Source: Rhodopseudomonas infernalis
Lineage (GTDB): Bacteria > Pseudomonadota > Alphaproteobacteria > Rhizobiales > Xanthobacteraceae
Direction of reading: 5' to 3'
DNA: 64,000 nt
NCBI RefSeq assembly: GCF_022271405.1
Contig: NZ_JAJNAL010000014.1
Coordinates: forward strand, 1-64,000
The position numbers and the translations under genes were made by a program. The notes under the pieces were generated by a model. It did no database searches. It had not been told where the DNA came from and was given only the letters and a program-made list of their open reading frames with translations. Every line of letters begins with the position of its first letter. Position 1 is the first letter of the stretch. Shown piece by piece: positions 1 to 64,000 of this stretch.

Positions 1-63
1 TCCGGCGCTTCGCTCCGCCCCGAGAGGGGCTGCGCTACGCGCCGGAACACGCGGACCCAGAAC

Positions 64-113
64 TGTCGACAATCATCCCGGTCTGAAGTGTCGGGAATCA
101 TGCCGGTTGAACA
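64..113. repeat. Two imperfect 25-bp tandem repeats
   Basis: Two related blocks start at 64 and 89, 25 bp apart. Both read TGTCG, then a variable pair, then AATCAT, then CCCGGT or GCCGGT. They lie just right of a GC-rich hairpin at 1-46 (TCCGGCGC paired with GCGCCGGA). Tandem terminal repeats of this sort are known at the ends of IS21-family elements, so this could be an insertion-sequence terminus whose body lies left of the window. No transposase is visible, so that is inference. Confidence 0.35.
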
Positions 114-133
114 CGGGCACTGAGTCTCGTGAA

Positions 134-285
134 CCTCTCCCGCTTGCGGGAGAGAGCCTGCCCTCGGGCTTGACCCGAGGGTCGACGCGCGAAGCGCGGC
201 GGGTGAGGGCACTCCTCTCCGCGAATCGCTGAGTCAGCGGTTGGGGCGCCCTCACCCCAACCCTCTCCCGCAAGCGGGAGAGGGA
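134..285. repeat. Composite palindromic repeat, family A (CTCTCCCGC/GCGGGAGAG)
   Basis: Outer inverted repeats CCTCTCCCGCTTGCGGGAGAG and CCCTCTCCCGCAAGCGGGAG flank an inner palindrome CCCTCGGG/CCCGAGGG. The same composite occurs in opposite orientation at 8097-8248, and shorter derivatives occur at 16603, 17058, 20791 and 22239. It fills the gene-free stretch at the left edge, where no other gene is seen. Confidence 0.8.
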
Positions 286-304
286 GCTCGCTACGGTTCG
301 GGGC

Positions 305-338
305 TAGCTACGTCATTTCATCATGGAAGACGTAGCTA
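305..338 (-). terminator. Stem-loop directly after fadJ
   Basis: A perfect 10-bp inverted repeat (TAGCTACGTC at 305-314, GACGTAGCTA at 329-338) with a 14-nt loop starts two bases past the fadJ stop codon. There is no uridine tract after it, so it is either a weak terminator or an mRNA 3'-end stabiliser. Confidence 0.4.
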
Positions 339-339
339 A

Positions 340-2556
340 CTACGCCGCCGCCTGCTTCTTCGGGGCGAAGCGGTGGTAGAAGGTGTCGCCGGTCTTGGCC
401 ATCTCTTCAAGCAGCTTCGGCGGCGTGAAGCGCGAGCCGAACTTGCCCTCGAGCTTGTGGCACAGCGCCACGAACTCCTTGGTGCCCATGAAGTCGATGT
501 AGCTCAGCGTGCCGCCGGTGAACGGCGCGAAGCCGAAGCCGAGGATCGAGCCGACATCGGCCTCGCGCGGATCGACGATGACGTTGTCCTCGACCGTGCG
601 GGCAGCTTCGACCGCCTGCACCGCCAGGAAGCGCTGCTTGAGCTCCTCGACGTCGATCGTGTCGGGATCGAGATGCTTCGGCTGCAGCGCGGCGATGCCG
701 TCCCACAGGCTCTTCTGGCCTTTGCCCTTCTCCGGATAGACGTAGAAGCCCTTGCCGTTCTTGCGGCCGAACCGGCCCTGCTTCTCGACCAGCTCGACCA
801 TCAGCTTCTTCTGCTGCTGATCGACCGCCTGTTCGCCGAGGTCGGCTTCGGTCGCCTTCATGATCTTCAGGATCAGATCGAGCGCGACTTCGTCGGCGAG
901 CGACAGCGGGCCGACCGGCATGCCGGCCATCTTGGCGGCGGTCTCGATCATCGGCGCCGGGACGCCTTCCATCAGCATCTCGAGGCCTTCGGCGGTGAAG
1001 CGCAGCACGCAGCGGTTGGCGAAGAAGCCGCGCGAGTCGTTGACCACGATCGGGGTCTTGCCGATCTGCCGGGTGTAGTCGAGCGCGGTGGCGAGCGCGA
1101 CGTCGCCGGTGTTCTTGCCGACGATCACTTCGACCAGCATCATCTTCTCGACCGGCGAGAAGAAGTGGATGCCGATGAACTTCGACTGGTCCTTGAACTC
1201 CTCGGCCAGCGAGTTGATCGGCAGCGTCGAGGTGTTGGAGGCAAAGATCGCGCCTTCCTTCAAGAGCGGCTGCGCCTTGGCGTAGGTCTCGGCCTTGACC
1301 TTGCGATCCTCGAACACCGCCTCGATGACGAGGTCGCAATCCGAGATCGCGTTGAAGTCTGCGGTCGCGGTGATGCGCGACAGCAGCGCTTCGGCGTCCG
1401 CCGGCTTGGCGCGGCCTTTCTTGATGAGACCGTCGATGACCGACTGGCAGTGCGCCTTGCCCTTGTCGGCGCTCTCCTGATCGCGGTCGATCAGCACCAC
1501 CTCGATGCCGGCCTTGGCCGAGACGTAGCCGACGCTGGCGCCCATGAAGCCGGCGCCGATGATCGCGAGCTTCTTGACCTTGGTGGGCGGCACGCCCTGC
1601 GGACGGCGCGCACCCTTGTTCAGCTCCTGCATCGACAGGAACAGGCTGCGGATCATCGCCGCCGCTTCCTTCGTCTGCAGCACATGGGCGAAGTAACGCG
1701 ACTCGATGCGCAGCGCGACGTCCATCGGCACCTGCAGCCCCTCATAGACGCAGCTCATGATGGCGCGCGCGGCCGGATAGTTGTCGTAGGTCTCGCGGCG
1801 ATAGATGGCGTTGCCGGCCGGGAACATCATCATGCCCTGCTTGGAGAACACCGGGCCGCCGGGCAGCTTGAAGCCCTTCTCGTCCCACGGCGCCACCGCC
1901 TTGCCGCCGGCCTTGATCCACTGCTTGGCGGTGTCGATCAATTGATCTGCCGGCACCACGGCGTCGACCAGCTTCAGCGCCTTGGCCTTGTCGAGCTTGA
2001 GCTGATCGCCCTTGAGCAGAATGGTCATCGCCTCCTGCGGATTGACGATACGCGGAATCCGCTGCGTGCCGCCGCCGCCCGGGAACAGGCCGACCTTGAT
2101 CTCGGGCAGGCCGAGGCGGGTCTTCGGATTGTCGGCAGCGACGCGGTAGTGACAGGCCAGCGTGACCTCAAAACCGCCGCCGAGCGCCATGCCGTTGATC
2201 GCCGCAACCCACGGCTTGCCGCCGGTCTCGATGCCGCGCAGGATCTGCGACAGCTTGCGGCTCTCGTCTAACAGCATCTGCTGGGCGGCTTCTTCACCCT
2301 TGTCCGTCTTGATCTGGGCGAACTGCTTGGTCATCGCCTCCAGCATCGACAGGTCGGCGCCGGCGCAGAACGCGTCCTTGGCCGAAGTAATCACCACGCC
2401 CTTGACGGCCGCGTCCTTGGTCGTCTGCTCGGCGATCGCGGCGAGCTCCTCGATCGTCTTGGTGTCGAGCACGTTCATCGAGCGTCCGGGGAGATCCCAG
2501 GTCACGAGCGCGATGCCGTCGGAGTCGATCTCGATCTTGAAGTTGCTGTAGCTCAT
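340..2556 (-). CDS. fadJ: Bifunctional enoyl-CoA hydratase / 3-hydroxyacyl-CoA dehydrogenase (FadJ/FadB-type alpha subunit)
   Basis: This enzyme catalyses the second and third steps of fatty-acid beta-oxidation, hydrating trans-2-enoyl-CoA and oxidising 3-hydroxyacyl-CoA with NAD+. The crotonase domain is at about residues 10-200, with both catalytic glutamates present (NGMALGGGFE, E130; GLPEIKVGLFPGGGG, E152). A Rossmann NAD fold follows from about residue 328 (LAIIGAGFMGAS), with the HFFSPVEKM dehydrogenase signature and a C-terminal 3HCDH domain. The length, 738 aa, is normal for the family. The thiolase (3529-4737) and acyl-CoA dehydrogenase (4893-6683) on the same strand would complete the spiral. 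Whether it is called fadJ or fadB cannot be settled from sequence alone. Confidence 0.93.
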   Translation of the reverse strand: MSYSNFKIEIDSDGIALVTWDLPGRSMNVLDTKTIEELAAIAEQTTKDAAVKGVVITSAKDAFCAGADLSMLEAMTKQFAQIKTDKGEEAAQQMLLDESRKLSQILRGIETGGKPWVAAINGMALGGGFEVTLACHYRVAADNPKTRLGLPEIKVGLFPGGGGTQRIPRIVNPQEAMTILLKGDQLKLDKAKALKLVDAVVPADQLIDTAKQWIKAGGKAVAPWDEKGFKLPGGPVFSKQGMMMFPAGNAIYRRETYDNYPAARAIMSCVYEGLQVPMDVALRIESRYFAHVLQTKEAAAMIRSLFLSMQELNKGARRPQGVPPTKVKKLAIIGAGFMGASVGYVSAKAGIEVVLIDRDQESADKGKAHCQSVIDGLIKKGRAKPADAEALLSRITATADFNAISDCDLVIEAVFEDRKVKAETYAKAQPLLKEGAIFASNTSTLPINSLAEEFKDQSKFIGIHFFSPVEKMMLVEVIVGKNTGDVALATALDYTRQIGKTPIVVNDSRGFFANRCVLRFTAEGLEMLMEGVPAPMIETAAKMAGMPVGPLSLADEVALDLILKIMKATEADLGEQAVDQQQKKLMVELVEKQGRFGRKNGKGFYVYPEKGKGQKSLWDGIAALQPKHLDPDTIDVEELKQRFLAVQAVEAARTVEDNVIVDPREADVGSILGFGFAPFTGGTLSYIDFMGTKEFVALCHKLEGKFGSRFTPPKLLEEMAKTGDTFYHRFAPKKQAAA

Positions 2557-2661
2557 CGCTGTGTGCTCCGTTTCGAACTGTTAGCTTAACGTTGCATAAG
2601 AGGTCTGATTGTAGGCTACCGTCTTACCCGCGCTGTGAGCGCCGATAAAACAGGAGGCCTT

Positions 2662-3435
2662 ATGAGTTCCGCTTGCGCCGGTTGCCAGGATGGCATCGCG
2701 GTTCCGTTCGAGATGAAGATGGCTTTTCAGCCGATCGTCGATCTGTCGGCGCAGCGGGTGTGGGGTTACGAGGCTTTGGTACGCGGGCCGAACGGCGAGC
2801 CCGCCGGCATGATTCTGTCCCAGGTCACCGACGAGATGCGCTACCGCTTCGATCAGGCGGCGCGCGTACTTGCGATCGAGACGGCCGGCAAGCTGTTCGT
2901 CGATTCCTGCACGCGGCTGTCGATCAACTTCATGCCGAACGCGGTCTACGAGCCGAACGCCTGCATTCAGAAGTCGCTCGCCGCCGCCAAGCGCGCGCAG
3001 TTCCCGCATCGGAACCTGATGTTCGAGTTCACCGAGAACGAGCGCATGCTCGACGCCGCGCATGTCAGCAAGATCATCGAGGTCTATCGCAAGCTCGGCT
3101 TCCTCACTGCGCTTGACGATTTCGGCGCCGGCTATGCGGGCCTCGGCCTGCTCTCCAAGCTGCAGCCCGATCTGATCAAGATCGACATGGAGGTGCTGCG
3201 CGACATCCATCTCAGCCGCGCCAAGCAGGCGATCGTCGCGGGAATCGTCGGCATCGCCCGCGAACTGGACATTCGCGTGCTCGCCGAAGGCGTCGAATGC
3301 GAACAGGAATGCACCGTGCTGCGCGCAGCCGGTATCTCGCTGTTCCAGGGTTACCATTTCGCCAAACCTGCTTTGATGGCTCTGCCCGAGGTGCCGATGC
3401 TGACGCCGACGATCGACGTCAGAGCGGCCGTGTAG
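2662..3435 (+). CDS. Stand-alone EAL-domain cyclic-di-GMP phosphodiesterase
   Basis: A single EAL domain fills almost the whole protein (257 aa). The catalytic signature residues are present: YEALVRG, the metal-ligand Asn in SINFMPN, Glu in EFTENE, the Asp pair in LDDFGAGYAG, Lys in IKIDMEVLR and EGVE near the end. It should therefore hydrolyse c-di-GMP to pGpG in the cytoplasm. The N-terminus has a CxxC pair (SACAGCQDG), as in other stand-alone EAL proteins, possibly redox or metal related. I chose ATG 2662 rather than the upstream GTG 2635 because AGGAGG at 2652-2657 lies just before it. The gene sits alone on the plus strand between two minus-strand beta-oxidation genes. Confidence 0.9.
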   Translation: MSSACAGCQDGIAVPFEMKMAFQPIVDLSAQRVWGYEALVRGPNGEPAGMILSQVTDEMRYRFDQAARVLAIETAGKLFVDSCTRLSINFMPNAVYEPNACIQKSLAAAKRAQFPHRNLMFEFTENERMLDAAHVSKIIEVYRKLGFLTALDDFGAGYAGLGLLSKLQPDLIKIDMEVLRDIHLSRAKQAIVAGIVGIARELDIRVLAEGVECEQECTVLRAAGISLFQGYHFAKPALMALPEVPMLTPTIDVRAAV

Positions 3436-3437
3436 TT

Positions 3438-3525
3438 CGTAGGGTGGGCAAAGGCGCGAAGCGCCGTGCCCACGCGAACGACCGAGACCGTGGTGGTGGG
3501 CACGCTTCGCTTTGCCCACCCTACG
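3438..3525. repeat. Palindromic repeat, family B (GTAGGGTGGGCA/TGCCCACCCTAC)
   Basis: CGTAGGGTGGGCAAAGGCG is mirrored by CGCTTTGCCCACCCTACG with an internal GCGAAGCGCCGTGCCCACGCG arm. It fills the gap between the convergent EAL and thiolase genes and could terminate both. Another copy lies at 36811-36902, and a related variant with GGATGGGTT is at 14641-14720. Confidence 0.75.
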
Positions 3526-3528
3526 GTG

Positions 3529-4737
3529 TCACACCCGCTCGATGATCGTGGCGGTGCCCATGCCGCCGCCGATGCACAGCGTCACCAGCGCGGTCGCCTT
3601 GCCGGTGCGCTCGAGTTCGTCCAGCACGGTGCCGAGGATCATCGCGCCGGTGGCGCCGAGCGGATGGCCGAGCGCGATTGCGCCGCCATTGACGTTGATC
3701 TGATCCTTGTCGATCTCGAACGCCTGCATGTAGCGCAGCACGACCGAGGCGAACGCCTCGTTGAGCTCGAACAGATCGATGTCGCTCTTCTTCATGCCCG
3801 AGCGCTCGAACAGCTTCTTGGTCACGTCGACCGGACCGGTCAGCATCATCGCCGGCTCCGAGCCGATATTGGCGAACGCGCGGATCTTTGCACGCGGCTT
3901 GAGGCCGTGCTTGTCGCCGGCCTCCTTGCTGCCGAGCAGCACCGCGCCGGCGCCGTCGACGATCCCGGACGAGTTGCCGGCGTGATGGACGTAGTTGATC
4001 TTCTCGATTTCCGGATGCGACTGGATCGCCACCGCGTCGAAGCCGCCCATCACCGCCATCGGCGCGAACGACGGCTGCAACTGGCCGAGCGACTGCATCG
4101 TGGTCGACGGCCGCATGTGCTCGTCCTTGGCCAGAATCGTCAGGCCGTTGATGTCCTTGACCGGCACCACCGACTTGTCGAACCGACCTTCGTCCCACGA
4201 CTTCGCGGCGCGCTGCTGGCTCTGCACCGCGTAGGCGTCGACGTCGTCGCGAGAAAACCCGTATTTGGTGGCGATCAGATCGGCCGAGACGCCCTGCGGC
4301 ATGAAGTAGGACGGCACCGCCATCGACGGGTCCATCGGCCAGGCGCCGCCCGAGGCGCCGAGACCGATGCGGCTCATCGACTCCGCGCCGCCGCCGATCA
4401 CCAGCTCGTGCTGACCGCTCATCACCTGCGCGGCGGCAAAGTTCACCGCGTCGAGGCCCGAGGCGCAGAACCGGGAGATCTGCACGCCCGGCACGGCCTC
4501 GCCGAGACCGGCGTTCATCGCCGCGAACCGCGCGATGTCCGAGCCCGCCTCGCCGACCGGATCGACCACGCCCATCACGACGTCGTCGACCACATCCTTC
4601 TTCAGATTGTTACGGTCCTTCAGCGCCTTCAGCGGCACCGTCGCCAGCGCCAGCGCAGTCACCTCGTGCAGCGCGCCATCGGCCTTGCCGCGGCCGCGCG
4701 GGGTGCGAACGTGATCGTAGATATAGGCTTCGGGCAT
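3529..4737 (-). CDS. fadA: Acetyl-CoA acyltransferase (3-ketoacyl-CoA thiolase)
   Basis: This thiolase cleaves 3-ketoacyl-CoA with CoA to acetyl-CoA and a shortened acyl-CoA, the last step of beta-oxidation. The 402-aa protein has the acyl-accepting nucleophile Cys91 ([14 protein letters not shown]), the GHPLGATG signature with its catalytic His, and the C-terminal CIGGGMGTA motif carrying the general-base Cys. The N-terminus ([21 protein letters not shown]) resembles the FadA/FadI acetyl-CoA C-acetyltransferase group. It belongs with fadJ and the acyl-CoA dehydrogenase on the same strand but is separated from both by repeats, so it may have its own promoter. Confidence 0.92.
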
Positions 4738-4782
4738 GGGGTGTTCCTCAAAATGAAGCTGTGACGCAGTGTTATTCGAGGT

Positions 4783-4881
4783 GTCATCGCCCGGCTTGAC
4801 CGGGCGACCCAGTATTCAAGAGCGTCGCGGATGAGCCGCCGGCGCCGGGGTTACTGGATCCCCGCCTTCGCGGGGATGACA
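4783..4881. repeat. Palindromic repeat, family C (GTCATCGCCCGG/CCGCCTTCGCGGGGATGAC)
   Basis: The element starts GTCATCGCCCGGCTTGACCGG and ends CCCCGCCTTCGCGGGGATGAC, with internal hairpins. It fills the space between the acyl-CoA dehydrogenase stop and the thiolase start. No second full copy was seen in the window. Confidence 0.6.
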
Positions 4882-4892
4882 GCACGTGGAGA

Positions 4893-6683
4893 TCAGAACG
4901 CTTCCGCCGGCAACTCCATGGTGGTCGCGCTGCCGGTCTGCAGCCGCGCCAGATGCAGCGCGGTGGCGGGCAGCGAGCGTTCCATGAAGAACCGGCCGGT
5001 GACCAGCTTGGTGGTGAGATAGGGCGTGGCGCCGCTGGCGGCAATCTTGTCCTGCGCCACCTTGGCCATCTTGGCCCACATGTAGCCGCAGGCGACGAGA
5101 CCGAACAGATGCATGTAGTCGGTGGCGCCGGCGCCGGCATTGTCGGGCGCCGCCATCGCGTTCAGCATCAGCCAGGTGGTGGCCTGCTGCAGATGGCCGA
5201 GCGAGGTCGACAGCGGGCTGACGAACGGCTTCATCGCCTCGTCGCCGCCGTGCTCCTTGGCGAAGGCGCCGACCTCGGCGAAGAACGCCATCACGGCGCG
5301 GCCGCCGTCGCGCGGCAGCTTGCGGCCGACGAGATCGAGCGCCTGGATGCCGTTGGCGCCTTCGTAGATCATCGCGATGCGGGCGTCGCGGACGAACTGC
5401 TCGACGCCGTTGGCGTGGATGTAGCCGTGGCCGCCATAGATCTGCTGCGCCATCACGGTGTTGGCGAAGCCGGTGTCGGTCAGCACACCCTTCAGCACCG
5501 GAGTCATCAGGCCGAGATGATCGTCGGCGGCCTGCCGCTCCTTGGCGTCGTCGGAGCGATGCGCAACATCGCTCTTCAGCGCGGTCCACAGCACCAGCGC
5601 GCGCGCCGCCTCGTTGAACGAGCGCATCGTCAGCAGCGCGCGGCGGATGTCGGGATGCACGATAATCGGATCGGCCGGCTTGTCGGTCGCCTTCGGGCCG
5701 GACAGCGCGCGGCCCTGCAGCCGCTCGCGGGCATATTCGACGGCGTTCTGATACGCGACTTCCGACTGCGCCAGGCCCTGCACGGCGACGCCGAGGCGGG
5801 CCTCGTTCATCATCACGAACATGCCCTGCATGCCCTTGTTCTCTTCGCCGATCAGCCAGCCGGTGGCGTCGTCGTAGTTCATCGTGCAGGTGGCGTTGCC
5901 GTGGATGCCCATCTTGTGCTCGATCGAGCCGCACACCACGCCGTTGCGCGCGCCGAGCGAACCATCGGCATTGACCATGAACTTCGGCACCACGAACAGC
6001 GACACGCCCTTGATGCCGGCGGGTGCGCCTTCGATCCGCGCCAGCACCAGATGGATGATGTTGTCGGCCATATCGTGCTCACCGGCCGAGATGAAGATCT
6101 TGGTGCCGGTGAGCTTGTAGCTGCCGTCCGCCTGCTTCACCGCCTTGGTGCGCAGCAGGCCCAGGTCGGTGCCGCATTGCGGCTCGGTGAGGTTCATGGT
6201 GCCGGTCCACTCGCCGCTCACCATCTTGGGCAGATAGGTCTGCTTCTGCTCCGGCGAGCCGTGCACCGTCAGCGCCGCCGCGGCGCCCATGGTCAGACCC
6301 GGATACATCGCGAACGCCATGTTGGCGGAGTTCAGGAATTCCTGCACGGTCTGGGTCAGCGTGATCGGCAACCCCTGCCCGCCATATTCGGTCGGCGCCG
6401 ACAGGCCCATCCAGCCGCCCTCGGCGATCTGCTTGTAGGCTTCCTTGAAGCCTTTGGGCGGGGTGACGCTGCCATCGTCGTTGCGGGTGCAGCCTTCGCT
6501 GTCGCCGATGCTGTTCAGCGGATGCAGCACTTCTTCGCTGAGCCGGGCCGCCTCGTTGATGATCGCATCGCGTACGTCCGGCGCCGCGTCGGCGAAGCCG
6601 GGCAGATTGTTGTAGCGGTCGAACTGAAACACGTCGTTCAGCAGGAAGCCGACATCTTCAACGGGAGCCTTGTAGATCGTCAT
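4893..6683 (-). CDS. Acyl-CoA dehydrogenase, large (~600 aa) class
   Basis: This FAD-dependent enzyme catalyses alpha,beta-dehydrogenation of acyl-CoA, the first step of beta-oxidation. I start at ATG 6683 (MTIYKAPVEDVGFLLNDVFQ), giving 596 aa; the open frame further upstream lacks family similarity. Typical signatures are GEWTGTMNLTEPQCGTDLG in the middle domain, TGTKIFISAGEHDM (flavin contacts), MQGMFVMMNEARLGVAVQG, and IYEGANGIQALDLVGRKL near the active site, followed by the extra C-terminal helical domain of this class. It lies in the same block as fadJ and the thiolase. Its chain-length preference cannot be read from the sequence. Confidence 0.93.
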   Translation of the reverse strand: MTIYKAPVEDVGFLLNDVFQFDRYNNLPGFADAAPDVRDAIINEAARLSEEVLHPLNSIGDSEGCTRNDDGSVTPPKGFKEAYKQIAEGGWMGLSAPTEYGGQGLPITLTQTVQEFLNSANMAFAMYPGLTMGAAAALTVHGSPEQKQTYLPKMVSGEWTGTMNLTEPQCGTDLGLLRTKAVKQADGSYKLTGTKIFISAGEHDMADNIIHLVLARIEGAPAGIKGVSLFVVPKFMVNADGSLGARNGVVCGSIEHKMGIHGNATCTMNYDDATGWLIGEENKGMQGMFVMMNEARLGVAVQGLAQSEVAYQNAVEYARERLQGRALSGPKATDKPADPIIVHPDIRRALLTMRSFNEAARALVLWTALKSDVAHRSDDAKERQAADDHLGLMTPVLKGVLTDTGFANTVMAQQIYGGHGYIHANGVEQFVRDARIAMIYEGANGIQALDLVGRKLPRDGGRAVMAFFAEVGAFAKEHGGDEAMKPFVSPLSTSLGHLQQATTWLMLNAMAAPDNAGAGATDYMHLFGLVACGYMWAKMAKVAQDKIAASGATPYLTTKLVTGRFFMERSLPATALHLARLQTGSATTMELPAEAF

Positions 6684-6775
6684 GCGTGTCTCTCGATCGG
6701 GATCTGGTGTGAAGTGTACGCCATGCGGGGCAGGTTCAGACGGCGGCCACGAGGATTTGACTGGATGCCGGCGCG

Positions 6776-7162
6776 CTACTGACGCGCCAACTGCTCTCCC
6801 ATCAGCCGGTGCAGCAGATTGATCGCCTTCAATGGCCGGACCATGACCTTGAAGTTGGTAATCCGTCCATCGTCCGCGAACGTGATGATGTCGACGCCGT
6901 TGAGCTTGATGCCGTCGATCTCGTTCTCGAATTCCAGCACCGCGCCATTTTGGCTGCGCCACTCGCCCACATATTTGAAGCCGGGGCCGCCCAATACCTT
7001 CTCAGCGCTCACCAGGTACTTGAATACGATATCGCGGCCGGCCTGCGGCGTATGTACCACCGGGCTTTCGAACACAGCGTCGGGATGCAGCAGATCCCAC
7101 AGTGCGGCCTTGTCATGAGTCTTCATGAAGCCGTACCAGACGTCGAGGCCGTTCAATGCCAT
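6776..7162 (-). CDS. SnoaL-like / NTF2-fold small protein
   Basis: This 128-aa single-domain protein starts at MALNGLDVWYGFMKTHDKAA. The pattern of an N-terminal helix, LLHPDAVFESPVVHTPQAGR, and later strands with DIITFADDGRITNFKVMVRP is the SnoaL/DUF4440 alpha+beta cone found in small isomerases, hydrolases and orphan ligand-binding proteins. I preferred ATG 7162 over the upstream start at 7294 because GGAG lies 8 nt before it and the extra 44 residues are low-complexity and unlike the family. The gene is 92 bp upstream of the acyl-CoA dehydrogenase and co-directional, so it may be co-transcribed and act on an acyl-CoA metabolite. The substrate is unknown. Confidence 0.8.
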   Translation of the reverse strand: MALNGLDVWYGFMKTHDKAALWDLLHPDAVFESPVVHTPQAGRDIVFKYLVSAEKVLGGPGFKYVGEWRSQNGAVLEFENEIDGIKLNGVDIITFADDGRITNFKVMVRPLKAINLLHRLMGEQLARQ

Positions 7163-7501
7163 CAGTGGCGCTCCGAGTTGGTGAGAGACGATTGCCGGAT
7201 GGGTCGCGCGGTCGCGACCGAAAGGATCTGCCGCGCCGTCACGCGCCGCGCCCGATGCTAACAGCCAAATCATCTTTGGCTGCAGGTCCGACATGAAGAA
7301 CAGGCTGATTGCGACGACGCGTCACGCCGATTGCGCGGAGACCGCGCGCGGCGGATCGAAACGGCCGGCCCAGTCGCTGGGCCGCATTGCCACGCAGGAT
7401 CGCTGTCATCGCCACCCATCGCGCGGCGCCAGCGCCGCACCCTTCGAGACCGTTTCCATACATCCCTGAATGGTATCTAGCGAGACGGCTTGGCCGTGTC
7501 A

Positions 7502-7515
7502 ATACACTGGTGTAT
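7502..7515. promoter_or_regulatory. Dyad operator candidate before the TetR gene
   Basis: ATACAC-TG-GTGTAT is a perfect 6-bp inverted repeat ending 9 bp before the TetR start codon. Its position inside the presumed promoter fits autoregulation by the TetR protein and possible control of the divergent SnoaL/acyl-CoA dehydrogenase unit. The role is inferred from position and symmetry only. Confidence 0.55.
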
Positions 7516-7524
7516 GGTCGGCAG

Positions 7525-8073
7525 ATGGAAACGGATACCAAGGACCGGCTCACGCGCGCCGATTGGCTGGCGCATGGCCTGCGCATGCTGGCGCGCGAAG
7601 GCGCGAACGCCCTGAAAGTGGGCGATCTGGCAGCCGGGTTGGATGTCTCCCGCGGTAGTTTCTACTGGCACTTCAAGGACGCGACCGATTTCCGCATCCA
7701 GCTGCTGCAGCGTTGGCAGGAGCGCGTCACCGATCAGGTGTTTCGCGAGATCGACGCCGCGATCGTCGGTCCGGCCCGGCTGACGCATCTGATAAAGCTC
7801 GCCTTCAACGAAGACCGCAGCCTCGACCGCGCCATTCGGGCGCTGGCCGAAACCGACCCGACGGCGGCCGAGATGGTGGCGTCGGTGGACACAAGGCGGG
7901 TCGAGTATCTGGCCAAGATCCTGATCGAGTCCGGCGTCGAAAGCCGGCGCGCGCAGTCGCGGGCCGAATTCCTGTACTGGGCCTATATCGGCCAGACCGC
8001 GATGCTCAACCCCGCGCACTCGGTGATCACCGAAGCAGACATCGACGATCTGAGCGCTCTGTTTACTCGCTGA
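7525..8073 (+). CDS. TetR/AcrR-family transcriptional regulator
   Basis: This 182-aa protein has an N-terminal TetR DNA-binding domain (LAREGANALKVGDLAAGL, then DVSRGSFYWHFKDATDFRIQ, the diagnostic recognition helix) followed by a helical ligand domain. I start at ATG 7525 (METDTKDRLTRADWLAHGLR); the longer open frame from 7309 reads through the promoter and operator. It diverges from the SnoaL-like gene and the beta-oxidation block, which suggests it represses one or both in response to an acyl-CoA or related ligand. The ligand is not predictable. Confidence 0.88.
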   Translation: METDTKDRLTRADWLAHGLRMLAREGANALKVGDLAAGLDVSRGSFYWHFKDATDFRIQLLQRWQERVTDQVFREIDAAIVGPARLTHLIKLAFNEDRSLDRAIRALAETDPTAAEMVASVDTRRVEYLAKILIESGVESRRAQSRAEFLYWAYIGQTAMLNPAHSVITEADIDDLSALFTR

Positions 8074-8096
8074 CTTCCCCCGGGGCACTGCGCGCC

Positions 8097-8248
8097 CCCT
8101 CTCCCGCCTGCGGGAGAGGGTTGGGGTGAGGGAGCCCCAGGCACTGAATCAGCAAGCGCGGATGGGAGTGCCCCTCACCCGGATCGCTACGCGATCCGAC
8201 CCTCGGGTCAAGCCCGAGGGCAGGCTCTCTCCCGCAAGCGGGAGAGGT
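8097..8248. repeat. Composite palindromic repeat, family A, second copy
   Basis: This is the mirror-oriented counterpart of 134-285: CCCTCTCCCGCCTGCGGGAGAG, then a TTGGGGTGAGGG box, a GGATCGCTACGCGATCC hairpin, CCCTCGGG/CCCGAGGG, and terminal CTCTCCCGCAAGCGGGAGAG. It occupies most of the 392-bp gap after tetR. The remainder, 8250-8465, is the presumed promoter and leader of the PodJ-like gene, and no other gene is seen in it. Confidence 0.8.
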
Positions 8249-8465
8249 TACGCAGTGCTCGGGGATACGCTTGCGGGAGCGGGATAATACGCGGTCCGGC
8301 AAGTTTCCCCTCCCTCCGGCCACCATCCTTAACTCGGTATTTACCCTAACGCGAAAAAGTCGGTGCGAGAGGCAGCCCTCCCGCATTGAATTCGGGTGTC
8401 GTTCGCGCGGGACACGACGGGAAGGTTGCAAGCGCCGCAGTCGGCAGTTCGGAAGCGACCAAAAC

Positions 8466-11400
8466 ATGAATCGCGTATCGTGGAGCGTCGAAGGCATCGA
8501 ACCGTCAGTGCGGGAGCGCGCGGAAGCCGCTGCGAAGCGCGCCGGCATGTCGCTCGCGGACTGGATCAACGGTCAGCTCGGCGACTCCGCACCGCAAGGC
8601 GCGGCTGCCCCCACCCATGCGCCTCAAGCTCCGGTCCAGCCCGACACCCAAGCGGCCGCTCCGGAGCTCGAGCCGGGACGCGGTGTGATGTCCGACAAGG
8701 GTGCGCCCGACGTCGCCGAAATTCATCAGCGGCTGGATTCGATCGCCCGGCAGATCGACCAGATTTCCCGTCCGCCGACACGCGGCGAGCCGGTGTCGCG
8801 ACAGCTGAACGACGCGATCTCGCGCCTCGACGCGCGGCTGGCGCGGATCACCGAGCCGAAGCCCGCTCCGCAGCCTGCAGCCCAGCCCGAGCCGGCGCCG
8901 CAATCGCCGACCGAGCGGGTCGAGCGTGCCGCCACCCAGGTCTATCGCAGCTCGCCGCCGCTCGATCCGAACGCGCTCGACCTCGCGATTGCCGAGATCG
9001 CGGCCCGCCAGAGCGAACTCGACGCCCCGGTCGGCCGCGTGCCGTCGCGGCAAGCTCCGCCGATTGCGCCTTCGATCGCCCGGGATATGACCCCGCCGTC
9101 CGGCCCGAACTTCTCGAGCCTGGAGCAGCAGTTGCTCAGGATCACCAGCCAGATCGACGCGCTGCAGCGGCCCGACCAGATCGAGCAATCGATCGCGGCG
9201 TTCCGGACCGAACTCGCCGAAATCCGCCAGACCATCACCGAAGCGATGCCGCGCCGGGCAATCGAAACGCTCGAAGGCGAGGTCAGATCGCTGGCGCAGC
9301 GGCTCGACGACAGCCGCCACGGCAGCATCGACGCCGGCGTGATCGCCGGCATCGAGCGGGCGCTCGGGGAAATCCACGCCGCGCTGCAATCGCTGACGCC
9401 AGCCGAACAGCTTGCCGGTTTCGACGAAGCGATCCGCAATCTCGGCGGCAAGATCGACATGATCGTGCGCAACAGCGACGATCCCGGCACGTTGCAGCAG
9501 CTGGAAAACGCCATCGGGGCGCTGCGCGGCATCGTCTCCAATGTCGCCTCCAACGAGGCCCTCGAGCAGCTCAGCAGCAACGTTCACACCCTCGCCGACA
9601 AGATCGATCAGCTGTCGCAGGTCGACAGCAACACCGTTTCACTCGCGGCGCTCGAGAACCGCATCACCGCGCTGACCGCCGCGCTGGAGAGCCGCGAGCC
9701 GGCCGCCAGCGCTTCGACCGAGCAACTCGAAAGCGCCATGCGGGCGCTGTCGGAACGGCTGGATCACCTGCCGGTCGGCAATGACAATTCGTCGGCCTTC
9801 GCGCATCTCGAACAGCGCGTGACCTTTCTGCTCGAAAGGATGGAGCAGGCCGCCGGCGCGCGCGGCGGCGGCAATCTCGAGCGCGTCGAAGAAGGCCTGC
9901 AGGACATCCTGCGGATGCTCGAGCGCCAGCAGGACAGCTTCAGCCGGATCGCCGATCTCAGCCAGGCGGCGTCCGCGTTCGACAACGGCGCGGTCGAGAC
10001 CATCAAGCGCGAGATTTCCGACATCCGCTTCAGCCAGTCCGAAACCGACCGGCACACCCAGGATTCGCTCGAGGCGGTACACAACACGCTCGGCCACGTC
10101 GTCGACCGGCTGGCGATGATCGAGAGCGATCTGCGCAGCGCCCGCTCGGCGCCGCCGGTCGCCGAGCCCGCCAGGCCGACGACCAAGCCGACAGCCGCAC
10201 CGATCCCTGCGCCGATGCCGGCCGCGATGGCGCCGGCCCCGCAGGTTAAGCTGCCGCCGCGCCCCGAACTGCCGAACCCGGCCGCTGCCATGCCGGCCTT
10301 CGAGGCCGCGCCGCGCGAATTTGCGCCGAGCCGTCCGGCCGAGCCGGCCGTCGCCGAGCCCGCGCCCGCGCCCGCTCCCAGTTCGCGCGCGATCTTCGAC
10401 ATTCTCGATCCGCAGGCGAGCCGCGGCCGCGCGCCCGAGCCGCAGATCACCACGCAGCGGATGCCGCAGGATTCGCTGCCGCCGGATCATCCGCTGGAGC
10501 CGGGCAGCCGGCCGCCGGCCCGCGTCGCCTCGCCGTCCGAACGGATCGCAGCTTCGGAAAGCGCCATCAGCGAACTCGCCGGCTCTGCCAAGCCCGAACC
10601 GGCCAGCAGTTCGAGCTTCATCGCGGCCGCGCGCCGCGCCGCCCAGGCGGCCGCCACCGCGACCACGCAACCGGCCGACAAGGTTAAGGTCAAGCCGCAA
10701 GGCGCCGCCGGCTCCGACGCCGGCAAGCCTGTCACTACGCTCGGCTCCAAGATCCGCTCGCTTCTGGTCGGCGCCAGCGTCGTGGTGATCGTGCTCGGCA
10801 CCTTCAAGCTCGCGATGAACCTGCTCGACAACGACCTTCCGGTCCCGGCCGCGAGCCTGCAAGAACCCGCGCCGCAGGACGGCGGCGCCGACGAGGACGA
10901 CGAGATGCCGGCCGAAACGCCCGCGGCTCCGGCAGCCCCGTCGATGACCTCGCCGACACCGCTGAACCAGCAATCGCTTTTCGGACCAGCGCAGACGCCG
11001 GCCGCCGCGTCGCCGGCGCCGGCGCCGGCGTCGTCCGCCAAGACCGCGTCCGTCGACATCACCGGCGCAATCCCCACGCCGCAGACCTCGGCGCCTCCGC
11101 CGATCACCACGGTCGCGATCCCGGCCGGCGAGACGCTGCCCGAGGCGATCGGCGGTCCGGCGCTGCGCAAGGCCGCGCTGAAGGGCGACGCCGCCGCCGC
11201 CTACGAGGTCGGCAACCGCTTCGCAGAAGGCAAGGGCGTGCCGGCGAATGTCGAGGAGGCCGCCAAATGGTACGGCCGCGCCTCGCAGGCCGGCGTCGTG
11301 CCGGCGATGTTCCGGATGGGGACCCTGAACGAAAAGGGCCTCGGGGTGACCAAGGATCTCGACGCCGCGCGGCGCTACTACGTCCGGGCGGCGGACCGCG

Positions 11401-11822
11401 GCAACGCCAAGGCGATGCATAATCTCGCGGTGCTCGAGGCTGACGGCGGCGGCAAGGGCGCCAACTACAAGAGCGCGGCGGAGTGGTTCCGCAAGGCGGC
11501 CGAACGCGGCGTCCCCGACAGCCAGTTCAACCTCGGAATCCTGTACGCCCGCGGCATCGGCGTCGAACAGAACCTCGCCGAGTCGTTCAAATGGTTCAGC
11601 CTCGCGGCGGCCCAGGGCGACAATGACGCCGGCAAGAAGCGCGACGACGTCGCCAAGCGGCTCGATCCGCAATCGCTGTCGGCCGCCAAACTCGCGGTGC
11701 AGACCTTCATGGTCGAGCCGCAGCCCGACGATGCCGTCAAGGTCGCGACCCCGGCCGGCGGCTGGGACGCGCAGCCCGCGGCGGCCGCCAAGTCGGGCGC
11801 CGGCAAGCGCGCGGCACGCTGA
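8466..11822 (+). CDS. PodJ-like polarity protein: coiled coil, one TM segment, Sel1 repeats
   Basis: This 1118-aa protein starts MNRVSWSVEGIEPSVRERAE. An N-terminal segment (SVRERAEAAAKRAGMSLADW) typical of this family precedes long heptad-rich coiled coils up to about residue 550. A Pro/Ala-rich linker follows, then one transmembrane segment near residues 763-785 (LLVGASVVVIVLGTFKLAM), another Pro-rich linker, and four or so Sel1/TPR-like repeats at about 898-1055 (AYEVGNRFAEGKGVPANVEE, MFRMGTLNEKGLGVTKD, and so on). That layout matches Caulobacter PodJ, which places polar factors, with the Sel1 part periplasmic. The architecture is clear; a polar role here is inference. The open frame begins earlier, at 8271, but lacks a plausible start there. 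Confidence 0.82.
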   Translation: MNRVSWSVEGIEPSVRERAEAAAKRAGMSLADWINGQLGDSAPQGAAAPTHAPQAPVQPDTQAAAPELEPGRGVMSDKGAPDVAEIHQRLDSIARQIDQISRPPTRGEPVSRQLNDAISRLDARLARITEPKPAPQPAAQPEPAPQSPTERVERAATQVYRSSPPLDPNALDLAIAEIAARQSELDAPVGRVPSRQAPPIAPSIARDMTPPSGPNFSSLEQQLLRITSQIDALQRPDQIEQSIAAFRTELAEIRQTITEAMPRRAIETLEGEVRSLAQRLDDSRHGSIDAGVIAGIERALGEIHAALQSLTPAEQLAGFDEAIRNLGGKIDMIVRNSDDPGTLQQLENAIGALRGIVSNVASNEALEQLSSNVHTLADKIDQLSQVDSNTVSLAALENRITALTAALESREPAASASTEQLESAMRALSERLDHLPVGNDNSSAFAHLEQRVTFLLERMEQAAGARGGGNLERVEEGLQDILRMLERQQDSFSRIADLSQAASAFDNGAVETIKREISDIRFSQSETDRHTQDSLEAVHNTLGHVVDRLAMIESDLRSARSAPPVAEPARPTTKPTAAPIPAPMPAAMAPAPQVKLPPRPELPNPAAAMPAFEAAPREFAPSRPAEPAVAEPAPAPAPSSRAIFDILDPQASRGRAPEPQITTQRMPQDSLPPDHPLEPGSRPPARVASPSERIAASESAISELAGSAKPEPASSSSFIAAARRAAQAAATATTQPADKVKVKPQGAAGSDAGKPVTTLGSKIRSLLVGASVVVIVLGTFKLAMNLLDNDLPVPAASLQEPAPQDGGADEDDEMPAETPAAPAAPSMTSPTPLNQQSLFGPAQTPAAASPAPAPASSAKTASVDITGAIPTPQTSAPPPITTVAIPAGETLPEAIGGPALRKAALKGDAAAAYEVGNRFAEGKGVPANVEEAAKWYGRASQAGVVPAMFRMGTLNEKGLGVTKDLDAARRYYVRAADRGNAKAMHNLAVLEADGGGKGANYKSAAEWFRKAAERGVPDSQFNLGILYARGIGVEQNLAESFKWFSLAAAQGDNDAGKKRDDVAKRLDPQSLSAAKLAVQTFMVEPQPDDAVKVATPAGGWDAQPAAAAKSGAGKRAAR

Positions 11823-11990
11823 CCGGATAACCGTTCACCACCGCACCAGGTTCGCGGCGGCGGGAGGCGAAAAACCTCGGCCGTCGCGGATTCTTTAATC
11901 CAAGGTCAGGTTGTTATCGGCTATGCAGGGCTGCCGGACCTCGCGGGTCCGCGCATTCAGCCACAGCGACGAACTCCGAAGCGACCGCGC

Positions 11991-12914
11991 GTGCAGCTTT
12001 ATCTTCCGATCGCAGACCTTCCGGTCAATGTCCTGCTCATCCTGGCGATGGGCGCTGCGGTCGGGTTCGTGTCCGGCATGTTCGGGGTCGGCGGCGGCTT
12101 CCTGATGACGCCGCTGCTGATCTTCATCGGCATCGCGCCGGCCGTCGCGGTCGCCTCCGTCACCAGCCACATGGCGGCGTCGTCGTTCTCGGGCGCGCTG
12201 TCGTATTGGCGGCGGCGGGCGATCGACCCGATGCTCGCCTTCATCCTGTTATGCGGCGGCATCGCCGGGACCGCGCTGGGCGTCTGGTTCTTCGCGCTGA
12301 TGCGCTCGGTCGGGCAGCTCGATCTGATGATCGCGCTGTCCTACGTGGTGCTGCTGACCGCGGTCGGCGGGCTGATGGTGTATGAGGGCATCCGCGCGAT
12401 CCTGCGCAGCCGCCGCGGCCAGGTGCCGCTGGCAGGCCGCACCGGCAACCGCAACTGGATCCACGCGCTGCCGCTGAAGATCCGGTTCAAGCGCTCCAAG
12501 ATGTATCTGTCGGTGATCCCGGTGGTGACGATCGGGCTGCTGATCGGCTTCATCGGCGCCGTGATGGGCGTCGGCGGCGGCTTCATCCTGGTGCCCATGC
12601 TGATCTATCTGCTGCGGGTCCCGACCAGCATGGTGGTGGGCACCTCGATGGTGCTGACGCTGGTGACGATGCTGATCGCCACCGTGCTGCACGCCGCCAC
12701 CAACCACCTGGTCGACGCCGTGCTGGCGCTGATCCTGATGATCGGCGGCGTCACCGGCGCGCAATTCGGCGCCCGCGCCGGCCAGCGCATCCGCGGCGAA
12801 CAGCTGCGGCTGCTGCTCGGCCTCCTGGTGCTGGCGGTCGGCATCCGCTTCGCGGTCGACCTCGGCATCAAGCCGGAGGAATTGTTCACCCTGCGCGAAA
12901 CCGGGCCGAACTGA
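11991..12914 (+). CDS. TSUP (TauE/SafE) family transporter
   Basis: This 307-aa integral membrane protein has about eight hydrophobic segments. Both halves carry the family signature GxxSGxxGxGGG: AVGFVSGMFGVGGGFLMTPL near residue 30 and GFIGAVMGVGGGFILVPM near residue 195. TSUP proteins export or import sulfite, sulfoacetate or related organosulfur anions. The start is GTG 11991. The stop overlaps the ATG of the next gene by one base (TGATG), so the two products are translationally coupled and probably act together at the inner membrane. The substrate is not determinable. Confidence 0.9.
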   Translation: MQLYLPIADLPVNVLLILAMGAAVGFVSGMFGVGGGFLMTPLLIFIGIAPAVAVASVTSHMAASSFSGALSYWRRRAIDPMLAFILLCGGIAGTALGVWFFALMRSVGQLDLMIALSYVVLLTAVGGLMVYEGIRAILRSRRGQVPLAGRTGNRNWIHALPLKIRFKRSKMYLSVIPVVTIGLLIGFIGAVMGVGGGFILVPMLIYLLRVPTSMVVGTSMVLTLVTMLIATVLHAATNHLVDAVLALILMIGGVTGAQFGARAGQRIRGEQLRLLLGLLVLAVGIRFAVDLGIKPEELFTLRETGPN

Positions 12915-13699
12915 TGGGATCCCGGCGCGCACAGCTGTGGGTGATCGCCGCGCTGGCGCTGCTCGCGCTGGCCGGCCCGGCGCGCGCCGAGAAGCTGATC
13001 GTATCGGTCTCCAACGCCCGGGTGACGGTGACGCCGAACTATTCGGGCGGCGAGCTGGTGCTGTTCGGCTCGGTCGAGCGCGACAGCCCGGCGCCGGTCG
13101 AGCCGATGGCCTATGGTCTGGTCGTCACCGTGATCGGTCCGCGCTCCGACATGGTGACGCGGCGCAAGGAGCGCCGCTTCGGGATCTGGATCAACACCGA
13201 TTCCCGGCAGTTTCTGATGGTGCCGAGCTATCTGGCGGTGTTTTCCAACCAGCCGCTGCAGGCGATCGCCGCCCCCGAGGTGCGGCGACGGCAGCAGCTC
13301 GGCATCCGCTACACGCTGCTGACCCAGCGGATCGGCACCGACTATGCGGACGTCGTTTCCGACGATCAGTTCCGCACCGCCTTCGTGCGGCTGCGCGAGG
13401 AGCGCAAGCTCTACGAGGAAGACCCGGCAGCGGTGAAATTCCTCACCCCGACGATGTTCCGCACCGGCATTCCGCTGCCCGCCGAAGTGCCGATCGGCAG
13501 CTACGAGGTGCACATCAAGCTGTTCGGCAACGGCGAACTGCTGACCCAGACCGAGACCTCGTTCGAAATCGCCAAGGTCGGCTTCGAACAATTCGTCGCC
13601 ACCGCCGCCAAGCAGCACGGCATCCTCTACGGCCTGTTCACCGCCCTGATGGCCCTCGCCACCGGCTGGATGGCATCGATCGTGTTTAGGCGGGACTAA
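12914..13699 (+). CDS. PF09608/TIGR02186-type membrane-anchored protein
   Basis: This 261-aa protein has an N-terminal signal sequence (LWVIAALALLALAGPARA, cleavage near residue 26), an extracytoplasmic beta-rich body (VTVTPNYSGGELVLFGSVER) and a C-terminal transmembrane helix (GILYGLFTALMALATGWMAS). This matches the alphaproteobacterial putative transmembrane family PF09608/TIGR02186, whose function is unknown. Its one-base overlap with the TSUP transporter suggests an accessory periplasmic partner for that transporter. Confidence 0.82.
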   Translation: MGSRRAQLWVIAALALLALAGPARAEKLIVSVSNARVTVTPNYSGGELVLFGSVERDSPAPVEPMAYGLVVTVIGPRSDMVTRRKERRFGIWINTDSRQFLMVPSYLAVFSNQPLQAIAAPEVRRRQQLGIRYTLLTQRIGTDYADVVSDDQFRTAFVRLREERKLYEEDPAAVKFLTPTMFRTGIPLPAEVPIGSYEVHIKLFGNGELLTQTETSFEIAKVGFEQFVATAAKQHGILYGLFTALMALATGWMASIVFRRD

Positions 13700-13730
13700 T
13701 CGCGCCCCAAGCACGTCACGCCCCAAACAC

Positions 13731-13870
13731 GTCATTCCGGGGCGCGCGCAACGCGCGCGAACCCGGAATCCCGCCGTTCAGGGCACCCGACAGCGCCGCG
13801 CGTGGCGAACTCTCGACTCAACAACTTCGAGATTCCGGGTTCGCTCGCTTCGCGAGCGCCCCGGAATGAC
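13731..13870. repeat. Palindromic repeat, family D (GTCATTCCGGGGCGCGC/GCGCCCCGGAATGAC)
   Basis: It begins GTCATTCCGGGGCGCGCGC, ends GCGAGCGCCCCGGAATGAC, and contains AACCCGGAATC and GATTCCGGGTTCGC half-palindromes. It lies between the convergent PF09608 and pdeM genes and may terminate both. Further copies are at 27251-27364 and 36917-37014. Confidence 0.8.
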
Positions 13871-13926
13871 TCGTGGAGAGGTGGGCGCGCCGGCGAAAGC
13901 TGAGTGAAGACCTGCGCGTCGATCCG

Positions 13927-14628
13927 TCAGCAGCAGCGCGACGCCGCGATGGCGTGGAGGCGGTGGTCGCCGAGGACGTGGGCGACGAACGCGGCCGAGC
14001 CGAACAGGCGGGCGAAGGCGGCGTCGCGGATGTTGAGGCCGCCGGTGTAGGCGCCGAACGCCGGCATCACCACACGCAGGCCGTCGCCGGCGAAGCAGCG
14101 CCGTTCGACGCTGCGGCCGCGGCGGCTGACGCGGGCTTTCGGATGCAGATGGCCGGCAATTTCGCCGCGCGCGCCGGTCGGCTCGTGGCGGAACGCGATG
14201 TCGCCGATCGTCACTTTGTCCGCGACGCTGCCGCCGAGGTCGCCCGGTAGTTCCGGATCGTGATTGCCGGAGATCCAGATCCAGTCGCGGCGCGCCTGCA
14301 GCGCCGTGAGGATATCGCGATTGGCGGCCGACAGCCGGCCATGCGCGTGCCGATCGTGAAAGCTGTCGCCGAGCGCGATCACGCAGCGCGGATCGAACCG
14401 CGCGATCACTGCACCGAGCCGGCCGAGCGTCGCCACCGTATCGTAAGGCGGCAGCAGCACGCCGCGCATTGCGTAGCTCGAGCCTTTTTCGAGATGCAGA
14501 TCGGACACGATCAGCAGCCGCTCGGCTTCCCAATACAACGCGCCAGACAGGTCGGCCACCATCGCAACATCGGCGACGGTGACGACGGGCACCTCATCCA
14601 GTTCGTTCGAAGCGCGGTCTGCCGGCAA
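13927..14628 (-). CDS. pdeM: Ligase-associated DNA damage response endonuclease PdeM (metallophosphoesterase)
   Basis: This 233-aa calcineurin-like phosphoesterase has all the metal-binding motifs: LIVSDLHLEKG, VIALGDSFHD, ISGNHDPE and AGHLHPKA. PdeM is the phosphoesterase member of the bacterial four-gene set (PdeM, Lhr-like helicase, MBL exonuclease, ATP-dependent ligase) associated with DNA damage response. The helicase gene ends 79 bp upstream on the same strand, so the two likely form an operon. The spacer is a palindromic repeat. Confidence 0.88.
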   Translation of the reverse strand: MPADRASNELDEVPVVTVADVAMVADLSGALYWEAERLLIVSDLHLEKGSSYAMRGVLLPPYDTVATLGRLGAVIARFDPRCVIALGDSFHDRHAHGRLSAANRDILTALQARRDWIWISGNHDPELPGDLGGSVADKVTIGDIAFRHEPTGARGEIAGHLHPKARVSRRGRSVERRCFAGDGLRVVMPAFGAYTGGLNIRDAAFARLFGSAAFVAHVLGDHRLHAIAASRCC

Positions 14629-14640
14629 AACGATCTATCC

Positions 14641-14720
14641 GTAGGATGGGTTGAGCGTAGCGAAACCCATCAATTCAGTGCAGCGCGCGATGGGTTTCGC
14701 TTGCGCTCAACCCATCCTAC
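14641..14720. repeat. Palindromic repeat, family B variant; supplies the helicase stop codon
   Basis: GTAGGATGGGTTGAGCGTAG at the left is mirrored by GCGCTCAACCCATCCTAC at the right. The helicase stop codon (minus strand, 14707-14709) and its last residues (RRMG) are encoded inside the right arm, so insertion of this element probably reset the C-terminus of the helicase. Confidence 0.75.
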
Positions 14721-17463
14721 GCGTTGACGTATCTTCCATCGCCTCGCGCACCAATTCGTCGGCGGCTTCGGCGAGCAGTTCATCGGAGGCTTCGCCGTAC
14801 ACGGCTTCGCGGCCGATTTCCAGCATCACCGGCACCGCCAAAGGCGACACGCGGTCGAGTTCCTTGTGGACGATGTGACCCTTGATTCGCGTCAGCATAT
14901 CACTGAGACGTCGCAAATCGAGCAGCCCTGTGGCGGCGTCGGCACGGGCGGCGCGCAGCAGCACGTGATCGGGCTGGTGTTTGTTCAGTACGTCGTAGAC
15001 CAGGTCGGTCGAGAACAGCACCTGCCGGCGCGATTTTTCCTCGCCGGCGAAGCGCCGCGCGATCAGTCCGGAGATGATCGCTGCGTAGCGAAAGGTGCGC
15101 TTCATCAGCGCCGATTCGGCCAGCCAGGCCTCGAGATCGTCACCCAGCATGTCGGGATCGAACAGCGCGTCGAGGTCGAGCCGGCCCTGCCGGATCATAT
15201 GAGACGTATCGCCCAGCCCCCACACCGCCAGCGCATATTCGTTAGCGACGAAGCCCAGCGGCCGGGCGCGGGCGCGCTCCAGCCGCCGCGTCAGCAGCAT
15301 GCCGAGCGTCTGATGCGCCAGCCTTCCCTCGAACGGATAGCACACCAAATAGTACTTGGCGGCGCGCGGAAACGTCTCGACCACCAGCTCGCTGCGGCCG
15401 GGCACTTTCGACGCCTTGGTCTGCAGCGCCAGCCAGTCGCGCACCTGATCGGGCAATCCCTTCCAGGCGCGCTTGTCGGCCAGCAGCCCGCGGACGCGCT
15501 CGGCCAGATACGTCGACAGCGGAAACTTGCCGCCCATGTAGGATGGCACCCGCGCGTCCTTGTCGGCGGCGCGCGAGACGTAGACCTGATCCTCCATCAT
15601 CGCCTCGTAGCGCACCACTTCGCCGCCGAACACGAAGGTGTCGCCCGGCGTCAGGCCTTCGATGAAGTACTCCTCGATCTGGCCGAGCATCCGTCCGCCA
15701 CGCGCGATCGCGCCGGTGTGGCCGCCGCCTTTCGACCGCGCCGAGCGCACCAGCTTGACCTTCAGCATCGCCTCCTCGACGATGGTGCCGACGTTGAGCC
15801 GATAGGCCTGCCGCACCTTCGGATTGGCGACCCGCCAACGGCCCTGCTTGTCCTGCTTGATGCGGGCGAAGCGTTCGTAGCTCTTCAGCGCGTAGCCGCC
15901 GCTGGCGACGAAATCGAGCGTGTCGTCGAAATCGGCGCGACTGAGATCCGCATAGGGCGCCGCGCTTCTCACTTCACGATACAGATCATCCGCGACAAAC
16001 GGCTCGCCGCAGGCGCAGCCGAGGATGTGCTGCGCCAGCACGTCGAGCGCACCCTTGCGCTGAGGCGGCGTGTCCTGCGCATTCTCGGCGACGGCGTCGA
16101 TCGCGGCGACGCATTCCAGCACTTCGAAGCGATTGGACGGCACCAGCACCGCGCGCGAGGCCTCATCCAGCCGGTGATTGGCGCGGCCGATCCGCTGCAT
16201 CAGCCGCGACGAGCCTTTCGGCGCGCCGACATTCACGACGAGGTCGATGTCGCCCCAGTCGATGCCGAGATCGAGCGACGAGGTACACACCACGCCGCGC
16301 AGCCGACCGGCCGCCATCGCGTCCTCGACCTTGCGGCGCTGCGCGACGTCGAGCGAGCCGTGATGCAGCGCGATCGCCAGATTGTCGTCGTTCATGCGCC
16401 AGAGTTCCTGGAACAGCATCTCGGCCTGGCTGCGGGTGTTGACGAAGACCAGCGTGGTGTTGTTGCCCTTGATCAGGTCATAGATCTCGGCCAGAGCATG
16501 CCGCGCCGAGTGGCCGGCCCACGGCAGGCGCTCCTTGGTATCGAGCATCTCGACGATCGGCTGCACCGCACCGCTGGCGACGACGATGTCGGCCTGACCA
16601 ACAGCCCTCTCTTCTCCCTCTCCCCTTGCGGGAGAGGGGACAAAGGGTTGGGGCACCAGGAAACGCGCGAGTTCGTCCGGATCGGCGACGGTCGCCGACA
16701 GCCCGGTGGCGCGCAGTTGCGGCGCGATCCGCCACAGCCGCGCCAGCCCGAGCGACAGCAGATCGCCGCGCTTCGACGTCACCAGCGCGTGGAGTTCATC
16801 GAGCACGATCCGCCGCAGCGAGCCGAACAGATACGGCGCATCGTCGGACGCAAGCAGCAGCGCGAGCTGTTCGGGCGTGGTGAGCAGGATGTCGGGCGGA
16901 TATTTGCGCTGCCGCGTCCGCCGCGACACCGGGGTGTCGCCGGTGCGGGTCTCGACCCGGATCGGCAGCCCCATCTGGGCGATCGGGAGTTCGAGATTAC
17001 GCGCGATATCGACCGCCAGCGCCTTGAGCGGGGAGATGTAGAGCGTGTGCAGGCCGCCTGGTCGAGGCACGAATCCTTCTCCCCGCGCGCGGGGAGAAGG
17101 TGGCGCGGCAAGCGCAGCTTGCCGTGCCGGATGAGGGGGCGTCTCGGCAGGACGCGCCGCCGCCGACGGCGCGGAGTCATCTGGCCCCTCACCCGACTTG
17201 CCGGCTCCGCCGACAAGTCGACCCCTCCCCGCAGGCGGGGAGAGGTTGGGCAACGCCTCGCTCAGTTCCACCAGCGTCGGCAGGAATCCGGCCAGCGTCT
17301 TGCCGGCGCCGGTCGGCGCGATCAGCAGCGCCGCCCGATCGGCCCGCGCCCGTTCCAGCAACGCGAGCTGATGCGCCCGCGGCGCCCAGCCGCGCTCGGC
17401 GAACCAGCGGCGGAACCGTTCGGGCAGCAGGTCGGAGGACGGGTCGGATTCGGCGAGGCTCAC
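14707..17463 (-). CDS. Ligase-associated DNA damage response DEXH-box helicase (Lhr-like)
   Basis: This 918-aa superfamily 2 helicase has Walker A LIAPTGAGKT at about residues 47-56, the TTPEQLALLLAS motif, Walker B/DEXH LDELHALV at 221-228, GLSATVAD, LVFVNTRSQAEMLF, and RIGRANHRLDEASRAVLVPS, followed by the Lhr winged-helix and DUF4145-like C-terminal part. It is expected to unwind DNA together with PdeM, the exonuclease and the ligase. It is about 80-90 residues longer than expected because two stretches, about residues 73-136 (17058-17247) and 271-288 (16602-16653), are in-frame palindromic repeat sequence; the first splits the Walker A region from motif Ia. Both sit between helicase motifs, so the enzyme may remain active. 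Confidence 0.9.
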   Translation of the reverse strand: MSLAESDPSSDLLPERFRRWFAERGWAPRAHQLALLERARADRAALLIAPTGAGKTLAGFLPTLVELSEALPNLSPPAGRGRLVGGAGKSGEGPDDSAPSAAARPAETPPHPARQAALAAPPSPRARGEGFVPRPGGLHTLYISPLKALAVDIARNLELPIAQMGLPIRVETRTGDTPVSRRTRQRKYPPDILLTTPEQLALLLASDDAPYLFGSLRRIVLDELHALVTSKRGDLLSLGLARLWRIAPQLRATGLSATVADPDELARFLVPQPFVPSPARGEGEERAVGQADIVVASGAVQPIVEMLDTKERLPWAGHSARHALAEIYDLIKGNNTTLVFVNTRSQAEMLFQELWRMNDDNLAIALHHGSLDVAQRRKVEDAMAAGRLRGVVCTSSLDLGIDWGDIDLVVNVGAPKGSSRLMQRIGRANHRLDEASRAVLVPSNRFEVLECVAAIDAVAENAQDTPPQRKGALDVLAQHILGCACGEPFVADDLYREVRSAAPYADLSRADFDDTLDFVASGGYALKSYERFARIKQDKQGRWRVANPKVRQAYRLNVGTIVEEAMLKVKLVRSARSKGGGHTGAIARGGRMLGQIEEYFIEGLTPGDTFVFGGEVVRYEAMMEDQVYVSRAADKDARVPSYMGGKFPLSTYLAERVRGLLADKRAWKGLPDQVRDWLALQTKASKVPGRSELVVETFPRAAKYYLVCYPFEGRLAHQTLGMLLTRRLERARARPLGFVANEYALAVWGLGDTSHMIRQGRLDLDALFDPDMLGDDLEAWLAESALMKRTFRYAAIISGLIARRFAGEEKSRRQVLFSTDLVYDVLNKHQPDHVLLRAARADAATGLLDLRRLSDMLTRIKGHIVHKELDRVSPLAVPVMLEIGREAVYGEASDELLAEAADELVREAMEDTSTRRMG
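16603..16655. repeat. Family A palindromic repeat inside helicase gene (copy 1)
   Basis: CTCCCTCTCCCCTTGCGGGAG followed by GGTTGGGG is embedded in frame in the helicase reading frame, where it encodes about residues 271-288 (FVPSPARGEGEERAVG). The frame is kept and no stop codon is introduced. Confidence 0.8.
17058..17247. repeat. Family A palindromic repeat inside helicase gene (copy 2)
   Basis: Outer arms CTTCTCCCCGCGCGCGGGGAG and CCCCTCCCCGCAGGCGGGGAG flank internal short palindromes (GGCAAGCGCAGCTTGCC, GACTTGCCGGCTCCGCCGAC). The element is translated in frame into an Ala/Pro/Gly-rich insert, about residues 73-136 of the helicase. Confidence 0.82.
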
Positions 17464-17529
17464 CCCGCCAAGCTAGGGATTCGAACCCCGCAGGTCGAGG
17501 TACGGCAATCAAAATGTCCAGCTACGCCC

Positions 17530-17647
17530 GTCATTGCGAGGAGCGAAGCGACGAAGCAATCCAGCTCCCTGCACCGAGCTTCTGGATTGCTTCGCGGAGC
17601 CTGTCATCGGGCGGCGCTTTGCGCCGACCCGGTAGCTCGCAATGACG
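17530..17647. repeat. Palindromic repeat, family E (GTCATTGCGAGGAGC/GCTCGCAATGAC)
   Basis: It begins GTCATTGCGAGGAGCGAAGC and ends GGTAGCTCGCAATGAC, with an inner pair GAAGCAATCCAG/CTGGATTGCTTC. It occupies most of the 332-bp gap between the helicase start and livK. No gene is seen in the rest of that gap apart from the terminator at 17724. Other copies are at 42075-42154 and 46194-46273. Confidence 0.82.
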
Positions 17648-17723
17648 TCGCTTCGCCGGCTCGGCGCAATCTCGCTGCCGTCGTGCGGCTTCGTGCCGGG
17701 CATCGATCCGATGCGGTCGTCCA

Positions 17724-17753
17724 AACGAAAATGGCCGGGACGAGCCCGGCCAT
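17724..17753 (-). terminator. Rho-independent terminator after orphan livK
   Basis: Stem ATGGCCGGG (17731-17739) pairs with CCCGGCCAT (17745-17753) around a 5-nt loop. On the minus strand it is followed by TTTTCGTTT, a plausible uridine tract. It lies 43 bp downstream of the livK stop. Confidence 0.75.
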
Positions 17754-17796
17754 GTCGTAGCTGGTTGACGGACCAGTTTCGGTCGATGTCGCGGAC

Positions 17797-19011
17797 CTAC
17801 TCCGTGACGGGTTTATCCGAGACGTCCCAGTCCTTGCCGTTGAACTGCATGGTGTAGAGCGTCTTGATCGAGGTGTAGTCGGTCGGCGTGTAGGAGTAGC
17901 TGACGCCCGGCAGCATGTGCGGCGTGCTGAAGCCGCCCAGCATCGACGCCTGCTTCAGGACGTTCTCGTGAGTGAGGTCGTCACCGCAGCGACGCAGGAT
18001 CTCGGCCATCGCGGCGGCCTGGCCGTAGCCCGAAAACGCGATCGAATTGTCCGCCGTGACGTTCGGCAGATACTTCTTGCGCAGCTCTTCGAACCCCATC
18101 ACGCCCGGATCGTTGGCCCACTTGGCCGATCCGATGTCCTTGGTGTAGGCGATCGCCACGATGCCCTTGGCGTTTTCGAGGCCCGCGGCTTCGAGAATCG
18201 AACGCCCGGTCGAGCCGGCCGACAGCAGTTGCAGCGGCTTCCAGCCGATTTCGGCAACCTTGCGGATCGACTGCGACGTCGCCTTGCCGGTGGTGATGTT
18301 GTAGAACACGTCGGCGCCGGACTTCGACAGGTTGATCATCTGCGAATCGATCGTCGGCTCGGTCAGGTCGTAGCTGGCCTCGGCCACCACCTTGGCCTTG
18401 CCGCCGGCCTCTTCCAGAACCTTCTTGAACGGGCCGAGGAAGTCGCGGCCGAAATCGTCGTTCTGATACAGAATCGCGACCTTGGCGTCGGGCTTCACGC
18501 TCAGCACGTATTTGGCGAGGATGCGCGCCTCGGTCGGATACAGCGGCAGGCCCGCCATGGTCCATTTGAAGTTCTTCGGGTCGTTCCACTTCGAGGCGCC
18601 GGTGTTCAGCAGCAGCTGCGGCACCTTCTTGTTATTGAGATATTTGTGGACTGCGGTCTGCGGCGCGGTGCCGAGCGAGCCATACAGCGCCAGCACTTCC
18701 TCCTGCTCGACCAGCCGGCGGGTCGCCTCGACCGCCTTCGGGGCGCTGTAGGAATCGTCCAGAGTGATGAACTTGACCTTGCGCCCGTTGATGCCGCCCT
18801 TCTCGTTCAGCATCTGGAAATAGGCTTCGCCGACGCGACCGAGCACGCCGTAGAGCGAACCCGGACCGGAATGCGGCACCGTCTGGCCGATCTTGATCTC
18901 GGTGTCGCTGGCGCCGGCATCGTATTTCTTGTCGGCGGCGACCGCCGGGGCGGCGAGCAGCAACGCGCCCAGCACGGTGGACGCGAAGACGGAATTCGAG
19001 CGCTGATTCAT
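17797..19011 (-). CDS. ABC transporter substrate-binding protein, branched-chain amino acid (LivK) type
   Basis: This 404-aa exported type I periplasmic binding protein has a signal peptide (VFASTVLGALLLAAPAVA), then IKIGQTVPHSGPGSLYGVLG and DDSYSAPKAVEATRRLVEQE, the standard Peripla_BP_6 pattern. Such proteins bind amino acids, amides or aromatic acids. No permease or ATPase gene is adjacent, so it is an orphan that either works with a remote transporter or serves in sensing. It interrupts the DNA-repair genes and is closely followed by its own terminator. Confidence 0.88.
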   Translation of the reverse strand: MNQRSNSVFASTVLGALLLAAPAVAADKKYDAGASDTEIKIGQTVPHSGPGSLYGVLGRVGEAYFQMLNEKGGINGRKVKFITLDDSYSAPKAVEATRRLVEQEEVLALYGSLGTAPQTAVHKYLNNKKVPQLLLNTGASKWNDPKNFKWTMAGLPLYPTEARILAKYVLSVKPDAKVAILYQNDDFGRDFLGPFKKVLEEAGGKAKVVAEASYDLTEPTIDSQMINLSKSGADVFYNITTGKATSQSIRKVAEIGWKPLQLLSAGSTGRSILEAAGLENAKGIVAIAYTKDIGSAKWANDPGVMGFEELRKKYLPNVTADNSIAFSGYGQAAAMAEILRRCGDDLTHENVLKQASMLGGFSTPHMLPGVSYSYTPTDYTSIKTLYTMQFNGKDWDVSDKPVTE

Positions 19012-19352
19012 ACAGTTTCCTCCTGGTGCCGGTTCGCTGGCGCGTCCGGTTCTCGTTCTGCCGTTGGCGGGTTCGCTCTTGCGGCGGCGGCATCCTGTGC
19101 GGAACGCCCGCCGATCGCAACCCTGGATGTGCAGGAAACGGCTGCGGATTTCCCGCCCAATGGGAAGTTTTGTGCTTAGCGCAGCGACCTCTCGCCGCAG
19201 CCGGCGCGGCGCCCGGCGTGTGGGGAAATCGGTCCGTTAATCAGTCATTTACGCTTGAAACAACGCGAGAATTTCGGCAGGTGTGGCAGTCCGGGTACAG
19301 CCGCAAGCTGCGAACAGAGCTAGTTTTCGCGGATCATCAGGAAGGTACCCGC
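19012..19352. promoter_or_regulatory. Divergent promoter region, livK / outer-membrane protein
   Basis: This 341-bp gap contains both divergent promoters. I see no gene and no family A-E repeat in it. A GGAA-type ribosome site (CAGGAAGGTACCC) precedes the outer-membrane protein start at 19353. I could not identify convincing -35/-10 boxes. Confidence 0.5.
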
Positions 19353-20714
19353 ATGAAAAAGATTCTCGCCGGTGTGGCGCTCGTTGGCACCGCGGTCAGC
19401 GCCCAGGCAGCCGATCTCGCCGTCAAAGCTCCCTACATGAAGGCGCCGGTGGCGATGGTCTATGACTGGACCGGCTTCTACATCGGCGCCAACGTCGGCG
19501 TCGGCCTCGGTCGTGACCTTGCGGCGCATGCCTTCCCGGCAGGCGGCACCTTCAATTCGACCTACCTGCAGCCGCAGGGCGTGATCGGCGGCGGTCAGAT
19601 CGGCTACAACTGGCAGAGCAACACCACCTTCCTGGGTCCGTTGCTGATCGGCATCGAAGCCGACATCCAGGGCAGCGGCGTCTCCGACGGCCGCACCACG
19701 CTGAACAGCGCGGTCGGCACGGTGAATTACAATCAGAAGCTCGACTGGTTCAGCACCGTGCGCGGCCGTATCGGTCTGGTGCGCGGTCCGGCGGTCGGCT
19801 ACGTCACCGGCGGTTTCGCGGCCGGCAACGTCAAGACCACGGTCACCGAGCCCGGCCTGGGCCTGGTGCCGTTCGCCCTCAGCGAGACCCGCACCGGCTG
19901 GACCCTCGGTTCCGGTGTCGAAGCAGCGCTCGGCGGCAACTGGACCGGCAAGATCGAGTACCTTTATCTCGACCTCGGCAACCGCAACGACGCGTTCGGC
20001 ACTCAGGCGCTACGCACCGAATATCGCGAGAGCATCTTCCGCGCCGGCGTGAACTACCGCATCGGCGGCACCGGCATGTACATCGCGCCGCCCCCGGCGA
20101 ATTGGGCCGGCATGTACATCGGCGCCAACTTCGGCGGCGCGCTGGGCCGCAACGCCACGACCGCTTCGATCGGACCGTTCAACGAGCAGTTCAGCCTGTC
20201 GCCCGACGGCTACGTCGGCGGTGGTCAGATCGGCTACAACTGGCAGGCCGCCAGCTGGGTGTTCGGCCTCGAAGCCGACTTCCAGGGCTCGACTCAGAAG
20301 GACGACCGCACCGCGGTGCTCAATTCGACCGTTCTGTACAACCAGAAGCTTCCCTGGTTCGGCACGGCGCGTGGCCGCATCGGCTATACGGTCGGCACCA
20401 CGTTGTTCTACGCCACCGGCGGTTACGCTTACGGCAACGTCAAGACCAACATCGTGACCCCGATCAGCAACGAGACCTTCAACCGCACGCGCAGCGGCTA
20501 CGCTGTCGGCGCCGGCATCGAAACTCCGTTCAGCCTGTTCGGCCTGCTCGGCCCGAACTGGACCTCGAAGTCGGAATATCTTTATGTCGACCTCGGCTCG
20601 ACCACCGACGCGTTCGCCGGCGGCCTGGCTGTGAACACCTCCAAGGTCACCGAGCACATGCTGCGCACCGGCATCAACTATCACTTCAACCAGCCGGTCG
20701 TCGCGAAGTACTAA
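19353..20714 (+). CDS. Outer-membrane beta-barrel protein with two tandem Omp25/31-like barrels
   Basis: This 453-aa protein has a clear signal peptide (MKKILAGVALVGTAVSAQAA) and then two homologous halves. The first, about residues 39-238, starts DWTGFYIGANVGVGLGRD. The second, about 249-453, starts NWAGMYIGANFGGALGRN. Each contains GGGQIGYNWQ, a FLGPLLIGIEADIQGS or WVFGLEADFQGS strand, RGRIG(L/Y), and an aromatic closing strand (FRAGVNYRI; LRTGINYHF). Single-barrel relatives are usually about 200-280 aa, so this looks like an internal duplication or fusion. The ORF frame opens at 19026, but ATG 19353 with GGAAGG upstream is the true start. It probably forms small barrels in the outer membrane; transport or adhesion roles are unknown. 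Confidence 0.9.
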   Translation: MKKILAGVALVGTAVSAQAADLAVKAPYMKAPVAMVYDWTGFYIGANVGVGLGRDLAAHAFPAGGTFNSTYLQPQGVIGGGQIGYNWQSNTTFLGPLLIGIEADIQGSGVSDGRTTLNSAVGTVNYNQKLDWFSTVRGRIGLVRGPAVGYVTGGFAAGNVKTTVTEPGLGLVPFALSETRTGWTLGSGVEAALGGNWTGKIEYLYLDLGNRNDAFGTQALRTEYRESIFRAGVNYRIGGTGMYIAPPPANWAGMYIGANFGGALGRNATTASIGPFNEQFSLSPDGYVGGGQIGYNWQAASWVFGLEADFQGSTQKDDRTAVLNSTVLYNQKLPWFGTARGRIGYTVGTTLFYATGGYAYGNVKTNIVTPISNETFNRTRSGYAVGAGIETPFSLFGLLGPNWTSKSEYLYVDLGSTTDAFAGGLAVNTSKVTEHMLRTGINYHFNQPVVAKY

Positions 20715-20745
20715 GCCTCGTCCGATCCGGACCTGAGACACCAAA

Positions 20746-20770
20746 CCCCGGCCGAAAGGCCGGGGTTTTT
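20746..20770 (+). terminator. Rho-independent terminator after outer-membrane protein gene
   Basis: CCCCGGCC-GAAA-GGCCGGGG followed by TTTTTG is a textbook 8-bp stem with a GAAA tetraloop and a T run, 31 bp past the stop codon. Confidence 0.92.
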
Positions 20771-20790
20771 GTTTGCACTCACTGCCTGGG

Positions 20791-20830
20791 GCGCCCTCAC
20801 CCCAGCCCTCTCCCGCAAGCGGGAGAGGGG
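20791..20830. repeat. Family A palindromic repeat, short form
   Basis: GCGCCCTCACCCCAGCCCTC followed by TCCCGCAAGCGGGAGAGGGG is a half-element of family A, lying between the terminator and the exonuclease gene. Confidence 0.7.
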
Positions 20831-20922
20831 GCAGGCGGTGCCCGGGGCACTCATCTGCGGGCATCCACGGAACCAGTCCGGGTGCGACTCGTTTGCCCTG
20901 CTGGCCGGCCTATATAGAAATC

Positions 20923-21969
20923 ATGCGCCCCCACGACATCCTGTTGCCGATCGCCTCCGGGCTTTGCTGCAAGCCCGGCGGCTTCCATATCGACCCGGTG
21001 CGACCGGTGGAGCGGGCCGTGATCACGCACGGCCATTCCGACCATGCGCGCCCCGGCCACGGCGCCGTGCTGGCGACGCAGGAAACCCTGGACATGATGC
21101 GGCTGCGCTACGGCGAGAATTTCGCCGGCAGCACGCAGGCGATCCGTTACGGCGAAACCATCCGGCTCGGAGACACCACGGTGACGCTCCATCCGGCCGG
21201 TCACGTGCTCGGCTCGGCGCAGATTGCGGTCGAAGCGGGCGGCATCCGTATCGTCGCGTCGGGCGACTACAAGGATGCGCCGGACCCGACCTGCACGCCG
21301 TTCGAAATCGTGCCCTGCGACGTGTTCATCACCGAGGCGACGTTCGGGCTGCCCGTGTTCCGTCATCCCAACGCGGCCGGCGAAGTCCGCAAGCTGCTCG
21401 ACTCGGTCGCGCTGTTTCCGGAGCGGGCGCATCTGGTCGGCGCCTATTCGCTCGGCAAGGCGCAGCGGGTGATCGCCCTGATCCGCGAGGCCGGCTACGA
21501 CGCGCCGATCTATCTGCACGGCGCGATGGAGAAGATCACCCATTACTACGCGGAGCACGGCGTTCCGCTCGGCGAGCTACGCCCGGTGAAGGGCGTCAAG
21601 AAGGCCGAGCTTGCCGGCACCATCACGCTGGCGCCGCCATCGGCGACCTCCGATTTGTGGACGCGGCGCTTCCCCGATCCGCTCACCGCCTTTGCGTCCG
21701 GCTGGATGCGGGTGCGCGCCCGCGCCCGGCAGCGCGGCGTCGAACTGCCGCTGGTGATTTCCGACCACGCCGACTGGGACGGCCTCACCGCCACGATCGC
21801 GGCGACCGGCGCCGGCGAAGTTTGGGTCACCCACGGTCAGGAAGACGCGCTGGTGCATTGGTGCCAGAGCAAGGGCCTCGCCGCGCGGCCGCTCGATCTG
21901 GTCGGCTATGGCGACGAGGACGAAGACGCCGGCATGCCGGCGGACGAAAGCGAGGCCGCAGAGGCATGA
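20923..21969 (+). CDS. Ligase-associated DNA damage response exonuclease (metallo-beta-lactamase / beta-CASP fold)
   Basis: This 348-aa SNM1/CPSF73-like nuclease has the metal site AVITHGHSDHARPGH (H36, H38, D40, H41), HPAGHVLGSAQI, SGDYKDAPDPTC and, at the end, VISDHADWDGL. It is the exonuclease member of the four-gene ligase-associated repair set and would process DNA ends before sealing. I start at ATG 20923; the longer frame from 20773 reads through a repeat. The stop overlaps the ligase start (ATGA), so the two are translationally coupled. Confidence 0.9.
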   Translation: MRPHDILLPIASGLCCKPGGFHIDPVRPVERAVITHGHSDHARPGHGAVLATQETLDMMRLRYGENFAGSTQAIRYGETIRLGDTTVTLHPAGHVLGSAQIAVEAGGIRIVASGDYKDAPDPTCTPFEIVPCDVFITEATFGLPVFRHPNAAGEVRKLLDSVALFPERAHLVGAYSLGKAQRVIALIREAGYDAPIYLHGAMEKITHYYAEHGVPLGELRPVKGVKKAELAGTITLAPPSATSDLWTRRFPDPLTAFASGWMRVRARARQRGVELPLVISDHADWDGLTATIAATGAGEVWVTHGQEDALVHWCQSKGLAARPLDLVGYGDEDEDAGMPADESEAAEA

Positions 21970-23828
21970 ACCGCTTTGCCGCCCTGCTCGACCGCCTCGC
22001 CTACGAACCCGGCCGCAACGCCAAGCTGCGGCTGCTCGTCAGTTATTTCCGCGAGGTCGAAGACCCCGACCGCGGCTACGCGCTGGCGGCGCTGACCGGC
22101 GCGCTGTCGTTCCGCCACGCCAAGCCGGCGCTGATCCGCGCCCTGATCGCCGAACGCACCGACCCGGTGCTGTTCGAGATTTCCTACGACTACGTCGGCG
22201 ATTTGTCGGAGACGGTCGCGTTGATGTGGCCCGCCCCGAGTCGGGCGGCCATCCCCCCTGGCGGGGCCTCCTCCCCTCCCCCTTGCGGGGAGGGGTCGGG
22301 GGTGGGGGTCCCCACCGGGACGCCATCCTTGGGGCCCCCTCACCCCAACCCTCTCCCGCAAGCGGGAGAGGGAGCTCGCCCCGCAAGCGGTGAGACCATC
22401 GCTTCAGAACTAAGCGCCGTAGTGAGTTCCGGCCACAACAACCCGCCTCCCCCCACCCTCACCGAAATCGTCACCACGCTGCACAGTCTCGGCAAGGCCG
22501 AGATGCCGGCGCAGTTGACGCGGTGGCTGGACGAGCTCGACGAGACCGGACGCTGGGCGCTGCTCAAGCTGGTCACCGGGTCGTTGCGCATCGGCGTATC
22601 GGCGCGACTGGCCAAGACCGCGGTCGCGGCGCTCGGCGATAAGGATCCGCACGATGTCGAGCTGATCTGGCCCGGCCTCGCGCCGCCGTATCTCGAACTG
22701 TTCGCCTGGCTGGAAGACCGCGGCCCGCAGCCGGTCAACCGCGATCCGGCGCCGTTCCGGCCGGTGATGCTGGCGCATGCGGTCGAGGACACCGACTTCG
22801 CCGCGATGAATCCGGCCGACTACATCGCCGAATGGAAATGGGACGGCATCCGCGTTCAGGCGGTCAGCGGCCTTGGCGAGCACGGCGACATCGTGGTGCG
22901 GCTATATTCGCGCAGCGGCGAAGACATCACCATGAGTTTCCCCGATCTGTTGCCGTCGCTGCGCCTGCCCGGCGCGATCGACGGCGAGCTGCTGGTGCTG
23001 CGCGAGCAGCGCGTGCAGACCTTCAACGTGCTGCAGCAGCGGCTGAACCGCAAATCGGTGACGCCGAAGCTGACCAAGGAATACCCGATCCATCTGCGCG
23101 CCTACGATCTGCTCGGCGACGGCGACGAGGATCTGCGCACGCTGCCGTTCGCCGAACGCCGCGCCCGGCTCGAGACCTTCATCGCCCGTCTCGACGATCC
23201 GCGCATCGACCTGTCGCCGACCGTGGCGTTCGACGACTGGGACGGGCTGCGCGCCGCGCGGCGCGACCCGGCCTCCGCAGGCGCCGGGCTCGATGCTGAT
23301 GCTGTCGAGGGCGTGATGCTGAAGCGGCGCGACGCTTTGTATCTGCCGGGCCGCCCGAAGGGCCAATGGTGGAAGTGGAAACACGACCCCCACCTCATCG
23401 ACGCCGTGCTGATGTATGCGCAGCGCGGCCACGGCAAGCGCTCGTCCTATTACTCCGACTACACCTTCGGGGTCTGGACCGAAGCCGACGGCGCCGATCA
23501 GCTGGTGCCGGTCGGCAAGGCGTATTTCGGCTTCACCGACGAGGAGCTGCTGCAGATCGACCGTTTCGTCCGCCGCAACACCACCGAGAAATTCGGCCCG
23601 GTCCGCCATGTCGTGCACCAGCCGGATCAGGGCCTGGTGCTGGAAGTCGCGTTCGAAGGCCTGCAACGCTCGCCGCGGCACAAATCGGGAGTCGCGATGC
23701 GGTTTCCCCGGATCAACCGGCTGCGCTGGGACAAGCCGCCGCGAGACGCCGACCGGCTCGAAACTTTGGAGCGGATGCTGAAGGCCGACGCGCCGCGCCG
23801 CGAAAAAGCCGCCGCCGGCGGGCATTGA
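21966..23828 (+). CDS. ATP-dependent DNA ligase (cisplatin-resistance / LigC-like, repair-associated)
   Basis: This 620-aa ligase has an N-terminal DNA-binding domain, a nucleotidyltransferase domain with the adenylated lysine K291 in AEWKWDGIRVQ, the ELLVLR and VMLKRRDALYLPGR motifs, WWKWKHDP (motif V) and a C-terminal OB fold. It seals nicks using ATP and belongs to the ligase-associated damage-response set. It is longer than relatives because about residues 92-157 (22239-22437) are an in-frame palindromic repeat translated as a Pro/Gly-rich loop (PPHPNPLPQAGEGARPASGE). The insert sits between helices of the DNA-binding domain, so catalysis may be unaffected. The ATG overlaps the exonuclease stop by four bases. 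Confidence 0.92.
   Translation: MNRFAALLDRLAYEPGRNAKLRLLVSYFREVEDPDRGYALAALTGALSFRHAKPALIRALIAERTDPVLFEISYDYVGDLSETVALMWPAPSRAAIPPGGASSPPPCGEGSGVGVPTGTPSLGPPHPNPLPQAGEGARPASGETIASELSAVVSSGHNNPPPPTLTEIVTTLHSLGKAEMPAQLTRWLDELDETGRWALLKLVTGSLRIGVSARLAKTAVAALGDKDPHDVELIWPGLAPPYLELFAWLEDRGPQPVNRDPAPFRPVMLAHAVEDTDFAAMNPADYIAEWKWDGIRVQAVSGLGEHGDIVVRLYSRSGEDITMSFPDLLPSLRLPGAIDGELLVLREQRVQTFNVLQQRLNRKSVTPKLTKEYPIHLRAYDLLGDGDEDLRTLPFAERRARLETFIARLDDPRIDLSPTVAFDDWDGLRAARRDPASAGAGLDADAVEGVMLKRRDALYLPGRPKGQWWKWKHDPHLIDAVLMYAQRGHGKRSSYYSDYTFGVWTEADGADQLVPVGKAYFGFTDEELLQIDRFVRRNTTEKFGPVRHVVHQPDQGLVLEVAFEGLQRSPRHKSGVAMRFPRINRLRWDKPPRDADRLETLERMLKADAPRREKAAAGGH
22239..22437. repeat. Family A palindromic repeat inside DNA ligase gene
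   Basis: CCCCTCCCCCTTGCGGGGAGG and CCCTCTCCCGCAAGCGGGAG arms flank a GGGGTCCCCACC/GGGGCCCC centre. The whole element is translated in frame within the ligase, giving about 66 extra residues with no stop codon. Confidence 0.82.
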
Positions 23829-23897
23829 CGGCCCCAACCCGGTTCCCCATTTCCCCAACACCGATTATCATCCGGCCGGACCGCGAGGACTGAAGCG

Positions 23898-24200
23898 ATG
23901 CGCGACGACACCCGAAACCTGCCGGCCTCCAATGACGGCCTCTCCCGTTTCCTCGGCGGCTCTCCGCTCGCGGTGCTGTTCCGCCTGGCGCTGATGTCGA
24001 TCCTGGTCGGCGTCGTGCTGGCCGCGATCGGACTGGACCCGTGGAACATCCTGGTCAGCATCCGGCTGCTGTTCGAGCGGCTGTGGGATCTCGGCTTCGA
24101 CGCGATCAGCGGATTGTGGCGCTACTTCCTGCTCGGCGCCGTCATCGTGATCCCGATCTGGCTGCTGTCGCGCGTGTTCAGCAGCCCGCGCGGGCGCTGA
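23898..24200 (+). CDS. Small two-TM membrane protein (DUF6460-like)
   Basis: This 100-aa protein has a polar N-terminus, LSRFLGGSPLAVLFRLALMS leading into a hydrophobic helix, DPWNILVSIRLLFERLWDLG, and a second helix YFLLGAVIVIPIWLLSRVF. I recognise it as resembling the rhizobial DUF6460 inner-membrane family, which has no known function. It lies 70 bp after the ligase and just before a MATE gene on the same strand, so it may be part of either transcript. Confidence 0.75.
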   Translation: MRDDTRNLPASNDGLSRFLGGSPLAVLFRLALMSILVGVVLAAIGLDPWNILVSIRLLFERLWDLGFDAISGLWRYFLLGAVIVIPIWLLSRVFSSPRGR

Positions 24201-24217
24201 TTTTGGGCGCCTGAAGT

Positions 24218-25558
24218 TTGCCACAAGCCTCGTCCGTCAGCTCCAGGCAGGTTTTTGCCATCGCCGGCCCGGCGATGGTGGCCAATCTGACGACACCGCT
24301 GCTCGGCGTCGTCGCCACCGCGGCGATCGGCCGGCTCGGCGACGCCACCCTGCTCGGCGGCGTGGCGATGACTTCGGTGATCTTCGACTGTTTGTTCTGG
24401 CTGTTCGGCTTCCTGCGGATGAGCACGCTGGCGTTCACCGCGCAATCGCTCGGCGCCGGCCATCGAGGCGAAGTCCCGGCCCACCTTGTCCGCGGCTTGA
24501 TCGTCGCGGCGGCGGTGGGATTGCTGCTGATCGCGCTGCAGGCGCCGCTTGCAAGCGCAGTGATCGGCGCGATGGGCGGCAGCGATGCCGTCAGCACCGC
24601 GGCGAAGAGTTACTTCACCATCCGGATCTGGTCGGCCCCGCTGGTGCTGGCGAATTTCGCCGTGCTCGGCTGGCTGGTCGGGCAGGCCCGCGCCACACTG
24701 GCGCTCGGCATCCAGGTCGCCATTAATCTCATCAACATCGTCGCGACAGTCACACTGGTGCTGTGGTTCGACTTCGGCATCACCGGCGCGGCGATCGCCG
24801 CGGTGATGGCCGAAGGCTCGGGACTGATCATCGGCCTGGCGATCGCCGGCTGGCTGTTTCGCGGCGCACCACCAATGCCTCGATCCGCATTGTTCGATCG
24901 CGACAAACTTTGCCGGATGTTCGCGGTCAATCGCGACATCATGATCCGCACGGCGGCACTGATCACTGTGTTCCTGTTCTTCACCGCGCAGGGCGCCCGC
25001 TCCGGCGACGTCATCCTCGCGACCAATTCGGTGCTCAACAATTTCCTGATGGTGAGCGCGTTCTTCCTCGACGGCCTCGCCAATGCGGCCGAGCAGCTGT
25101 GCGGCCGCACGCTCGGCGCCCGCGACCGCGCCGGCTTCGTGGCGGCGACGCGGCTGGTGATCATGTGGGGCTTCGCCTTCGCCATCGTGGTGAGCGCAAT
25201 CTACGCGTTCGCCGGACCGCTGCTGATCGACGCGATGACATCGAGCGCCGAATTGCGCAGCGCCGCACGCGACTATCTGTGGCTGGTGACGCTGGCGCCG
25301 CTGCTCGGCGTATTCGCCTTCGCGTTCGACGGCATCTTCATCGGCGCCACCTGGTCGCGCGAGATGCGCAACCTGATGCTGCTGTCGCTGGTGCTGTTCT
25401 TCGCCGGCTGGCTGGCGCTCCGCCCGTTCGGCAACACCGGGCTGTGGCTGGCGCTGCTGCTGCACTACGTGTGGCGCGGCGGCCTGCAGGCGCTGCGCTA
25501 TCCGGCCATGCTCCGGCAGTCGTTTCCTGCCGCCACGCAACGCACCGAATTTGCCTAA
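24218..25558 (+). CDS. MATE-family multidrug/toxin efflux transporter (DinF branch)
   Basis: This 446-aa protein has twelve hydrophobic segments in two related halves. The first half opens VFAIAGPAMVANLTTPLLGV and carries GDATLLGGVAMTSVIF and RMSTLAFTAQSLGAG, typical of DinF-type MATE proteins, which export cationic compounds using proton or sodium gradients. The start is TTG 24218, 17 bp after the preceding gene. Its placement after DNA-repair genes recalls DinF in SOS units, but no LexA box was identified here. Confidence 0.9.
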   Translation: MPQASSVSSRQVFAIAGPAMVANLTTPLLGVVATAAIGRLGDATLLGGVAMTSVIFDCLFWLFGFLRMSTLAFTAQSLGAGHRGEVPAHLVRGLIVAAAVGLLLIALQAPLASAVIGAMGGSDAVSTAAKSYFTIRIWSAPLVLANFAVLGWLVGQARATLALGIQVAINLINIVATVTLVLWFDFGITGAAIAAVMAEGSGLIIGLAIAGWLFRGAPPMPRSALFDRDKLCRMFAVNRDIMIRTAALITVFLFFTAQGARSGDVILATNSVLNNFLMVSAFFLDGLANAAEQLCGRTLGARDRAGFVAATRLVIMWGFAFAIVVSAIYAFAGPLLIDAMTSSAELRSAARDYLWLVTLAPLLGVFAFAFDGIFIGATWSREMRNLMLLSLVLFFAGWLALRPFGNTGLWLALLLHYVWRGGLQALRYPAMLRQSFPAATQRTEFA

Positions 25559-25680
25559 AGCTTGCCGCGCCGACTTAATTCGGTTTTTACGACTAATGAG
25601 TTGAGCCGCAAACAGCTCTTCGCGACATCGGAACACTCGAACTACCATCTCGCCGGATGCGCCCACTGAGGAGAGATGGA

Positions 25681-26385
25681 ATGTGCGACGCCTGCGTTGA
25701 TACCAGACTGTCCCGACGCCGACTGGTTCAGGGCGGACTTGGACTACTTGCCGCCACGCTGCCATCGGCCGCCTTCGCCCAGGCGCCGACCGTCCCCAGC
25801 GATACGCCGGACGCCGCGCTCGACAAGCTGATGCAGGGCAACGCCCGCTACACCGGCAACGAATTGCGCGAGCGTGATTTCTCCGCCGGCCGCGTCGCGC
25901 GCTCGCAAGGCCAGTCGCCATTCGCCGCGATCCTCGGCTGCGCCGACTCGCGCATCGCGCCGGAGCTCGCCTTCGATCAGGGGCCGGGCAATCTGTTCGT
26001 CGTCCGGGTCGCCGGCAATTTCGTCACGCCCGACGGGCTCGCCAGCCTCGAATATGGTGCAGCGGTGCTCGGCACCAAGGTGATCATGGTGCTGGGTCAC
26101 AGCAATTGCGGCGCCATCAACGCGACGATCGGCGCGCTGCAGAAAGGCAACGACCTGCCCGGCCACATCGGCGATCTGGTGCGCGCAATGAAGCCTGGCG
26201 TCGAACCGGCGCTGAAGGAGACGGGCGACGACCTGCCGCAGCGGGCCGTGATCGCCAATGTCCGCCACAACGTGAAGACGCTGCAGCAGTCGCAGCCGAT
26301 CCTCGCCGGGCTGGTGTCGAGCGGCAAGCTCAAGATCGTCGGCGGCGTCTACAACCTCGCCAACGGCAAGGTCGAACTGATCTGA
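25681..26385 (+). CDS. Exported beta-class carbonic anhydrase (Tat signal)
   Basis: This 234-aa enzyme interconverts CO2 and bicarbonate. The zinc ligands and partner are GCADSR (C87, D89, R91) and GHSNCGA (H140, C143), with the plant/bacterial-type VVRVAGNFV segment. The N-terminus carries a twin-arginine-like signal (LSRRRLVQGGLGLLAATLPS with A-F-A-Q cleavage near residue 34), so it is predicted to be periplasmic. That is less usual for beta carbonic anhydrases. The start at ATG 25681 has GAGGAGAG six bases upstream; an ATG at 25657 is the alternative. Confidence 0.9.
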   Translation: MCDACVDTRLSRRRLVQGGLGLLAATLPSAAFAQAPTVPSDTPDAALDKLMQGNARYTGNELRERDFSAGRVARSQGQSPFAAILGCADSRIAPELAFDQGPGNLFVVRVAGNFVTPDGLASLEYGAAVLGTKVIMVLGHSNCGAINATIGALQKGNDLPGHIGDLVRAMKPGVEPALKETGDDLPQRAVIANVRHNVKTLQQSQPILAGLVSSGKLKIVGGVYNLANGKVELI

Positions 26386-26477
26386 GGCCGCAATCCGGCG
26401 ATGGTGGGGCTTTCGTTCCCACTCGCCCGAGCGTAGAGGTGCCCCGGCACGGCAACCCGCCGGCCGGGGGATCAGCG

Positions 26478-27212
26478 ATGCAACTGCGATTTGTCGGCTG
26501 CGGCGACGCGTTCGGCTCCGGCGGCCGCCTCAACACCTGCTTTCACGTCTCCGGCCAGACCGCCAACTTCTTGATCGACTGCGGAGCCACCTCGCTGCCG
26601 GCGCTGAAGCGCTACGGCATCTCGCGGGACGCGCTGGATCTGGTGCTGATTACCCACTTTCACGGCGATCATTTCGGCGGGCTGCCGTTCCTGCTGCTCG
26701 AGGCGCAGTTCACCAAGCGCAAGCGTCCGCTGGTGATCGCCGGGCCGACCGGGATCGACATCCGGCTGACGCGGGTGATGGAAGCGCTGTTCGAGCATTC
26801 TTCGGCCAGCAAGCCGAGCTTCGATCTGCAGATCGTCGCGCTCGACCCGGCGGTCGCGCGTAGCTTCGGCGCGGTGACGGCGACGCCGTTTCCGGTCGTT
26901 CACGGCGATTCCGGCGGACCGTTCTATGCCTACAGGATCGAGGCCGAGGGCCGCACGCTGGCCTATAGCGGCGACACGCAGTGGACGCCGACGCTGGTCG
27001 ATGCGGCGCACGACGCCGACCTGTTCGTCTGCGAGGCCTACACCTACGACCGCACGGTGAAGAATCACCTCAGCTTGAAGCTGCTCGAAAGCCACCTGCC
27101 GCAAATCAACCCGAAGCGGCTGGTCCTCACCCACATGGGCGACGAGGTGCTGCACAAGCTCGACAGCATCACCCATATGGCGGCGAGCGACGGACTGATC
27201 GTGGAATTGTAG
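26478..27212 (+). CDS. MBL-fold metallohydrolase (RNase Z-like group)
   Basis: This 244-aa metallo-beta-lactamase-fold protein has the signature LITHFHGDHFGG (H60, H62, D64, H65), VVHGDSGGPFYAY, AYSGDTQWTP and LTHMGDEV, providing a full two-metal site. The single-domain length and the FLIDCGATSLPALK opening match the RNase Z/arylsulfatase-like hydrolases; the exosite arm of true tRNase Z is not evident. The role is unknown. It lies 92 bp after the carbonic anhydrase on the same strand. Confidence 0.85.
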   Translation: MQLRFVGCGDAFGSGGRLNTCFHVSGQTANFLIDCGATSLPALKRYGISRDALDLVLITHFHGDHFGGLPFLLLEAQFTKRKRPLVIAGPTGIDIRLTRVMEALFEHSSASKPSFDLQIVALDPAVARSFGAVTATPFPVVHGDSGGPFYAYRIEAEGRTLAYSGDTQWTPTLVDAAHDADLFVCEAYTYDRTVKNHLSLKLLESHLPQINPKRLVLTHMGDEVLHKLDSITHMAASDGLIVEL

Positions 27213-27250
27213 TTCGCAGCGCCCGCCCCAGGTTGGCCCGCCCCAAGCAC

Positions 27251-27364
27251 GTCGTTCCGGGGCACGAGCGTCAGCTCGTGAACCCGGAACCTCGAGGTTG
27301 GTGTATTCTTTTCCAGCTTGTCGGGATTCCGGGTTCGCGCGCTTTGCGCGCGCCCCGGAATGAC
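27251..27364. repeat. Palindromic repeat, family D, second copy
   Basis: It runs from GTCGTTCCGGGGCACGAGCG to GCGCGCGCCCCGGAATGAC with inner GAACCCGGAA and GATTCCGGGTTCGCGC. It separates the convergent MBL and pyrD genes. Confidence 0.78.
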
Positions 27365-27380
27365 GCGCCTGTGGCCGGCG

Positions 27381-28475
27381 CTACACCGGCCACTCTTCGG
27401 CAGTAATCGTCGGCGCGTCGGCACCGACGATTTCGGCCAGCGAGTCGCGGCCGGTGCGGAGTAGCGTCGAGGCAAGGTCGGACTTGATACTCTCGACCAG
27501 GCCGAGGCCCTTGTAGATCAGCGCCGAATAGAGCTGCACCAGGCTGGCGCCGGCGCGGATCTTGGTCAGCGCCGCGCCGCCGGAATCGATGCCGCCGACG
27601 CCGATCAGCGGGAATGCCCCTTCGGCCCGCACATAGGTCTCCGCCACCATCCGGGTCGACAGTCGGAACAGCGGCCGGCCGCTCAGGCCGCCCTGCTCGT
27701 TCAGCTTGCTGCGCTCGCGGAGCAGCGGCGAGCGCGCCAGCGTGGTGTTGGCGACGATCATGCCGTCGACCCGGCGCGACCGGGCGATGTGGACGACGTC
27801 GTCGAGTTCGCCGAGCGTCAGATCCGGCGCGATCTTCAGCAGCACCGGGGTGTCGCCGGCGCTGGCCCGCACCCGCTCGCGCGCCTCGATTACCCGCGCC
27901 AGCAGATCGTCGAGCGCGGCAGCCTGCTGCAGATTGCGCAGGCCCGGCGTATTCGGCGAGGACACATTGACGGTGAAGTAGCTGGCGACCGGCGCGAAGG
28001 TCTCGATCAGCGCGACATAGTCGGCGACGCGGTCGGTGCTTTCCCTATTGGCTCCGACATTGACGCCGAGGATGCCGCCCTGCTGGGCCCGCGCCGCGAG
28101 TCGCCGCAGCACGGCTTCGCTGCCGTTGTTGTTGAAGCCCATGCGGTTGATCACCGCCTCGTCGCGCTCCAGCCGAAACAGCCGCGGCCGCGGATTGCCG
28201 GCCTGCGGCTTCGGCGTCACGGTGCCGATTTCGACGAAGCCGAAGCCGAGCCGCATCAGTGCATCCGGCGCCTCGGCGTTCTTGTCGAAGCCGGCCGCGA
28301 TGCCGACAGGATTGGGAAAGTTCAGCCCGAACGCCCGCACCGCCAGCTTCGGATCGTCCGGCCGCGGCTTGACCTGCGGCAGCAGCTTCAGCCCCTGGAT
28401 CGCCAGCCGGTGCGCGTCCTCGGCGTCGAACAGGCGTAGCAGCGGCAGTGAGAGGGCGTCGAAGGCGCGGATCAC
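27381..28475 (-). CDS. pyrD: Dihydroorotate dehydrogenase (quinone), class 2
   Basis: This membrane-associated FMN enzyme oxidises dihydroorotate to orotate with quinone, the fourth step of pyrimidine synthesis. The 364-aa protein starts with the membrane-binding N-terminal helices typical of class 2, then FPNPVGIAAGFDKNAEAPDA, EIGTVTPKPQ, NRMGFNNNGS, VNVSSPNTPGLRNLQ (catalytic serine region) and IGVGGIDSG (FMN phosphate). Its ATG overlaps the stop of the upstream DUF952 gene by four bases, so the two are coupled. Confidence 0.95.
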   Translation of the reverse strand: MIRAFDALSLPLLRLFDAEDAHRLAIQGLKLLPQVKPRPDDPKLAVRAFGLNFPNPVGIAAGFDKNAEAPDALMRLGFGFVEIGTVTPKPQAGNPRPRLFRLERDEAVINRMGFNNNGSEAVLRRLAARAQQGGILGVNVGANRESTDRVADYVALIETFAPVASYFTVNVSSPNTPGLRNLQQAAALDDLLARVIEARERVRASAGDTPVLLKIAPDLTLGELDDVVHIARSRRVDGMIVANTTLARSPLLRERSKLNEQGGLSGRPLFRLSTRMVAETYVRAEGAFPLIGVGGIDSGGAALTKIRAGASLVQLYSALIYKGLGLVESIKSDLASTLLRTGRDSLAEIVGADAPTITAEEWPV

Positions 28476-28816
28476 GGCACAAGCTCCGGAACGTCGTGGC
28501 CGCCATCGCCGCGGCTGGGGATCTCCTGCACAGAGATGACGGCGCCAAGCGGCAGTTCGCCGTAGAGATGCGGAAACAGCGCGCCGCCGCGTGACGGCTC
28601 CAAGCGCAGCGCCGGCCCGAGCGCGTCGGCGTCGACGGCGATCAGCTTGAGCCCGGTCTGGCCGGCATAATGCTTGGCAAGCGTCCCGGACACTTGCTCC
28701 GCGGTGGAGAAATGAATGAAGCCGTCCCGGCTATCGTCGGCGCTGCCGCGATAGGTGCCGGCCTGTTCGGCCATGCGCCATGCCGGCGCATCACATATTT
28801 TGTAGATTGTGCGCAA
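28472..28816 (-). CDS. DUF952 domain protein
   Basis: This 114-aa protein starts MRTIYKICDAPAWRMAEQAG and contains RGSADDSRDGFIHFSTAEQV and FPHLYGELPL, the DUF952 pattern that recurs beside pyrD in alphaproteobacteria. The fold has been suggested to resemble glutathione S-transferase-like or ADP-ribosyl-binding proteins, but the function is not established. The stop overlaps the pyrD ATG (ATGA), implying translational coupling with pyrimidine synthesis. Confidence 0.88.
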   Translation of the reverse strand: MRTIYKICDAPAWRMAEQAGTYRGSADDSRDGFIHFSTAEQVSGTLAKHYAGQTGLKLIAVDADALGPALRLEPSRGGALFPHLYGELPLGAVISVQEIPSRGDGGHDVPELVP

Positions 28817-28928
28817 CGGCGCGGATTCCCATTTGCGGCAGGTCGGGCAGATCGGTCGTGCATCCCGTCAGTATGCCGGGCAACCGAATAACATCCGCGA
28901 AAACAAGACCTTGCGCACGTCCTGACAG

Positions 28929-28964
28929 CGCGTCACCTGGCCCGGGAGGCAGGACCGTGACGCG
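28929..28964. promoter_or_regulatory. 8-bp inverted repeat upstream of the S24 regulator
   Basis: CGCGTCAC (28929-28936) is mirrored by GTGACGCG (28957-28964), with a 20-bp spacer. It lies in the 335-bp gap between DUF952 and the S24-type regulator, which otherwise holds no recognised gene. It could be an operator or a hairpin; no function is established. Confidence 0.4.
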
Positions 28965-29089
28965 TTCGGTTGCCTGGACATCATCCGGGCTCGGGGTCGA
29001 CCGTATCGACGGCCTCGGTGCACTGCAAGCGCCGCGTTTTTGTCACGCGACGGGATTGCGGAACGCCTCGCGCTGAGGTAATAATTCCT

Positions 29090-29100
29090 ACTTGTCAAGT
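29090..29100. promoter_or_regulatory. Palindrome ACTTG-T-CAAGT near the S24 regulator start
   Basis: An 11-bp odd-centred palindrome lies 52 bp upstream of the presumed start codon, followed by a T-rich run (GTCGTTTTTTTAGG). Helix-turn-helix S24 repressors often bind their own promoter, so this is a candidate autoregulatory site. Inference only. Confidence 0.4.
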
Positions 29101-29151
29101 CGTTTTTTTAGGACGCCCGGCTGCTCCGGGCCTACATGGGGGATGGCCGCG

Positions 29152-29784
29152 ATGCACATGCTGACGCACGACCAGATCTGGACCGCGCTCGACCGTCTGG
29201 CCGAGCGCTCGGGCCTTTCACCCTCTGGCCTCGCCAAGAAATCGGGGCTCGATCCGACCACCTTCAACAAATCGAAGCGGATCACCAATGACGGTCGCGA
29301 GCGCTGGCCCTCGACCGAATCGGTCGCCAAGGCGCTGTCGGCGACCAACACGGCGATCGACACCTTTGTGCAGCTGATCACGGACCGGCCGCGTGTCGTG
29401 CAGTCGGTGCCGCTGCTCGGCCTCGCCCAGGCCGGCGCCGGCGGCTTCTTCGACGATGGCGGCTTCCCGGCCGGCAAGGGCTGGGACGAGATCGGCCTGC
29501 CGTCGATCAATGACGAACACGCCTACGCGCTGGAGATTTCAGGCGAGTCGATGAAGCCTGCGTATCGCGACGGGGACATCATCGTAGTGTCGCCGGGCAC
29601 CGCGATCCGGCGCGGCGACCGTGTCGTGGTGAAGACGACCGCAGGCGAAGTGATGGTCAAGGAGCTGAAGCGGCGGACCACCAAGATCGTCGAGCTGTCC
29701 TCGCTCAATCCCAGCCACCCCGACCGGACCTTCGCCCCGGCCGAGGTCGAATGGATCGCCCGTATCGTTTGGGCCAGCCAGTAA
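29152..29784 (+). CDS. HTH / S24 (LexA-like) peptidase-family transcriptional regulator
   Basis: This 210-aa two-domain repressor has an N-terminal helix-turn-helix (LSPSGLAKKSGLDPTTFNKS) and a C-terminal S24 domain with the nucleophile in ISGESMKPAYRDGD (S133) and the general-base lysine in VMVKELKRR (K170). Phage-CI/LexA-like proteins of this type can self-cleave, or use the fold only for dimerisation. The AGAGG-type hydrophobic cleavage segment (LGLAQAGAGGFFDDGG) is present. The start is uncertain: ATG codons at 29143, 29152 and 29158 are all possible, and 29152 has the best spacing to GGGGGA. There is no phage gene next to it. Confidence 0.87.
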   Translation: MHMLTHDQIWTALDRLAERSGLSPSGLAKKSGLDPTTFNKSKRITNDGRERWPSTESVAKALSATNTAIDTFVQLITDRPRVVQSVPLLGLAQAGAGGFFDDGGFPAGKGWDEIGLPSINDEHAYALEISGESMKPAYRDGDIIVVSPGTAIRRGDRVVVKTTAGEVMVKELKRRTTKIVELSSLNPSHPDRTFAPAEVEWIARIVWASQ

Positions 29785-29870
29785 TGAGGGCCGCTATAGC
29801 AATTCTCCTGACTTCACAAATCCCGGCCGGCGGGGATAGTTGAGTTCCCGATTGCTGGGAGCATCACATC

Positions 29871-30629
29871 ATGGATCGTCGCGCTATCTTGAAGGCCTTC
29901 GCCGGCCTCGCCCTTTGTCCACTCTGCGCCTCCGCCGGCGTTGCCGCCGAAACCGCCCATCATTGGGGGTATGAAGGAGATGTCGGCCCGACGAAGTGGG
30001 GCGAACTCGACTCCGCCAATCAGATCTGCAGCTTGGGCGTGCAGCAGTCGCCGATCGACATCGGCACCACCGTCGGCGCCAACCTGTATCCGATCGAGAT
30101 CGAGTGGACCGGCAAGGTCGATACCATCGTCAACAATGGCCACACCATTCAGGTCAACGTTGCCGACGACAGCCGGCTGAAGCTCGGCAGCGTCAGCTTC
30201 AAGCTGGTGCAGTTTCACTTCCATCATCCCAGCGAGCATCTGATCGACGGGAAGAACTTTCCGATGGAAATCCACTTCGTGCACCGCACCGACTCCGGCA
30301 CGCTCGGTGTGCTCGGTGTGTTGATGCAGGCCGGCAAGGCCAACCCGACCTTTGCCAAGATCGTCGCCACCATGCCGCAGAGCGAAGGCCCGGCCATCAA
30401 GGCGGACGCCGCGATCGACCCGACCACGCTGCTGCCCGAAAAGCGCGCCTACTATCGGTACGAAGGTTCGCTGACCACGCCGCCTTGCTCGGAGGTGGTC
30501 GACTGGATGGTGCTGGCCAATCCGATCACCGTGTCCGAAGACGACATCGCGGCCTTCGCCAAGCTGTATCCGATGAACGCGCGTCCGGCTCAGAAGGACA
30601 ATCGCCGCTTCGTGCTGCAGTCCAACTGA
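29871..30629 (+). CDS. Exported alpha-class carbonic anhydrase
   Basis: This 252-aa periplasmic enzyme hydrates CO2. The zinc ligands are QFHFHHPSEH (H116, H118) and EIHFVHRT (H135), with the SLTTPPCSEVVDW active-site segment and QQSPIDIG near the N-terminus. The signal is Tat-like (MDRRAILKAFAGLALCPLCA). Length and motifs are typical for bacterial alpha carbonic anhydrases. It is unrelated in fold to the beta enzyme 4 kb upstream, so two exported classes coexist here. Confidence 0.94.
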   Translation: MDRRAILKAFAGLALCPLCASAGVAAETAHHWGYEGDVGPTKWGELDSANQICSLGVQQSPIDIGTTVGANLYPIEIEWTGKVDTIVNNGHTIQVNVADDSRLKLGSVSFKLVQFHFHHPSEHLIDGKNFPMEIHFVHRTDSGTLGVLGVLMQAGKANPTFAKIVATMPQSEGPAIKADAAIDPTTLLPEKRAYYRYEGSLTTPPCSEVVDWMVLANPITVSEDDIAAFAKLYPMNARPAQKDNRRFVLQSN

Positions 30630-30648
30630 GCGCAGCAGCGCGCCACAA

Positions 30649-30688
30649 ACAAAAGGACCCGAGGCGATGCCGCCCCGGGTCCTTTTGT
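30649..30688. terminator. Bidirectional Rho-independent terminator
   Basis: ACAAAAGGACCCG (30649-30661) pairs with CGGGTCCTTTTGT (30676-30688), giving a 13-bp stem with A and T runs on both flanks. It separates the convergent alpha-carbonic anhydrase and pseudo-caspase genes and can serve both strands. Confidence 0.88.
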
Positions 30689-30713
30689 ACGAGTTGATCG
30701 TTCGAAAGCTGAA

Positions 30714-31613
30714 CTAACCGCCGGTGGTGGCGGAAGCGTCGGCGGTGACCGGCGACAGCTTGACGTCGTCGACCAGCGACGACGATACCGATGGCACCTG
30801 GGCGCCGCCGGTCGCCCGCGTCACCGCGAGGCGCGCTTTGGCAAACGCCGCATCGGCGCTGACGATACGCGACGAGATCGATCCGAGCAGCGCGCTGACC
30901 AGCACGCTGTTGTCGCCGTCGCTGTCCTCGGCAACCTTGCCGGGCGTCGCCGACGACAGCACCAGCGCATTGGCGGGGGCATTGATCGGGGCGAGGCCGT
31001 GCGAATAGGCGCGGAAGCGGCGCTCATAAGGGTTGCGGCGGGATGCGTCGATGATCGCCAGCTTGGCGTGAACGCCGCGGTCCCGGATCTCCCCCAGCAC
31101 CTGCTCGATGCTGACGCCGGCGCGGCGAACATCGGCTTCGTTCCAGATCTGCGCATCGACCGGTATCATGTAACTCTCACGACCGGACTGGATGCCATAG
31201 CCACCGAAGAACAGCATCACGGTCGAGTCCTTGGTGACCCGGCCCTTCAGCCGCTCGACCGCCTGCACGATGTCGGCGCGGCGGGCGTCCTCGACCATAT
31301 CGACATCGAATCCCTCGCGGCGCAGCGCGGCGCTGAGCGCCCGCGCGTCATTGATCGGCTGCAGCAGCGGCTGCGACGCATCCGGATAACGGCCGTTGCC
31401 AATGACCAGCGCGAAGCGCGAGGTCGATGGCGTCGCCACACTGGCCTGAGAGGCACTGACCTGAGACGTGTCCTTGCCGCGCAGCGCTTCAACGCCGCGC
31501 TTGTTCAGCGCAGCGTGTGCGCCAATCGCCACCGAAACGGCGCCAACCATGGCGGCCAGAGCAGCCATCGCCGTTATTGAGCGGCGCGACAGGCGGGGTA
31601 CGCGAAACATCAT
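30714..31613 (-). CDS. Caspase-fold pseudoenzyme (C14 family, catalytic His and Cys replaced by Tyr and Ser)
   Basis: This 300-aa protein begins MMFRVPRLSRRSITAMAALA, with a membrane anchor or signal at about residues 10-35. A p20 caspase-like domain follows: FALVIGNGRYPDASQPLLQP, NDARALSAALRREGFDVDMV, TVMLFFGGYGIQSGRESYM and AKLAIIDASRRNPYERRF. In active members these last motifs read SGHG and DAC; here they are GGYG (Y139) and DAS (S191), so both members of the catalytic dyad are substituted. I expect no cysteine-protease activity; a scaffold or binding role is more likely. His/Cys to Tyr/Ser pairs are known in bacterial pseudo-orthocaspases. The start is ATG 31613; the longer frame to 31922 has no signal peptide at its beginning. 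Confidence 0.85.
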   Translation of the reverse strand: MMFRVPRLSRRSITAMAALAAMVGAVSVAIGAHAALNKRGVEALRGKDTSQVSASQASVATPSTSRFALVIGNGRYPDASQPLLQPINDARALSAALRREGFDVDMVEDARRADIVQAVERLKGRVTKDSTVMLFFGGYGIQSGRESYMIPVDAQIWNEADVRRAGVSIEQVLGEIRDRGVHAKLAIIDASRRNPYERRFRAYSHGLAPINAPANALVLSSATPGKVAEDSDGDNSVLVSALLGSISSRIVSADAAFAKARLAVTRATGGAQVPSVSSSLVDDVKLSPVTADASATTGG

Positions 31614-32044
31614 CAGCAATCGGTCCTTGTCCGCGCAACCGGAAAGGCGCGGTGACATGCGTTGGCGAAGGATGAGCCAATCTCGTGCGGTCGAATTGCG
31701 CTCAATTTGCGGCGCCGCAACATAACAAAGGATTACCATCCAGGCCCCTGCGGGCAGGCCAGCAATCGCCGGCACCGTATAGCCTGATCGTTGCCGCCTG
31801 CCTAGACTAAGGCTTTGCTTGCCCCGGATCACAGTTGATCGTTCAATATTACGCTGCGTGACTTGGTTCGCCGAACCAGATCTTTGAACCACCTTCGGAC
31901 GGCCGCATTTTATTGGCCGCACACCGGGGGTGCGCTGCAGCTTCGCCGCGGCCCGGCTGCGGCGCTGCGGGATTTGTCAATCCGGCCGGAGCATGCGACT
32001 TATCAATGACTTGACGGCTTCCGGAACTGCTGCGGAAAGAGCTC
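31614..32044. promoter_or_regulatory. Divergent promoter region, pseudo-caspase / 579-aa gene
   Basis: This 431-bp gap is less GC-rich than its flanks. It contains no family A-E repeat and no convincing gene. It must hold the promoters for both divergent genes. GGAAAGAG before the ATG at 32045 is the likely ribosome site for the rightward gene. No promoter boxes could be assigned with confidence. Confidence 0.45.
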
Positions 32045-33784
32045 ATGGATATGCTGATGATGGCCGGCGCGGCGGTTCGCGCGCTGACCGCCCGCAAGCA
32101 GGCCCCCTCGCTGTACGACCTGTGCGATCCGGTGTTCCTCGGTCGCAAGCGCGGCGACTCGCATATTTCCAAATTCTACAAGACCGCGCTCGGAAACCCC
32201 GCGCTGCGGCCGCTGCTGCGCAGGGCCGGACTGCCCGAGCTGCAGGATCCGGTCCGGTTCCGCGCCGTCCGCGACGCCTTGATCGCCGCCCGCGACGCGA
32301 CCGATCCGGACTGGCCGGCGATCGGCCGGCCGATCGCCGAACTGCTCGACAGCGTCCAGTTGCAGCATCCACAGCCGCGGCCGGTCGCGCTCCCTACTCA
32401 GATGCCGCGGGTAGCCGACATCGAGAGCGCGATCCGCGCCGCCGGTGACCATCTGCTGCGCTCGTGGCAGCGCAGCGGCTTCATCCCCGCTTATGCGGCG
32501 TTCAACCTGATCGGCGATCCCGATTTCGACAGCCGCGCCTTTCTGGCGGCGCTGACCGGGTTGAATGCCCGCAGCTACAAGAACTCGACGCTGCTGTTCA
32601 ATCTGGCGCGGGTGTTCATCGCCCGCTCGCCGGCCGCCGGCCTGATCAATCCGCCGTGGCGTGGCATCGCCGAGCCGATGTGGGCGCCGGTGCAGATCAG
32701 GCATCGCTCGGCCTATTACGACGCGTTCTACATCGAGGCGCTGCTCAGCTTCATCGACAGCGGCCTCGGCTCACCCGAAGACGTCCGCACCGCACGGCGC
32801 ATCATCGCCGACATGACCGAGTTCTGCATCAAGACCAGCCGCGAGCGAGTCCGCTCGGTCGACGGCGAAGCGTTCGACGTGATCACTGCGCTCGCGCCGC
32901 CACCGCACCCGCGCTTCAGCCGGTTCTTCACCCATATCAAGCAGGACCTCGGCTTCGGCGTCTACGTCCCCGACTGCGACACCACCGCCTGCGCGATCTC
33001 GGCGGCAACGCAGGCCAATTCGACCGACCCGATCCTCGATCAGCCGCTGATCGATTTCTACGCGTCGCATCAGGTGCGTGCCGGCGCCAACGCGCCGCTG
33101 GTCACCGTGCCGCTCAACGACAACATCGACTACGACGGCGGCATCGTCACCTGGATCGATGGCCCGACCGGCGAGCGTCCGTTCGGCAACGACCTCGATC
33201 CGACGCTGAACCTCGACGTGCTCGAAGTCAGCTTCCGCAATTGCGCGCGCTGGAAGATCATCGAGACCCCTGCGCGGCTCGAGACGGTCCGGCGCATCGT
33301 CGGCTTCCACCAGCGGCTGGTCGCAAGCGGCGCGTTCGCCGATCCGAGGTCGCACATCTATTATCTGCCCGAACTGTATTGCGCGTATTTCGGACGTTGC
33401 TTCGCGGCGTTCCGGGCTCTTGACGAGACCGCGCGGCGCGCCATCGACCCGGACGGCGCGTTCGAATTCATCCGCGAGCGGGTGCTGACCTATGTGCAGG
33501 AGGAAATGATAGCCCGGGAAATGAACGTGTTCGACGCCGCGCTGGCGCTGATCGCGCTCGGGCATCTCGGCGGCGACCTCGCCCACTTTACGCCGGCACT
33601 GCACTGCATCCTGAATCATCTCGGCGAAGGCCGTGGCGGTGCGCCGTTCCGGGCCTACGAATGGAACAAGATGAAGACGCCGACGCGGATCCTGGTCGGC
33701 GGCCCCGAGGTCACATCGGCGTTCGTGCTGATGGGGCTCGGGCTGGCGCGGCAAGCCATCTTGCAGGGTCAGCGCCGCGGATGA
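32045..33784 (+). CDS. Conserved hypothetical protein with class II terpene-cyclase-like DxDTTA motif
   Basis: I do not recognise this 579-aa gene. It is largely alpha-helical by eye and carries VYVPDCDTTACAISAATQAN with D310 and D312. This resembles the DxDD(T/S)A acid motif of class II terpene cyclases and squalene-hopene-like alpha/alpha barrels, but the third and fourth positions are D-T rather than D-D. Other conserved-looking blocks are YYDAFYIEALLSFIDSGLGS, NDNIDYDGGIVTWIDGPTGE and HIYYLPELYCAYFGRCF. It has no signal peptide or clear TM segment. It diverges from the pseudo-caspase and precedes an SNase-like gene. A cyclase, prenyl-binding or glycan-related role is possible; none is established. 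Confidence 0.75.
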   Translation: MDMLMMAGAAVRALTARKQAPSLYDLCDPVFLGRKRGDSHISKFYKTALGNPALRPLLRRAGLPELQDPVRFRAVRDALIAARDATDPDWPAIGRPIAELLDSVQLQHPQPRPVALPTQMPRVADIESAIRAAGDHLLRSWQRSGFIPAYAAFNLIGDPDFDSRAFLAALTGLNARSYKNSTLLFNLARVFIARSPAAGLINPPWRGIAEPMWAPVQIRHRSAYYDAFYIEALLSFIDSGLGSPEDVRTARRIIADMTEFCIKTSRERVRSVDGEAFDVITALAPPPHPRFSRFFTHIKQDLGFGVYVPDCDTTACAISAATQANSTDPILDQPLIDFYASHQVRAGANAPLVTVPLNDNIDYDGGIVTWIDGPTGERPFGNDLDPTLNLDVLEVSFRNCARWKIIETPARLETVRRIVGFHQRLVASGAFADPRSHIYYLPELYCAYFGRCFAAFRALDETARRAIDPDGAFEFIRERVLTYVQEEMIAREMNVFDAALALIALGHLGGDLAHFTPALHCILNHLGEGRGGAPFRAYEWNKMKTPTRILVGGPEVTSAFVLMGLGLARQAILQGQRRG

Positions 33785-33955
33785 ACCTGCTGACCATGCC
33801 GCGCCGATGAACGCGGCTCGCACGAAGTTGAAGCAGCCGCGCCCGGCGTCAGTCTGGCCGGCCCGTCAAATAAACATCACAATGGCGCACCTTGGTGCTG
33901 CGGCATTGGGCACGACCGCGAACGGCACCGCGGCTTCAATCGGGATGGCAAACGC

Positions 33956-34681
33956 ATGGTGAAAAGATTTGTGCTGCTGATGGCGTGCGCGCTGCTGCTG
34001 CCGGTCGCGGCGCAGGCCGCCGATATCAGCGGTGTCCCGAAGCTGCGCAACGGCGACCAGATCACCATCGGCGCCAACCGCATCCGGCTCGCCGGCATGG
34101 ATGCGCCCTCGCTCGATCAGCTCTGCCTCGGCCCGAAAGGCGATCGCTGGACCTGCGGCGTAGCCGCCCGCGACGCGCTGGCCGCGCATGTCGGCAACAA
34201 GAACTGGACCTGCAGCGTTCTGCGCACCGAGAAGAAGGTGTCGGTCGCCAAGTGCATGGTCGACGGTGAGGACATCCAGCAATGGATGGTGAAGAACGGA
34301 TGGGCGCTGTCCTACACGCGCTATTCCCACGCCTACGATGCCGACGAAAAGGCCGCACGGGCCGCGCGTGTCGGCCTGTGGCAGGGCGCCTTCATCGCGC
34401 CGCGGGACTGGCGGGTGCGCAACAGCAAGACGGTGATCCTCGGCGCCACCCGGCCGCCGAAGAACGCCCGCCGCATTCTGCTGGCCTCGGCGTCCGGTCC
34501 GGTCGCGCCGTCGCCCGACTGCACCATCAAGGGCAACGTCAACACCGCGGGCGAATGCATCTATCACAAGCCCACCAGCCGCTGGTATGCGAAGATCCAG
34601 ATGAAAATCAGCAAGGGCACGCGCTGGTTCTGCTCGGTCGAGGACGCCGAAGCGGCCGGCTGCCGGGAGACACGGCGCTAG
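33956..34681 (+). CDS. Exported SNase-fold protein with degenerate active site
   Basis: This 241-aa protein has a signal peptide (FVLLMACALLLPVAAQAA) followed by an OB-fold staphylococcal-nuclease-like domain (GANRIRLAGMDAPSLDQLC, then VGLWQGAFIAPRDW). A C-terminal Cys-rich module follows (CTIKGNVNTAGECIYHKPTS, RWFCSVEDAEAAGC), common in rhizobial thermonuclease-family proteins. In active nucleases the loop reads DxPE; here it is DAPS, so the residue equivalent to Glu43 is lost. The region expected to hold the second catalytic arginine (RTEKKVSVAKCMVDG) has no arginine at that place. Nuclease activity is therefore doubtful; DNA or protein binding is an alternative. Confidence 0.82.
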   Translation: MVKRFVLLMACALLLPVAAQAADISGVPKLRNGDQITIGANRIRLAGMDAPSLDQLCLGPKGDRWTCGVAARDALAAHVGNKNWTCSVLRTEKKVSVAKCMVDGEDIQQWMVKNGWALSYTRYSHAYDADEKAARAARVGLWQGAFIAPRDWRVRNSKTVILGATRPPKNARRILLASASGPVAPSPDCTIKGNVNTAGECIYHKPTSRWYAKIQMKISKGTRWFCSVEDAEAAGCRETRR

Positions 34682-34702
34682 CGTGACCTGCCACCAAGGG
34701 TC

Positions 34703-35545
34703 GTGAGCGTGAGCGCTGCCACCGAGCAACCTCGACATAAACACCATCCCCGGCTGCGACGCGCCGGTTTGGTCACCGCGCTGTTCGTCACGGTCTATGC
34801 GCTCGCCGCCTATTTGGCGCTGCCGCTGTTCTGGACGCATTACGACCATCAGCGCGGGCTCGCCGAACTGCCGATGGCGACCAGCACGGCACAAGGCATT
34901 CCGGGTGACCCGATCAATGTCGGGCTGATCGGCAATCAGACCGACGTGCTGCGCGCGATGCTGGCGGCGGGCTGGGCGCCGGCCGATCCGATCACGCTGC
35001 GCTCCTCGATCGAGATCGCCGGCAGCGTGCTGCTCGACCGGCCGTATCGCAACGCGCCGGTGTCGAACCTGTATTATCTCGGCCGCCGCGAAGATCTGGC
35101 TTTCGAAAAGCCCGACGGCCGCAGCGCCGACCGGCGTCATCACGTTCGGCTGTGGAAGGTGCTGGACAGCGGCGCGGAGGGACGCCCGGTTTGGCTTGGC
35201 GACGCCACCTTCGATCGTGGCGTCGGCCTCAGCCACTATACGGGCGCGGTCACGCATCACATCGATCCGGACATCGACGCCGAGCGTGAGCGTTTCGCGG
35301 CCGATCTCGAGGCCGCCGGCATGGTCGAGGCGCGCTATCAGGTCACCGGCATCGGCCCGACCATCGCCGGCCGCAACGGCGAGGGCGACCGCTATTACAC
35401 CGACGGCGAAGTCTGGATTCTCCGCCTCGTCGAGAACGGCCAGAAACGCGACGCACCGGCCGCGATCCTGCCGAGCCCGCTCGCCACCATCATCAAGGAC
35501 CAACTCTTCCGGACCATCGCCGAAGCGATTGCGCCCGCACCTTGA
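34703..35545 (+). CDS. LssY C-terminal domain membrane protein
   Basis: This 280-aa protein has one N-terminal transmembrane segment (GLVTALFVTVYALAAYLALP) and a soluble domain containing PINVGLIGNQTDVLRAMLAA, GWAPADPITLRSSIEIAGSV and GRREDLAFEK. It ends with DRGVGLSHYTGAVTHHIDPD, the LssY-C pattern found in proteins linked to type I secretion or PAP2 neighbours. The function is unknown. The start is GTG 34703 (GTG 34709 is an alternative), 21 bp after the SNase-like gene, so they are probably co-transcribed. Confidence 0.82.
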   Translation: MSVSAATEQPRHKHHPRLRRAGLVTALFVTVYALAAYLALPLFWTHYDHQRGLAELPMATSTAQGIPGDPINVGLIGNQTDVLRAMLAAGWAPADPITLRSSIEIAGSVLLDRPYRNAPVSNLYYLGRREDLAFEKPDGRSADRRHHVRLWKVLDSGAEGRPVWLGDATFDRGVGLSHYTGAVTHHIDPDIDAERERFAADLEAAGMVEARYQVTGIGPTIAGRNGEGDRYYTDGEVWILRLVENGQKRDAPAAILPSPLATIIKDQLFRTIAEAIAPAP

Positions 35546-35605
35546 ATTCAACCCGGCACGGCGGCATGGTCGCGGCGCTCTTCACATCACAGGGACTGCT
35601 GCATC

Positions 35606-36793
35606 ATGGCCGTCAGATCCGGCCGGGAATTCCTCGCGATCCCCGGCCCCACCACCATGCCGGACGAAGTGCTGCAGGCGATGCACCGCCCGGCGCTCGA
35701 CATCTACTCGAACGAGATGATCGAGCTGAGCGAGGGTCTGCTGAGCGACCTCAGCCGGCTGTTCGCCACGCAGGGCAAGTCCTACATCTACATCGCCAAC
35801 GGCCACGGCGCATGGGAAGCGGTGATCAGCAACGTGCTGTCGCGCGGCGACAAGGTGCTGGTGCTGGAAAGCGGCCGCTTCGCGCTCGGCTGGGGCAACG
35901 CCGCGCAGGCGATGGGCTGCGAGGTCGAGGTGCTGCCGGGCGACTGGCGGCGTGCGGTGCGGCCCGCCGAGGTCGAGGAGCGGCTGCGCCGCGACAAGGA
36001 CCACAGCATCAAGGCGATCGTGGTGGTGCAGGTCGATACGGCGTCGAGCGCCTACAACGATCTCGAGGCGATCGGCCGCGCCATCAAGGCCGCCGGGCAC
36101 CCGGCACTGTTCATGGTCGACACCGTCGCGTCGCTCGGCTGCATGCCGTTCGAGATGGATGCCTGGGGCATCGACGTCGCGATGGCCGGTTCGCAGAAGG
36201 GCCTGATGGCGCCGCCCGGCCTCGGCTTCGTCGCGGTCGGCGACCGTGCCCGCGCGGCGCATCAGCACGCCGATCTGCGCACGCCGTATTGGGATTGGAC
36301 CAATCGCGACGGCCCGGAGCACTACCAGAAATATGCCGGCACGGCGCCGATCCATTTACTGTTCGCGCTGCGCAAGGCGCTCGACATCCTGTTCGCCGAA
36401 GGACTGGATGCGACCTTCATGCGCCACCGGCTGCTCGCCGAAGCGGTCCGCCGCGCGGTGTCGACCTGGAGCGAGGGCCAGGTGTTCAGCTTCAACATCG
36501 CCGACCCGCGCGAGCGCGCCGACACCGTGACTACCGTGCGGGCCGCCGATGGTCACGACCTGCTGGCGTTGCATCGCTACTGCAAGGAGAAGTGCGGCGT
36601 CGTGCTCGGCGTCGGCATCGGCGACCTGCAGAACCGCGCCTTCCGCATCGCCCATATGGGCCACATCAACGCCCCGATGGTGCTCGGCACGCTCGGCGTC
36701 ATCGAAATGGCGCTGACCGCGCTGAACATCCCCCACGGCAAAGGCGGCGTCGACGCGGCGATCGGCTATCTGGCCGAAAGCGTGCCGGCGTAG
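35606..36793 (+). CDS. PLP-dependent alanine/serine-glyoxylate aminotransferase-family protein
   Basis: This 395-aa fold-type I aminotransferase has LAIPGPTTMPDEVLQAMHRP at the N-terminus, IANGHGAWEAVISN, an Asp contacting the PLP ring (FMVDTVASLGCM), and the Schiff-base lysine K198 in AGSQKGLMAPPG. It is likely to use glyoxylate as amino acceptor with serine or alanine, or to be an aspartate aminotransferase-like relative; the exact substrates are not readable. It follows the LssY-C gene by 60 bp on the same strand. Confidence 0.9.
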   Translation: MAVRSGREFLAIPGPTTMPDEVLQAMHRPALDIYSNEMIELSEGLLSDLSRLFATQGKSYIYIANGHGAWEAVISNVLSRGDKVLVLESGRFALGWGNAAQAMGCEVEVLPGDWRRAVRPAEVEERLRRDKDHSIKAIVVVQVDTASSAYNDLEAIGRAIKAAGHPALFMVDTVASLGCMPFEMDAWGIDVAMAGSQKGLMAPPGLGFVAVGDRARAAHQHADLRTPYWDWTNRDGPEHYQKYAGTAPIHLLFALRKALDILFAEGLDATFMRHRLLAEAVRRAVSTWSEGQVFSFNIADPRERADTVTTVRAADGHDLLALHRYCKEKCGVVLGVGIGDLQNRAFRIAHMGHINAPMVLGTLGVIEMALTALNIPHGKGGVDAAIGYLAESVPA

Positions 36794-36810
36794 CCGCGTC
36801 GCAAGGTCAA

Positions 36811-36902
36811 CGTAGGGTGGGCAAAGGCGCGGAGCGCCGTGCCCACGCGGCACGTTTGTGGTGGAGGTCCGCGTGGGCTTCGCTGCGCTCAGCCCACCCT
36901 AC
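36811..36902. repeat. Palindromic repeat, family B, second copy
   Basis: It runs from CGTAGGGTGGGCAAAGGCGC to GCGCTCAGCCCACCCTAC, the counterpart of 3438-3525. It lies directly after the aminotransferase stop codon. Confidence 0.75.
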
Positions 36903-36916
36903 AAATCGCCGACACA

Positions 36917-37014
36917 GTCATTCCGGGGCGCGCGTAGCGCGAACCCGGAATCCCGACATGTTCTGCCGCGTCAGATTCCGGGTTCGCTCCCTTGCGCGAG
37001 CGCCCCGGAATGAC
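36917..37014. repeat. Palindromic repeat, family D, third copy
   Basis: It runs from GTCATTCCGGGGCGCGCGTA to GCGAGCGCCCCGGAATGAC, with AACCCGGAATC and GATTCCGGGTTCGC inside. It lies next to the family B copy and just past the livK stop, so it may terminate the ABC operon. Confidence 0.78.
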
Positions 37015-37023
37015 GAGGAGTGG

Positions 37024-38175
37024 TTACTTTTTCAGCCTGAACGCGCCGTCGCGAATTTCGATCAGGAAGGCGGAGCGTTCGTCGTAGCCGTTGTGGTTGT
37101 CGGGCGTCATGTTCGACAGGCCGTTGTTGAGCGCCAGATCCTTCGACTTTTCGATCTGATCGCGGATCGCGGCGCGGAATTCCGGCGTGCCGGGCTTGGC
37201 GACCTTGAGAGCGGCCGGAATCGCGTTTTCGACCAACGTCATCGAATCCCACAGATGCACGCCGAAGATGGTCGGCGACGCGCCGCCATTGGCGGCCTTG
37301 TAGGCGTCGACGAAGCGTGCCTTGACCTTACGGAACGGACTGTCGGCCGGCATGTCCTCGGCGCCCGAGAATGCCTCGCCGGCGAAGATCGCGCCATCGA
37401 CGTCCTTGCCGCCGAGCTTGATGAACTCCTCGGTGGCGACGCCATGGGTCTGATAGATCGGCCCCTTGAAGCCGCGTTCGCGCAGCGCCTTCTGCGGCAG
37501 CACCGCCGGCGTGCCGGCCGCGGCGATGAACACCGCGTCCGGCTTGCTGGCGATGATCTTCAGAATCTGGCCGGTCACGCTGGCGTCGCTGCGGGCGTAG
37601 ACCTCGTGCGTCGTCAGCTCGAAGCCGAGCTTCGGCGCGGCGGCGGCCAGCACCTTGTAGTAGCCCTCACCGTAGGCATCCGAGAAGCCGATATAACCGA
37701 CCTTCTTGGCGCCGGTCTTGGCGATGTACTTGCCGATGGCCTCCGCCATGATGTCGTCGTTCGGCACCACCTTGTAGACCCATTTGCGCCGCTCATCCAT
37801 CGGCGCCACCAGGATCGCGGCGGCCGCCATGGTCATCAGCGGCGTCTTGGCTTCTGCCGCGATGTCGATCAGCGGCAGCGTGACCGGAGTCAGCGACGAG
37901 CCGATCAGCACGTCGACCTTTTCATCCGCCAGAAGCTTGCGTGCGTTCTGCGCCGCCTTGGTCGGATCGGATTCGTCGTCGAGCGCGAAGTAGGTGATCT
38001 TTTCGCCGCCGATTTCCTTGGGCAGCGCCGCCACCGTCTTCGATTGCGGCTGGCCGAGCGCGGCGCCGGGGCCGGACGCACTCATGGTGATGCCGATCTT
38101 GATGTCGGCCGACGCGGCACTGACACCGGCCAGCATTGCCGCCACCGCGACGATCATTGTCTTGGTCTGTTGCAT
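37024..38175 (-). CDS. livK: ABC transporter substrate-binding protein (LivK type)
   Basis: This 383-aa periplasmic binding protein has an N-terminal signal (MIVAVAAMLAGVSAASA) and the type I fold pattern IKIGITMSASGPGAALGQPQ, then SDPTKAAQNARKLLADEKVD and VGYIGFSDAYGEGYYKV. It is the last gene of the livH-livMG-livF-livK cluster, 92 bp after livF on the same strand, and should deliver branched-chain or aromatic amino-acid-like ligands. The ligand specificity is not certain. Confidence 0.9.
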   Translation of the reverse strand: MQQTKTMIVAVAAMLAGVSAASADIKIGITMSASGPGAALGQPQSKTVAALPKEIGGEKITYFALDDESDPTKAAQNARKLLADEKVDVLIGSSLTPVTLPLIDIAAEAKTPLMTMAAAAILVAPMDERRKWVYKVVPNDDIMAEAIGKYIAKTGAKKVGYIGFSDAYGEGYYKVLAAAAPKLGFELTTHEVYARSDASVTGQILKIIASKPDAVFIAAAGTPAVLPQKALRERGFKGPIYQTHGVATEEFIKLGGKDVDGAIFAGEAFSGAEDMPADSPFRKVKARFVDAYKAANGGASPTIFGVHLWDSMTLVENAIPAALKVAKPGTPEFRAAIRDQIEKSKDLALNNGLSNMTPDNHNGYDERSAFLIEIRDGAFRLKK

Positions 38176-38267
38176 GGACGTCCTCCTCCGTTTGTTATCG
38201 TTCGTACGCGTCTTCCTGGAAGCATGACCTCGTCCGAAAACCGATAGCCACTTTTCGGGATCGCGCT

Positions 38268-38990
38268 CTAGTAATCATGGCCGCCGAGGCCGAGATAGCT
38301 TTCGACCAGCCGCGGGTCGGCGGCGATGTCGGCGGGCGATCCCTGCTTGGTGATCGCGCCCAGCTCCATCACGTAAGCATAGTCGGCGACTTCCAGCGCC
38401 GCACGGGCATTCTGCTCGACCAGCAGGATCGACACGCCGGTCTTCCGCAGATCCGTCAAAATGTGGAACACGTCGCGGACGATCCGGGGTGCCAGCCCGA
38501 GGCTCGGCTCGTCCAGCATCAGCAGCGTCGGCCGCGCCATCAAGGCTCGGCCCATCGCCAGCATCTGGCGCTCGCCGCCGGAGAGCGTGCCGGCAAGCTG
38601 TGCGCGCCGCTCTTTCAGCCGCGGCAGCCGCGCGTAGATCTCTTCGATCGTCTGGCTGCGCTCGGCGCGGCTGCGGCGGAAGCCGCCGAGCAGCAGATTG
38701 TCCTCGACCGCCATGTCGGCGAACAGCTCGCGCCGCTCGGGCACGAGGCAAAGCCCAGCCTTGACCCGCGACTCCAGCGCCACGGCGCTGATCTCGGCGC
38801 CGCGAAACACCAGCCGGCCGCGCGCCTTGAGCAGTCCCATCACGGCATTGAGCAGCGTCGTCTTGCCGGCGCCGTTGGCACCGATCACCGTCACCAGCGC
38901 GCCCTGCTCGACCTTGAGCGAGACGTCGTGCACCACCTCGGCGCGGCCATAGGCGACGCTGACATTCTGCACTTCCAGAAGCGCGGTCAC
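38268..38990 (-). CDS. livF: Branched-chain amino-acid-type ABC transporter ATPase LivF
   Basis: This 240-aa ATPase has Walker A VIGANGAGKTTLLNAVMG, the signature LSGGERQMLAMGRAL, Walker B LLMLDEPSLGL and the H-loop region. The start is GTG 38990, which overlaps the upstream livMG stop by four bases (GTGA). A longer open frame on this strand reaches 40271, but it runs through livMG in another frame and is not used. It energises uptake together with the ATPase half of livMG. Confidence 0.93.
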   Translation of the reverse strand: MTALLEVQNVSVAYGRAEVVHDVSLKVEQGALVTVIGANGAGKTTLLNAVMGLLKARGRLVFRGAEISAVALESRVKAGLCLVPERRELFADMAVEDNLLLGGFRRSRAERSQTIEEIYARLPRLKERRAQLAGTLSGGERQMLAMGRALMARPTLLMLDEPSLGLAPRIVRDVFHILTDLRKTGVSILLVEQNARAALEVADYAYVMELGAITKQGSPADIAADPRLVESYLGLGGHDY

Positions 38991-40759
38991 GACACGCCTC
39001 CGAGATAGGCTTCGAGCACCGCCGGATCCTGCCGGATCGCAGCCGGCGCGCCCTCGGCGATCTTGGTGCCGAAGTCGAGCACCACGAGGCGATCGGCAAG
39101 GCTCATCACGAAATCCATATCGTGCTCGACCAGCAGCACGCTCATGCCCTCGGCCCGCACCTCGCGCAGCAGCTTGGCGAGCGCCTTCTTCTCGCCGACA
39201 CGCAGACCCGCGGCCGGCTCGTCGAGCAGCAGCAGCATCGGCTCCAGGCACAGGGCGCGGGCAACTTCGATCAGCCGCAGCTGCCCGAGCGCCAACGTGC
39301 CGGCGGGCTCGTCCGCCACCTCGGCGAGGCCGACGCGGGCAAGCGCACGCCGGGCGCTGTCGAGGAGCTGTGCCTCCTCGGCGCGGTCGAGCCGGAAGAT
39401 CGCCCGCAGCACGCCGGCCTGGCCGCGCAGATGCGCGCCGAGCGCGACGTTTTCGACCACGCTCATGTCGGCCACGATCTCGACATGCTGGAAGGTGCGG
39501 CCGAGCCCGAGCCGCGCGGCGCGCTGCGGCGTCTGCGCGGCGAGCGGGTGGCCTTCGAACGCGATCTTGCCCGAAGTCAGCGGCAGCACGCCGGTGATCA
39601 GGTTGAAGGTGGTGCTCTTGCCGGCGCCGTTCGGGCCGATCAGCCCGATGATGCGACCGCTCTCGACCTCGAAGCCGACATCGTTGACGGCGACCAGACC
39701 GCCGAAACTCTTGCGCGCCTGATCGGCCTGCAGCAGCTTGGTGCCGGGCGCAGGCAGCGTGCGCGCCGGCAGGCGATCGCCGTCGGGCGGAGGCGGGACT
39801 TTCGGTGCCGGCGGCGCCCCGAACAGGATCGGCCACAGCCCGCCCGGCGCGGTCTGCAGTAGCAGCACCAGCACGGCGCCGAACGCGATGATCTCGAAAT
39901 TGCCGGTGTGGCCGAGCAGCCGGGGCAGCCAGTCCTGCAACTGATCGCGCAGGAAGGTGATGCCCGCGGCACCGAGGATGGCGCCATAGACCCGCCCTGC
40001 GCCACCGAGCACGGCCATCAGCAGATATTCGGTGCCGGCGGTGATGCCGAACGGCCCCGGCGACACCGAGCGTTGGAAATGCGCGTACAGCCAGCCGGCG
40101 AGACCCGCCAGCATCGCCGCATAGACGAACACCATCAGCTTGGCGCCGGCGGTGTTGACGCCGAACGCCTCGGCGGCGCGGGTGCTCCGCCGCAGCGCCC
40201 GAATTGCGCGGCCGACGCGGCCGCCGAGCAGGTTCTGCGTGGCGATCACCGCCAGCACCACCGCGATCCACACCACCACGAAGTAATCGCGCGGCGCGAT
40301 CAGCGCGTAGTCGCCGATCTTCAGCGCCGGAATGCCCGGCAGTCCGTCATGGGCGCCGAGCCAGCTCAGATTGCCGAACAGATAATAGAACGCGATGCCC
40401 CAGGCGATGGTGCCGAGCGGCAGATAGTGACCGCTGAGCCGCACCGTAATGGCGCCGACCAGCAGCGCCGCCACCATGGTGACGAAGATCGCGGCCGGCA
40501 GCGTCAGCCACGGCGAGATGCCCCAGTACACCGTCAGTACGCCGGTGGTGTAGGCGCCGAAGCCGACGAAGGCGGCCTGGCCGAACGACGTCATGCCGCC
40601 GACGCCGGTGAGCAGCACCAGGCCGATCGCAACGAGACTCGAGATCCCGATATAGTTGAACAGCGTGATCCAGTAATCCGGCATCAGGCCGGTGAAGGGG
40701 AGGATCAGGATCGCGGCGGCGATCGCCGTGGGGATCAGCTTCGGTGCGCGCAGCTTCAT
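38987..40759 (-). CDS. Fused LivM permease and LivG ATPase
   Basis: This 590-aa protein joins two transporter subunits. An N-terminal permease half (about residues 1-310, multiple hydrophobic segments, [20 protein letters not shown] signature of LivM) is followed by a Pro-rich linker ([20 protein letters not shown]). The C-terminal LivG-type ATPase starts near residue 330 ([20 protein letters not shown], Walker [19 protein letters not shown], signature [16 protein letters not shown], Walker [13 protein letters not shown]). Such fusions are known in alphaproteobacteria. The stop overlaps livF and the start overlaps livH, each by four bases. Confidence 0.93.
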
Positions 40760-41793
40760 TCCGATTCCTCGGCATGGGGCGCCACGATCGAGCGCCAGGC
40801 GAGCACCGGGATGATCAGCGTGAACACCAGCACTTCCTTGAAATTGCTGGCCCAGAACGAAAACAGCGCTTCGGCAAAGCCGACCGTGAGCGCCGCCAGC
40901 ACGGTGAGCGGATAGCTCACCAGCCCGCCGAGGATGGCGGCGACGAACGCCTTCAGGCCGATCAGGAAGCCGGAGTCATATGCCACCGTCATCAGCGGCC
41001 CGACCAGCGCGCCCGACACCGCGCCGATCAGCGCGGCCAGCGCAAACGCGATCTGCCCCGCGGCTGAGATCGGGATGCCGACCAGCCGCGCGCCGGTGCG
41101 GTTCGACGAGCACGCCTTCAGCGCCTTGCCGAGCAGCGTTCGGCCGAAGAACAACGCGAACAGTCCCAGCAGCACGGCGGTGACGACCAGCACCGCGACG
41201 CTCTGCCCGGTAATCAGCAATTCGCCCAGCGAGAAGGTTTGCGACGACAGCGGCGTGGTGCCGGTGCCTTCCGGGCCGAAGAACAACAGCCCGAGCCCCA
41301 TCAGCGAGAAATGCACGCCGAACGAGGCCATCAGCAGCACCAGCACGCTGGCATGGGCAATCGGCTCGAACGCGATGCGGTACAGCATCGGCCCCATCGG
41401 GGTGATCAGCGCGATCGCCAGCAGGATGCTGCCGACCTGCCCGATCTTCATCGGCGCCACCGCGCGCGTCAGCAGCAGCAGCGCGACCGGCAGCGCCAGA
41501 TCGAACAGCACGATGAAGGCGACGCGCCGCAGTGTCAGATCGCGGAAATGCCGGATCAGCTCGGACGCCGCGGCGAGGCAGCCGAGCGCCAGCAACAGCC
41601 ACGGCGTCGCCGGCGCCACGCCGTTCTCCAGCGCCGCAATGGTCAGCGCCGTGAACGCGACGAATTCGCCCTGCGGCACCAGGATGACGCGCGTGACCGC
41701 GAACACCAGCACCAGCGCGATGGCGACGAGCGCATAGACGGCACCGTTGATGATGCCGTCCTGCAAAAGAAACAGGAATATCGTGGCGTCCAC
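40756..41793 (-). CDS. livH: Branched-chain amino-acid-type ABC transporter permease LivH
   Basis: This 345-aa permease with about eight hydrophobic segments starts MDATIFLFLLQDGIINGAVY. The LivH signature is split between VTRVILVPQGEFVAFTALTI and GALVGPLMTVAYDSGF. At 345 aa it is slightly longer than the usual 290-310, mainly through the middle polar loop. The start is GTG 41793. It is the first gene of the operon, and a perfect inverted repeat lies 50 bp upstream. Confidence 0.92.
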   Translation of the reverse strand: MDATIFLFLLQDGIINGAVYALVAIALVLVFAVTRVILVPQGEFVAFTALTIAALENGVAPATPWLLLALGCLAAASELIRHFRDLTLRRVAFIVLFDLALPVALLLLTRAVAPMKIGQVGSILLAIALITPMGPMLYRIAFEPIAHASVLVLLMASFGVHFSLMGLGLLFFGPEGTGTTPLSSQTFSLGELLITGQSVAVLVVTAVLLGLFALFFGRTLLGKALKACSSNRTGARLVGIPISAAGQIAFALAALIGAVSGALVGPLMTVAYDSGFLIGLKAFVAAILGGLVSYPLTVLAALTVGFAEALFSFWASNFKEVLVFTLIIPVLAWRSIVAPHAEESE

Positions 41794-41843
41794 GCGTCCT
41801 CCCCCGAGCGCGACCCGGGCACTTGGACGGCCCGGTTTCGCTG

Positions 41844-41866
41844 CGGTTGGTAAAATTCACCAACCG
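41844..41866. promoter_or_regulatory. Operator candidate upstream of livH
   Basis: CGGTTGGT (41844-41851) and ACCAACCG (41859-41866) form a perfect 8-bp inverted repeat with a 7-nt AT-rich spacer (AAAATTC), 50 bp before the livH start on the minus strand. It is typical of an operator for a dimeric TetR- or GntR-type repressor. It lies in the 443-bp gap before livH. The rest of that gap holds a family E repeat and the htpX terminator, and no gene was seen. Confidence 0.6.
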
Positions 41867-42074
41867 ATCGTTTAATTCAAGGGAAATGACGCACAGGCGT
41901 CAGGCGGCGGCGCCAGCCGATCCGGCCGCGCGATCCCCCGACGCGCAGCGCGGGCAGGCTAACGCAGCCAGGCCCAGCCAGACATCCCTACGATGGGACC
42001 AAGGCGCGCGCCTCATCCAGCGCATCAGCGCGATGTGCCGGCCAGCGGCGCCAACACGACCACCAACCTCAGAG

Positions 42075-42154
42075 TCATTGCGAGGAGCGAAGCGACGAAG
42101 CAATCCAGCCCCGTGCACGGCGCCTCTGGATTGCTTCGCTTCGCTCGCAAATGA
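42075..42154. repeat. Palindromic repeat, family E, second copy
   Basis: It runs from GTCATTGCGAGGAGCGAAGC to GCTTCGCTCGCAAATGATGG, the counterpart of 17530-17647, between the htpX terminator and the livH promoter. Confidence 0.78.
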
Positions 42155-42173
42155 TGGGGTGGGGTCGGTGCCC

Positions 42174-42205
42174 CAAAAAGAAAGGCCCCGGCGAACTGGG
42201 GCCTT
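42174..42205 (-). terminator. Rho-independent terminator after htpX
   Basis: AAGGCCCC (42182-42189) pairs with GGGGCCTT (42198-42205). On the minus strand it is followed by TCTTTTT. It lies 31 bp past the htpX stop codon. Confidence 0.82.
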
Positions 42206-42236
42206 CGACATTCAGCATTTCGGCATCACGGGGAGC

Positions 42237-43202
42237 CTAACCCCACGGGCCCCGCGACGCGCCGCCGCTCCAGGGACTACGCGACGTGCCGCGGGGCTGG
42301 CCACTCCACGGGCCGGCTGCCGAACCGCGCGCGGGCGGCGCGGTCGGATAAGCGCCACCGCCACCGATCTCGCCGGCAAGCCGCTGCAGTGCGGCGACGC
42401 GGTTGTCGGTCGACGGATGGGTGGCGAACAGATTGTCCATGCCCTGCCCCGACAGCGGGTTGATAATGAACATATGGGCGGTCGCCGGCGCCCGCTCGGC
42501 GTCGACATTCGGCACCTGATGCGCCGCGGCCTCGATCCGGCGCAGCGCCGAGGCGAGCCACATCGGCTGGCCGCAAATCCGCGCGCCCATCTCGTCGGCG
42601 GCGTATTCGCGGGTCCGGCTGATCGCCATCTGCACCAGCATGGCGCCGAGCGGCGCCAGGATCATCAGCGCCAGCGAGCCGATCACGCCCGGGCCGTTGT
42701 TGCGGTTGCCGCCGAAGAACATGCCGAACTGCGCGATCATCGAGATCGCACCGGCGAACGTCGCCGTGACGGTCATCAGCAGCGTATCGTGATGCTTGAT
42801 ATGTGCGAGCTCGTGCGCCACCACGCCGGCGAGTTCCTCGCGGCTGAGCTGGCCCATCAGGCCGGTCGTCACCGCCACCGCGGCGTTCTCCGGATTGCGG
42901 CCGGTCGCGAACGCGTTCGGCTGCGGGTTGTCCATGATGTACACCCGCGGCATCGGCAGACCGGCATGGCCAGCCAGGTCCGCCACCATGCGGTGGAGGT
43001 CCGGCGCGGTGCGCGCGTCGACCTCCTGGGCGCCGTACATCGACAGCACCATCCGGTCGGAATTCCAGTACGTGAAGATGTTCATCGCCGCCGCGACGAC
43101 CAGCGCGATCAGGGCGCCGTTGGCGCCGCCGATCAGGTAGCCGACGCCCATGAACAGCGCGGTCATCCCGGCGAGCAGCATCGCAGTTTTGAAGTAGCTC
43201 AT
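42237..43202 (-). CDS. htpX: Membrane zinc metalloprotease HtpX
   Basis: This 321-aa inner-membrane protease acts in membrane-protein quality control. Two N-terminal helices ([20 protein letters not shown] and [13 protein letters not shown]) precede the zinc motif [13 protein letters not shown] (HELAH at 130-134) and [13 protein letters not shown] with the third metal ligand Glu. Unlike E. coli HtpX it ends in a Gly/Ser/Pro-rich tail with repeated PWSG-like units (residues about 290-321). I start at ATG 43202, which has AGGAGG just before it; the frame continues to 43373 without a better start. Confidence 0.95.
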
Positions 43203-43251
43203 GATCTCCTCCTGCGTTCCGATCCCGAAGGGCGGATAACGCATCCGTGAG

Positions 43252-44676
43252 ATGGGTAACTCTTTGCTTCCGAACAAGATCGGCTCGTGCGGCTGCGCGT
43301 CGCGGCTTGCCGTGCCGACACCGAACGGGCAGATTGTCGCAGTGACCAATCCCGCCAATTCGGAAGCCGCCATCGACCCGGCCGCGCCCCGCGACGCCGT
43401 CCGGGTCTATCCGGCGGGCGTGACCGTCATCCAGCGCAGCCAGCGCGGCCGCAGCTGCGTGCCCGCCACCTCGACGATCGAGGAGTTGCAGCGCTGGCTG
43501 CTGCTCGAGGCTGCGGGCGAGCGCGAGCTGCTGCTGACCTTCGAAGCGCTGATGTGGCGGATGAACGCCGCGGGCCTGCCGATCGATCGCGCCACGCTGC
43601 ATATCGGCACGCTGCATCCGCAACTGCTCGGCTTCGCCTGGAACTGGCGCTCCTCGGACGGGCTCTGCGACGAAGTCCAGGTTCAGCAATCGACCGCCGA
43701 CACCGACGCCTTCAAGCTCAACCCGCTGCGCCGGATCTTCGATCAGGGCAGCGCGATCCGCCGCAATCCGCAGGACCCGGCGGCCCAGGCCGAATTCCCG
43801 ATCATGCGCGACCTCGCGGCGGGCGGTTACACCGAATACCTGGCGCTGCCGCTGGGCGGCGAAGGTTTCCGCCACGCCGTCACCCTGTCGACGATACGCC
43901 CGGGCGGCTTCAGCGACGATCAGTTGGCCGAGATCAAGCGCGTGCTGGTGCTGCTTACGCTGCATGTCGAACGCCACATCGCGGTGCGGATCTCCACCAA
44001 CGCGCTCGGCGCATATCTCGGCCCGGTCGCCGCCACCAAGGTGCTGAACGGCGACATCAAACGCGGCAGCGGCGAGCCGATCCGCGCCATCATCTGGGTC
44101 TCGGACATGCGCGGCTTCACCGATCTGTCCGACCGGCTCAGCGGCTGGGACACCATCACGGTGCTCAACGCGTATTTCGAAGTGTTCGTCGGCGCCGTGC
44201 TGGCGCAGGGCGGCGAGGTGCTGAAGTTCATCGGCGACGGCCTGCTGGCGGTGTTTCCGCTCGGCGACGACGGCTGCGCTGCCGGCAATGCTGCACTCGC
44301 GGCCGCACAAGCCGCGCAGGCCGGGCTGGCGCGGCTCAACACCGAGCCGCCAGCCGGCCTCGCCGAAGTCGAAGGCTGGCGGCCGCTGCGCGCCGGCATC
44401 GCGCTGCACGAGGGCGAAGTGTTCTTCGGCAATATCGGCGCGCCCAATCGGCTCGACTTCACCGTGATCGGACCGGCCGTCAACGAAGCCAGTCGTGTGG
44501 AAGCGCTGCAGAAGACCCTCGGCCGCAATATCCTCATCACTGCCGCAGCCGCTCGCTACATCAGTTTACCGCTGGAACCGCTCGGCGAGCATCCGCTGCG
44601 CGGCGTGGCGGCGCCGATGACGATTCTGACGCCTCCGGAACAAACGGCCGTTCGCCCGCAGCCGGCGGCTTCGTAG
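43252..44676 (+). CDS. Class III adenylate/guanylate cyclase with an unassigned N-terminal sensor region
   Basis: The C-terminal cyclase domain (about residues 270-470) has the metal-binding Asp in [17 protein letters not shown], the second Asp in [13 protein letters not shown], and [20 protein letters not shown] with the transition-state Asn/Arg. Lys in LKFIGD and Asp in LDFT are adenine-specifying, so cAMP is the expected product. The N-terminal 250 residues have no family I recognise. The start is uncertain: ATG 43252 gives 474 aa and leaves only 50 bp to the divergent htpX start, while GTG 43341 is a shorter option that may be better. Confidence 0.85.
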
Positions 44677-44796
44677 CCGGCCGCGCGCCGAGTTAGCGCT
44701 TGCCAAGCCGATCACACGCCTCCTATTTTCAAATGCAACAAAGCCGCAAGACGGAGCACAACCTCCGCGCAGGCTGCAGGAAACGCGGAGGACATC

Positions 44797-46176
44797 ATGT
44801 CGATCCAGGTTGCGGACTCATCGCTCGTCGCCCGGCCGACGCGGCCGAAGCGCAGCGCGCTGGCCCATATTCCCGGCGACGAAGGCTGGCCGGTGATCGG
44901 CCGCACCCTCGAGGTGCTCGCCGACCCGAAGGGTCAGGTCGAGATGATGGCCCGCACCTACGGTCCGGTGTACCGCAGCCGGGTGCTCGGCGAGACCAGC
45001 ATCACGCTGCTCGGCCCCGAGGCCAACGAGTTCGTGCTGTTCGACAACACCAAGCTGTTCTCCTCGACCCACGGCTGGGGATCGATCCTCGACCTGCTGT
45101 TTCCCCGCGGCCTGATGTTGCTCGATTTCGACGAGCACCGGCTACACCGGCGGGCGCTGTCGGTCGCCTTCAAGGCCGGGCCGATGCAGTCCTATCTGGC
45201 CGATCTCAATGACGGCATCGCGCGCCGCGTCGCGCAGTGGCGCGCCGCGCCCGGCGAGATGCGGTGCTATCCGGCGATGAAGCAGCTCACGCTGGACCTC
45301 GCGGCGACGTCGTTCCTCGGCACCAGGATCGGCCCCGAGACCGAGGAGATCAACGCCGCCTTCGTCGACATGGTGGCGGCTTCGGTCGCGCCGATCCGCA
45401 AGCCGTGGCCCGGCACCGCAATGGCGCGTGGGGTCCGCGGCCGCAAACGTATCGTCGCTTACTTCGCCGAGCAGATCCCGCTGCGCCGCGCCAAGGGCGG
45501 CGACGATCTGTTCTCGCAGCTGTGCCGCGCCACCCACGAGGACGGCGCGCTGCTGTCGACGCAGGACATCATCGACCATATGAGCTTCCTGATGATGGCG
45601 GCGCACGACACGCTGACGTCGTCGCTGACCTCATTCGTCGCGGCGTTGGCGGCTGATCCGCCATGGCAGCAGAAGCTCCGCGCGGAAGTCGCCGCACTCG
45701 GGCTGAAGCCCGGCGAGCCGATCAGCTTCGCGCAGCTCGACGCGCTGCCGCTGACCGAGATGGCCTTCAAGGAAGCAATGCGGCTGCGGCCGCCGGTGCC
45801 GTCGCTGCCGCGTCGCGCCACCCGCGAATTCACCTTTCGGGGCTACACGATCCCGGTCGGAACCATGGTGGCGGTGAACCCGCTCTACACCCACCACATG
45901 CCCGAGATCTGGCCCAATCCGGATCGGTTCGATCCGCTGCGCTTCACCGACGAGGCCCAGCGCAGCCGCCACCGCTTCGCCTGGATCCCGTTCGGCGGCG
46001 GCGCCCATATGTGCCTTGGCCTGCACTTCGCCTACATGCAGGCGAAGTGCTTTGCCGTGCACCTGCTGCAGAACGTCAACGTCAGCCTTCCGCCGAACTA
46101 CACGTCGAGCTGGCAGATGTGGCCGATCCCGAAACCGAAGGACGGGCTGCGGGTGAATGTGGCGCCGGTGAAGTAA
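44797..46176 (+). CDS. Cytochrome P450
   Basis: This 459-aa haem monooxygenase has an I-helix MMAAHDTLTSSL, the K-helix ExxR in FKEAMRLRPP, and the haem-binding loop IPFGGGAHMCLGLHF with the proximal cysteine C406. There is no membrane anchor and no fused reductase, so it is a soluble bacterial P450 that needs separate redox partners; none is encoded nearby. The family resembles CYP120/CYP26-like proteins more than camphor P450, but the substrate is unknown. Confidence 0.92.
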   Translation: MSIQVADSSLVARPTRPKRSALAHIPGDEGWPVIGRTLEVLADPKGQVEMMARTYGPVYRSRVLGETSITLLGPEANEFVLFDNTKLFSSTHGWGSILDLLFPRGLMLLDFDEHRLHRRALSVAFKAGPMQSYLADLNDGIARRVAQWRAAPGEMRCYPAMKQLTLDLAATSFLGTRIGPETEEINAAFVDMVAASVAPIRKPWPGTAMARGVRGRKRIVAYFAEQIPLRRAKGGDDLFSQLCRATHEDGALLSTQDIIDHMSFLMMAAHDTLTSSLTSFVAALAADPPWQQKLRAEVAALGLKPGEPISFAQLDALPLTEMAFKEAMRLRPPVPSLPRRATREFTFRGYTIPVGTMVAVNPLYTHHMPEIWPNPDRFDPLRFTDEAQRSRHRFAWIPFGGGAHMCLGLHFAYMQAKCFAVHLLQNVNVSLPPNYTSSWQMWPIPKPKDGLRVNVAPVK

Positions 46177-46193
46177 TTGCCTGCATTTAGGCC

Positions 46194-46273
46194 GTCATTG
46201 CGAGGAGCGCAGCGACGAAGCAATCCAGCTCCGTGCGCGGAGCCCTGGATTGCTTCGCTCCGCTCGCAATGAC
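46194..46273. repeat. Palindromic repeat, family E, third copy
   Basis: It runs from GTCATTGCGAGGAGCGCAGC to TTCGCTCCGCTCGCAATGAC. It lies between the convergent P450 and SDR genes and may terminate both. Confidence 0.8.
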
Positions 46274-46278
46274 GGCTG

Positions 46279-47121
46279 TCACCCCTCGCCGTGATCGAAC
46301 GCCTTGCGGAGCCCGACCAAGCCCTGCTGCTGCTGGGTCCAGTTGCGGCCGCCGGTGATGCCGCCGTCGATCACCAGGTCATGGCCATTGATAAAGCTCG
46401 ACTCGTCGCTGGCGAGGAACACCGCGGCCTGCGCGATATCCTCCGGAATGCCGGCGCGCTGGATCGGCTGCGCGGTCTTGTAGATCTCGCGCATCGTTGC
46501 CGAGGTCTTTTCGGCGGCTTCGGTGGTGAGACCGAGCGCCTTGCCGAAGATGCCGGTGGCGATCGCACCCGGCGAAATGCTGTTGACGCGGACGCCGGAC
46601 TCGCCGAGCTCCATCGCCACGCATTTGGTGAAATGGATCACCGCCGCCTTGGCGGCGCCGTACACCAGCGACGACGAGAAGCCCGCGAGACGGCCGGCGA
46701 TGCTGCCGTTGTTGATGATGCTGCCGGAGCCCTGCTTCTTCATGTGCGGCGCGGCGTGCTTCATGCCGAGCATGACGCTGCGCAGCAGCGTGGCCATCGC
46801 GGCGTCGAACCGGTCGACCTCCAGGCCCTCGACGCCGCCGGTCTGCGCCGGCCCGCCGGCATTGTTGAACAGGCAGTCGATCCGCCCGAAGCTGCCCACC
46901 GCCTCATCGATCAGCGCCTTCATCTGCTCTTCCTGGGTGACGTCGGTCTGCCGGAAGATGCAGGCGTCGCCGAGCTGCGCCGCCAGTGCCTCACCCTCGG
47001 CCACCCGCCGCCCGGCGATCACCACCTTGGCGCCTTCCGCGACGAACACTTCGGCGGTTCGCAGGCCGATGCCGCTGGTTGCCCCCGTGATTACCGCCAC
47101 CTTGCCGTTCAGCCGTCCCAT
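46279..47121 (-). CDS. Short-chain dehydrogenase/reductase (SDR) family oxidoreductase
   Basis: This 280-aa classical SDR starts MGRLNGKVAVITGATSGIGL, the Rossmann NAD(P) motif TGxxxGIG, then NNAGGP, the catalytic Ser in INNGSIAGRLAGFSSSLVYG and the YxxxK motif (YGAAKAAVI). The loop GRLAGFSSS and the SPGAIATG motif are typical. The substrate is unknown; it lies beside a P450 but in the opposite direction, so a shared pathway is only a guess. I chose ATG 47121 because GGGAGG lies 7 nt before it. Confidence 0.9.
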   Translation of the reverse strand: MGRLNGKVAVITGATSGIGLRTAEVFVAEGAKVVIAGRRVAEGEALAAQLGDACIFRQTDVTQEEQMKALIDEAVGSFGRIDCLFNNAGGPAQTGGVEGLEVDRFDAAMATLLRSVMLGMKHAAPHMKKQGSGSIINNGSIAGRLAGFSSSLVYGAAKAAVIHFTKCVAMELGESGVRVNSISPGAIATGIFGKALGLTTEAAEKTSATMREIYKTAQPIQRAGIPEDIAQAAVFLASDESSFINGHDLVIDGGITGGRNWTQQQQGLVGLRKAFDHGEG

Positions 47122-47295
47122 CGCCGCCTCCCTGTTACGATGCGGTCGTCGCCGCCGCACCAAATCGATCGTTGATCTTCTGTTAATGACAAATCACGCT
47201 GCCGCAATCCAAATCGAAAGCCCCGCAAATTCGCGGCATGTTTTCAAGGTGTGACTTAACTAATATTACAACCAAGCTTGCCATTGTCCGCCGCG

Positions 47296-49095
47296 ATGTG
47301 CAGCGCAGCGACCTCTCCCCTTTCGCACTCGATCGACGAAATCGGCTCCGTCCCAGACGCGGCCGGCGACCGCGTTCGCGTGGCATCGCGCGCCGTCGAC
47401 CCTGAGCTGCTCCAGGCTGTCATTCGCGCGCTGCCCTCCGGCGTCACGGTGCAGGACGAGAGCGGCGATTTTCTGATTGTCAACGATGCCGCCGCAGCGC
47501 GGATGGCCCTCGCGTCGGCGCAGGCGAATTCCGCCCCCGCGCCCCGGGGTCTCGAAGCGCCGGCGCTGCTCACCGCGGGTGCCCCCGCCATCATCGAAGA
47601 GCAGATCGGCGCCGGCGCCTCGGCCCGGACTTATCTCACGGCACAACGACCGATCGAGCTCGGCGGACGTCGGTTGGTGCTGTCGAGCGCTTCCGACATC
47701 ACCGAGCAGAAGGCGACCGAACACCGGCTGTTCCGGCGCGCTTACTTCGACGAACTCACCGGACTGCCGAACCGCAGCGTGATCGAACACCGCGCCGACA
47801 CGCTGCTGCGCGACGACGGTCCCGCCAATCGCTTCGCGTTGGCCTTCCTCGACATCGACAATTTCAAACACATCAACGACTACTACGGCCATGCGGTCGG
47901 CGATGCGCTGCTGGTCGGCGTCGCCAAGCGGCTGGGGCTGGAGCTGCGCGAAACCGACATGCTGTCGCGCATCAGCGGCGACGAATTCCTGCTGCTGCTC
48001 AACCCGATCCAGAGCCGCGACGAAGTCGTCGACTACATCGAATTCCTGCTGCAGCGGCTGCGGGCGCCGTTCTTTATCGACGGCACAGAAGTGTTCGCCT
48101 CGGCCTCCACCGGCGTCAGCCTCTACCCCGAGCACGGCCGCAGTTTCGATGCGCTGCGCCAGAATGCCGATATCGCCATGTACCAGGTCAAGAGCGCCAC
48201 CAAGGGCGCCGCGGCGATGTTCGACGTCGCAATGGAACGCGAGGCGCTTGAGCGGATGGCGATCGAGCAGTCGCTGCGTCAGGCGATCCTCGACAAACGG
48301 TTCTGCTGCGCGTTTCAGCCCAAGGTCGACATCCGCACCCGCGATATCAAAGGCATCGAAGCGCTGGTCCGCTTGCGCGACGACAACGGCGTCATCCAGG
48401 CTCCGGGGACTTTCGTCGATCTCGCCGTCGAGCTCGGGCTGATCGACGATCTGACCCATCTGGTGCTCGCCGAGATCACCAGATCGATCGACCTCATCGA
48501 CGACACCTTCGGGGCCGGCGTGAGCATCAGCATCAATGTCGCCGCCAAGCAGGCCGGCAATGCCGTCTTCATGCGATCGTTCTGCGCCGCGCTCGTCGCG
48601 ACCGGGTTTCCGGCACGCTTCGTCGTCGAGGTGACGGAGGACGCGTTCGTCGCCAAAAGTCACTTCCAGAGCGAGATCCTGCCGCTGCTGCGGCGGATCG
48701 GCGTCGGCATCTCGATCGACGATTTCGGTATCGGCTACTCGTCGCTGTCGGCGCTCGCCGATATCACCGCCGACGAGATCAAGATCGACCGCTCGTTCAT
48801 CACCGACATCCACAAACGGCCGCGCAGCCAGGGCATCCTCAAGGCGATCGAATCGCTGGGCGAAGCGCTCGGCATGACGGTGATCGCCGAAGGCCTCGAG
48901 ACGTTCGAGGAGCTCGCTTATCTGCAGAGCGCCACCAAGATTCGCTATGCGCAGGGCTATTACTTCTCCAAGCCGATCTTCCTGGAAGAGCTGAAGCCCG
49001 CGATGCAGACCGGCAGCGGCCGGGCCAGCCCCTACAGCCGGACCGCCGAACCAGCCCGCGCGGCCATATCCCGCGCAAATGTCGGGCGCGCGTAG
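47296..49095 (+). CDS. PAS-like, GGDEF (SGDEF) and EAL hybrid c-di-GMP protein
   Basis: This 599-aa protein has an N-terminal PAS-like segment (about residues 20-140; LPSGVTVQDESGDFLIVND). The GGDEF domain follows (RAYFDELTGLPNRSVIEHRA), with the signature degenerated to ISGDEFLLLL at about residue 228. The C-terminal EAL domain (KGIEALVRLRDDNG, about residue 354) retains EAL, the N in INVAAKQ, Glu in VEVTEDAF, DDFGIGYSS and EIKIDRSF. The first Gly of GGDEF is Ser, which often tolerates activity but may lower it; the EAL half looks competent. The ATG 47296 start is a choice over TTG 47278. Confidence 0.88.
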   Translation: MCSAATSPLSHSIDEIGSVPDAAGDRVRVASRAVDPELLQAVIRALPSGVTVQDESGDFLIVNDAAAARMALASAQANSAPAPRGLEAPALLTAGAPAIIEEQIGAGASARTYLTAQRPIELGGRRLVLSSASDITEQKATEHRLFRRAYFDELTGLPNRSVIEHRADTLLRDDGPANRFALAFLDIDNFKHINDYYGHAVGDALLVGVAKRLGLELRETDMLSRISGDEFLLLLNPIQSRDEVVDYIEFLLQRLRAPFFIDGTEVFASASTGVSLYPEHGRSFDALRQNADIAMYQVKSATKGAAAMFDVAMEREALERMAIEQSLRQAILDKRFCCAFQPKVDIRTRDIKGIEALVRLRDDNGVIQAPGTFVDLAVELGLIDDLTHLVLAEITRSIDLIDDTFGAGVSISINVAAKQAGNAVFMRSFCAALVATGFPARFVVEVTEDAFVAKSHFQSEILPLLRRIGVGISIDDFGIGYSSLSALADITADEIKIDRSFITDIHKRPRSQGILKAIESLGEALGMTVIAEGLETFEELAYLQSATKIRYAQGYYFSKPIFLEELKPAMQTGSGRASPYSRTAEPARAAISRANVGRA

Positions 49096-49273
49096 GGTCT
49101 CCGCCGACGTCCCGATCATTCCTGCCGACACTATCGAGACCTGCAAGGCGACTGGTCAGTCTACTCTCCCGGCTCCGGAGTATTACGGTATTATTGGCTT
49201 GATCTAACGCAATGTGGCCTGCCGGATCATCGGCGAAGGTCGCGCCACTCCAAGAACAGATCTGGAGGGCGTC

Positions 49274-49705
49274 ATGCCTGCCCACACCCGCCCCTATCCC
49301 TTCGTCGATCGCCTGATCGACACCTTCGCCGCCTGGCTCAAGCATCGCCGCGAAGTCACCGAGATGTGCCAGTTCGACGCCGCTGAATTCAGCCGCATCG
49401 CCCACGATCTCGGCGTCACCTCGACCGACCTCGACGAGTTGGTCCGCCAGGGCCCGCACAAGGTCGATGAGCTGCCGCAGTTGCTCAAGGCGCTCGGCAT
49501 CGACGAAGACGCGATCGCCCGGACTCAGCCGCTCGTGCTGCGCGACCTGGAACGCGTCTGCGCGCTGTGCCGCCACAAGAGCGAATGCGACCACGACCTC
49601 GCGGACGGCTCGGTTGCCGAGCACTATCAGGCCTACTGCGCCAACAAGGTGACGCTCGACGCGCTCGGCGACGACGTCCACACGCCCTCGACCGCCCGGC
49701 ACTGA
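49274..49705 (+). CDS. DUF6455-like protein
   Basis: This 143-aa protein has a conserved C-terminal Cys cluster (RVCALCRHKSECDHDLADG, then YQAYCANK), matching the DUF6455 family of alphaproteobacteria, which may bind metal or a cofactor. The remainder is polar and mostly helical. The start at ATG 49274 has GGAGGG 5 nt before it. It is only 6 bp from the cytochrome c gene and is probably co-transcribed with it. Confidence 0.82.
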   Translation: MPAHTRPYPFVDRLIDTFAAWLKHRREVTEMCQFDAAEFSRIAHDLGVTSTDLDELVRQGPHKVDELPQLLKALGIDEDAIARTQPLVLRDLERVCALCRHKSECDHDLADGSVAEHYQAYCANKVTLDALGDDVHTPSTARH

Positions 49706-49711
49706 CCGACA

Positions 49712-50053
49712 ATGCGCACGGGCGCGGTTCGGTTCGCAACGACCGCTGTGATCGCCGCGGTGCTGCTGATGCCCCAGCCGCACCGCGCCAAAGCCTCGGC
49801 GTTGCCGGACGCGGTCACCGACGGCCATCGTTTGGTGCTGAACTGGTGCGCCGATTGCCACGCCATCGAACATGGCGCGGTGATGATCGGCAAAGGCCCC
49901 GCTTTCCAGCGCATCGCCGACATGCCATCGACGACCGAGTTGTCGCTGAAGGTGTTTCTGCGCTCGAACCACGCCAACATGCCGAACTTCATCATCGCGC
50001 CCGGCGATGCGGATGAGATCGTCCGCTACATCCTCAGCCTCAGGCGCAATTGA
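49712..50053 (+). CDS. Small exported c-type cytochrome
   Basis: This 113-aa protein has an N-terminal signal region (FATTAVIAAVLLMPQPHRAK), a single haem site NWCADCHAIE (C46, C49, H50), and a likely distal Met in HANMPNFIIAPGDADEIVRY. It is a class I monohaem cytochrome of the periplasm, an electron carrier. Its partner is unknown; the tight spacing to the DUF6455 gene suggests the two are linked. Confidence 0.9.
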   Translation: MRTGAVRFATTAVIAAVLLMPQPHRAKASALPDAVTDGHRLVLNWCADCHAIEHGAVMIGKGPAFQRIADMPSTTELSLKVFLRSNHANMPNFIIAPGDADEIVRYILSLRRN

Positions 50054-50125
50054 TGCGGCCGGGACATCTCGACGCGTCGCCCCTCCGCGCGCCGCGTCGC
50101 GGCTTCCACAGTTGAGAGCCGCCGC

Positions 50126-51388
50126 ATGGATTTCGACCACAGTGACAAGGTCCAGCGGCTTCGCGCCCAGCTATCCGATTTCATGCGATTTCACGTCGAG
50201 CCGCAGAATGTTGCCTGGCACCGCGAGGTGGCGGCGGGCCGCTATCCGCTGGCGCTGATCGAGCGGCTGAAGTCGCGGGCGTTTTCCGAGGACCTTTGGA
50301 ATCTGTTTCTGCCCGGGCTCGGCGACGACGACCCGGGGCAACGCCTGACCAATCTGGAATACGCCCCGCTCGCCGAAATCATGGGCCGGATCCATTGGGC
50401 ATCCGAAGTCTTCAACTGCAACGCGCCCGACACCGGCAACATGGAGCTGCTGCAGCTGGCCGCGACGCCGGAGCAGCACGCCCGATGGCTCGAGCCTTTG
50501 CTGATCGGCGAGATCCGATCGTGCTTTGCGATGAGCGAACCCGACGCCGCCTCGTCGGATGCGCGGAACATCCGCACCAGCATGGTCCGTCACGGCGACG
50601 ACTATGTGATCAACGGCCGCAAATGGTTCATCACCGGCGCGGCGCATCCGAACTGCAAGCTGGCGATCGTGATGGGGATGACAGGCGAGCATCTCGACCC
50701 GTCCTCGACCGAACGGCATTCGATGCTGCTGGTGCCGATGGATACGCCGGGACTGAGCATTGTCCGCGATATCCCGATCATGCACCACCATTCGCCCGAA
50801 GGGCATTGCGAGCTGCTGTTTCGCGACGTCCGGGTGCCGGCCTCCAACCTGCTGGGCCAGGAGGGCAAAGGCTTCCGGCTGGCGCAGGATCGGCTCGGCC
50901 CGGGGCGGGTGCATCATTGCATGCGCACCATCGGCCAATGCGAGGTCGCGCTCGAGCTGATGTGCGAGCGCGCGCTGGAACGCAAGGCGTTCGGCAAGCA
51001 TCTGGCCGACTATGCCAACATCCAGGACTGGATCGCGGAATCCCGCCTCGAAATCGATCAGGCGCGGCTGCTGGTGATGAAGGCGGCGCATCGCATGGAC
51101 CGCGAAGGCAATGCGGCGGCCCGGGTCGATGTCTCGGCCATCAAGCTGGTGGCGGCCCGGCTGCAGACCCGGATCGTCGACCGCGCCATGCAGGTGTTCG
51201 GCGCTATGGGACTGACGCCGGATACGCCGCTGTCCTACCTGTGGACGTGGGGGCGGGCGATGCGCTTTCTCGACGGGCCGGACGAGGTGCATCTGCGCGT
51301 CGTGGCGCGGGCGGAGCTGGCCACCGCGCGCGCGCAGGCCGGGCGCAACGCCTGCCAGTTCGTCCCGCCAGCATCGCTGCTCGGCTAG
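50126..51388 (+). CDS. Acyl-CoA dehydrogenase, ACAD10/11-like
   Basis: This 420-aa FAD enzyme has NCNAPDTGNMELLQLAATPE, the ACAD10/11-group segment, CFAMSEPDAASSDARNIRTS, INGRKWFITGAAHPNCK, HCELLFRDVRVPASNLLG and FLDGPDEVHLRV toward the C-terminus. The group oxidises branched or 4-hydroxyacyl-CoA substrates in some organisms; the substrate here is unknown. It is distinct from the 596-aa enzyme at 4893. Its 3' end overlaps the convergent small gene at 51385 by four bases. Confidence 0.92.
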   Translation: MDFDHSDKVQRLRAQLSDFMRFHVEPQNVAWHREVAAGRYPLALIERLKSRAFSEDLWNLFLPGLGDDDPGQRLTNLEYAPLAEIMGRIHWASEVFNCNAPDTGNMELLQLAATPEQHARWLEPLLIGEIRSCFAMSEPDAASSDARNIRTSMVRHGDDYVINGRKWFITGAAHPNCKLAIVMGMTGEHLDPSSTERHSMLLVPMDTPGLSIVRDIPIMHHHSPEGHCELLFRDVRVPASNLLGQEGKGFRLAQDRLGPGRVHHCMRTIGQCEVALELMCERALERKAFGKHLADYANIQDWIAESRLEIDQARLLVMKAAHRMDREGNAAARVDVSAIKLVAARLQTRIVDRAMQVFGAMGLTPDTPLSYLWTWGRAMRFLDGPDEVHLRVVARAELATARAQAGRNACQFVPPASLLG

Positions 51389-51582
51389 GCCGTCCTCGGT
51401 TTTTCGACCACCGTCACCAGCCAGCGCGGAGTGTTGCCGGACTTGTCTTCCTTGACCGCGCGAACGATGCCGGTGATGGACGAACCGCCGACCTTAATGG
51501 TTGCCGCACGGCCGCTGAACTGCGCGATGCGCGAGCGGCGAGCTTCCTTCACGTCGGTCGTTTCGAGCGTCTGCGTCATCAT
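51385..51582 (-). CDS. Small conserved hypothetical protein
   Basis: This 65-aa protein starts MMTQTLETTDVKEARRSRIA and reads as a compact beta-strand domain (FSGRAATIKVGGSSITGIVR, then RWLVTVVEKPRT). I recognise no family. The second Met (51579) is an alternative start. A GGAG lies upstream. Its stop region overlaps the 3' end of the convergent acyl-CoA dehydrogenase, so the coding potential depends on the plausible start and the basic/beta composition. Confidence 0.6.
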   Translation of the reverse strand: MMTQTLETTDVKEARRSRIAQFSGRAATIKVGGSSITGIVRAVKEDKSGNTPRWLVTVVEKPRTA

Positions 51583-51978
51583 GGTGCTGATCTCCGTCGC
51601 GACGACTATTCCGTCAACGTCGTTACGCAGAGATTAAATTGCCGGCTCGTAGGAATACCGATGCGGGCTATCGCACGCGAACAGGACTCGTTAGCGACCG
51701 ATCTGGCGGTACGCATCGGCGTCTGCGTCCGTGAATATCTTTCGCCGGACGTCGGCTGTCAGCAATTCGCCTGACTGGCGGCTGTTTCCGGATCGTCTTA
51801 CTTCATCAAGGCTGACATCGGCGCGTGTCGGCTCGGTCCACCGTCGGTCGTGGACCGATCGTGGACACAGTTGGCGTGATCGCACGCGCGTGCGCCGTCC
51901 TTTCCCTCCACCCGCGTGGCGCGTGCGTGGATGAACCTGAAAAAGGCACCCGCGATGACGGGTGAATAGGTATCTCAC
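51583..51978. other. Gene-poor gap with one doubtful micro-ORF
   Basis: This 396-bp gap between the small minus-strand gene and the membrane protein holds no recognised gene. It contains the micro-ORF at 51661-51774 and a 7-bp hairpin at 51835-51856 (GGTCCAC/GTGGACC). Confidence 0.5.
51661..51774 (+). CDS. Doubtful 37-codon micro-ORF
   Basis: ATG 51661 opens a 37-residue frame (MRAIAREQDSLATDLAVRIG, then CVREYLSPDVGCQQFA) closed by TGA at 51772. AGGA lies 8 nt upstream. No family is recognised, and the region could equally be non-coding leader. Low confidence. Confidence 0.22.
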   Translation: MRAIAREQDSLATDLAVRIGVCVREYLSPDVGCQQFA

Positions 51979-52383
51979 ATGCAAATCTGGCTTGCTGCAT
52001 TTGCCGCCGCGCTGATTGTCGTCATCGGCTACGCCGGCGGCCCCCCCGGCGCGCTCGTCGCGCTGCTCTCCTTCCTGATCGCGCTCTTCCTGCTGTGGGC
52101 GCGCGACCTCGGCTTCAAGGGAGCCTGGGAGCGGTTCGGGCTGCAGACCTTCAGCCCGCCGCTGTGGAAGCCCGAGAATTTGGAGCGGTTCAAGGCGCTG
52201 TTCGTCGACGAACAGAAGCTGGTGAAGGCGACCACCATCTCGGTCGCGTTGATCGCCGCCGCAATGCTGCTGCCGCGCAACCTGGTGATCTTCATCTTTG
52301 CGGCCACGCTGGCGCTGGGCGTCTTCGAGGTCTACCGCAACTCCAAATCGGTCACGGCGCAGCCGGGGACCCGCATCAACTGA
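51979..52383 (+). CDS. Small membrane protein of unknown function
   Basis: This 134-aa protein has two N-terminal hydrophobic helices (LAAFAAALIVVIGYAGGPPG and LVALLSFLIALFLLWARDLG), a soluble middle with NLERFKALFVDEQKLVKATT, and another hydrophobic pair (ISVALIAAAMLLPRNLVIFI). I recognise no family. It is followed by a terminator-like hairpin at 52427. Confidence 0.75.
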   Translation: MQIWLAAFAAALIVVIGYAGGPPGALVALLSFLIALFLLWARDLGFKGAWERFGLQTFSPPLWKPENLERFKALFVDEQKLVKATTISVALIAAAMLLPRNLVIFIFAATLALGVFEVYRNSKSVTAQPGTRIN

Positions 52384-52426
52384 TCAGGCGGGCGCTTCCC
52401 AGCGCGCACACGCTTTCAAAGACCTC

Positions 52427-52453
52427 AAGGCCGGCGCCGCAAACGCCGGCCTT
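52427..52453 (+). terminator. Rho-independent terminator, moderate T-tract
   Basis: AAGGCCGGCG (52427-52436) pairs with CGCCGGCCTT (52444-52453), a 10-bp stem with a 7-nt loop and a short TGTG tail. It ends transcription from the small membrane gene. Confidence 0.7.
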
Positions 52454-52606
52454 TGTGCTGTCCGGTGCACCACATCTGGCACAGGATCGCGGCCAAAACG
52501 AACCCAGCGCTGGCGGATCAAGCTCCAGACTGCGCGGTTCCATTTTAAGGTTTGATTACCGTGATTCCTAACTCAGTTTCCATGACTGGTGGTTATTCCT
52601 GTCAGA

Positions 52607-55324
52607 ATGAAGATCAGCTCGCATACCGGCAAGGGAGTCGCCACAGATCCGTCTGGATCGACGCAGCGCGCCGCGATGGGCAACATCCTGCATCATCGCC
52701 CGGTGGCGCTGCTGATGGGATGCGGGGCTCTGCTGATTACCCTGATCGCGGCCGTGACCACCGCCATGGTGGGCGACCTGCGCGGCAAGGCTCTGAAGAA
52801 CAGTGAGCGCGAACTGGCCAATACGGCCATGCTGCTGGCTCATCACTACGATCGGGAATTCGAGAACTTCCTCACCGTTCAGGCAGAAGTCGCCGCCGCC
52901 GCGCGGCATTCGCCGTTCAGTTCGCCCGAGGCCTTCAGCGGCCAGATGGCGACGCTTGAAACCCATGAACTGCTGCGGGCCAAGACTCTGCCTGGTTCCG
53001 ATATTTCGAAGCTGGCGATCTTCAATCACCATGGCTTGCTGATCAACAGCTCGGCCGAATGGCCGGTCCCCGACCTCTCGATCGTCGAGCGCGAATACTT
53101 CCAGGCCCACAGGTCGGGCAAAGCGTCGAACGTGACCGTCGAACTGATCCAGGATGCGCTGGCCGGCGGCTGGGTGATCGTGATGGCGCAGCGCATGACC
53201 AGCGCCGACGGTGCATTTCTGGGTGTCGTCAGCCGCTCGCTGACGCCCGCCCACATCGAGCAATTCCTGGCCTCGGTGTCGCTCGGCGGCGACTCATCCA
53301 TATCAATCCATCATCGCAGCGGCGTGCTGTTGGCCCGCTACCCACACGCCGCCGACCAGATCGGCCAGAATTTCCGCACCGGATCGCTCCAGCGGACCAA
53401 GCTGTTTCAGACCGATCTCAACACGCACCTCAAAAGCCCGATCGACGGCGGCGACCGGCTGATCTCGTCGCACGCGCTGCGAGGCCTGCCGATCGTCGTG
53501 GTCACGACCACGACGGTCGACGAGGCGCTGGTTGCCTGGCGCAAGCAGACCCGGCTGCTGATCGTCGCGGCAGCGGTGTCGGCGCTCGTGGTCGCGGTGA
53601 TTCTGCTGCTGATCGTCCGGCAGATCGGCAAGCACCATCATGCCACGCAGGCCAAGCTGGCCGTCGACAAGCATCGGCTGCACACCGCCATCAACAACAT
53701 GTCGCAAGGCCTGCTGCTGTTCGATGCGCAGGCGCGGCTGGTCGTGTGCAATCAGCGCTACATCGACATGTACGGATTGTCGCCGGACATCGTGAAGCCG
53801 GGCTGCAGCTTCCGCGACATCGTCGCGCATCGCAAGGAAGTCGGCTCCTTCAAAGGCGATGTCGATGAATATTGCAGCCGCATCATCCAGGCCGTGATGG
53901 TGGAGAAGACCGCCGACAAGCACGGCTCGGACGATCGCTCGATCCAGATTTCAAGTGTTCCAGTGCCGGGCGGCGGCTGGGTCTCGACCCACGAAGACAT
54001 CACCGAGCGGATCCGCGACAGTGAGCGGATCGCCTATCTGGCGCACTACGACAGCCTGACCGATCTGCCGAACCGCAGCCTGTTCAGGCAGCGGCTGGAT
54101 CTCGAACTGCAACGCTGCAGACGCGGTGGCAGCTTCGCGCTGATCTACATCGACATCGACGAGTTCAAGAGCATCAACGACACGCTCGGTCATCCGATCG
54201 GCGATGAACTGCTGAAGCAGGTCGCGGTGCGGCTGCGCGGCTGCGTCGGCCCCGGCGATTTCGTGGCGCGGCTCGGCGGTGACGAATTTGCCATCATCGC
54301 CGCCAGCGCTGGAGAGACCCAGGGCGCGACCGCGCTGGTCGAGCAAATCCATCTGGCGATCCGCAGGCCGTATCAATGCCTCGGCCACCATCTGGCGAGC
54401 GACGCCTCGATGGGCGTAGCGATCGCACCACACGACGGCGCCGAGATCGATCAGCTGGTCAAGAACGCCGACCTTGCGATGTACGGCGCCAAAGCCGGCG
54501 GCCGGCGCACCTTCCGGTTCTTCGAGCCCGCGATGGACGCGGTCGCGCGCGCCCGGCGCGAACTCGAATTCGACCTGCGCCACGCCATCGCGGGCGGCGG
54601 CTTCGAAATTCACTATCAGCCGCTGGTCGACCTGCGCACCAAGACCATCACCGGCTGCGAGGCCCTGCTGCGCTGGCGGCATCCGACGCGTGGCATGATC
54701 TCACCGGCGGAGTTCATTCCGATCGCCGAGGACACCGGCCTGATCAACGAGATCGGCGGCTGGACGCTGGCCGCCGCCTGCGCCGAGGCGGCGCAGTGGG
54801 ACGATGACATCACACTCGCGGTCAACATTTCGCCGGTGCAATTCCGCCAACAGACGCTGGCGCTGCTGGTCGCCTCTGTACTCGGATCGACCGGTTTGCC
54901 GGCGCGGCGGCTCGAACTCGAAGTCACCGAGGCCGTGCTGATCCACGACGACGACGCGGCGCTGACGACGCTGAACCAGTTGCGCGCGCTCGGCGTCCGC
55001 ATTTCGCTGGACGATTTCGGCACCGGCTATTCGTCGCTGAGCTATCTGCAGCGATTCCCGTTCGACAAGATCAAGATCGACCGGACCTTTATCGACAGCG
55101 TCGACGGGACCAAGACCTCGACGGCGATCATCGAGGCGATCGTCAATATCGCGGCGTCGCGCAACATGTCGACGACCGCCGAGGGCGTGGAGACCGAGCG
55201 CCAACGTGACATCCTCCGCGCGCTCGGCTGCACACAGATGCAGGGATGGCTGTTCAGCCCTGCGGTGCCCGCCCGCAAATTCCGCGCGCTGCTGAAGGAG
55301 CATCGCGGCACCCGCGCGGCCTGA
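52607..55324 (+). CDS. Sensory cache-type / PAS / GGDEF / EAL c-di-GMP protein
   Basis: This 905-aa membrane sensor has two transmembrane helices (about 32-54 and 315-338) enclosing a periplasmic ligand domain of dCache-like size. A PAS domain follows (about 355-465; INNMSQGLLLFDAQARLVVC, YGLSPDIVKPGC), then an intact GGDEF domain (RLGGDEFAIIAAS at about residue 557) and an intact EAL domain (GCEALLRWRHPTRGM at about 684; LDDFGTGYSSLS, DKIKIDRTFID). It could synthesise or hydrolyse c-di-GMP; the net effect is unknown. I chose ATG 52607 over GTG 52589. Confidence 0.92.
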   Translation: MKISSHTGKGVATDPSGSTQRAAMGNILHHRPVALLMGCGALLITLIAAVTTAMVGDLRGKALKNSERELANTAMLLAHHYDREFENFLTVQAEVAAAARHSPFSSPEAFSGQMATLETHELLRAKTLPGSDISKLAIFNHHGLLINSSAEWPVPDLSIVEREYFQAHRSGKASNVTVELIQDALAGGWVIVMAQRMTSADGAFLGVVSRSLTPAHIEQFLASVSLGGDSSISIHHRSGVLLARYPHAADQIGQNFRTGSLQRTKLFQTDLNTHLKSPIDGGDRLISSHALRGLPIVVVTTTTVDEALVAWRKQTRLLIVAAAVSALVVAVILLLIVRQIGKHHHATQAKLAVDKHRLHTAINNMSQGLLLFDAQARLVVCNQRYIDMYGLSPDIVKPGCSFRDIVAHRKEVGSFKGDVDEYCSRIIQAVMVEKTADKHGSDDRSIQISSVPVPGGGWVSTHEDITERIRDSERIAYLAHYDSLTDLPNRSLFRQRLDLELQRCRRGGSFALIYIDIDEFKSINDTLGHPIGDELLKQVAVRLRGCVGPGDFVARLGGDEFAIIAASAGETQGATALVEQIHLAIRRPYQCLGHHLASDASMGVAIAPHDGAEIDQLVKNADLAMYGAKAGGRRTFRFFEPAMDAVARARRELEFDLRHAIAGGGFEIHYQPLVDLRTKTITGCEALLRWRHPTRGMISPAEFIPIAEDTGLINEIGGWTLAAACAEAAQWDDDITLAVNISPVQFRQQTLALLVASVLGSTGLPARRLELEVTEAVLIHDDDAALTTLNQLRALGVRISLDDFGTGYSSLSYLQRFPFDKIKIDRTFIDSVDGTKTSTAIIEAIVNIAASRNMSTTAEGVETERQRDILRALGCTQMQGWLFSPAVPARKFRALLKEHRGTRAA

Positions 55325-55359
55325 CGCATCCGTCCGAACGCGCCTGACGCAGTTCTGGT

Positions 55360-55410
55360 CTTTATGCCGGCTTTATGCCGGCGCGGTAATTTCCGCATCG
55401 CTTCCTTATG
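55360..55410 (+). promoter_or_regulatory. Tandem direct repeats before the kdp operon (KdpE site candidate)
   Basis: CTTTATGCCGG occurs twice back to back, at 55360 and 55371, an 11-bp period. A related CCTTATG lies at 55404, 33 bp after the second start. OmpR-family regulators such as KdpE bind tandem direct repeats with roughly helical spacing, and the site lies 45-95 bp upstream of the first kdp ORF. The role is inferred. Confidence 0.6.
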
Positions 55411-55452
55411 GGCCGGGGCCTAGCTGATCGAAGCCATCATCAGGAGGCTTCG

Positions 55453-55536
55453 ATGCTCGACTTTCTCATGCTCCTCTGTGGATTCAGCCTGTTCGCCGTC
55501 ACCATCGGCTACGCCTACGCGTGCGAACGGATCTGA
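55453..55536 (+). CDS. 27-aa kdp leader membrane peptide
   Basis: This small ORF encodes 27 residues (MLDFLMLLCGFSLFAVTIGY, then AYACERI), one hydrophobic helix with a short basic/acidic C-terminus. AGGAGG at 55442-55447 precedes the ATG by 5 nt, a strong ribosome site. It is separate from kdpF, which follows 11 bp later. The same position and the (A/G)Cx R(I/L) ending recur in some other kdp operons as I recall, but it is rarely annotated. It may regulate or stabilise the KdpFABC complex. Confidence 0.75.
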   Translation: MLDFLMLLCGFSLFAVTIGYAYACERI

Positions 55537-55547
55537 GGAGCGCACCC

Positions 55548-55637
55548 ATGACGATCGACTACGTACTGGCCGCATCGGTCTGCGCGATGCTGCTGATCTA
55601 CCTCGTCTACGCGCTGCTGCGCCCCGAGCGGTTTTAG
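55548..55637 (+). CDS. kdpF: Potassium-transporting ATPase subunit KdpF
   Basis: This 29-aa single-helix subunit starts [20 protein letters not shown] and ends YALLRPERF, the KdpF pattern. It stabilises the KdpABC complex in the membrane. It starts 11 bp after the 27-aa leader peptide and ends 10 bp before kdpA. Confidence 0.9.
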
Positions 55638-55647
55638 GAGCGCCGCC

Positions 55648-57351
55648 ATGACCCTCATTGGTTGGACCCAGATCGCGCTGTTCTGCGCCATCATTATCGC
55701 GTTGACGCCGCTGCTCGGCGCCTATCTCACCCGCGTTTTCAACGGCCAAACGACGCCGCTGTCGTTCGTGCTGCGGCCGGTCGAGGCCGGGCTGTACCGG
55801 CTTTGCGGCGTCGATCCCGAGCGCGAACAGCACTGGCTCACCTACACGGTGGCGATGCTGCTGTTTCACGCCGCCGGCTTCGTGCTGCTGTACGGCCTGC
55901 TGCGGCTGCAAAGCGTGCTGCCGCTGAACCCGGCGGATCAGTCCGCCGTCGCGCCGGACCTCACGCTCAACACCGTGGTGTCGTTCCTCACCAACACCAA
56001 CTGGCAGAACTACGGCGGCGAGACGACGATGTCGTATCTGTCGCAGATGCTCGGGCTGACGGTGCAGAACTTCCTCTCCGCCGCGACCGGCATAGTGCTG
56101 GCGGTGGCACTGATCCGCGGCTTCGCCCGCGCCTCGGCCAACACCATCGGCAATTTCTGGGTCGATATCACCCGCTGTACGCTCTACGTGCTGCTGCCGA
56201 TCTCGGTGATCCTCACCCTCTTCCTGGTCTGGCAGGGCATCCCGCAGACGCTCGGCGCTTACGTTGATGCGACCACACTCGAAGGCGGCAAGCAGTCGAT
56301 CGCGCTCGGCCCCGTGGCGTCGCAGGTCGCGATCAAGATGCTCGGCACCAATGGCGGCGGCTTCTTCAACGCCAACGCGGCGCATCCGTTCGAGAACCCG
56401 ACCGCGCTGTCGAACTTCGTGCAGATGCTGTCGATCTTCGCGCTCGGCGCGGCGCTCACCAACGTGTTCGGCCGCATGGTCGGCGATCAGCGTCAGGGCT
56501 GGGCGATCCTCGCCGCGATGGGCGTGCTGTTCATCGCTGGCGTCGCGGTCTGCTACTGGGCCGAAGCGAACGGCACGCAGATCCTGCAGTCGCTCGGCCT
56601 CAGCGGCGGCAACATGGAAGGCAAGGAAGTCCGCTTCGGCATCGTCGCCTCGGCGCTGTTCGCGGTGGTGACCACCGCCGCCTCCTGCGGCGCCGTCAAC
56701 GCCATGCACGACAGCTTCACCGCGCTCGGCGGCATGATCCCGCTGATCAACATGGAGCTCGGCGAGATCGTGATCGGCGGCGTCGGCGCCGGCCTCTACG
56801 GCATGCTGCTGTTCGTCATCATCACCATCTTCCTGGCCGGACTGATGGTCGGCCGCACGCCCGAATATGTCGGCAAGAAGATCGAGGCCCGCGAGGTCAA
56901 GATGGCGATGCTGGCGATCCTGGTGCTGCCGCTGTTCATGCTCGGCTTCACGGCAATCGCCGTGGTGTATCCGCCTGCGCTCGCGTCGATGGCCAATGCC
57001 GGCCCGCACGGCTTCAGCGAGGTGCTGTACGCCTTCACGTCGCAGGCCGCCAATAACGGCTCGGCGTTCGGCGGCCTCACCGGCAACACGCCGTTCTACA
57101 ACCTCGCCGGCGCGGTGACGATGTTCTTCGGCCGGTTCTGGATGATCGTGCCGGCGATGGCGATCGCCGGTTCGCTCGCCGGCAAAAGGAAGGTCGCCGC
57201 CACCAGCGGCACTTTCCCCACCAATGGCGCGCTGTTCGTCGGCCTGCTCGTCGGCGTCATCCTGATCGTCGGTGGCCTCACCTTCTTCCCCGCACTCGCA
57301 GTCGGCCCCATCGTCGAGCATCTGGCGATGCTCCACGGCGCCGCGTTCTGA
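55648..57351 (+). CDS. kdpA: Potassium-transporting ATPase subunit KdpA
   Basis: This 567-aa potassium-channel-like subunit binds and translocates K+ in the KdpFABC pump. It has ten hydrophobic segments and the selectivity-filter-like loops [54 protein letters not shown] and [19 protein letters not shown]. The length and motifs are normal. It is preceded by kdpF and followed 16 bp later by kdpB. Confidence 0.96.
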
Positions 57352-57367
57352 TCCGGAGCTACCAGCC

Positions 57368-59440
57368 ATGCAACCCTCGAAAACACGCAAGCGGAACATG
57401 GCGTCGGCCATGCTCGATCCGGCGGTGCTGCTGCCAGCCATCGGCCAGGCCTTCGTCAAGCTAGATCCGCGCACGCTGATCAAGAACCCGGTGATGTTCG
57501 TCCTCGAGATCGTCACCGCACTCACCACCGTGCTGCTGCTCCGCGACATCGTCACCGGGCAGGGCGACATCGGGTTCGAACTGCAGATCACCGTCTGGCT
57601 GTGGTTCACGGTGCTGTTCGCCAACTTCGCCGAGGCCGTCGCCGAAGGCCGAGGCAGGGCGCAGGCCGACACGCTGCGCGCCACCCGCGCCTCGACGATC
57701 GCCAAGCGGCTGCTGATGCCCGGCAATCACGAGCTGTACGAAGGCGTAGCGGCCGAACGTCTCGAGGTCGGCGACCTGGTGCTGTGCGAAGCCGGCGACA
57801 TCATTCCGGGCGATGGCGACATCATCGAGGGCATCGCCTCGGTCAACGAAGCGGCGGTGACCGGCGAATCCGCCCCGGTCATCCGCGAATCCGGCGGCGA
57901 CCGTTCGGCCGTCACCGGCGGCACCACGGTGATCTCGGACCGGATCGTCGTGAAGATCACCTCGGCGGTCGGCTCGTCGTTTCTCGACCGCATGATCAAG
58001 CTGGTGGAAGGCGCCGAGCGGCAGAAGACCCCGAACGAGATCGCCCTCAACATCCTCTTGGTCGGCCTCACCATCATCTTCGTGTTCGCCACGGTGACGA
58101 TCCCGAGCTTCGCCAGCTACGCCGGCGGCTCGATCTCGGTGATCGTGCTGGTGGCGCTGTTCGTGACGCTGATCCCGACCACGATCGGCGCGCTGCTGTC
58201 GGCGATCGGCATCGCCGGCATGGACCGGCTGGTGCGCTTCAACGTGCTGGCGATGTCCGGCCGCGCCGTCGAGGCCGCCGGCGACATCGATACGCTGCTA
58301 CTCGACAAGACCGGCACCATCACGTTCGGCAACCGGCTGGCGTCGGAGATCATCGCGGTGCCGGGCGTCAGCGACGCCGAGGCGGCGCAGGCTGCGCTGC
58401 TGGCCAGCGAGGCCGACGAGACTGCCGAGGGCCGGTCGATCGTGGCGCTGGCGCGGGAGAAGTACGCGGTCTCGGGCGAGGCCGCGCCGGCCGGCGCGCA
58501 GTTCATCGCGTTCTCGGCAACGACCCGGCTGTCAGGCATCGACCTCGGTGCGCGTAAGCTGCGCAAGGGCGCGGTCGATTCGATCCTGAAATTCGTGCGC
58601 GATCAATCCGGCGCCGATGTCGCCGAACCGCCGGCGTTCCGCGCCGCGGTCGACCGCATCGCCCGCGCCGGCGGCACGCCGCTCGGGCTCGCCGAGGGCG
58701 GCCGGCTGCTCGGCGTCATCCACCTCAAGGACGTGGTGAAGCCGGACGTCAAGGAACGCTTCGCGGCGCTGCGCCGGATGGGCATCAAGACCGTGATGAT
58801 CACCGGCGACAACCCGGTGACCGCCGCCTCGATCGCCTCGGAAGCCGGCGTCGACGACTTCATCGCCCAGGCCACCCCCGAGGACAAGCTGCGCTACATC
58901 CGCACCGAGCAGGCCAACGGCCGGCTGATCGCGATGTGCGGCGACGGCACCAACGACGCCCCCGCGCTCGCGCAGGCCGACGTCGGCGTCGCGATGCAGA
59001 GCGGCACGCAGGCGGCGCGCGAGGCCGGCAACATGGTCGACCTCGACAGCGATCCGACCAAGCTGATCGAGGTCGTCGGTATCGGCAAGCAGTTGCTGAT
59101 GACGCGTGGCGCGCTGACCACCTTCTCGATCGCCAACGACGTTGCCAAGTACTTCGCCATCATTCCGGCGATGTTCGTGGCGTTCTACCCGCAGCTCGGC
59201 GCGCTCAACGTGATGGGGCTGTCGACGCCGCAGAGCGCGATCCTGTCGGCGATCATCTTCAATGCGCTGATCATCATCGCGCTGATCCCGCTGGCGCTGA
59301 AGGGCGTGACCTATCGGCCGGTCGGCGCGGCCGCGCTGCTGCGGCGCAATCTCTTGATCTACGGCCTCGGCGGCCTGGTGCTGCCGTTCATCGGAATCAA
59401 GGTCATCGATCTTGCGGTGACCGCTCTCCATCTCGCCTGA
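57368..59440 (+). CDS. kdpB: Potassium-transporting ATPase ATP-binding subunit KdpB
   Basis: This 690-aa P-type ATPase has the phosphorylation motif [13 protein letters not shown] (D313), the actuator motif [34 protein letters not shown] and the hinge [12 protein letters not shown]. It hydrolyses ATP to drive K+ uptake through KdpA. I start at ATG 57368, 16 bp after kdpA; the frame opening at 57272 lies inside kdpA. All family motifs are intact. Confidence 0.96.
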
Positions 59441-59451
59441 AAGGTGCCGCC

Positions 59452-60072
59452 ATGTTGAAAGAAATCCGCCCGGCGATCGTGTCGTTCGCGGCCCTCGCCT
59501 GCCTCACCGGCCTGATCTATCCGCTGGCGATGACCGGCCTCGCCCAGGTGCTGCTGCCGACGCAGGCCAATGGCAGCCTGATCGAGAAGGACGGCCAGGT
59601 GATCGGCTCGACCCTGATCGGCCAGTCGTTCGCCGCGCCGACCTACTTCCACGGCCGTCTGTCCGCCACCACCGCGCCCGACCCGCAGGACGCCAGCAAG
59701 ACCGTGCCGGCGCCCTACAACGCCGCCAATTCGATGGGCTCCAATCTCGGCCCGACCAGCAAGGCGCTGGCGGACCGGCTCAAGGACGATGTCGCGGCGC
59801 TCCGGCAGGAAAACCCCGGCCAGCCGGTGCCGGTCGATCTGGTCACCACCTCGGCCAGCGGCCTCGACCCGGACATTTCGCCGGAGGCGGCGCTGTTCCA
59901 GGTGCCGCGTATCGCCAAGGCGCGCAACCTGCCGGAACCCACGCTGCGTGGGCTGGTCGAACAGCAGACCGCCGGCCGCGAACTCGGCGTCCTCGGCGAA
60001 CCGCGCCTCAACGTACTGAAATTAAACCTGGCGCTGGATAGACTTCGGGCTCCGAAGCAGCCGGGCACCTGA
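59452..60072 (+). CDS. kdpC: Potassium-transporting ATPase subunit KdpC
   Basis: This 206-aa membrane-anchored subunit with one N-terminal helix ([20 protein letters not shown]) carries the conserved [17 protein letters not shown] and [20 protein letters not shown] blocks and ends in [20 protein letters not shown]. It assists K+ transfer between KdpA and KdpB. Its stop overlaps the kdpD ATG by one base (TGATG). Confidence 0.95.
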
Positions 60073-62768
60073 TGTCGACCTCCACCGTCACCGCACGCGC
60101 CTCGCCTGACGCCCTGCTGGCGCTCGCCGGCAAGGAAGGGCGCGGCCGGCTCAAGATCTTCGTCGGCGCCGCCCCTGGCGTCGGCAAGACCTATGCGATG
60201 CTGTCCGCCGCGCGCAGCGAGCGGAGCGGCGGCCGCGATGTGGTGGCGGGCCTGATCGAGACTCACGGCCGGCTCGAGACCGAGCAACTGCTACAGGGGC
60301 TGGAGCAGCTGCCGCGCCGCCCGATCGTGTATCGCAACCGGGTGATCGGCGAGTTCGACCTCGACGGCGCGCTGGCGCGCCGCCCCGGGCTGCTGCTGGT
60401 CGACGAATATGCCCACACCAACGTGCCCGGCAGCCGGCATCCGAAACGCTGGCAGGACATCGATGAACTGCTCGCCGCCGGCATCGACGTCTGGACCACG
60501 CTCAACATCCAGCACCTCGAAAGCCTCAACGACGTCGTGCTGAAGATCAGCAAAATTCGGGTGCGCGAGACCGTGCCCGACACCGCGTTCGACCGCGCCG
60601 ACGAGATCGTGCTGGTCGACCTGCCGCCCGACGAGCTGCTGAAGCGGCTCGCCCAGGGCAAGGTCTATGTGCAGGACACGGCCGCCCGCGCGGTCGAGAG
60701 CTTCTTCAAGCCGCAGAACCTGACCGCGCTGCGCGAGCTGGCGTTGCGCCGCGCCGCCGAGCGGGTCGACGCCGCGCTGGTCGAGCGGATGCAGGCGCAC
60801 GCGATCGAGGGGCCGTGGGCGGCCGGCGAGCGCATCCTCGCCTGCGTCGGGCCGGACGCCGGTTCACCCGGCGTGGTGCGCACCGCCAAACGGCTGGCCG
60901 ACCTGATGGACGCGCCGTGGATCGCCGTGACGGTGGAGCGTCCGGGCGTCAATCTGCAGACCGCCGCGCGCAGGCAGATCGACACGACGCTGAAGCTGGC
61001 CGAGAGCCTCGGCGCCGAGATCCACACGCTGACCGGCGCCGACCTGCCGGACGAACTGCTGCGCTTCGCGCGGTTTGAGAACGTCACCCAGATCGTCATC
61101 GGCCGGCCCTGCCGTACGTGGCGGCGGCTGCTGTCGCCTTCGCTGCCGCTGCAGCTGCTGCAGCGCTCGACCGACATCGCCATTCACCTGGTGCCGACCC
61201 AGGCCGATCCCGCGGAGCGCGGGCACGCGTCGCTGGCGGCGCGCTTCGAAGCTTCGACCCCGGCGCACTTCCTCTACGCGGCCGTCGCGGTGGCCGGCGC
61301 CGTGCTGGTCGGCAAAGCCGTCGGGCAGCTGATCCCCACGGCCAATCTGTCGGTCGTGTTCCTGATGGCGGTGCTGTTCAGCGCCGTGAAGTCCGGGGTC
61401 TGGCCGGCGATCTTCGCGTCGGTGCTGTCGTTCCTCACCTACAATTTCTTCTTCATCGCTCCGCTCTACACTTTCACCATCGCCGAGCCGTACGAACTGC
61501 TGGCGCTGCTGGTGTACCTGGTGGTCGCCTTCGTGGCTGCGACGCTCGCGGGCCGGCTGCGCGAGCAGGCGCGCATCTCCGCCGGCCGCGTGCGGGCGAT
61601 GCGGCGGCTGTACGAATTCACCCGGCGGCTGTCGGGCCTTGCCACCAGCGACGACATCGCCGAGGGCGCCGCGAGCGAGATCCACGCCAGCCTCGCCCGG
61701 CCGGTGATGGTGCTGCTGCCGCGCGGCGACGATCTGACGCTGGCCGCCGCCTGGCCGCCGGAGGACGCGCTCGACGAGGCGGCGATGACCGCGGCGCGCT
61801 GGGCCTTCACCCACAACGAGCCGGCCGGCTTCGAGACCGGCACGCTGCCGATCGTGCCGTGGCGCTTCGTGCCGGCCCGCACCAGCGCCAAGACCTACGG
61901 CGTGATCGGCGTGATGCAGCAGCCGAACAGTGCGGCGCTCGACGCCGAGGCGCAGGCCCTGCTCGACACCCTGACCGAGCAGACGGCGGCAGCGCTGGAG
62001 CGCGCCGCGCTGACCCGCGACATGGTGAGCGCCCGCACCGCGACCGAAACCGAACGTATCCGCAACACGCTGCTGGCCTCGATCTCGCATGACTTCCGCA
62101 CGCCGCTGTCGTCGATCCTCGGCTCCGCCACAAGTCTGTCGACCTACGGCGACAAACTCGACGAGGCCGCCACGCGGGACCTGCTCGCCAACATCCGCGA
62201 AGAGGCCGAAGGCCTCGACGAGATGGTGCGCAATCTGCTGTCGATCACCCGGATCGAATCCGGCGCGCTCGAGCTGCGCCGCGACTGGGTCGACCTGCGC
62301 GAGATCGCCGCGCGGGTGATCGAGGCCGCGCGCCGCCGCGGCGCGGCCCAGCAGCTCGACTTGGCCTGGCCGCCCGATATCCCGCTGGTGCGGGCCGACG
62401 CCGCGCTGGTCGAGCAGGCGCTCGGCAACATCGTCGCCAATGCGGTGGCGTATACGCCGGCCACTTCGCGTATCGTCGTCGATGCCGAGGCCGACGATGC
62501 CGCCGTGCATCTGCGGATCACCGACAACGGTCCCGGCATCCCGGCGACCGAGCTGCCGCATATCTTCGACCGCTTCGTGCGCGGCACGCGGGACGCGCCA
62601 CCATCGTCCGATCGCGGCCAGGGCGTCGGGCTGGGACTGGCCATCACCCGGGGAATCATGGAAGCGCATGGCGGGACGGTGTCGGCCAGTCTGCTGGCCA
62701 ACGGGCACGGCACCCGTTTCGTGCTCAGCTTCGGCCGGGACCCGACACAGGAGACGCCGGAGCCATGA
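60072..62768 (+). CDS. kdpD: Osmosensitive K+-channel sensor histidine kinase KdpD
   Basis: This 898-aa membrane kinase senses turgor and K+ limitation. It has the N-terminal KdpD ATP-binding domain with Walker A FVGAAPGVGKTYAMLSA, a universal-stress-like region, about four hydrophobic segments (residues about 400-490), and a GAF-like region. HisKA follows, with the phosphorylated His in ISHDFRTPLSSILG (H673), then HATPase motifs ALGNIVANAVAY and DNGPGIPATELPHIFDRF. It is coupled to kdpC by a one-base overlap and to kdpE by four bases. Confidence 0.96.
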   Translation: MSTSTVTARASPDALLALAGKEGRGRLKIFVGAAPGVGKTYAMLSAARSERSGGRDVVAGLIETHGRLETEQLLQGLEQLPRRPIVYRNRVIGEFDLDGALARRPGLLLVDEYAHTNVPGSRHPKRWQDIDELLAAGIDVWTTLNIQHLESLNDVVLKISKIRVRETVPDTAFDRADEIVLVDLPPDELLKRLAQGKVYVQDTAARAVESFFKPQNLTALRELALRRAAERVDAALVERMQAHAIEGPWAAGERILACVGPDAGSPGVVRTAKRLADLMDAPWIAVTVERPGVNLQTAARRQIDTTLKLAESLGAEIHTLTGADLPDELLRFARFENVTQIVIGRPCRTWRRLLSPSLPLQLLQRSTDIAIHLVPTQADPAERGHASLAARFEASTPAHFLYAAVAVAGAVLVGKAVGQLIPTANLSVVFLMAVLFSAVKSGVWPAIFASVLSFLTYNFFFIAPLYTFTIAEPYELLALLVYLVVAFVAATLAGRLREQARISAGRVRAMRRLYEFTRRLSGLATSDDIAEGAASEIHASLARPVMVLLPRGDDLTLAAAWPPEDALDEAAMTAARWAFTHNEPAGFETGTLPIVPWRFVPARTSAKTYGVIGVMQQPNSAALDAEAQALLDTLTEQTAAALERAALTRDMVSARTATETERIRNTLLASISHDFRTPLSSILGSATSLSTYGDKLDEAATRDLLANIREEAEGLDEMVRNLLSITRIESGALELRRDWVDLREIAARVIEAARRRGAAQQLDLAWPPDIPLVRADAALVEQALGNIVANAVAYTPATSRIVVDAEADDAAVHLRITDNGPGIPATELPHIFDRFVRGTRDAPPSSDRGQGVGLGLAITRGIMEAHGGTVSASLLANGHGTRFVLSFGRDPTQETPEP

Positions 62769-63457
62769 GCGTGAAATCGCGCGTGCTGGTGGTCGACGAC
62801 GAGCCGGCGATCCTGCGCTTCCTGAAGCCGGCGCTGGAAGCCAACAGCTACGACGTGGCGCACGCCGCGACCGTGGCCGAGGCGATCAAGCGGATCGCCG
62901 CGGACGCGCCCGACATCGTGCTGCTCGACCTCGGCCTCGCCGATGGCGACGGCAAGGACGTGATACGGCAGGTCCGCGCGTGGTCGGATCTGCCGATCCT
63001 GGTGCTGTCGGCGCGCGAGCGCGAGGCCGAGAAGATCGAGTCGCTCGACCTCGGCGCCGACGACTACGTCAACAAGCCGTTCAACACCGGCGAGCTGATG
63101 GCGCGGATGCGTGCTGCGCTGCGCCACCGGATGCAGCGCAAGGCAGAACCGGTGACGCTATCGGTCGGCGGCATCGAGATCGACGTGCTGCGACACCGCG
63201 TCACCCGCGATGGCGGCGAGATCAAGCTGACGCCGAAGGAGTTCGACCTGCTGGCCTTCCTGGTGCGCCACGCCGGCCGCGTCGTCACCCACCGCCAGAT
63301 CCTCGCGGCGGTGTGGGGGCCGGCGCACACCTCGGACACGCAATATCTGCGGGTCTATATCGGCCAGCTGCGCCAGAAGATCGAAGCCCGCGCCGACGCG
63401 CCGCAGATCATCCTGACCGAGCCCGGCATCGGCTATCGCATCGGCGAAGCAGGCTGA
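62765..63457 (+). CDS. kdpE: KDP operon response regulator KdpE
   Basis: This 230-aa OmpR-family regulator has a receiver domain with the acidic pair VVDDE, the phosphorylated D55 in VLLDLGLADGDG, Ser/Thr and Lys (NKPFNTGEL), and a C-terminal winged helix (LTPKEFDLLAFLVRHAGRVV, then YLRVYIGQLRQKIE). It activates kdpFABC, and the direct repeats at 55360-55410 are its likely site. It overlaps kdpD by four bases. Confidence 0.96.
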   Translation: MSVKSRVLVVDDEPAILRFLKPALEANSYDVAHAATVAEAIKRIAADAPDIVLLDLGLADGDGKDVIRQVRAWSDLPILVLSAREREAEKIESLDLGADDYVNKPFNTGELMARMRAALRHRMQRKAEPVTLSVGGIEIDVLRHRVTRDGGEIKLTPKEFDLLAFLVRHAGRVVTHRQILAAVWGPAHTSDTQYLRVYIGQLRQKIEARADAPQIILTEPGIGYRIGEAG

Positions 63458-63582
63458 CGCACTCAGCCGCAAGGCCCCATGCTGCAAGCGAGGATTGTGG
63501 CGCCGCGCGTTCGTGTGTTTGATGCGGCACGCCACGATTTTGCGCCGGCGATTGTCAGCATGCAGCGAGAGCACGACCCGTG

Positions 63583-64000
63583 ATGCCCGATCAGTTCAGC
63601 AATCTGCAGCAAATCCGCAAGCCCGCGATCGTCTCCAAGGGCGGCATCGTGGCGGCGCAATCGCGCCGTGCCGCGGAGGTCGGCGCGCGGGTACTGGCGG
63701 CGGGCGGCGACTGCATCGACGCGGTGATCGCCACCACCTTCGCGCTCGGCGTGCTCGAGCCGTGGATGAGCGGGCTCGGCGGCGGCGGCGCGATGGTGCT
63801 GTATCGGGCGCGCGAGGACAAATACGAAGTAATCGACTACGGCATGTGCACGCCCGGCAGCCTGCGCACCGCCGACTATCCGCTGACCGGCGCCGGCGCG
63901 GCGTCCGATCTGTTTCCCTGGCCGCGCGTCAAGGACGACCGCAATCTGCACGGGCCGGGCTCGATCGCGGTGCCGGGCGTCGTCGCCGGCATGGACGAGG
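63583..64000 (+). CDS. Gamma-glutamyltransferase family protein, truncated by the window end
   Basis: The open frame starts MPDQFSNLQQIRKPAIVSKG and continues to the window edge without a stop, so only about 139 N-terminal codons are visible. The pattern GGIVAAQSRRAAEVGARVLA, DAVIATTFALGVLEPWMSGL, GGGGAMVLYRARED and HGPGSIAVPGVVAGMDE is that of gamma-glutamyltransferase N-terminal (large) subunits, which cleave glutathione and gamma-glutamyl amides. The catalytic Thr is beyond the edge. GTG 63580 is an alternative start. Confidence 0.85.
   Translation, partial: MPDQFSNLQQIRKPAIVSKGGIVAAQSRRAAEVGARVLAAGGDCIDAVIATTFALGVLEPWMSGLGGGGAMVLYRAREDKYEVIDYGMCTPGSLRTADYPLTGAGAASDLFPWPRVKDDRNLHGPGSIAVPGVVAGMDE

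Follow-up and report, generated by a model that had tools for sequence, protein, structure and literature searches.

The window, a stretch of 64,000 nucleotides of Rhodopseudomonas infernalis DNA (contig NZ_JAJNAL010000014.1), contains a four-gene DNA damage set, all members of which score above the curated NCBIfam cut-offs. The set consists of a ligase-associated DEXH (Lhr-type) helicase (14707–17463, minus strand; TIGR04121, 1083.6 bits, cut-off 850), the ligase-associated endonuclease PdeM (13927–14628, minus strand; TIGR04123), a ligase-associated exonuclease (20923–21969, plus strand; TIGR04122) and an ATP-dependent DNA ligase (21966–23828, plus strand; TIGR04120, 805.8 bits, cut-off 400). 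The helicase has the Pfam domains DEAD, Helicase_C, WH_Lhr and DEAD_assoc, and the best-matching named relatives of the ligase come from Bradyrhizobium and kin such as Afipia and Tardiphaga. An earlier note on this DNA had described palindromic repeats translated within two of these genes, and the two inserts of the helicase and the one of the ligase are borne out: they are palindromic, keep the reading frame and are free of stop codons.

All inserts contain pyrimidine-arm hairpins (CCCTCTCCC..GGGAGAGGG and close variants). The ligase insert (residues about 91–158) encloses a 104-bp composite element (22271–22374, plus strand; residues about 103–137), composed in order of a hairpin (22273–22295), a tail, a spacer, an inverted tail and a second hairpin (22349–22372), and read in frame as SPPPCGEGSGVGV...PHPNPLPQAGEGA. 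Insert 1 of the helicase (residues about 72–135, of which 17074–17250, minus strand, encode 72–130) follows the same plan, with hairpins at 17222–17245 and 17075–17100, the tail being GGTGAGGGG or GGGGGTGGGGG in this common arrangement; it reads PNLSPPAGRGRLVGG...PPSPRARGEG and is located between the motif I helix and motif Ia, a site at which M. smegmatis Lhr (5v9x) has a 7-residue loop. The earlier assignment of the helicase inserts to the canonical repeat, family A, holds as to palindromic insertion in frame but not as to the type of insert 1, which is a sister subtype (CCTCTCCCCGC.. and CCTTCTCCCC..) of the same architecture. Insert 2 (16594–16644, minus strand; residues about 274–290) is a single hairpin (16616–16638). 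A further family A hairpin is intergenic, upstream of the exonuclease start (20806–20829, plus strand).

The 3' end of the helicase gene involves a different repeat, family B, present as an inverted REP pair (14641–14671 and 14689–14720) that starts GTAGGATGGG and is thus GTAG-type. As had been noticed earlier, this pair supplies the helicase stop codon: the TGA (14707–14709) sits within it, and the last residues, RRMG, are also derived from it. The RRMG terminus is found in three relatives as well (G003, G011 and G013; compared genomes are denoted by G numbers).

The inserts add loops rich in proline, glycine and alanine, as had been proposed, and these are absent or different in relatives. 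When mapped onto AlphaFold2 models of both proteins, the inserts are rendered as disordered loops. In the ligase model, no long stretch other than residues 94–158 has a pLDDT below 50; in the helicase model, built from 14 partial sequences with a mean pLDDT of 73, the inserts are the main low-confidence stretches (below 50 at 72–107, 120–133 and 279–286), together with four shorter stretches that also fall below 50. The sequence of the ligase element is open in five of its six frames, so that an open frame is easily kept.

Comparison with orthologues shows the helicase and ligase loops in filled, half-filled and empty forms. Helicase site 2 is empty, at 30 bases, in seven genomes (G003, G005, G007, G008, G010, G015 and G020), measures 51–66 bases in five (G000, G004, G009, G011 and G014) and 135–150 bases, with two hairpins, in four (G002, G006, G012 and G013). 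On the helicase tree, in which G001, represented by a partial gene, was entered as a dimer, the empty label at this site requires at least four changes, counting well supported branches alone. Site 1 is 42 bases in G006 and 48 in G013, against 171–216 in the other gap-free members of the genus that were measured. The ligase loop measures 177–234 bases in the ten members of the genus that are free of assembly gaps; outside the genus it is 15–27 bases in ten of 15 genomes and 78–309 in the other five. Since the loops are absent or different in relatives, the orthologues do not all share one conserved non-repeat segment.

Loop lengths (27 for the ligase, 28 for helicase site 1 and 29 for site 2) are multiples of three, except for the ligase loops of G014 and G015 and the site 1 loop of G015, which contain assembly N runs. 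These runs, which lie at the hairpin, and the fact that several contigs of the assembly end in family A copies would be expected if the inserts were an artefact of assembly or annotation. However, the ligase insert is also present in five single-contig genomes (G002, G003, G004, G010 and G012) and has protein domains with strong matches to either side of it; misassembly, which the earlier note had raised, is extremely improbable.

Exact hairpin patterns were chosen for counting the family because a looser 19-base pattern with up to three mismatches was noisy (142 sites against 94 in its control). The R. infernalis genome (5,496,629 bases in 87 contigs) has 54 exact hairpins of the form TCTCCCC..GGGGAGA and 99 of the form TCTCCCG..CGGGAGA, 153 in total, with none for either reversed-pattern control. 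The position of the repeats relative to genes was surveyed in part of the genome, comprising 856 kb and stretches chosen for holding a repeat, where the hairpin scan gave 181 hits against 5 in a purine-first control. A first pass at strict thresholds (84 loci, 13 at edges) called one locus intragenic and missed the ligase itself, and the thresholds were relaxed. The final survey contained 121 loci, of which 19 lay at contig or stretch edges and 102 were testable; 53 of these 102 are groups of at least two hairpins. Six were called intragenic, but the call at C1:213944, in a penicillin-binding-protein-like gene, was judged by eye to be a chance palindrome and dropped. The resulting five of 102 is a floor, because the classifier missed helicase insert 1; in addition, 17 loci on the same strand in a different frame and 8 in the same frame with a stop may hide broken genes.

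The five intragenic hosts are the ligase, the helicase, DNA polymerase I (PolA; NF004397, TIGR00593), a pseudouridine synthase (Pfam PseudoU_synth_2; the best NCBIfam model is the RluA subfamily, below cut-off) and a relative of the nickel hydrogenase large subunit, which we take to be HupK-like; the part-genome search for further family A copies in open reading frames thus added the last three. Replication and repair genes make up three of the five hosts, or one of three without the two that prompted the finding, and for this reason no enrichment in repair genes is claimed.

The 104-bp composite of the ligase also occurs in other genes, namely within the pseudouridine synthase in 11 retrieved relatives and within the isoleucyl-tRNA synthetase (IleRS) in four (TIGR00392 in the two of the four that were tested; 774 bits, cut-off 621.4). 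A translated search with the ligase located these copies, so that the frame they have in common in RluA and IleRS does not count as independent evidence; the second half of the composite is in another frame in the G002 and G020 ligases and in the G009 RluA. A half element is present in PolA in 13 of 16 genus genomes, within the linker that joins the 5' nuclease domain to the 3'-5' exonuclease domain. The G014 linker is without the element, and those of G001 and G002 contain instead a CGTC-type inverted pair that starts CGTCATGGCCGGGC and ends GTGACG.

The ligase loop is a site of repeat insertion well beyond the genus. All 77 loops measured in named Hyphomicrobiales ligases (80 ligases, with L093, L103 and L128 left out) are multiples of three in length, and 15 of them contain one or more exact pyrimidine-arm hairpins of 8 bp. 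There are 22 such hairpins in 6,879 bp of loop against none in 123,200 bp of remaining gene sequence, while the purine-first control gives none in either; the median loop is 34.5 bases without a hairpin and 216 bases with one. Twelve of the named genomes with a ligase-loop hairpin were searched for the arm type of the insert. In three (L079, L102 and L112) the insert type is outside the two patterns used; the other nine contain 8, 12, 19, 26, 27, 29, 33, 98 and 118 copies, the reversed control of the corresponding pattern giving 0 or 1. The 98 copies are those of Methylobacterium mesophilicum, most of those listed having the same CTCTGC/GCAGAG loop, and the 118 those of Jiella endophytica. Since the arm type of the insert is dispersed locally in each of these nine genomes, the same ligase loop has been filled separately in several families. 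Different lineages have thus filled one loop with their own repeats, just as the PolA linker has been filled by two repeat families within one genus. The likely reason that the ligase loop is a hotspot is that it tolerates insertion, as its modelled disorder would suggest.

The translated copies evolve differently from the genes around them. In the ligase, the insert core has a pS of 0.115 and a pN of 0.111, the flanks 0.335 and 0.060; in 44 of 45 pairs the insert has the lower pS and in 39 of 45 the higher pN. This and the codon-window comparison below were made without the G002 ligase. The corresponding values are 0.166 and 0.134 against 0.314 and 0.069 for RluA (62 of 66 and 61 of 66 pairs), 0.026 and 0.047 against 0.308 and 0.078 for IleRS (6 of 6 and 1 of 6), and, over 13 codons and with five of the 16 genomes left out (G001, G002, G004, G009 and G014), 0.125 and 0.060 against 0.279 and 0.040 for PolA; the pairs share sequences and are not independent. 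Over the four genes, insert pS is 8–53% of flank pS. Insert pN/pS is 0.97 in the ligase, 0.81 in RluA, 1.8 in IleRS and 0.48 in PolA, against 0.14–0.25 in the flanks, and such high ratios indicate that conservation is not chiefly of the protein sequence. For the ligase and RluA these comparisons show translated copies that appear to be conserved as DNA and not as protein; for IleRS and PolA, where sequences are few, the same is suggested. The codon usage of the inserts is foreign to the host genes: GGG and GGC occur in a ratio of 16:2 in the inserts and 25:205 in the rest of the six genes, and CCC and CCG in ratios of 13:5 and 44:142, respectively.

It could be supposed that the inserts serve the proteins as flexible linkers, tuning repair or binding partners, and are kept for this in two members of one repair set. 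Repair and replication proteins do carry such inserts repeatedly, both here and in the other species described in the available text of Di Nocera et al. (PMC3733652), and the PolA insert has a pN/pS of 0.48 rather than 1, albeit over 13 codons. However, the ratio is about 1 in the ligase insert, where the adjoining linker codons are the most divergent of the gene; the loops vary in length, can be empty and are modelled as disordered; and the same element is found in RluA and IleRS. Protein function is the weakest of the biological readings and is very improbable.

Low divergence might also reflect recent arrival, the inserts having spread between strains by homologous recombination, and elements in different genes and species can indeed be as much as 98–100% identical. 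In nine ligases, however, no part of the gene diverges more than the 15 codons preceding the core and the 25 following it (pS 0.56 and 0.46, values that depend on a gappy alignment), whereas the core has a pS of 0.07; the codon-window comparison was made without G020 for the ligase and without G009 for RluA. A conserved island within a free-running linker counts against hitch-hiking with recently exchanged DNA. G020, which belongs to a neighbouring genus, also has the composite in its ligase, with a second hairpin that differs. In IleRS, conservation extends to the codons immediately N-terminal of the insert (pS 0.088, four genomes), which counts against the explanation preferred below. On balance, recent spread is a distinctly unlikely account of the low divergence.

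Within the element, conservation is concentrated in the hairpins. The arms differ between pairs of sequences by 0.008 per site and the spacer by 0.168 (seven ligases; the G020 ligase and G009 RluA were left out). Almost invariant arms beside a drifting spacer would be expected if the hairpin itself were selected in these genes as an RNA or DNA structure, for instance for ribosome pausing at a domain boundary, for mRNA stability or as a gyrase or IHF site. In the hairpin alignment, made without PolA of G001, G002 and G012, ligase of G001 and IleRS of G001 and with the ligase rows of G000 and G013 replaced, 96.8% of cells are paired. One position covaries across genes from U-A to C-G (7 cells; one of 500 shuffles scored as high), even at the cost of an Arg to Gly change in PolA. 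However, this is a single position, a structure slid by two columns scores as high (0.106 versus 0.102), and the change could have been copied from other repeats. With the composite alone, without the PolA copies, covariation is limited to 3 cells in one pair, in an alignment that counts the G020 and G009 pairs as broken because of a one-base offset of these rows at the second hairpin. Further, several close relatives have an empty helicase site 2, with the repeated changes on the tree described above, and just 15 of 77 named ligases have a hairpin of the scanned type. Selection on the hairpin within genes is therefore considered rather unlikely, although it is the most probable of these alternatives.

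The arm types carried by the genes were compared with those dispersed in the same genomes. Exact copies of CCTCTCCCGCNNGCGGGAGAGG, which has the TCTCCC arm, number 22–110 in ten genus genomes, two in G009 and none in G014 and G020. The ligase copy has the TCTCCC arm in nine of the ten genomes that are rich in it, and in G009, G014 and G020 the gene copies carry another arm. As these three are deep branches, arm type partly reflects descent. The exception among the ten is G002, which has 53 copies of the TCTCCC type genome-wide and in whose ligase the second hairpin is the variant CCTCCCCCGCAAGGGGGGAGG, with 10 copies in the genome; the variant is also the type of the G020 ligase copy and the G009 RluA copy, whose genomes have 8 and 3 exact copies, respectively. 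The whole second half has been switched in G002, together with an indel, which may represent conversion or an old polymorphism. Ligase and RluA copies are not more similar within genomes than between them (P = 0.20), unlike what simple conversion would predict.

The best explanation, and in our judgement probably the correct one, is that dispersed REP-like palindromes land in tolerant loops and are then kept constant as DNA. Palindromes with pyrimidine-arm hairpins and inward-facing tails, often in inverted pairs, would spread mostly between genes. A copy whose length is a multiple of three and which falls into a surface loop could be translated harmlessly, because the repeat is GC-rich and nearly free of stops, while other copies would be removed by selection. 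Tolerant sites would include the helicase loops, the ligase loop, the PolA linker and loops of the RluA-type synthase and IleRS. Gene conversion from the numerous copies elsewhere might subsequently overwrite an intragenic copy, or new insertions might replace it; homogenisation by one of these two routes seems most likely. The inserts themselves probably leave enzyme function largely or wholly unaffected. A more far-reaching possibility, which we put forward tentatively, is that these segments of the ligase, PolA, the pseudouridine synthase and IleRS are continually rewritten by dispersed, mostly non-coding copies, and evolve in concert with junk DNA rather than by codon usage or protein selection.

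On the preferred explanation, the locus would show how a genomic parasite persists in conserved genes, by fitting the frame, occupying disorder and being maintained as DNA. The loops amount to a natural experiment, with empty, half-filled and full alleles in close relatives and one loop refilled in other families. Such alleles could be used to measure gene conversion or re-insertion of REPs and to test the older claim that repair genes are special targets.

Repeats inside repair genes are already in print, and the kind of insertion seen here is therefore known. The earlier note had considered in-frame repeats to be known mainly from Rickettsia, which does not stand: Di Nocera, De Gregorio and Rocco (2013; PMC3733652), in the text available, describe intragenic REPs in several species. 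Their GTAG and CGTC REPs are small palindromes, mostly intergenic and forming inverted dimers, some of which lie in frame inside genes; many hosts are replication and repair genes (UvrABCD, RecBCD, Pol I, a DNA ligase), tRNA synthetases and pseudouridine synthases are also among them, and REP ends often supply stop codons. The recB genes of X. campestris and X. oryzae bear different REPs at about the same site. Family A occupies the same classes of gene, a notable agreement, but has neither tag: unpaired GTAG is absent from family A, which reads CTCACCCCAACCC-TCTCCC..GGGAGA, and no CGTC adjoins the hairpins of the ligase or helicase inserts when read from the sequence. The available text of PMC3733652 makes no mention of the ligase-associated helicase, of conservation of translated copies at the DNA level or of one loop refilled across families. 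The conservation of translated copies as DNA seems to be the new part, and a search outside subscription papers and preprints found no paper on family A repeats inside these genes.

Family A is a multi-copy short palindrome that is mostly extragenic and often in inverted pairs, as in a broad definition of REPs, and it is found in frame inside conserved proteins, as are Rickettsia palindromic elements (RPEs). REPINs are two inverted REPs joined as one mobile unit, and are tied to RAYT transposases. Family A has the inverted pairs in common with REPINs, but the RAYT-like gene here is flanked by GTAG-type motifs. This is the one Y1-type transposase gene found in the genome (Y1_Tnp, G000:C41:389–688), with GTAGGGTGGG motifs on either side (207 and 854) and a family A pair farther out on one side (12–169); no RAYT in this genome is clearly tied to family A. 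A comparison of positions 13500–24000 with Rfam gave 11 matches at E up to 1, all below gathering scores and 8 of them to miRNA models.

As reviewed by Delihas (2008; PMC2229807, seen in part) after Ogata and Claverie, RPEs are 105–146 bp long, lie in frame in conserved proteins and are tolerated; one RPE-bearing enzyme that was tested was active with altered substrate affinity, and in-frame fusions of RPEs and other MITEs are also covered. RPEs and family A are alike in their in-frame palindromic insertion and differ in host lineage. Br-REP1 and Br-REP2, palindromes of Bradyrhizobium and Rhodopseudomonas (Hahn et al. 2016; PMC5082802), differ, as given in the text available, from the pyrimidine-arm family of the ligase and helicase. 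The Br-REP2 consensus given there resembles, by eye, another repeat family of the window, located at 13720–13773, 13827–13873 and 27321–27375.

A second palindrome is nested within the 104-bp composite element (a family A unit of hairpin, tail, spacer, inverted tail and hairpin) in the ATP-dependent DNA ligases of two relatives (G001 and G012; sequences L002 and L009, respectively) and in the RluA-type pseudouridine synthases of G002 and G012 (L279 and L281). The nested palindrome occupies an identical position within the element in the ligase and in RluA; its sequence in the two ligases is CCCCGGACTTGATCCGGGG, and it is translated as ACPGLDPG. The ligase of G002 (L304) carries a different variant: the first half of its composite element is unchanged compared to other members of the genus, while the second half is of a different subtype and is read in a different frame. 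The 104-bp element is also present in the isoleucyl-tRNA synthetase of four relatives (L268–L271), and in the R. infernalis genome itself (G000) a single hairpin, translated TPSPRVRGEGRGEG, is found in a nickel hydrogenase large subunit-related protein (L257, G000:C43:2900-6000).

In the PolA linker of G001 and G002 (L299 and L300), a CGTC-type inverted pair, translated VMAGLDPAIHP...KTMDPRVKPGGDG, lies at the position taken by family A in most other genomes of the genus. The PolA of another relative, G004 (L303), has an open frame of 1112 residues, compared with 1029 in G000. The approximately 85 additional residues fall in the 5′ nuclease region, and a section of them shows a weak match to the query's polymerase domain; this surplus appears to be an odd internal duplication or chimera.

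Within the window, the CGTC-type repeat GTCATTGCGAGGAGCGAAGCGACGAAGCAATCCAG is located just upstream of the helicase (17530-17595) and in two further places (42074-42139 and 46194-46259).

A single Y1-type (RAYT-like) transposase gene was detected in G000 (L062, G000:C41:389-688); GTAGGGTGGG motifs lie on both sides of it, and a family A pair is located just beyond. Six contigs of this genome (C2, C8, C27, C46, C53 and C75) have a copy of the pyrimidine-arm repeat no more than about 60 bases from their ends, and this repeat is therefore probably limiting the G000 assembly.
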